This document shows, piece by piece, positions 1-20,812 of a stretch of 20,812 bases of DNA. The DNA is from a virus. Made by a program: the position numbers and the translations under genes. The notes below the pieces were generated by a model. It searched no databases. It was given only the letters and a program-made list of their open reading frames with translations, and was not told where the DNA came from. Numbering within the stretch: position 1 is the stretch's first letter; each line of letters starts with the position of its first letter. The DNA is taken from the IMG/VR virus record IMGVR_UViG_3300022072_000174, positions 1-20,812 of that record. The stretch is one strand, 5' to 3'.

Positions 1-3000
1 GCTCCTCTAGAAGTTTCCTCTTTAGAAAGATTCTTAGTAGAGTCTAATATTTTACCAGCAGGTACATCTGTTATTTCAGATAAAACGTCAGTTGCTAGGC
101 CACCAATTTTCTTGTAGCTTAGTTTCTTAGGATCGATGTCTTTAAGCTTCTCTTCTACCATCTTAGCAGCTTTGTCGTACTGCTCTTTAGACATTATCTT
201 AGTGGCTTTAGTTAATCTAGTTTCAGATCTAGTTTGAGCGTTATCTAAATCGATTTGATCTTCAATGCTCATTGATTCATCGGCAACTTCTTGAACAGAA
301 CCTACTTCACCAGCAGCGACATCTAAACTTTTACCTTCTACACCAGCTTCTTTTTTATACCTGTTAACAACGTCGCCAATTCTATACTTTATAAGCTCGT
401 TTACAACAAAACCACCTAAGTCATCGTTTGTCTCAGGATTAAACCTCATTAAACTCTTTTCATACAGTTGAGCTTTAACATCTTCCATAAATATGTCCTT
501 AGGCTTACCATACACATTATCACCGACTACACCATACTTGTTTAGTTGACCGTTTATTAAACCATCTAACGTTGTACCAAAAACTAGTTTTTCATATACT
601 TTACCAATTACTTGGTTGTCGTATCTGCTTTTACTAGTTCCTTCAGGTACTAAGGCTTTTATCTCGTTACCAAGATCTTTGTTGGACTTAGATAGCTTTG
701 TATCAGTCTTAGAAGTAGTTGTCACGCCTTCAGTAACTAAACTACCTTTAACTCCCTCGGAAGCTTTTATTTGTGCTTTTGTTAGCTTTCCTTTTGATAC
801 ACTTTTATTGTAATCTTTAACAAAATTGTATACGTCTTTACCATCATTAAACTTAACGCTGACACCTACAGATTGCAATGCTCTACGGATAACATCACCT
901 ATTTTAGTAAAAACATTTTCGTTGAACTTGATATCTCCAGTGGCTAAAGCATCGGAGAATAAAGTTATAACTTCTTCAGCTTTTACATTATTTGGGTCTT
1001 GCTTGTATTGATCTAATCTTTTAGCAAAGTTACTGTCTTTTACTTGATCTGCATCTATTTTGTTTAAGTAGCTTTTTAAAGAGTTACCTAAAGAAACCTG
1101 TGTGGTAGAACTATCTTTTACTGTTTGAAAAAGTAACGCATGTAGAAATTCGTGAGCAGCAACGTTCACAGCTTGTTCTTTTGACGCTATTTCTTTGTTT
1201 ATTACTATAGTTTGCTCGCCTGTTTCTTTGTTTTGATATATAAAACCTTGTTGTCCAGAAGCTTTTTTATCTATGTTTAAGTTATTTTCTTTTATAAAAC
1301 TTTCTATAGCTTTCGCGTTATCTAAAGACTTAACACTTACTCCCTTAATGTCACCAGCTAATTTTTCTATAGACTTTGTTGTTTTTTCAAGCGTATTATC
1401 TGCAGCCACTTTCTGCAGCTCGGTATTAATCTTTTTTATTTCTTCTTTTTGCTTTGTAACTAACTCAGGGTCTTTACCTTCTATGTCTTTTTCTAGTTGC
1501 TTTTTCTTAATTATAAGATCTATAGCCTTGCTTTTAGAATCACTACTAAAATCTTTAGGTATAGTTAAACCCACGTTTCGAACCTCTAGAATAACATTTC
1601 TTTTTTCTAGTAAATCTTTTTTAACATCAGCTCTGGTTTCTTTCTTAGCTTGATTTTCTATTTCTTTTATCTTGAAGTTAAACATAGCTTCAGAGCTATT
1701 AGAGTTTAATTTCCCTGCTATAATTTTGCTAAAAGCTTTTGCTTCAGAAACAGTTTGATTTCCTATATTACCACCTAGTCCAGTTGCAAAAGAAGATATA
1801 AAACCAGTGGCACCGGCGTCAAAAAGTTGCTTAGCATCTAAGTCTCCTCCAGAAGCAGCTGCTGTTATTATTTCCTGACCTGTCTCTGTTATAGCTTCCA
1901 TACTAGAGTTTTGACCGTTAGCAACGATCTTGTTTGTTGCTTTTTTCAAGAATTCTTTATAACCACTTCTTAACAAGGATTTATTTAGCCCTGTTGTAAA
2001 AGGTTTTAACGTTTTCCCAGCACCAAATCGTTCCATTTGACCAGCAACAAATCCTCCAGCGACACTTTTAGCCTCTAAAGAATCCATAAACTTTTTATCT
2101 TTAAATATTTCTTTTTTCATATCTAAAGTAACTCTTTCTTCTTCAGACAAGTTAAATCTTTTTCTAGCCTCTACATCAATTCCTTGAGTGTATATTTCAC
2201 CACCCATTTGCAATGCACCAGAAGCACCAAGCGTAAGTACAGCTAAAGCCATTTGAGGAAGCTGTTCAGCTGCTAAATATATAGAATTAGCTACAATATC
2301 GTCACCCTTAAATATTTTATCTAACTCACCTTTATCGTAGTTAGAAAGTACAAATTGCTCTTCTTGGATATCAGCAAAAGCTTTTAACGCTTTTTCATCT
2401 TGTTCCTTCTCGTATTGGTTAAATATAAGTTTAAAATTACCCCAAGTTATAGGGTCAGACGTTGGTGGTCTGTAAAGTTCTTGGCCCGAATCTACCGCGT
2501 ATCCTTTAGCGGCAAAAGCCTCTATGTCTTGACTGTCTCTAGTGTATTTAGGAATAAATTTCATAGACCCCTTACCGTCTCCCTTGTCTTCTACAAAGTA
2601 ACCTTCAGTGCTGTCAGTCCAGCCAAATTTCTTAGCTTTCTCTTCGTTTTTTTCAAAATGAACAACCTTGTCTATAACTTGCTTGTAACTAGCGTTATTA
2701 GCCCACTCTTTAGTGCTTTCGTTTATACCTCTAAGACCATTAATCGCTTTTACCATAGAGCCAACAACAATAGGCGCTCCCCAGCCAATTTTTTTTGCTG
2801 TTTGACCCATCCCGTATAGTGTAGGCATGTCTTTTGACTGCACGAAACTTCTTAAAGGATCAGCAGTTTTATCATCTACAGATTCCTCGAAAGCCGCTGT
2901 TAAAGCTTTGAAATCAATATTATTTGATATTTTACTGTTCATTAACTCATTATAAAAAGAATTAACATCTTTATTGAAAGAGTTAAGATTTTCTTGAGTT

Positions 3001-3695
3001 ATGCTGCTCGGGTCATTTAGCTTGTACTTGACCATAGCTTCTTGCACATAGGTGTCAACAGCTGGTTTTATATCTTTATTTATATTAGGTATGATTTTAT
3101 TCTGTATGGTACTATTGCTAGAAGTGAAATCTAAAAGCGCATCTTTTCTAAATTTTTCAATAGCTTTTTTATCATCAAAATTAATGGTTCCTAATTCTGT
3201 TTTAGGAAGTTGAACTGACCTGTTATTTAATATAGACTTTGTTTCATCTTGAATCCCTTGCTTATATTTAGCTGTTTTAAGATCTAGTTTAGCGCCCGGT
3301 GAAATACTATCAGCAGCGTCTAGAAAGCTATCATACTCTTCAGGTGTTATATCTTCTTGAGGCTCAACACCTTGCTTTGATAAAAAGTTTTTAAACTTAT
3401 CACTTGATGATGCCAATAAACCAGCTTCCGATTCTAAATCCGTATCTACTGCTTGATTTACCGATGTTGCAACCGCAGTTTCCTTTACAACATCTTCTGT
3501 CTTTACTGGTTCAACTGACCAAGCGCTTTTAAAAGTGTTTGAGTCTGTTTCTGCAAACAAATCATTTTCTTTACCTAGCTCATATAGTTGGTTTCTAGCG
3601 TCATCATCTGCATCAGAAAACATCTCTATAGTAGTAGCTGATGTTATCAAGCCTTGCTCTAAGTATAATTTGTATAGTTGATCTATCTTATCCAT
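1..3695 (-). CDS. Giant virion/ejected 'large polyvalent protein' with HEFLH metallopeptidase motif (partial, C-terminus missing)
   Basis: Reading the minus strand from ATG at 3695 gives 1231 codons with no stop before the window edge, so the true C-terminus lies outside. The start has an A-rich leader and follows the upstream gene by 12 bases. The N-terminal ~450 residues are hydrophilic and probably helical. Around residues 475-500 (near 2215-2280) lies a hydrophobic segment including MALAVLTLGASGAL. Around 595-645 a second Ala/Gly-rich stretch follows the motif EAITETGQEI. Lys/Glu-rich, coiled-coil-like sequence follows. Residues 848-852 are HEFLH, the HExxH zinc site, and EEVITLFSDAL at about 907-917 could supply a glutamate third ligand. 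Near the window edge comes the motif SIEDQIDLDNAQ. Such mosaics at the end of phage structural modules are usually internal virion proteins delivered into the host. That role is inferred; the open frame and motif are seen directly. Confidence 0.8.
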   Translation of the reverse strand, partial: MDKIDQLYKLYLEQGLITSATTIEMFSDADDDARNQLYELGKENDLFAETDSNTFKSAWSVEPVKTEDVVKETAVATSVNQAVDTDLESEAGLLASSSDKFKNFLSKQGVEPQEDITPEEYDSFLDAADSISPGAKLDLKTAKYKQGIQDETKSILNNRSVQLPKTELGTINFDDKKAIEKFRKDALLDFTSSNSTIQNKIIPNINKDIKPAVDTYVQEAMVKYKLNDPSSITQENLNSFNKDVNSFYNELMNSKISNNIDFKALTAAFEESVDDKTADPLRSFVQSKDMPTLYGMGQTAKKIGWGAPIVVGSMVKAINGLRGINESTKEWANNASYKQVIDKVVHFEKNEEKAKKFGWTDSTEGYFVEDKGDGKGSMKFIPKYTRDSQDIEAFAAKGYAVDSGQELYRPPTSDPITWGNFKLIFNQYEKEQDEKALKAFADIQEEQFVLSNYDKGELDKIFKGDDIVANSIYLAAEQLPQMALAVLTLGASGALQMGGEIYTQGIDVEARKRFNLSEEERVTLDMKKEIFKDKKFMDSLEAKSVAGGFVAGQMERFGAGKTLKPFTTGLNKSLLRSGYKEFLKKATNKIVANGQNSSMEAITETGQEIITAAASGGDLDAKQLFDAGATGFISSFATGLGGNIGNQTVSEAKAFSKIIAGKLNSNSSEAMFNFKIKEIENQAKKETRADVKKDLLEKRNVILEVRNVGLTIPKDFSSDSKSKAIDLIIKKKQLEKDIEGKDPELVTKQKEEIKKINTELQKVAADNTLEKTTKSIEKLAGDIKGVSVKSLDNAKAIESFIKENNLNIDKKASGQQGFIYQNKETGEQTIVINKEIASKEQAVNVAAHEFLHALLFQTVKDSSTTQVSLGNSLKSYLNKIDADQVKDSNFAKRLDQYKQDPNNVKAEEVITLFSDALATGDIKFNENVFTKIGDVIRRALQSVGVSVKFNDGKDVYNFVKDYNKSVSKGKLTKAQIKASEGVKGSLVTEGVTTTSKTDTKLSKSNKDLGNEIKALVPEGTSKSRYDNQVIGKVYEKLVFGTTLDGLINGQLNKYGVVGDNVYGKPKDIFMEDVKAQLYEKSLMRFNPETNDDLGGFVVNELIKYRIGDVVNRYKKEAGVEGKSLDVAAGEVGSVQEVADESMSIEDQIDLDNAQTRSETRLTKATKIMSKEQYDKAAKMVEEKLKDIDPKKLSYKKIGGLATDVLSEITDVPAGKILDSTKNLSKEETSRG
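1140..1154 (-). other. HEFLH (HExxH) zinc-binding motif inside the giant protein
   Basis: The minus-strand codons CAC GAA TTT CTA CAT encode residues 848-852, in the context VAAHEFLHALLF. The small hydrophobic residues before the first His and the short aliphatic residues after the second fit a zincin active-site helix. A Glu pair at residues 907-908 (972-977), followed by VITLFSDAL, is a plausible third ligand of gluzincin type. Activity is an inference. Confidence 0.65.
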
Positions 3696-3707
3696 TGCTT
3701 ACTTTTT

Positions 3708-5273
3708 TTATTTAAAAATTTGATCTCCTTTATTATTTTGTTTTGACTTAAACTCCTCGTAGGTGCCAACATCTTCTAGCTTACCACCAGAACCTGATTT
3801 CTTTTTAGCTGCTTGGTAGTCTCTGTAAAGCTTTAATTCTTTTTCAAACTTTCTTCTTTCTGGTTTTTGTTTATCGCTTGGATACTTTATTTTAGCAAAT
3901 TGTCTTATACCAGTGTCATTGCCTAAGTCTAAAGTATGTACCTCGGTGGATTGTTTAAGGTCTCCAGTAGCTTCGTCTTTCACTGCAGGTCCTTTAGCTG
4001 TTCTTAGCTCTATTTTACCATCACCTGTAACTTCTGCGCTTCTTATTTCACCGCTACCGATTCCTTTAATTGTTAAACCTTTGAAGAATCCAGAAGGGTT
4101 ATTATATATATCAACAACATCAGTTTCTACTTCCTGAGTTACTAGTTGAGATTCTTCTTGCTTAGCTTTAATGTCTTCATAATATTTACGTTCAGTAATA
4201 GACATAGTCTTCGGATTCACTGGTCTCGATTTCTCTTCAGTTGGATTAGCGTAAGTGTCTAACCAATACTCTTTATACTCTTCTTCTATTAAAGAATACA
4301 TTTCAGGTAAATTGTTTAAATTTACAGATCCTTGAAAACCTAAAGTATTATTAGCCATCGATATAAGATCGTTATTGTTCATAGAGCTAACGTTAGCCGC
4401 TATCTGTGCAGCAGCTGCTTTACCAACTTTTTCACGGTTTAAAGACCTAGAGTATGTTATTAAACCAGTTTCTTCATCTGTGTTTATTTCCATTGGGCCA
4501 TAAGCATCGTCACTTGGAACCGTTTTCTTAGTCAATGGGTCTACGCTGTATAGAAAATTATTTTTCATAGCTTCAAACTCAGTTGCTTGATTAGGAACTC
4601 TTTGAACTATACCTCCATTCTCCTCAGCCATTAACTCCAATTGCGCTACACTGTATCTTCTAGACTCACCTCCATTAGGTTTTATAACTACAAAAACCTC
4701 TGGTCTACCGGTTTTTTCGTTTTCTACAATGTCTAATGTTCTAGTTCCAGCTAATTTATCTGTCCACACTTGAGTGTTTTCTAAGTTGTTCCCAGGTGCA
4801 TAAAGATCAACTCCATCTGGTAAGCCAGGTCTTTTTAATGCTTCTTTAAGCCCAACGGTAGCCATCGTAAACTTTTCTAAAACCCCTTGCACAACACTAG
4901 GAAGAGCTTTGATATCTCTTTGCTTGGTTTTGTAAGAGAACACCTCATCGGCGCTTAACCCGCCGTCTTCAATTTGTGTTGTATAATCAGAGTACTGTCC
5001 AATGTAAGGGTTTAAAACATCCATATTGATGCTTTTGTTTCCTCTAACAACCTTGTCTCCTTCTCCTTGAACATTATCCTCTTCTAGCTGCGCTTTTTTT
5101 AATCTTTCAGATCTTTCGTTGGCTAGCTTTTGAGCTTTCTTCGTTTCATCATCTCTATCTTCTTTATAGCTTTTAGCAACTCTTTGGAAAGTACCTGATA
5201 TGGTATTCTGAAGATTAGCCATGTGTTGTGCTGACTGCGTGTCTACTACTTGTGTTGGGTTTCTATAACTCAT
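3708..5273 (-). CDS. Hydrophilic virion-module protein, function unknown (521 aa)
   Basis: I do not recognise a named family. The protein begins MSYRNPTQVVDTQSAQH, followed by a charged, probably coiled-coil segment at about residues 25-70 that is rich in Lys, Glu, Asp and Arg. The middle is mixed alpha/beta with no catalytic signature. The C-terminus is strongly basic and ends in KQNNKGDQIFK. There is no signal peptide or membrane segment. It lies between the Ala/Gln-rich internal protein (17-base gap) and the giant polyvalent protein (12-base gap), a position usually held in short-tailed phages by proteins packaged inside the capsid and ejected with the DNA. An internal virion or cargo role is therefore inferred from position only. 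The leader is A-rich (TTAAATAAAACATAAAA before ATG) with no Shine-Dalgarno; the stop is TAA. Confidence 0.75.
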   Translation of the reverse strand: MSYRNPTQVVDTQSAQHMANLQNTISGTFQRVAKSYKEDRDDETKKAQKLANERSERLKKAQLEEDNVQGEGDKVVRGNKSINMDVLNPYIGQYSDYTTQIEDGGLSADEVFSYKTKQRDIKALPSVVQGVLEKFTMATVGLKEALKRPGLPDGVDLYAPGNNLENTQVWTDKLAGTRTLDIVENEKTGRPEVFVVIKPNGGESRRYSVAQLELMAEENGGIVQRVPNQATEFEAMKNNFLYSVDPLTKKTVPSDDAYGPMEINTDEETGLITYSRSLNREKVGKAAAAQIAANVSSMNNNDLISMANNTLGFQGSVNLNNLPEMYSLIEEEYKEYWLDTYANPTEEKSRPVNPKTMSITERKYYEDIKAKQEESQLVTQEVETDVVDIYNNPSGFFKGLTIKGIGSGEIRSAEVTGDGKIELRTAKGPAVKDEATGDLKQSTEVHTLDLGNDTGIRQFAKIKYPSDKQKPERRKFEKELKLYRDYQAAKKKSGSGGKLEDVGTYEEFKSKQNNKGDQIFK

Positions 5274-5290
5274 TTTTATGTTTTATTTAA

Positions 5291-6031
5291 TTAAGCTGTA
5301 GGATCGTAAGGAACGTATTTTCCTACTTTGTCAGCAATAGTAGGTGGAGAAGATGAACCAAAAGCACCTCCTGAATACATGCTACCAACAGTGCTTGTAA
5401 CGCCTCCAATAACTCCTGTTATAGCTCCAGTTCTATCTGAAGCTGCTTGAGATTCCCTAGCTTCAGCACCTGATATCTGAGCGGATAGTCTATCCATCTG
5501 CACCGCATCTCTATTTTCTTGCTCTCGGTACATAAACTCTTTGCCAGAAGCTTCTAGGCCTTGCATTCTTTGCTTTTCAGCCATTTGTAGTTGCTGAGAT
5601 CGCTGCTCACCTTGAGCTTTTAATTGCTCGTTATTAGCTTCTTGTTTTTCTATACTAGCTGAAACACCTTTCTTAGACTGTAAAGCTGCTTGAGCTAAAG
5701 CCGTTGCTCCTCCAGCTCCAGCACCAGTTGATCTAATGGCATCTAGAGTATTAGCTAGTGATATATCAGCTTCTTCTGCTTGCATTTCTGCTGCTTGAGT
5801 AGCAACAGCTAAGTTTTCAAATGGGTTTTGTACCATCGAAGAAAGATCTGTGGCACCTGCAAAAGGATTTATAATTTCTTGTCTATTATCTTCTAAGTAT
5901 TCTAGTTTTCTAGTGGCAACTCTTTTAGCGTGCGCTGCTTGTTGCTTTCTCTTGTTAGCTGCCGAAGCTCCGAAGATACCAGAAACTATACTTAATCCGC
6001 CAGATATTAAACCGGCTGTTACCATTGACAT
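5291..6031 (-). CDS. Ala/Gln-rich internal virion (DNA-ejection) protein
   Basis: This 246-residue protein has a Gly/Ala/Ser hydrophobic N-terminal segment (about residues 4-25, GLISGGLSIVSGIFGASAA). A Lys/Arg-rich stretch follows, then NPFAGATDLSSMVQNPFENL (residues 55-74). A long Ala/Gln/Glu helical region spans about 75-198, with ATALAQAALQSKKGVSASIE near 109-128. A second Gly-rich hydrophobic segment (GAITGVIGGVTSTVGSMYSG) lies near 202-221. Hydrophobic ends around a helical coiled coil are typical of short-tailed phage ejection proteins that enter the host envelope, such as P22 gp7-type proteins. I also remember this pattern from uncultured marine phages. It starts three bases after the cupin-like gene, so the two are probably co-translated. 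Ejection function is inferred; the composition is seen. Confidence 0.7.
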   Translation of the reverse strand: MSMVTAGLISGGLSIVSGIFGASAANKRKQQAAHAKRVATRKLEYLEDNRQEIINPFAGATDLSSMVQNPFENLAVATQAAEMQAEEADISLANTLDAIRSTGAGAGGATALAQAALQSKKGVSASIEKQEANNEQLKAQGEQRSQQLQMAEKQRMQGLEASGKEFMYREQENRDAVQMDRLSAQISGAEARESQAASDRTGAITGVIGGVTSTVGSMYSGGAFGSSSPPTIADKVGKYVPYDPTA

Positions 6032-6034
6032 AAG

Positions 6035-6478
6035 CTATTCTTTTAATTGTTTGTATTGTGTGTATGTTTCGCAAGTTAGTATTCTTTCTAACTCATCTAT
6101 ATTTGTTATGTTATCTGGATTTGGATGAACATTAACAAACACCGAATCCTCTAAAGCAATTATAACTCTCTTTGCCCCAGAAACAGCATTGACATATGTA
6201 GGAGCTGAGTAAGTTACAACTCCATCTTCGTTTGCTATTTTTAATTTTCCCTTCATTAGAAACCACGTATGACTTCTATTGTGTATTTTACCTATAACGA
6301 TGCCACCTTCAAGCATAGACATTTCTCTAATATAAACTCCGTCAGAAAATGAATGAGTTAATGGAAAAGAATCTGAATTACCTTTTATTACTAAAGGGTT
6401 ATCACTGTCTAGCATTTGTCTTTCTAGAGATGTAACTGTTTCCCTAAAACTATGTACACTTAATGAGGTTTCTTTCAT
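6035..6478 (-). CDS. Small cupin-like protein in the tail cluster
   Basis: The 147-residue product has a cupin-like pattern: GGIVIGKIHNRSHTWFLMKG at about residues 58-77, with His66 and His70 ahead of a conserved-looking KG turn. A second strand set includes ALEDSVFVNVHPNPDN, with His118. Three histidines at these spacings resemble the metal site of a cupin (motif 1 HxxxH here instead of HxH), but the fold is inferred from pattern alone. There is no signal peptide. The ATG directly abuts the TAA of the preceding tail gene (no gap), and the next gene begins three bases after its TAG, so it belongs to the tail transcription unit. It could be a small structural component, a sugar- or metal-binding accessory or an enzyme acting on a virion protein. 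I cannot decide between these. Confidence 0.65.
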   Translation of the reverse strand: MKETSLSVHSFRETVTSLERQMLDSDNPLVIKGNSDSFPLTHSFSDGVYIREMSMLEGGIVIGKIHNRSHTWFLMKGKLKIANEDGVVTYSAPTYVNAVSGAKRVIIALEDSVFVNVHPNPDNITNIDELERILTCETYTQYKQLKE

Positions 6479-7912
6479 TTAATAAGATGATTCTGAATAA
6501 TCAGAAGATACTGCAAATAATTCTTTAGCTCCTTCTGGATTTGTACCACTTGTTATTGCTCCTTCGGCGTCAATAATATAATCTGTAGATACTGTTACTG
6601 TAGCTAAAAAGCCTTTTATACCTGACATACTATTGCCCCATAAAACTTCTCCTGTTCTAGCAGAAGTACTATTAACTAAGTTAGCAACGTATTTATTTTC
6701 TTTTCTATCAAAACCTGCTCTATAGCTTATGTTATTCTCTGTATATAAACCACCATCGTAACTATAAACTAAAGTAGATGTATCTGTCATAAAACCATTT
6801 ACAACATCATATCCAGTTTCGTCAGAAATAAAGCTACTTACTTGCCATCCATTGCTTCCTTCGTAGTTAACTGTCTTAAATACTTTAGACATACTTACTC
6901 TAGGATTAAATACAAACTGAACAGAAGTATTGTTGTTTTTACCGTAAAAATTACCCCTATTAACAGAAGGATCATAATGTTTCCATAATACCCCATTGTT
7001 TAAACTGTAAAAATTACTTTTTAAACTAAGTACACTATCAGGTTTATAGCTAAAAAAGCTAGTCCACCCTCTAACGCCTTCATCGAAGGATAACGTATTG
7101 TAATCAGACGTGGAACTATCAAAAGCTGCTTGAGCAGACAAAACGTATTGTTTGTTGTGTATGTCCCATCCACCTATTAAAACCCCTGGATTTGCCCCGC
7201 TGTCAATGTTTCTAAACTCATCTCTAAAATAATCGTACATGCCATAATTAGATATTTCAGTTAGACCGTCCATAGATAATCTAAGAACCGCGTTCCTGTC
7301 TTTATCTGTAAAGTATTTTCTATAACCATAAGTAGCAAAGCTACCAGGATCTCTACTTATACCAAAGTTTCCACTGTAAGGCTGTATCGTACCTATAGTT
7401 GTATTTACGTTAGTAATACTTCCTCCTCCTTCAGCTGTGTATATAGCGTCTTTATCAATTAGTGCTCTAGAAACTTTAGACTCTTGAAAGACAATAAGAT
7501 TAGTGTCTTCGGCATAAAGTTTTTGTATACTACCGTTTGCTGGATCAGCTGACTTAGTTATAGATTCAGCTACTGAGAAAACGTTTGTATCGTTTACACC
7601 TGTTCTACTATTAAATATACCAGAGTATATTATTGAATTAACTCTATTAACCGCGCTAGCTTCTTCTTCTACTAAATATGCTCTAACACCTAAGTCCACT
7701 ATTGTGTTGTTATATCCACCTCTTACCCTAGCTTCTTCAATAACCCAATTAGAGGTTGGAGTAGCTGAAGGAAATACGGGAAAACCACCAATATCTGCTG
7801 GTATACCCATGGAACCATTCCAAGACGGTGCATCATTAACTAAGGCCTCGTTGTCGCTAGTCTTCTTAAGTAAGAAAGAGTTAAAATATTTTACTTCTAT
7901 TATGGCTCCCAT
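6479..7912 (-). CDS. Tail protein of the nozzle / tail-stabilisation type (477 aa)
   Basis: The protein begins MGAIIEVKYFNSFLLKK. Conserved-looking blocks follow: NWVIEEARVRGGYNN, GVRAYLVEEEA, IIYSGIFNSRTGVNDTNVFS, GSIQKLYAEDTNLIVFQESK, RALIDKDAIYTAEGGG, ATYGYRKYFTDKDRNAVLRL and GLTEISNYGMYDYFRDEF. Later come GGWDIHNKQYVLS and RGWTSFFSYKPDS. It is beta-rich with many Tyr/Trp/Asp turns, compatible with a propeller-like tail nozzle. Its length is near that of P22 gp10 (about 470 residues), but homology to gp10 is not established. I recall these blocks from tail proteins of crAss-like and uncultured marine phages. It follows the 1363-residue tail protein by 30 bases; the two probably build one tail assembly. 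No catalytic motif is visible. The leader is A-rich without Shine-Dalgarno; the stop is TAA. Confidence 0.7.
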   Translation of the reverse strand: MGAIIEVKYFNSFLLKKTSDNEALVNDAPSWNGSMGIPADIGGFPVFPSATPTSNWVIEEARVRGGYNNTIVDLGVRAYLVEEEASAVNRVNSIIYSGIFNSRTGVNDTNVFSVAESITKSADPANGSIQKLYAEDTNLIVFQESKVSRALIDKDAIYTAEGGGSITNVNTTIGTIQPYSGNFGISRDPGSFATYGYRKYFTDKDRNAVLRLSMDGLTEISNYGMYDYFRDEFRNIDSGANPGVLIGGWDIHNKQYVLSAQAAFDSSTSDYNTLSFDEGVRGWTSFFSYKPDSVLSLKSNFYSLNNGVLWKHYDPSVNRGNFYGKNNNTSVQFVFNPRVSMSKVFKTVNYEGSNGWQVSSFISDETGYDVVNGFMTDTSTLVYSYDGGLYTENNISYRAGFDRKENKYVANLVNSTSARTGEVLWGNSMSGIKGFLATVTVSTDYIIDAEGAITSGTNPEGAKELFAVSSDYSESSY

Positions 7913-7942
7913 ATAATTATCACTTATTTTTTATTTTAATTA

Positions 7943-10900
7943 CTATGAATCTATTATTTCAAAAAAGTACCCAGTAGTGTCGACAGGTGTGGTTGCGTAA
8001 TTCACAGTTTCCTCAGCTAATGGATTAGTACATTGCTCGTACCTGTTTTTAGCTGCGCTTAAGCTAGAGCCCCAATACCATCCACCAGAACAATTTTCAC
8101 CGTTAAGCCTATCTATTGATATAGTAGCACTAGAAGAGGATAAAGCACCCCACGATAAATCATATATGTAAAAACCGTTATTAGAACCTGTTGATTGATT
8201 CTGTATTTCAATAAATGTAGCTCTTCCGTTTATTCCGCCGCTAACAACAACGTCTTCAACAGACGTAGGTATAACGCCAAAGTTTACATTAACTAGAGTA
8301 GTTATAGATTCTTGACCTCCATCTGTTACCTGAACTTGAACGCTATAAACATCAGCTTCTATATTACTCGGGCTTAAACTTCTTAGCACGCATGTAGAAA
8401 GAGTTTTACCTGATACTGTAGGCAGCGAAGTGTCTAAAACAAAGGTTCCAGGCACTAAGTCGCCGTTAGATCTAACTTCACTGTTAGCTACTATACCCCA
8501 ACTAAGGTCTTGCCAAGTGTTTGGGTTGGTGTCAGCGGCGCCATTTACAGCTGTCATAGTTTCTAAGTATACATCACCAGTGTTTTTTATAATAGTAAAT
8601 TCAGAAGGAGCAGGTGTTGTGTTATCCGCCGTCATCACTGGATTTAAGTTACCTAATGTTACGGTTTCAAAATATTCAGTCGTAACTCCATTGACTATAG
8701 ATTCAAAATTAAACCGCCATTGGTTTCTGTTGAAATCAGCAGCGTACCACGTTTGGTTTATAAATTCTTGAGTAACCTTTACATTGTATCTTTTCGTACC
8801 AGGCGTTGGTTCGTATAACGTGAAGTAGTTTGTACTGTTTTGAGGTACTGGATCATTGTCTGGGTTGACATTTATACTGTTTCCATTTATAACAGACTTT
8901 AATGTAAAACTAGTGATATCAGCAATAGGTATATCAGCCTGAAAACTATCTACTAATCTAAAGCTAGAATTAGAAATATTTTGACCAAGCTCTATGGATT
9001 CGCTAAAAGATTGAGTGTTAAAATCTTCGAGTCCAGCACCTGCATTAGATTGGTTAATGACTAAGTTGTTTATATCAGATATTAATCCAGCGGATGATGT
9101 TTCCCAGAATATATCTAACCTAGAGTCTACTGGTTTGGTTTCAAATATAGCTAAAGACTCAATGTCTTTGTATGATTTCAAAGAAAAGGATATAAGAGTA
9201 TTATTACTTACGGATATAGCTCTATTTAACGTAACAATTCCGGTCGATCCTCCAGTTATATTTACAACAACAAAATCTAAAACAGCTGGGTCAACAGGTG
9301 TTCCCTCTATAGCCGTTATCACACTACCTATTTCAACTGTACTGGATAAATTATCGTAAGGTACTTCAGTTTCCCCTGCGACAGCACTAGTAGATGTTAC
9401 AGAACCTGTTTCATCTATAAAACTGTTTTGTACTCCAAATTGATTACTACTTGACTGAGAAGTTATTATTTCAGCTATAAAAGGATTTGAATCAGATTTA
9501 AAAAAACCGTGAAAAGCATTAAGTGGACTAGTTATAGGTAAAACAGTGCCTAAAGACCCTTTAAAGTCATTTATATCAAACAAATCATACAGATCTTCGA
9601 TGGAAGATGTTGTAAAAGACAATCTATCAGGGTAGTATTGGTTATTATTCAAGTTATTATCTGCATTGACGTTGTTTTCAACTCTACCATACAACACTAC
9701 GGAGCTTCTAAAAGACTTATCCTGTGGCCCAACTTGAGATAGGTCTCTAGGTATCTTATTTATATTGTCGTTTAATAACGTAACAAAAGAAGTATTACTG
9801 TTTTTCACAGGACTAATATCGTTGGAGTCATAATTATAAGGAAGACCTTTCATAGCTCCAGCTGAGTAAATATTGTAGTACTCTTGCTCTGTCTGTTTAA
9901 CAACTATCTTATAGGAGTACCAACCTAAAGGGTTATAACTTATGCTATTAACATCACCATTGTAAAGTCCCGGTCCGTCAGGTGGTATAGGATCGTTTAA
10001 TGAAACTTTTAGTGAGTTTCCAGGCCATTCTACAGTATTAGTTCCTTCGTCTATATAAGGAGAATAAAGTGTAGATCCAATAAAACTAGCTTCTCCAATT
10101 TGTGGAATAGAACTTGTCTTATTAGATAGTATAACTGTTGATTGTCTACCGAATCTATCCGATAACACGAAGCCAACTTGATAGTTTCTATTAGTTTTTA
10201 AACTACTATTAGGGTATTCTACAATAGTAGTGGTTTTTCCATCATCACCGCTAGGGTTGAAAAATAAAATATCATCTGCTAATAAAGTTACTTCTTGGGT
10301 TAACGTTACTACATTTCCTATAAAACTAACCACTGTAAAAACCTCATCAGTTGGAAGCGTTTGGGATGTCATTATAGAACCTGTAGTTATAGCGTTGATA
10401 TTAGATGTTACGTTTATATTTAACACGAATGATGAAGTTACATCACTAACGACTCTAGCTTCTGCATTATCTAAATTGAATTCAGATTTGTCGCTGGAAT
10501 TTACATTGTAATTAAGTGAAGCTGGTGGTGTATGTTTATCTTGAAAGTTAGCATATGCAATTCTATTGCTTATTATTTCTTGACCAAGAGCTTTTACAGG
10601 TACTTTATCGTAAACTCTAGTAGTTTCTTTTGAAGGAAGGGTTTTATAAGGTTTTTTAGATTGATAAGAATAAACATAAACGCTATCAGTTCCTGATGTA
10701 AAATCTGTAGTTTTAGTATCTATGGTTTCTATAACTTTAATAGCTAATCCATCCGACTCTTTGTACAGAATATCTATACTATCCACGTGGTAGTCATTGT
10801 AAAAGCTGCTAACAGTGCTAGGTAGAGGTATTTGTAAATCTATATTGTTAACTTTGTTTTCCATAAAACTGACAACCGTAGAAGAATAAGCCTGTTGCTG

Positions 10901-12034
10901 ATCACCTTTGTCAAGTTCAGTATTTAAAAAATAACCATCCTGTTTAGGTATAAAACAAGGTTGAGTAAAAGGAGCTATTATAGAGTACTCTCCGTCATCA
11001 AACTTAAACCTGTAGCTGAATCTAACGAATTTATCTTCTAAAAAGCTAGGGTCTCCGTTGTAATCACTTACGTAGTAAGGGTTTGGACTAATAACTAAAA
11101 TAGGTAATTGGTTATTATTATCAAGCGTAATATCAACGCTTTTATTTAAAACTATTGTCCCTGCTGTGTAAGAGGTAACGACCTTAACGTCTAGAACGTC
11201 AACACCGTTTAATTGCAAAGGAACTACATCACCATCAACAATTCTTTTTACGAACATCCCAACCCTAGGCACGTTTGGATATACACTTATATTATTTAGA
11301 GAATCGTCAACACTAACGTTGACAGAGTTACTACTAACCGCGTCTGTGGTACAGTAACCACCGTTAGGTAGAAACTTACTAGCAACGTCTTTCATTGTTG
11401 TCTCGTACTCTCCAGGTACTAGTTCACTTTCTTTATACAAGCTTATAACGTCGTATGGATTGTATTTAGCTACAGATAAGTGATCCTCCGTAGAGTAATA
11501 AGTAGCGTTGTTCTGAGCAGTGTCTACGTTTATTTTTCTAGGTTGATTTCTATTGTCAGTCCAAAACAACAACTGTTCTAGTATGTTTACTCCAAATATT
11601 TTATTTTTTCTGGAAAAATTTAAAAAAGCTCCTTCAACCAGTTTTATAGCTATTGGCTGCTGTGGATTAAGCGCATTGATTTTGTATATAAAATGATTAG
11701 ATCCGGGAGCTGGGTTTACCCCTACTCCTCTTGGAATATAATCGTTAGGGCTATCAGTATAACTTCCATCGTTATCTGTTAGAAAAACATATATGGCACT
11801 ATTAACCTCATCTGTCAAATGACCTATAGAGAATAAATTGTCAACACCTGTTATTTCTATAAAATTAATGAAAACACTATTACCTAGTACACTTTCTAAA
11901 GCGCCAACATCTGAACCTTCTGATTTACTAATCTGAGCATTCAAAGCATTTCTGTATTCACCTGACGGTATTAACCTAGAGTCAAGATCCTTGTTCATCT
12001 TAGACTTTATAAAAGCATTTTTAACTTCAGCCAT
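7943..12034 (-). CDS. Giant tail hub / muzzle-type protein (1363 aa)
   Basis: The N-terminus (residues 5-50) carries the run KNAFIKSKMNKDLDSRLIPS, then GEYRNALNAQ and SEGSDVGALESVLGN. I associate this signature with the large tail protein of crAss-like and related marine podoviruses (tail-stabilisation or muzzle type). Further recognisable blocks are LLFWTDNRNQPRKINVDTA (156-174), SPLNAFHGFFKSDSNPFIAE (836-855) and ETKPVDSRLDIFWETSS (965-981). Three segments of similar beta pattern lie at about 235-315, 530-594 and 878-952. The C-terminal ~230 residues look like Ig/cadherin-type beta domains (YSVQVQVTDGG near 1230-1240) ending in a Cys-containing Trp-rich tip, a possible receptor-facing part. 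It starts six bases after the neck gene; the stop is TAG. Role in the distal tail is from family knowledge; domain limits are approximate. Confidence 0.72.
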   Translation of the reverse strand: MAEVKNAFIKSKMNKDLDSRLIPSGEYRNALNAQISKSEGSDVGALESVLGNSVFINFIEITGVDNLFSIGHLTDEVNSAIYVFLTDNDGSYTDSPNDYIPRGVGVNPAPGSNHFIYKINALNPQQPIAIKLVEGAFLNFSRKNKIFGVNILEQLLFWTDNRNQPRKINVDTAQNNATYYSTEDHLSVAKYNPYDVISLYKESELVPGEYETTMKDVASKFLPNGGYCTTDAVSSNSVNVSVDDSLNNISVYPNVPRVGMFVKRIVDGDVVPLQLNGVDVLDVKVVTSYTAGTIVLNKSVDITLDNNNQLPILVISPNPYYVSDYNGDPSFLEDKFVRFSYRFKFDDGEYSIIAPFTQPCFIPKQDGYFLNTELDKGDQQQAYSSTVVSFMENKVNNIDLQIPLPSTVSSFYNDYHVDSIDILYKESDGLAIKVIETIDTKTTDFTSGTDSVYVYSYQSKKPYKTLPSKETTRVYDKVPVKALGQEIISNRIAYANFQDKHTPPASLNYNVNSSDKSEFNLDNAEARVVSDVTSSFVLNINVTSNINAITTGSIMTSQTLPTDEVFTVVSFIGNVVTLTQEVTLLADDILFFNPSGDDGKTTTIVEYPNSSLKTNRNYQVGFVLSDRFGRQSTVILSNKTSSIPQIGEASFIGSTLYSPYIDEGTNTVEWPGNSLKVSLNDPIPPDGPGLYNGDVNSISYNPLGWYSYKIVVKQTEQEYYNIYSAGAMKGLPYNYDSNDISPVKNSNTSFVTLLNDNINKIPRDLSQVGPQDKSFRSSVVLYGRVENNVNADNNLNNNQYYPDRLSFTTSSIEDLYDLFDINDFKGSLGTVLPITSPLNAFHGFFKSDSNPFIAEIITSQSSSNQFGVQNSFIDETGSVTSTSAVAGETEVPYDNLSSTVEIGSVITAIEGTPVDPAVLDFVVVNITGGSTGIVTLNRAISVSNNTLISFSLKSYKDIESLAIFETKPVDSRLDIFWETSSAGLISDINNLVINQSNAGAGLEDFNTQSFSESIELGQNISNSSFRLVDSFQADIPIADITSFTLKSVINGNSINVNPDNDPVPQNSTNYFTLYEPTPGTKRYNVKVTQEFINQTWYAADFNRNQWRFNFESIVNGVTTEYFETVTLGNLNPVMTADNTTPAPSEFTIIKNTGDVYLETMTAVNGAADTNPNTWQDLSWGIVANSEVRSNGDLVPGTFVLDTSLPTVSGKTLSTCVLRSLSPSNIEADVYSVQVQVTDGGQESITTLVNVNFGVIPTSVEDVVVSGGINGRATFIEIQNQSTGSNNGFYIYDLSWGALSSSSATISIDRLNGENCSGGWYWGSSLSAAKNRYEQCTNPLAEETVNYATTPVDTTGYFFEIIDS
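9179..9403 (-). repeat. Beta module 3 within the giant tail protein
   Basis: Residues about 878-952. The pattern is a short strand, then GSVITAIEGTPV, then VVVNITGG, then GIVTLNRAISVSNNTLISF. It shares the final IVTLN...N..I.F pattern with the two other modules. The similarity is by eye at protein level only; the DNA is not obviously repeated. Confidence 0.4.
10253..10447 (-). repeat. Beta module 2 within the giant tail protein
   Basis: Residues about 530-594, with GSIMTSQTLPTDEVFTVVSF, then NVVTLTQEVTLLADDILFF. The G-S-[IV]-hydrophobic opening and the closing VTL...V....D.I.F strand pair match module 3. Confidence 0.4.
11090..11332 (-). repeat. Beta module 1 within the giant tail protein
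   Basis: Residues about 235-315, containing PRVGMFVKRIVDGDVVPLQL and TAGTIVLNKSVDITLDNNNQ. It is the longest and most divergent of the three modules; assignment rests on the closing TIVLNKSV...N pattern. Confidence 0.35.
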
Positions 12035-12040
12035 ATTATT

Positions 12041-13234
12041 TTATGATTTTATCCATTTAGATTTACCTCTCATTACTTGAGATATTTCCTCAAGCTTAAT
12101 GTTAGATAATCTTATTTTAGCATTTCTAAGTTTCGCTGTCTTCTCTCTACTTAGTCTATTGATAACATATTCTGGTTGACCAGATCTTGTAGACATTATA
12201 GCGTGGCTCATATAAGCATACATAGCTTCTTCCGCCATCTTAGGAACTTTAGTATCCAAGTCATACGCTAAACCATCAGAAACGTACTCTAAAATGATTA
12301 GACGGCTGACTAGATCGTTTGAAAAAGAAAAAGTATTTTGTCTTTCATTTATAGTGAACCAACCGTTAACTTGTGCTAACTTAGGATCTAATCCATAAGC
12401 CCCGCTTCTGGTTTGAACATTTCCAAACCCATCTACAATAGGTGATAAATCACTTTTAAGAGCATTGTTTATTTGCCAGTTTTTGGTTGAATCCCATCTT
12501 TCTTCAGTGATAGAAGTACCTAGTATATTGTTACCAAAGTTATCTTGAGTTGGTATACCGTTAGCGTCTTGTACAGGGTTTCTGTAAGGATTGCTAGTTA
12601 AAGTTGTAGGATATATAACATGTTTAATACCTGAATTATCAACCCAACTCATTTTTACATAGTTGACATAATCCTGAGGCATTGGCAAGCTTAAGCTTGG
12701 TGGTATGTTTAGCTCTTGAGATTTAATACTTTTTAAAGTATCGTAGCTAAACTCTTGCATTGCTCTTTTAGCAAAGAATATTAAGTCAGTTCTTTTTACA
12801 CTTGGTATTAATTTACCAGCACCAACATAAGCTACTAGAAAGTTATTTATAATGTCGTCAAGTTTAGTATAAGCGTATGATCCCCAGTTTTCCTGAACAG
12901 TGTCACCATAAGCATCTCTGTTACCAAAGTTACCTCCTGTGTCTGTTTTTAATTGAACTATCAAGCTAGTGTTTAAATCTAAGCCTCCATCAATTGAAAT
13001 TGTATTACCAGTAACAGTATATTCATCAATATACTCTGTGTATTCTAAAACACCAGCCGCTGCGGTATATAGCTTGAAGTTATTTAAAGCGTAGCTTGTT
13101 TCTAATGGGTCATAGCTTCCGAAAACTAATTCAGTATCAAATGTTGTAGTGAAAGAATTAACTCCAGCATCTGTGACTAAGAAGCTTTGAGATCCAGCGT
13201 AATACTGCTTATTGTTTTCTGTTATTAATGACAT
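12041..13234 (-). CDS. Neck / tail adaptor ring protein with N-terminal beta domain (397 aa)
   Basis: Two parts are visible. Residues about 14-98 form a beta-rich domain (FLVTDAGVNSFTTTFD, then DEYTVTGNTISIDGGLDLNT). It resembles the 'Ngv...Y' beta domains found in phage fibres and decorations. From about 121 comes the apparent core: KLDDIINNFLVAYVGAGKLI, VKRTDLIFFAKRAMQEFSYD, LKSIKSQEL, PQDYVNYVKMSWVD, HVIYPTTLTSNPY and TEERWDSTKNW. The core ends in a basic helical tail finishing RGKSKWIKS. I recall the core from head-tail connector proteins of crAss-like and uncultured marine phages; its exact ring position is not decidable here. It starts three bases after the preceding adaptor gene and ends six bases before the giant tail gene, consistent with joint assembly below the portal. 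The leader is AAATAAATAAAAAAAG-like; the stop is TAA. Confidence 0.7.
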   Translation of the reverse strand: MSLITENNKQYYAGSQSFLVTDAGVNSFTTTFDTELVFGSYDPLETSYALNNFKLYTAAAGVLEYTEYIDEYTVTGNTISIDGGLDLNTSLIVQLKTDTGGNFGNRDAYGDTVQENWGSYAYTKLDDIINNFLVAYVGAGKLIPSVKRTDLIFFAKRAMQEFSYDTLKSIKSQELNIPPSLSLPMPQDYVNYVKMSWVDNSGIKHVIYPTTLTSNPYRNPVQDANGIPTQDNFGNNILGTSITEERWDSTKNWQINNALKSDLSPIVDGFGNVQTRSGAYGLDPKLAQVNGWFTINERQNTFSFSNDLVSRLIILEYVSDGLAYDLDTKVPKMAEEAMYAYMSHAIMSTRSGQPEYVINRLSREKTAKLRNAKIRLSNIKLEEISQVMRGKSKWIKS

Positions 13235-13237
13235 CTA

Positions 13238-14029
13238 TTAGCTTTTTTTATTTATTTCGTTGTTCTGTATTTCTTGAGCAGCTACCTGTATAACCTGAGG
13301 GTCTCTAACTATAACGCCAGAGTAAAACAATATTCTAGTTATAACATCAACCTGTTCAGAGGCGTTTAACTCAAATTGTTGAGACAAATCACCACTAGTA
13401 GGAGGTGTTGTTGTTGAACTACTATATATATACTGGCCAAAAGAGCCATTATTATAACCCCATACTACATTTCTAGGTTTTCTTATAAAGCTAACATTAA
13501 CACTATCAGTAATGCTTACCGGTCTAACAGTTAGTTTATTGGATTCGTATAAGTAAGTTGGGAAAGCTTCAGTTGAAGCTGTTAAGGATGATTTTTCAAT
13601 ATTGTAAAAATCGTTACGTTGTAATCTTTGTATCTCTGTTGGGAAACCACTTGCTGGAGAATATATTGGCGTACCTAGTCTATAGAATGAGACTTCAGTA
13701 GCGTTAGCAGGTTCTGCCCCTGAATTTAAAACCGTATTGCCTTCAGCGTCTAGCACGGGTAAACTAAATTTACCATTGCCATACACGCAATCGCCACTTG
13801 TTTTAAAAGGAGATATTTTTTCGTCGATACTCATCTGTCTATCCGAGTAATCGTAATCTGATTGTGGCACTCGTAGTTGCTGGTTTAAGTCTTCAAAGTA
13901 TTGCTCGAATATATCAAGCTGTACTTGAGTAGCTGTTTTATTGAACTCGTCAGGGGTTACATAACCTCTCTGTTCTTTGTTCAGTATAAGCAGGACTGTC
14001 TTATATACTGTGTCTACGTTTATTGCCAT
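13238..14029 (-). CDS. Head-tail adaptor / ring protein (263 aa)
   Basis: The protein opens with MAINVDTVYKTVLLILNKEQ and RGYVTPDEFNKTATQVQLDI, then FEQYFEDLN, a helical N-terminal domain. A beta-rich middle follows (KFSLPVLD, ATEVSFYRLG, LYESNKLTVRPVSITDSVNV, SFIRKPRNVVWGY). A helical C-terminus (FELNASEQVDVITRILFYSG, then VIVRDPQVIQVAAQEIQNNE) closes it. I remember this helix-beta-helix layout from neck or ring proteins next to the portal in crAss-like and related short-tailed phages. The function is inferred from that and from its place between the head genes and the neck/tail genes. A terminator-like hairpin lies upstream at 14052-14073, and the leader reads AACAAATAAAAACA before ATG, so it may need its own promoter or depend on read-through. 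The stop is TAA. Confidence 0.68.
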   Translation of the reverse strand: MAINVDTVYKTVLLILNKEQRGYVTPDEFNKTATQVQLDIFEQYFEDLNQQLRVPQSDYDYSDRQMSIDEKISPFKTSGDCVYGNGKFSLPVLDAEGNTVLNSGAEPANATEVSFYRLGTPIYSPASGFPTEIQRLQRNDFYNIEKSSLTASTEAFPTYLYESNKLTVRPVSITDSVNVSFIRKPRNVVWGYNNGSFGQYIYSSSTTTPPTSGDLSQQFELNASEQVDVITRILFYSGVIVRDPQVIQVAAQEIQNNEINKKS

Positions 14030-14050
14030 TGTTTTTATTTGTTATAATAT
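14030..14050 (-). promoter_or_regulatory. A/T-rich leader before the adaptor gene
   Basis: In the minus-strand direction this reads ATATTATAACAAATAAAAAC just before ATG. It lacks any GGAGG-like element, and the A-rich run is of the kind used for ribosome entry in Bacteroidota. It also directly follows the 14052-14073 hairpin. A promoter here cannot be shown. Confidence 0.35.
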
Positions 14051-14051
14051 A

Positions 14052-14073
14052 AAGGCCCGAGTTAACGAGCCCT
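14052..14073 (-). terminator. Terminator-like hairpin after the 273-residue gene
   Basis: In the transcribed strand an 8-bp stem (AGGGCUCG paired with CGGGCCUU, including U-G and G-U wobbles) closes a six-base loop UUAACU. It is followed by U and A-rich sequence UAUAUUAUAAC rather than a clean U-run. It sits in a 60-base gap, long for this genome. It could be an attenuating terminator or an mRNA-stability or processing element. Confidence 0.5.
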
Positions 14074-14089
14074 ATATTAGTATTACATG

Positions 14090-14911
14090 TTATGAGAACT
14101 TTTTCTCAATTGATCTGTATATTTCTAAACCTTCATCGGTCTTGAAGAATGCTGCCATAGCAGAGTAAGGGTGTTCGTCGAAAGGAACTGTCATTAGTTT
14201 TCTTCCATTAGAACCCCAAGTAAATGTTCTTTGATCTTGAGCTAATTTAATAATCCCAAATTCAACTGCTTTAATAGCAAAGTTTCTTAAAGGAACGTTA
14301 TCATCAGACGCTAAGTCTAAGAACAGTTCTGGTTGACTTCTAGAAAACAATAACAAGTCTCTTCTAAGCTCCTTAGAACTCATCTTATCTACCTTAGATC
14401 CGATCTCAACTCTCATTATTGCTTCAGCCATATCAATATCCATTTCTCTCGCTGCCGTCATAGCGTCTACCTGTAAAGATAAAACATCAAGTTCTTCTGC
14501 GGCGATTTGTGTAGGTTTGAATTCATTATAAATTCTACCTTTTAATGGATGGTATATTGATAATAATTTTTGTAAGCTTTGTTTTTGTTTAGGCACGGTT
14601 AAAATACCGTCCTTAAAAACAATATGACCTAATGTTGCTTCTCCTTTTTGGTCTTCAACAAACACAGACGCTTGATTAGTAGCGTATCTTATTTCTTTTT
14701 GATTACCTGACGCTTCGTCAAAGTACAGTAGAGAGTGTTTTAGTGTATGTTTTGAAGGTATTGTCATAGTTAGAGGACTCATTCCTCTAGCTAATATATA
14801 CGTTCTGTCTTTTATTTCCCACGTTGGTTTTGGTGGCGTAGCAACTTTAATAGGTTCTACGATTGCCTGAGGTGCCACCTCGGTTTTCTTAGCTGTAGCT
14901 TGTTTTGCCAT
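14090..14911 (-). CDS. Conserved-looking head-module protein of unknown function (273 aa)
   Basis: I cannot name the family. A low-complexity Ala/Lys/Pro N-terminus (residues 1-30) leads into TWEIKDRTYILARGMSPLTM, then LLYFDEASGNQKEIRYATNQ and IVFKDGILTVPKQKQSLQKL, a beta-rich part. From about residue 135 it is helical (IAAEELDVLSLQVDAMTAAR), with SSKELRRDLLLFSRSQPELF, and ends AAFFKTDEGLEIYRSIEKKF. I have an uncertain memory of similar proteins next to capsid genes in uncultured marine phages. Position straight after the major capsid gene suggests a head accessory, decoration or head-completion role, but this is only inference. The gene is set off on both sides by hairpins, unlike any other here, suggesting separate dosage control. 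The leader TTTTATCATATT precedes ATG; the stop is TAA. Confidence 0.7.
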   Translation of the reverse strand: MAKQATAKKTEVAPQAIVEPIKVATPPKPTWEIKDRTYILARGMSPLTMTIPSKHTLKHSLLYFDEASGNQKEIRYATNQASVFVEDQKGEATLGHIVFKDGILTVPKQKQSLQKLLSIYHPLKGRIYNEFKPTQIAAEELDVLSLQVDAMTAAREMDIDMAEAIMRVEIGSKVDKMSSKELRRDLLLFSRSQPELFLDLASDDNVPLRNFAIKAVEFGIIKLAQDQRTFTWGSNGRKLMTVPFDEHPYSAMAAFFKTDEGLEIYRSIEKKFS

Positions 14912-14949
14912 AATATGATAAAATTAAATAGTTTGTTAAAGGTAATAGT

Positions 14950-14974
14950 TACCCCCGTTGATATAACGAGGGTA
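14950..14974 (-). terminator. Strong 10-bp hairpin just downstream of the capsid gene
   Basis: In the transcribed strand UACCCUCGUU pairs with AACGGGGGUA (one U-G wobble) around a five-base loop AUAUC. It begins 15 bases after the capsid stop codon. The sequence after it (ACUAUUACCUUUAAC) has no continuous U-run, so full termination is doubtful. Partial termination or 3'-end protection of the abundant capsid mRNA are both possible. Confidence 0.55.
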
Positions 14975-14989
14975 AAGATTACATAATAA

Positions 14990-16441
14990 TTATACTCCTT
15001 GAAATAATACGAAGTTATTAGCTGCTTGTACACATAAACATCTTTCAGATAAGAAGTTTACTTCCATTGCATCTAAGTCAGAAGACATTGCTCCACCAGC
15101 AGAACCAGTTAACCAAGTTTTCATTCTTCTGTCATCAGCTTGAGAAGCTCTATATCTAACGTGTAAAAATGGACGTCTGATATTAGTTCCTAAGATTTGA
15201 TCATAAACAGTAGAAGTTCCAGCAGGAACTAAAACACCTTCAACACTAGCTACAGCTCCTTGGATTGCTCCACGAGTTGATGCATCGTTTAAGTATTTCC
15301 AGTCAGTCTTGTAAAAGTCGTAAGATCCACGTCTAAAACCAGAGAAACCTAAGTTCAATGCCATATCTTCGCTGTTTTCAAATACACCGTAAGAACTACC
15401 ACCTGCGTAATTAGTACCAGATCCAACACCAGCTAACATATCATCAAAGTCTAAAGATGTTTGTCTGTTTAAGAATAACATGTTTTCTTCAATTGCACCC
15501 TGTGTATCTAAGTTTTTCAAGATCTCATCAAAAGTAGCTAAACCACCTGCAGCAGTAAATCCTACATTTGTATTACCTCTATCTTTGATAGCAGCAAATA
15601 AACCTTGTGTTCCTTTAACACTAGTAGCAGCTGCTCCAGTAGCTAATTCTCCTTCTACTACAGCCATTTCTAAATAGTCTTCGAAACGTAATCTAGTTTC
15701 AGATTCAGCTTTCAAATACCATAAGTACCCTCCAGTTCCATCTTCGGTAGCAACTTCAACCCATCCAATCTGCGCCATGTCAGAACCAGATACAACAAAC
15801 TTGTTTCTAATAATGATAGGTGAGTTAGAGAATTGTGTGAAAGAAGGGTTTACTGTCTTGTAACCTGAAATATCTCCAGCTCCAGTAGAGTTGGTAACAG
15901 ATACTCCTTTGTCATATTCAGAACCGTATACAAAAATCTTCAATCCAGAAGATGCAAAACCAGTTAAATCAGCAGCTGTGTAAGGAGCTACTAATAAAGT
16001 TGCTAAAGACGCAGTTTGAGAAGACTCAATAACTAAAGCTTTGATCTCAACTCCAGCAGGATCTAAGATTACGATGGTTTGGTTTTTAGAAATAACATTT
16101 TCTACAAAGTCTTTTCCAGTTCCACCTACAACAAATGTTAATTCATTCGCTGTTGCTGTTGTAGAAACATCATTGTAAGCTACGTGTAATCTATTTTGTT
16201 CAGACCAAATTACTTGATCAGAAGACATTGGCATTTCAGCTCCAACCATACGTAAGAATCCAGATAAAGTTCTGTTTCCGTAACGCTCTACTTCTTGTTC
16301 GTAGATCTCAGGTAAATACTGTTGTGCAAATGAATTTGAATCTCCATCTCCTGATCCTCCGTTAAAAGAAAGGTAGTTAGATTCTAATAATTGTTGTTTT
16401 TGACTCGGTTTAATTGAACCGAATGTTGGTGTTAATGCCAT
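14990..16441 (-). CDS. Major capsid protein, HK97-type, crAss-like
   Basis: The 483-residue protein lies directly after the probable scaffold, the usual place. Residues 39-94 include AQQYLPEIYEQEVERYGNRT, LSGFLRMVGAEMPMSSDQVI and WSEQNRLHVAY, blocks I associate with crAss-like major capsid proteins. Residues about 97-175 form a separate beta-rich insertion (LTFVVGGTGKDFVENVISKN, then TIVILDPAGVEIKALV). The helical backbone and periphery follow (WYLKAESETRLRFEDYLEMA at 241-260). The C-terminus has RPFLHVRYRASQADDR and ends LSERCLCVQAANNFVLFQGV. It is not visibly cleaved; no prohead protease is in the window. The leader AAAATTTAAAAACAAGAATT lacks a Shine-Dalgarno. A strong hairpin follows the TAA stop. 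Capsid identity rests on context and recalled motifs. Confidence 0.85.
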   Translation of the reverse strand: MALTPTFGSIKPSQKQQLLESNYLSFNGGSGDGDSNSFAQQYLPEIYEQEVERYGNRTLSGFLRMVGAEMPMSSDQVIWSEQNRLHVAYNDVSTTATANELTFVVGGTGKDFVENVISKNQTIVILDPAGVEIKALVIESSQTASLATLLVAPYTAADLTGFASSGLKIFVYGSEYDKGVSVTNSTGAGDISGYKTVNPSFTQFSNSPIIIRNKFVVSGSDMAQIGWVEVATEDGTGGYLWYLKAESETRLRFEDYLEMAVVEGELATGAAATSVKGTQGLFAAIKDRGNTNVGFTAAGGLATFDEILKNLDTQGAIEENMLFLNRQTSLDFDDMLAGVGSGTNYAGGSSYGVFENSEDMALNLGFSGFRRGSYDFYKTDWKYLNDASTRGAIQGAVASVEGVLVPAGTSTVYDQILGTNIRRPFLHVRYRASQADDRRMKTWLTGSAGGAMSSDLDAMEVNFLSERCLCVQAANNFVLFQGV

Positions 16442-16461
16442 AATTCTTGTTTTTAAATTTT
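16442..16461 (-). promoter_or_regulatory. A-rich translation leader of the capsid gene
   Basis: Read toward the gene this is AAAATTTAAAAACAAGAATT followed by ATG. There is no Shine-Dalgarno-like purine block. The A-richness at the most highly expressed gene in the window is the best single example of Bacteroidota-type initiation. It overlaps the last codons of the scaffold gene. Confidence 0.4.
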
Positions 16462-17595
16462 AATTCTTTTTATACTCAACTTTGAAGAATCTCTTCCGTC
16501 TTGGCCTAGTACCTTTGCTTTAATACCATTAACAAATCCATTTTTTTGAGCCGGTTGTCTAACATCCAGGCTAGGGTTTTTAGAGCTACTAACTATTTGT
16601 TTTGTAGCATCTGATTTCCCTTGTTCGTAGAAATGATTAATGATTGTATCAGCATTGGAAGCCATATATAGCGCTTTGTGATAACCTTTCTCATCTGTTA
16701 CATTACCTTTTTTGTCTAGGAACTTCCCTACAAAATTGTTAATATTAGATTGGTCTTCTGCTACTTTACCTGGATCTTGTACTCCATACCTAAATTTCTT
16801 TCCACTGATATTGAAATCAAAACCTTTGAAATCGTCGGAAAAATATTTATTAGTTTTGGATTTAAAGTCCGAGTGTTGTTGCTCAGCTACTTTCTGGTCC
16901 TGATTATATCGATCAAAAAAGTCAGTTGCTTTCTGTTGCTTTTGAGTTACGCCGGGTCTCAACTTGATTTCGTCGTAGTATTTACTCTTTGTTTGCTCTA
17001 GAAAGTTTTTGGCTTCTGCGATCTCTTCTTTAATTGCTAGTTTTTTAAATCTAACATCTCTTTCGTCGTCAAGCTCTTCATCGTAGGAGAATTTATCCTC
17101 CATCAAAAAAGAAATCTCATCCGCGTCAAGATGTGGTTTAGATTTTTTATAGTATTCCTTTAACAATGTGTTATCATCGACGGAGGAATAGTCCGCGTTT
17201 AATCTTACGTAATCTTCAATATTACCACCTGTCTCGTTCATAAAAGAAACTAATTTCTCTATGTTCTCTGGTAACACTGCTGTTTCCGTTGTAATCTCCT
17301 CTGGTTCAAATTTAGTGGTCTGAACTTCTCCAACCATTGTAGGTTCTTCTTTAAGCTCTTCTGCTTTTTCTACAACTACTTCTTCTACAATTTCTTCTAT
17401 AATCGGTTTAACTTCTTCTTCTACTTTTTCTACAACTACTTTAGTTGGTTCATTGCTAGGAATAACAACTTTAGTAGCTTCTTCAACTGGCTTAGATAAA
17501 TCTACCTTGGTAGGTTCTCCAGCGTTTTTGTTGAATTTTTTCATTTTAGGTTTTGACTTTATTTTAAAGTCTCCTTCCTGCTTTGTTTCTGACAT
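16453..17595 (-). CDS. Probable scaffolding protein (380 aa)
   Basis: This acidic, highly charged protein sits between portal and major capsid genes, the classical scaffold position. Residues 1-110 are low complexity, rich in Lys, Glu, Val and Thr, with the element E(P/A)TKV repeated near residues 27, 39 and 49 and a variant EPTMV near 84. The middle (about 105-290) is helical and charged (ENIEKLVSFMNETGGNIEDY, then DADEISFLMEDKFSYDEEL). The C-terminus is basic, ending SSKLSIKRIKI, suited to contact the capsid protein. No catalytic, membrane or signal motif is visible. Scaffold identity is inferred from position, charge and helix content, since scaffolds seldom share sequence. A protease-scaffold fusion seems unlikely because no Ser/His signature is visible. 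The leader is A/T-only; the stop is TAA, 11 bases before the capsid start. Confidence 0.68.
   Translation of the reverse strand: MSETKQEGDFKIKSKPKMKKFNKNAGEPTKVDLSKPVEEATKVVIPSNEPTKVVVEKVEEEVKPIIEEIVEEVVVEKAEELKEEPTMVGEVQTTKFEPEEITTETAVLPENIEKLVSFMNETGGNIEDYVRLNADYSSVDDNTLLKEYYKKSKPHLDADEISFLMEDKFSYDEELDDERDVRFKKLAIKEEIAEAKNFLEQTKSKYYDEIKLRPGVTQKQQKATDFFDRYNQDQKVAEQQHSDFKSKTNKYFSDDFKGFDFNISGKKFRYGVQDPGKVAEDQSNINNFVGKFLDKKGNVTDEKGYHKALYMASNADTIINHFYEQGKSDATKQIVSSSKNPSLDVRQPAQKNGFVNGIKAKVLGQDGRDSSKLSIKRIKI
17364..17440 (-). repeat. 17-base direct repeat in the scaffold gene
   Basis: CTTTTTCTACAACTACT (plus strand) occurs at 17364-17380 and again at 17424-17440, exactly 60 bases apart. It encodes two VVVEK-containing stretches in the low-complexity N-terminal region. 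It looks like internal slippage or duplication of 20 codons. Confidence 0.6.
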
Positions 17596-17625
17596 AATAT
17601 AATATGATTAAATAATTAATAAATA

Positions 17626-20031
17626 CTAGCTAGGTCCAAACTGCTCTAGTCCAAACCCATCTAAATTATCGTTTCCAGCAGACTCAAAGTTTTTTGGCAA
17701 TAGATCATTCTGTCTTTGATCTATAAGCTCTGATTGCTGGGTTCCTTGTATTTTCACTCTCTTGTCTTTACGGTCTTCTATTTCTTTTTCCTTAGAAGTT
17801 TCCGATTGTATTCTAGCTTGAGCCAATTGCATTTGATAACCAAACTCTTCAGCCATTAACTCTCTTTTGATTTGAGCTTCTGTCTGCATTCTTTGTATCT
17901 CAAATTGAGATTTAGCTTGCTCTATACTAACTTTTTCTTGAGTTAAAGCTTGTTGCTTTTGCACTTCAAACATAGCTGCTTTCTCTGCAGACCCAGCGTT
18001 AGCTTGTGCCTGAGCTTGAATATTTTGCTGTTGAGCCGCTTGCTCTCTTGCTATTTTTTGAGTTTGTCTTAGTTTTAAGAACTGGTTAGCTAGCTTAGTG
18101 TTTTTGATTTCTCGTATATCGATAGCGTCTGATAACGCAATAGCGCCAGTTTGTAAAGCCATTTGAACGTTTTGCTCTAATAAAGCTTTGACTTCTTCTT
18201 CAGGTTCTAATTCTAAGAATATTCCAAAATCATGTAATTGAAGATTCATTAACTCTTGTAGAGTTTTAGTGTTGAAAGTACTTATAGCTCCACTTAGAGA
18301 GTTTTCTGTTAATGGGTTCTGTATTAAATCAGCAGCTTTTAAGCTTATGTTCTCACACATTCTCAATGTAACGTATAATAAAGATTCCATTAAATGCTTA
18401 GTGGCTGTGTTAGAAGCGTTTGCTGCTAGCTTTTGTAGACCAACTAAAGCGTCTTTGTCTGGAGCACTTCCATCTCTAGCTTCGTTTAATCCTGTCACAT
18501 CACGGATCATTTGTAAGTAATATTGGTAAGTACCAATTAAACTTTGTATTTTAGCTTGACCTGATGATGATGATAGTTCCTGTATAGGTACTTTACCGGC
18601 ATTCATACCACCTTCTTGAGTTAGTGACCTACCAACTACAGAACCAGTCTGAAAATACATATTTAATGCTTCTGCTGGGTTATAATTAGTTCCGTTACCT
18701 AAATCAACTTCAGCTAAACCATCCATATCCAAGAATACTCCATCAGGAACTATTCTAGACATAACTTGTTGCAACTTAAGGTGAGTAAGCTGTATCATGT
18801 CAGCAAATCCAGTTATTCTACTAACTAAAGACTCTATACGTCCTTTATACATTTTCGGAGCTGTAATACAGTAGTTCATTTCTACCTTTGTAGTATCAGC
18901 GGTTGGCCTAGTCATATTCTCGGCCATCTTCCACTCTAGCATAACATTGTTACCTAACACTTTTGCTCCAGTGTATAAAACCTCTATAGTTCTATATACT
19001 CTATCAAAATTGTCGTTAGGTGGTGGGTTGAATTCGTCTGTTTTTTCTAATGCTTTTTCTAGACCTTGGTCAGTTTTCTTTATCTTAAAAACCTGGTTCA
19101 TATAAGTCTTATACTCAAAGTACATAACCTGAACAGTGTTTTCATCGTAATTACCCCAACCAGTTACGAATTGAGAATTACCTGGCATTTTCTGTATCTT
19201 CTCTAATTCTTCTTCAGGAAGATCTGGAAACTGCTTCTTAAGCTCTGGTATTGTTATAGCTTTTACTTCTCCAACATAATATATATCTTCAAAGTTAGGA
19301 TCCTCAGTATACGAATATACCATATAAGCTGGATCAACGTAGTCTATTTTTATACCTTCTGTTCTATCAAACCTTGTTTTACATGCTGCTATTCCTAGTA
19401 CAGTTAAATCGTTTGATAGTCTTTTTTTAGTTTGATCGTATCTATTCTTCGCTAGGGTAGTGTTAATTACTTCTTCTTCTGCGACCTCAACGTTTTGTTT
19501 ATAGGTCATTTGCATATGAAGGTCTAGCTCGTCTCTGTTTTCAGGTAAGTTGTTAATGTCATTAGTCATAGATAGATCAGCGCCTAACTTATTCTGTATA
19601 TCTATCAACAATTCTTTAGTGTTCATATCCCTCTGAATAGCTGCAGCGTAATCTGTTCTACTTTTCACAGAAAATGGATCTTGAGCAACTGCTTTAATGT
19701 CATAAGATTTATTACTCATTCCATTTACAACAATGTCTACAAACTTAGAAATAACTGGAACAGGTGTCCAGTCTAAATTAAGGTAAGATAAATCACCGTT
19801 AATAGATAATTCATTTTTATATTTTTGAACACTTTGCTCTCCACGAGCGTATAATCTCAATTGATGAAAATTACTATAACTTTGAGCATATCTGTTACCA
19901 GACCTGCCTTCTTGGAACCATTCTCCTTCAATCGCTCTAGCGACTTGCTCACCGTACTCTAGGCTAGCTTTTACTTCGTCGCTAACCACTTGGTTAGGAA
20001 ATGAACTATTAGTGTTAGTCTGTATCTTCAT
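17626..20031 (-). CDS. Portal protein, crAss-like (801 aa)
   Basis: The gene begins three bases after the terminase stop, the typical order. The N-terminal part has FHQLRLYARGEQSVQKYKNE and LDWTPVPVISKFVDIVVNGM (86-105). The central part has NLPENRDELDLHMQMTYKQN (161-180), NDLTVLGIAACKTRFDRTEG (207-226) and YVDPAYMVYSYTEDPNFEDI (231-250), then YYVGEVK. Further on come IRDVTGLNEARDGSAPDKDA (509-528), LVGLQKLAANASNTATKH and CENISLKAADL. From about 650 to 765 a Gln/Ala-rich coiled coil (AAQQQNIQAQAQANAG) could form a portal barrel. The C-terminus ends LDGFGLEQFGPS. I recall several of these blocks from crAss-like phage portals. About 800 residues is large for a portal, in line with short-tailed phages having a barrel extension. 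It forms the dodecameric DNA channel and docks terminase. The stop is TAG. Confidence 0.85.
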   Translation of the reverse strand: MKIQTNTNSSFPNQVVSDEVKASLEYGEQVARAIEGEWFQEGRSGNRYAQSYSNFHQLRLYARGEQSVQKYKNELSINGDLSYLNLDWTPVPVISKFVDIVVNGMSNKSYDIKAVAQDPFSVKSRTDYAAAIQRDMNTKELLIDIQNKLGADLSMTNDINNLPENRDELDLHMQMTYKQNVEVAEEEVINTTLAKNRYDQTKKRLSNDLTVLGIAACKTRFDRTEGIKIDYVDPAYMVYSYTEDPNFEDIYYVGEVKAITIPELKKQFPDLPEEELEKIQKMPGNSQFVTGWGNYDENTVQVMYFEYKTYMNQVFKIKKTDQGLEKALEKTDEFNPPPNDNFDRVYRTIEVLYTGAKVLGNNVMLEWKMAENMTRPTADTTKVEMNYCITAPKMYKGRIESLVSRITGFADMIQLTHLKLQQVMSRIVPDGVFLDMDGLAEVDLGNGTNYNPAEALNMYFQTGSVVGRSLTQEGGMNAGKVPIQELSSSSGQAKIQSLIGTYQYYLQMIRDVTGLNEARDGSAPDKDALVGLQKLAANASNTATKHLMESLLYVTLRMCENISLKAADLIQNPLTENSLSGAISTFNTKTLQELMNLQLHDFGIFLELEPEEEVKALLEQNVQMALQTGAIALSDAIDIREIKNTKLANQFLKLRQTQKIAREQAAQQQNIQAQAQANAGSAEKAAMFEVQKQQALTQEKVSIEQAKSQFEIQRMQTEAQIKRELMAEEFGYQMQLAQARIQSETSKEKEIEDRKDKRVKIQGTQQSELIDQRQNDLLPKNFESAGNDNLDGFGLEQFGPS

Positions 20032-20034
20032 TTA

Positions 20035-20812
20035 TTAAATAATTTTTGATGATGAACCAGTGTTATCATATTTTTTTATACCTAAGTTTATCGCTTTGTA
20101 TTCTTTTTTAGCCACTGGTATGTACCTGTTTTTGTTACAAGCCATTAAAGCTAATCCAGAACTTATAGACGCATCGTGTTTTGTTCTGTTGTTAATGTTA
20201 AACCTAGCCCAATCTTCTAATGTTCTCTGAAAGTACATATTACCAAATCCGTTCTCTGTTGAGCCAACGCTTGTGTTTATGTATGTTTCAATAGCTGAAG
20301 CGTGTGCTTGCTTAATGTCTTCACTAGAGTTAGGTATTCCGCCAATGTCTTTTTCTGTAACCGACAATTTGTTCCAAACCTTGTCAGGTCTATTCATTGA
20401 GAAACCTCTATAACCTCTTCTTTTAAAATGATATAATAATCTAGGCTTATTGTTTTCACATAATAAAGGCATTCCGTAGAATACGCAAGCCATTAAAACG
20501 TCTTCAAAAAATATCTCAGCTGTCTGAGGTCTAGCTATATACTCTAAAAAGAATTGATTAGGTGGCACGTCTTCCATACTGAATTTAGTTAAACCGTGTA
20601 AAGATCCATTCGAACCTCTACCATCAACTGTACCTGATATATCGTAGCTATCACACCCAAACGCTCCGCAGTGATCGTTGCCTGGGTATTTAGTCCCATT
20701 CTTTACTATCACACGATTTTGAAGATTATAAGGCGGAACCCAAGATATTCTGAAGTTACCGTCTCTATTTGGCATAAATATAACCTTAGAGTCTTTAACT
20801 CCATTCTCCCCC
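20035..20812 (-). CDS. terL: Large terminase subunit, C-terminal nuclease domain (partial, N-terminus missing)
   Basis: The frame stays open from the TAA at 20035-20037 to the right edge; upstream of the first Met (20775) it reads GVKDSKVIF continuing into MPNRDGNFRISWVPP, so that Met is internal. The visible part is the RNase H-like nuclease that cuts concatemeric DNA during packaging. Candidate metal ligands are the Asp of GCDSYDISG (codon 20650-20652), the Glu of LLCENNKPRLLYHF (20455-20457) and the Asp of RTKHDASISSGLAL (20173-20175). The surrounding ARPQTAEIFFEDVLMACVFY, GMPLLCENN and RRGYRGFSMNRPDKVW is the usual terminase pattern following strand 2. The ATPase (Walker) domain lies outside the window. 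The portal ATG is three bases beyond the stop. Assignment rests on motif spacing and gene order. Confidence 0.82.
   Translation of the reverse strand, partial: GENGVKDSKVIFMPNRDGNFRISWVPPYNLQNRVIVKNGTKYPGNDHCGAFGCDSYDISGTVDGRGSNGSLHGLTKFSMEDVPPNQFFLEYIARPQTAEIFFEDVLMACVFYGMPLLCENNKPRLLYHFKRRGYRGFSMNRPDKVWNKLSVTEKDIGGIPNSSEDIKQAHASAIETYINTSVGSTENGFGNMYFQRTLEDWARFNINNRTKHDASISSGLALMACNKNRYIPVAKKEYKAINLGIKKYDNTGSSSKII

Follow-up and report, generated by a model that had tools for sequence, protein, structure and literature searches.

A giant cargo-type protein in a crAss-type virion block joins a zincin-like metallopeptidase domain to a sigma-70 domain-2-like module

Main finding

A giant protein gene at the edge of a 20,812-base IMG/VR virus fragment (the window, by which we mean this whole stretch of DNA) encodes two conserved modules in a single polypeptide, a zincin-like metallopeptidase domain and, ~220 residues past the zincin motif, a module that resembles domain 2 of sigma-70 factors in profile and predicted fold. 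Giant injected phage proteins with a zincin domain are already a known kind, whilst the sigma-like partner is unexpected and new relative to the literature searched. The explanation that we favour for the two together, by a little over even confidence, is an injected polyvalent protein whose sigma-like module would work on host RNA polymerase and whose own zincin would cut the giant itself.

The giant gene and its neighbourhood

The giant cargo-type (polyvalent) protein gene occupies 3..3695 on the minus strand, with its ATG at 3693-3695 and 1231 codons without a stop up to the left contig edge, where the frame is open and beyond which the C-terminus lies. The initial annotation had described, with no strand named, a single frame of this length with HEFLH in VAAHEFLHALLF at residues 845-856, and both were confirmed. 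Complete genes at this place encode 2100-3350 aa, the closest complete relative (L085) being 2415 aa long. Residues 1-44 (3564..3695, minus strand) form a variable N-terminal module, near relatives L002 and L003 carry a different one, and the match to L002 begins at residue 45. The N-termini of the L002 and L085 giants and of the MW202828 giant (L120 741-12320; 3859 aa, with two HEFGH at residues 1615 and 2500) have in common a repeated LFSKDGYEG-type motif in proteins that are otherwise different, which looks like an exchangeable tag; the N-terminus of the window giant differs from this type.

Whole-protein searches recovered little: the window protein gave zero matches in PHROGs, sub-threshold M78 and SprT rows only in Pfam, and no tblastn matches against phages, and the L002 protein gave weak or short tblastn matches only. 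A search of genome contigs found only two MAG contigs (Flavobacteriaceae and Aliivibrio), which are probably phage DNA in bins.

Gene order in the window, on the minus strand, is terminase end, portal, structural genes, muzzle, small genes and giant, with the portal, terminase and structural families assigned through PHROGs. The portal protein (17626..20031, minus strand; phrog_6547, E 1.5e-143) marks the virion block, and the muzzle protein (6479..7912, minus strand), whose C-terminal crass domain scores above cut-off (PF25729 crAss_MUZ_C, E 3.3e-12), anchors the order. Between the muzzle and a 521-aa gene lies a 246-aa gene (5291..6031, minus strand) with a weak match to the virion structural family phrog_1917 (E 0.02), the 521-aa gene itself (3708..5273, minus strand) has no family match and, going by order, would sit where crassviruses encode cargo protein C2. 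Also lying between the cargo-type genes and the muzzle is a 147-aa gene (6035-6478) with matches in the short tail fiber and tail fiber adhesin families (E 2e-25); in L117 an unrelated gene takes this place.

The order is that of crAss001, where muzzle gp44 is followed by C1 gp45, C2 gp46 and the giant gp47, and together with the crass domain of the muzzle it makes up the crAss-like features of the window. We use crAss-type as a label for this virion block and not as taxonomy, since the elemo and phi38:1 records list no Crassvirales; by capsid protein, the best named relatives are Manatee Spring phage, Maribacter phage Panino, the elemo Flavobacterium phages and Cellulophaga phages. In crAss001, gp45, gp46, gp47, gp49 and gp50 were detected in virions by mass spectrometry (PMC10172136), and the record of phi14:2 annotates g065-g069 with ‘experimental MS/MS proteomics’. 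By analogy with these two phages, the capsid most probably carries the window giant, which would enter the host before the DNA does. Its placement among crassvirus cargo genes, proposed earlier from the sequence, is upheld by the PF25729 muzzle in the window and by gp47, a virion protein at the same place in crAss001. The likeness to crAss001 gp45, gp46 and gp47 (PMC10172136) extends to the large size of the giant and to its position directly after the muzzle and two cargo-type genes.

A conserved zincin-like domain

Residues 784-986 (738..1346, minus strand) form the zincin-like metallopeptidase domain, assigned from a profile match (E 5.3e-93), an AlphaFold model, fold matches and Pfam M78 in the L103 homologue. 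Within VAAHEFLHALLF, HEFLH spans residues 848-852 (1140..1154, minus strand), and among the members of the profile family H848, E849 and H852 are unchanged in 72 of 72 relatives; the motif is conserved, and its loss in relatives would have counted against the earlier reading. The glutamate proposed there as third ligand, E907 or E908, falls in AEEVITLFSDAL (residues 906-917, window 945-980), ~60 residues past H848. E908 (972..974, minus strand) shows no change in any of the 73 aligned stretches whereas E907 is kept in 63 of them, which makes E908 the better candidate, and from this conservation and its position in the model E908 is likely to be the third metal ligand beside H848 and H852. An alignment of 25 sequences, in which whole-domain identity to the window zincin drops to 35%, leaves only 20 of 246 positions invariant, and these include H848, E849, H852 and E908.

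Every relative with a complete domain has HExxH. The zincin-domain search returned 36 loci, 35 of which carry HExxH in the matching frame at identities from 93% to 38%; at the 36th (L119) the match is confined to query residues 1-51. A second set of relatives was gathered by muzzle synteny, with the motif unused, and consists of 50 non-redundant giants behind a muzzle gene. Exactly one HExxH is present in 45 of these, whilst over 200 rounds of shuffling the same giants a mean of 0.07 of 50 (maximum 1) had one HExxH, and shuffling the window protein 20,000 times produced HExxH in 9 cases. These shuffle counts, with the conservation of the residues, refute the reading of HEFLH as a chance motif, to which we give next to no credence. 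The window’s zincin profile fits 36 of the 45 HExxH-bearing giants, and the other 9 have different zincin-like motifs (e.g. HEVGH, HEINH) at a similar place. Five syntenic genes are without HExxH, four of them cut off or half of a split pair; L030 (2416 aa, open at its end) has none over the part seen, and phi38:1 gp101 (1691 aa), at the same position, has none either, so the zincin domain is not universal.

Zincin-like folds without activity exist, and the domain could in principle be a structural or folding module and not an active peptidase. We consider this improbable, as the few residues that never change include the catalytic H, E and H and the likely third ligand, and HExxH is so widely retained in the syntenic giants.

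The AlphaFold model, built from the 25 sequences (pLDDT 72, pTM 0.78), has three strands, a helix with HExxH (model residues 81-95) and a second C-terminal helix with E908 (model 138-155), which is a zincin topology as predicted. The top VIA-align rows are lethal-factor-type folds (Z 7.1), Zmp1 (5.2), SPRTN (5.0) and ArdC (4.3), middling Z values that, for a predicted model, reflect shared folds and not shared functions. Foldseek alone gave nothing below E 0.6, and VIA-align was needed; against viral models (BFVD), the Foldseek list is of giant proteins from phages, and several of these carry the name polyvalent or structural (best E 3e-4). The zincin profile matched nothing among PDB sequences at E <= 10. 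Peptidase_M78 (ImmA/IrrE; cut-off 22 bits) is exceeded over the HExxH part by the relatives L103 (31.2) and L097 (22.2) but not by the window’s own domain (16.8), which also scores below cut-off for SprT-like (17.9 against 25.6). We place this zincin in the neighbourhood of M78 and SprT, and read it from its fold and residues (H848, E849, H852, E908) as a gluzincin-type metallopeptidase, of which we infer the activity.

A sigma-70 domain-2-like module

Downstream of the zincin is a second conserved block, with a family-wide (F/Y)(D/N)P motif. In the window it corresponds to residues 1025-1141 (273..623, minus strand), which by predicted fold and profile is a sigma-70 domain-2-like module with a putative function; the fold match covers 1025-1129, the profile core 1069-1141, and the motif is RFNPETNDDLGGF. 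When a profile of 36 relatives was compared with PDB sequences, 10 of 10 matches at E <= 10 were sigma factors (best 0.0034). For the AlphaFold model (pLDDT 73, pTM 0.45), VIA-align gave sigma-factor structures in 50 of the 50 rows listed, phage sigma T4 gp55 among them, with a highest Z of 8.7 over model residues 1-105, and Foldseek gave a mixed, weak list. Pfam Sigma70_r2 has no row for the window’s own sequence; a segment of the 2882-aa L111 protein reached E 1.3e-4 and 22.1 bits against a cut-off of 24, and the same stretch 24.3 bits, over the cut-off, in the genome search. As the Pfam evidence is borderline, the sigma assignment rests on the PDB and fold evidence, with Sigma70_r2 matches in relatives beside it.

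The module is like sigma-70 region 2 and ECF sigma factors in its fold, its FDP-type loop and a sequence match that spans regions 2.1-2.2. It is unlike them in lying inside a giant virion-type protein and in that no region 4 was found (Sigma70_r4 had no row in the giants scanned whole), and also in the promoter-reading half of region 2: the alignment ends at the start of region 2.3, no sequence similarity to sigma was seen in regions 2.3-2.4, and the -10-reading residues appear not to be kept. Small helical folds match widely, and with these residues unkept and the module missing from L085 the likeness may be one of helical fold only, the partner being DNA, the portal or another virion protein instead of RNA polymerase. 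We hold this reading to be rather doubtful, because the ten PDB profile matches and the fold list are all sigma factors. Docking of the module on RNA polymerase is put forward tentatively, at a little less than an even chance.

The sigma-like module is present in 33 of the 39 syntenic giants that extend far enough, in every case downstream of HExxH and at a distance of 196-357 residues. L085, the nearest complete relative, keeps the zincin and has no recognisable sigma-like module, whilst L006 has a module 78% identical to that of the window and a zincin that the profile does not recognise; the latter shows that the two modules are exchanged separately. The zincin slot before the sigma-like module is kept even though the zincin types differ (L006, L026, L033, L039 and L044).

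In the open-access literature, which misses most subscription journals, no injected virion protein was found described as having a sigma domain, and papers on the epsilon and zeta groups of crAss-like phages say nothing of a peptidase or of sigma.

Transcription setting and proposed role

The initial annotation had linked giants at this place to virion RNA polymerase, a link that the relatives of the window do not support. None of the ORFs of at least 400 aa in four relative records (G002 and G006 at full or almost full length, G005 starting at 2.9 kb, G004 as far as 53.7 kb) is a DFDxD giant of the phi14:2 kind. The strings DFDGD, DFDWD and DFDLD do occur in a few relatives (L107, L112, L113 and L111), but they stand in unrelated contexts and are not conserved, and they were rejected as signs of a virion RNA polymerase within the giant. 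Sigma70_r2 is above cut-off in 7 of 10 records, either in a separate ORF of ~255 aa or in the giant itself (G004). With no DFDxD giant and with sigma-like ORFs in the relatives, the crAss-type phages of the window’s group seem to work through host RNA polymerase. A separate sigma-factor-like gene of ~255 aa besides the giant occurs in G002, G003, G005, G006, G007 and G009 (behind L098, L105, L116, L101, L110 and L064).

The mechanism that we propose has three steps. Judging from relatives, the giant would be packed in the capsid and ejected into the host ahead of the DNA. The sigma-like module would then dock on host RNA polymerase and aid the start of phage transcription, standing in for the virion RNA polymerase that was not found in the four records examined. 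The zincin would cut the giant itself, in the virion or after ejection, and so release the modules. Self-cleavage is a guess, which we judge about evenly balanced.

The zincin may instead be an effector that cuts a host protein after injection, such as a repressor, as for ImmA/IrrE (M78), or a defence protein, with the sigma-like module as a separate activity. M78 is the best-scoring Pfam family in the relatives, Iyer et al. count targeting of the host among the possible roles of domains like this (PMC5512222), and the diversity of zincin types could track host targets; the single copy per giant and the fixed slot before the sigma-like module, on the other hand, favour a role tied to the giant. 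A constant slot filled by differing zincin types is more in keeping with a service role than with a single, unchanging target in the host, and we regard cleavage of a host protein as possible though somewhat doubtful. The more specific version of the self-cleaving giant, a virion-delivered sigma factor in which the sigma-like module, freed by zincin self-cleavage, captures host RNA polymerase for the earliest transcription of the phage, seems unlikely when taken as a whole. If true, an injected sigma-like module would be how transcription begins in crAss-type phages that have no virion RNA polymerase. With one zincin per giant at a fixed place before the sigma-like module, in a large aquatic group that has cultured relatives (elemo Flavobacterium phages), both the target of the zincin and the way transcription starts in crAss-type phages that seem to lack a virion RNA polymerase are testable.

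Comparison with known systems

Zincin-like MPTase domains are known in giant phage polyvalent proteins, including N4 virion RNA polymerase and P1 DdrB, and Iyer et al. (2017) suggested, for zincins of this kind in general, that they process their own protein or target the host (PMC5512222). The window giant is like these proteins (PMC5512222) in being a giant multidomain protein in a late virion gene block, in having HExxH in one C-terminal helix and the glutamate in the next, and in joining unrelated domains in one polypeptide (zincin and sigma-2-like, in at least 1231 aa beside muzzle and portal genes). It differs in that crAss-like phages and sigma modules are unmentioned in that account (PMC5512222).

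Neither the zincin profile nor the C-terminal profile reaches crAss001 gp47, phi14:2 gp66-68, phi38:1 gp101 or elemo gp18. Like the window giant, crAss001 gp47 has one HExxH (HEAFH at 2157), but the motif is near the C-terminus and there is no profile similarity of the zincin or of the C-terminal domain. This protein has been called RNA-polymerase-associated, with no mention of a protease (PMC10172136). In gp47 (L125 10120-17145), a virion protein confirmed by mass spectrometry, HEAFH is followed downstream by LEENMAEGF and a glutamate helix, and the region is likely to be a zincin. Flavobacterium phage elemo gp18 (NC_055854), from a cultured phage with the same gene order, is a 3694-aa ‘structural protein’ with HEIFH, a downstream EE and similar surroundings; unlike the window giant, it is too divergent for the zincin profile, which has no match over the motif.

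Complete relatives, among them L085, L089, L101 and L105, end in a strongly basic stretch: their last 25 residues have a mean of 44% K+R vs. 14% for the whole protein, and such C-termini could bind packaged DNA. The C-termini of L115 and L116 have a cysteine/histidine-rich stretch of the KKRGGRCGNKTSNKNGKCYAHQ type instead of a basic tail. At L025 6297-13413 two frames seem to make up the giant between them, and only the first (1357 aa) contains HEIYH.
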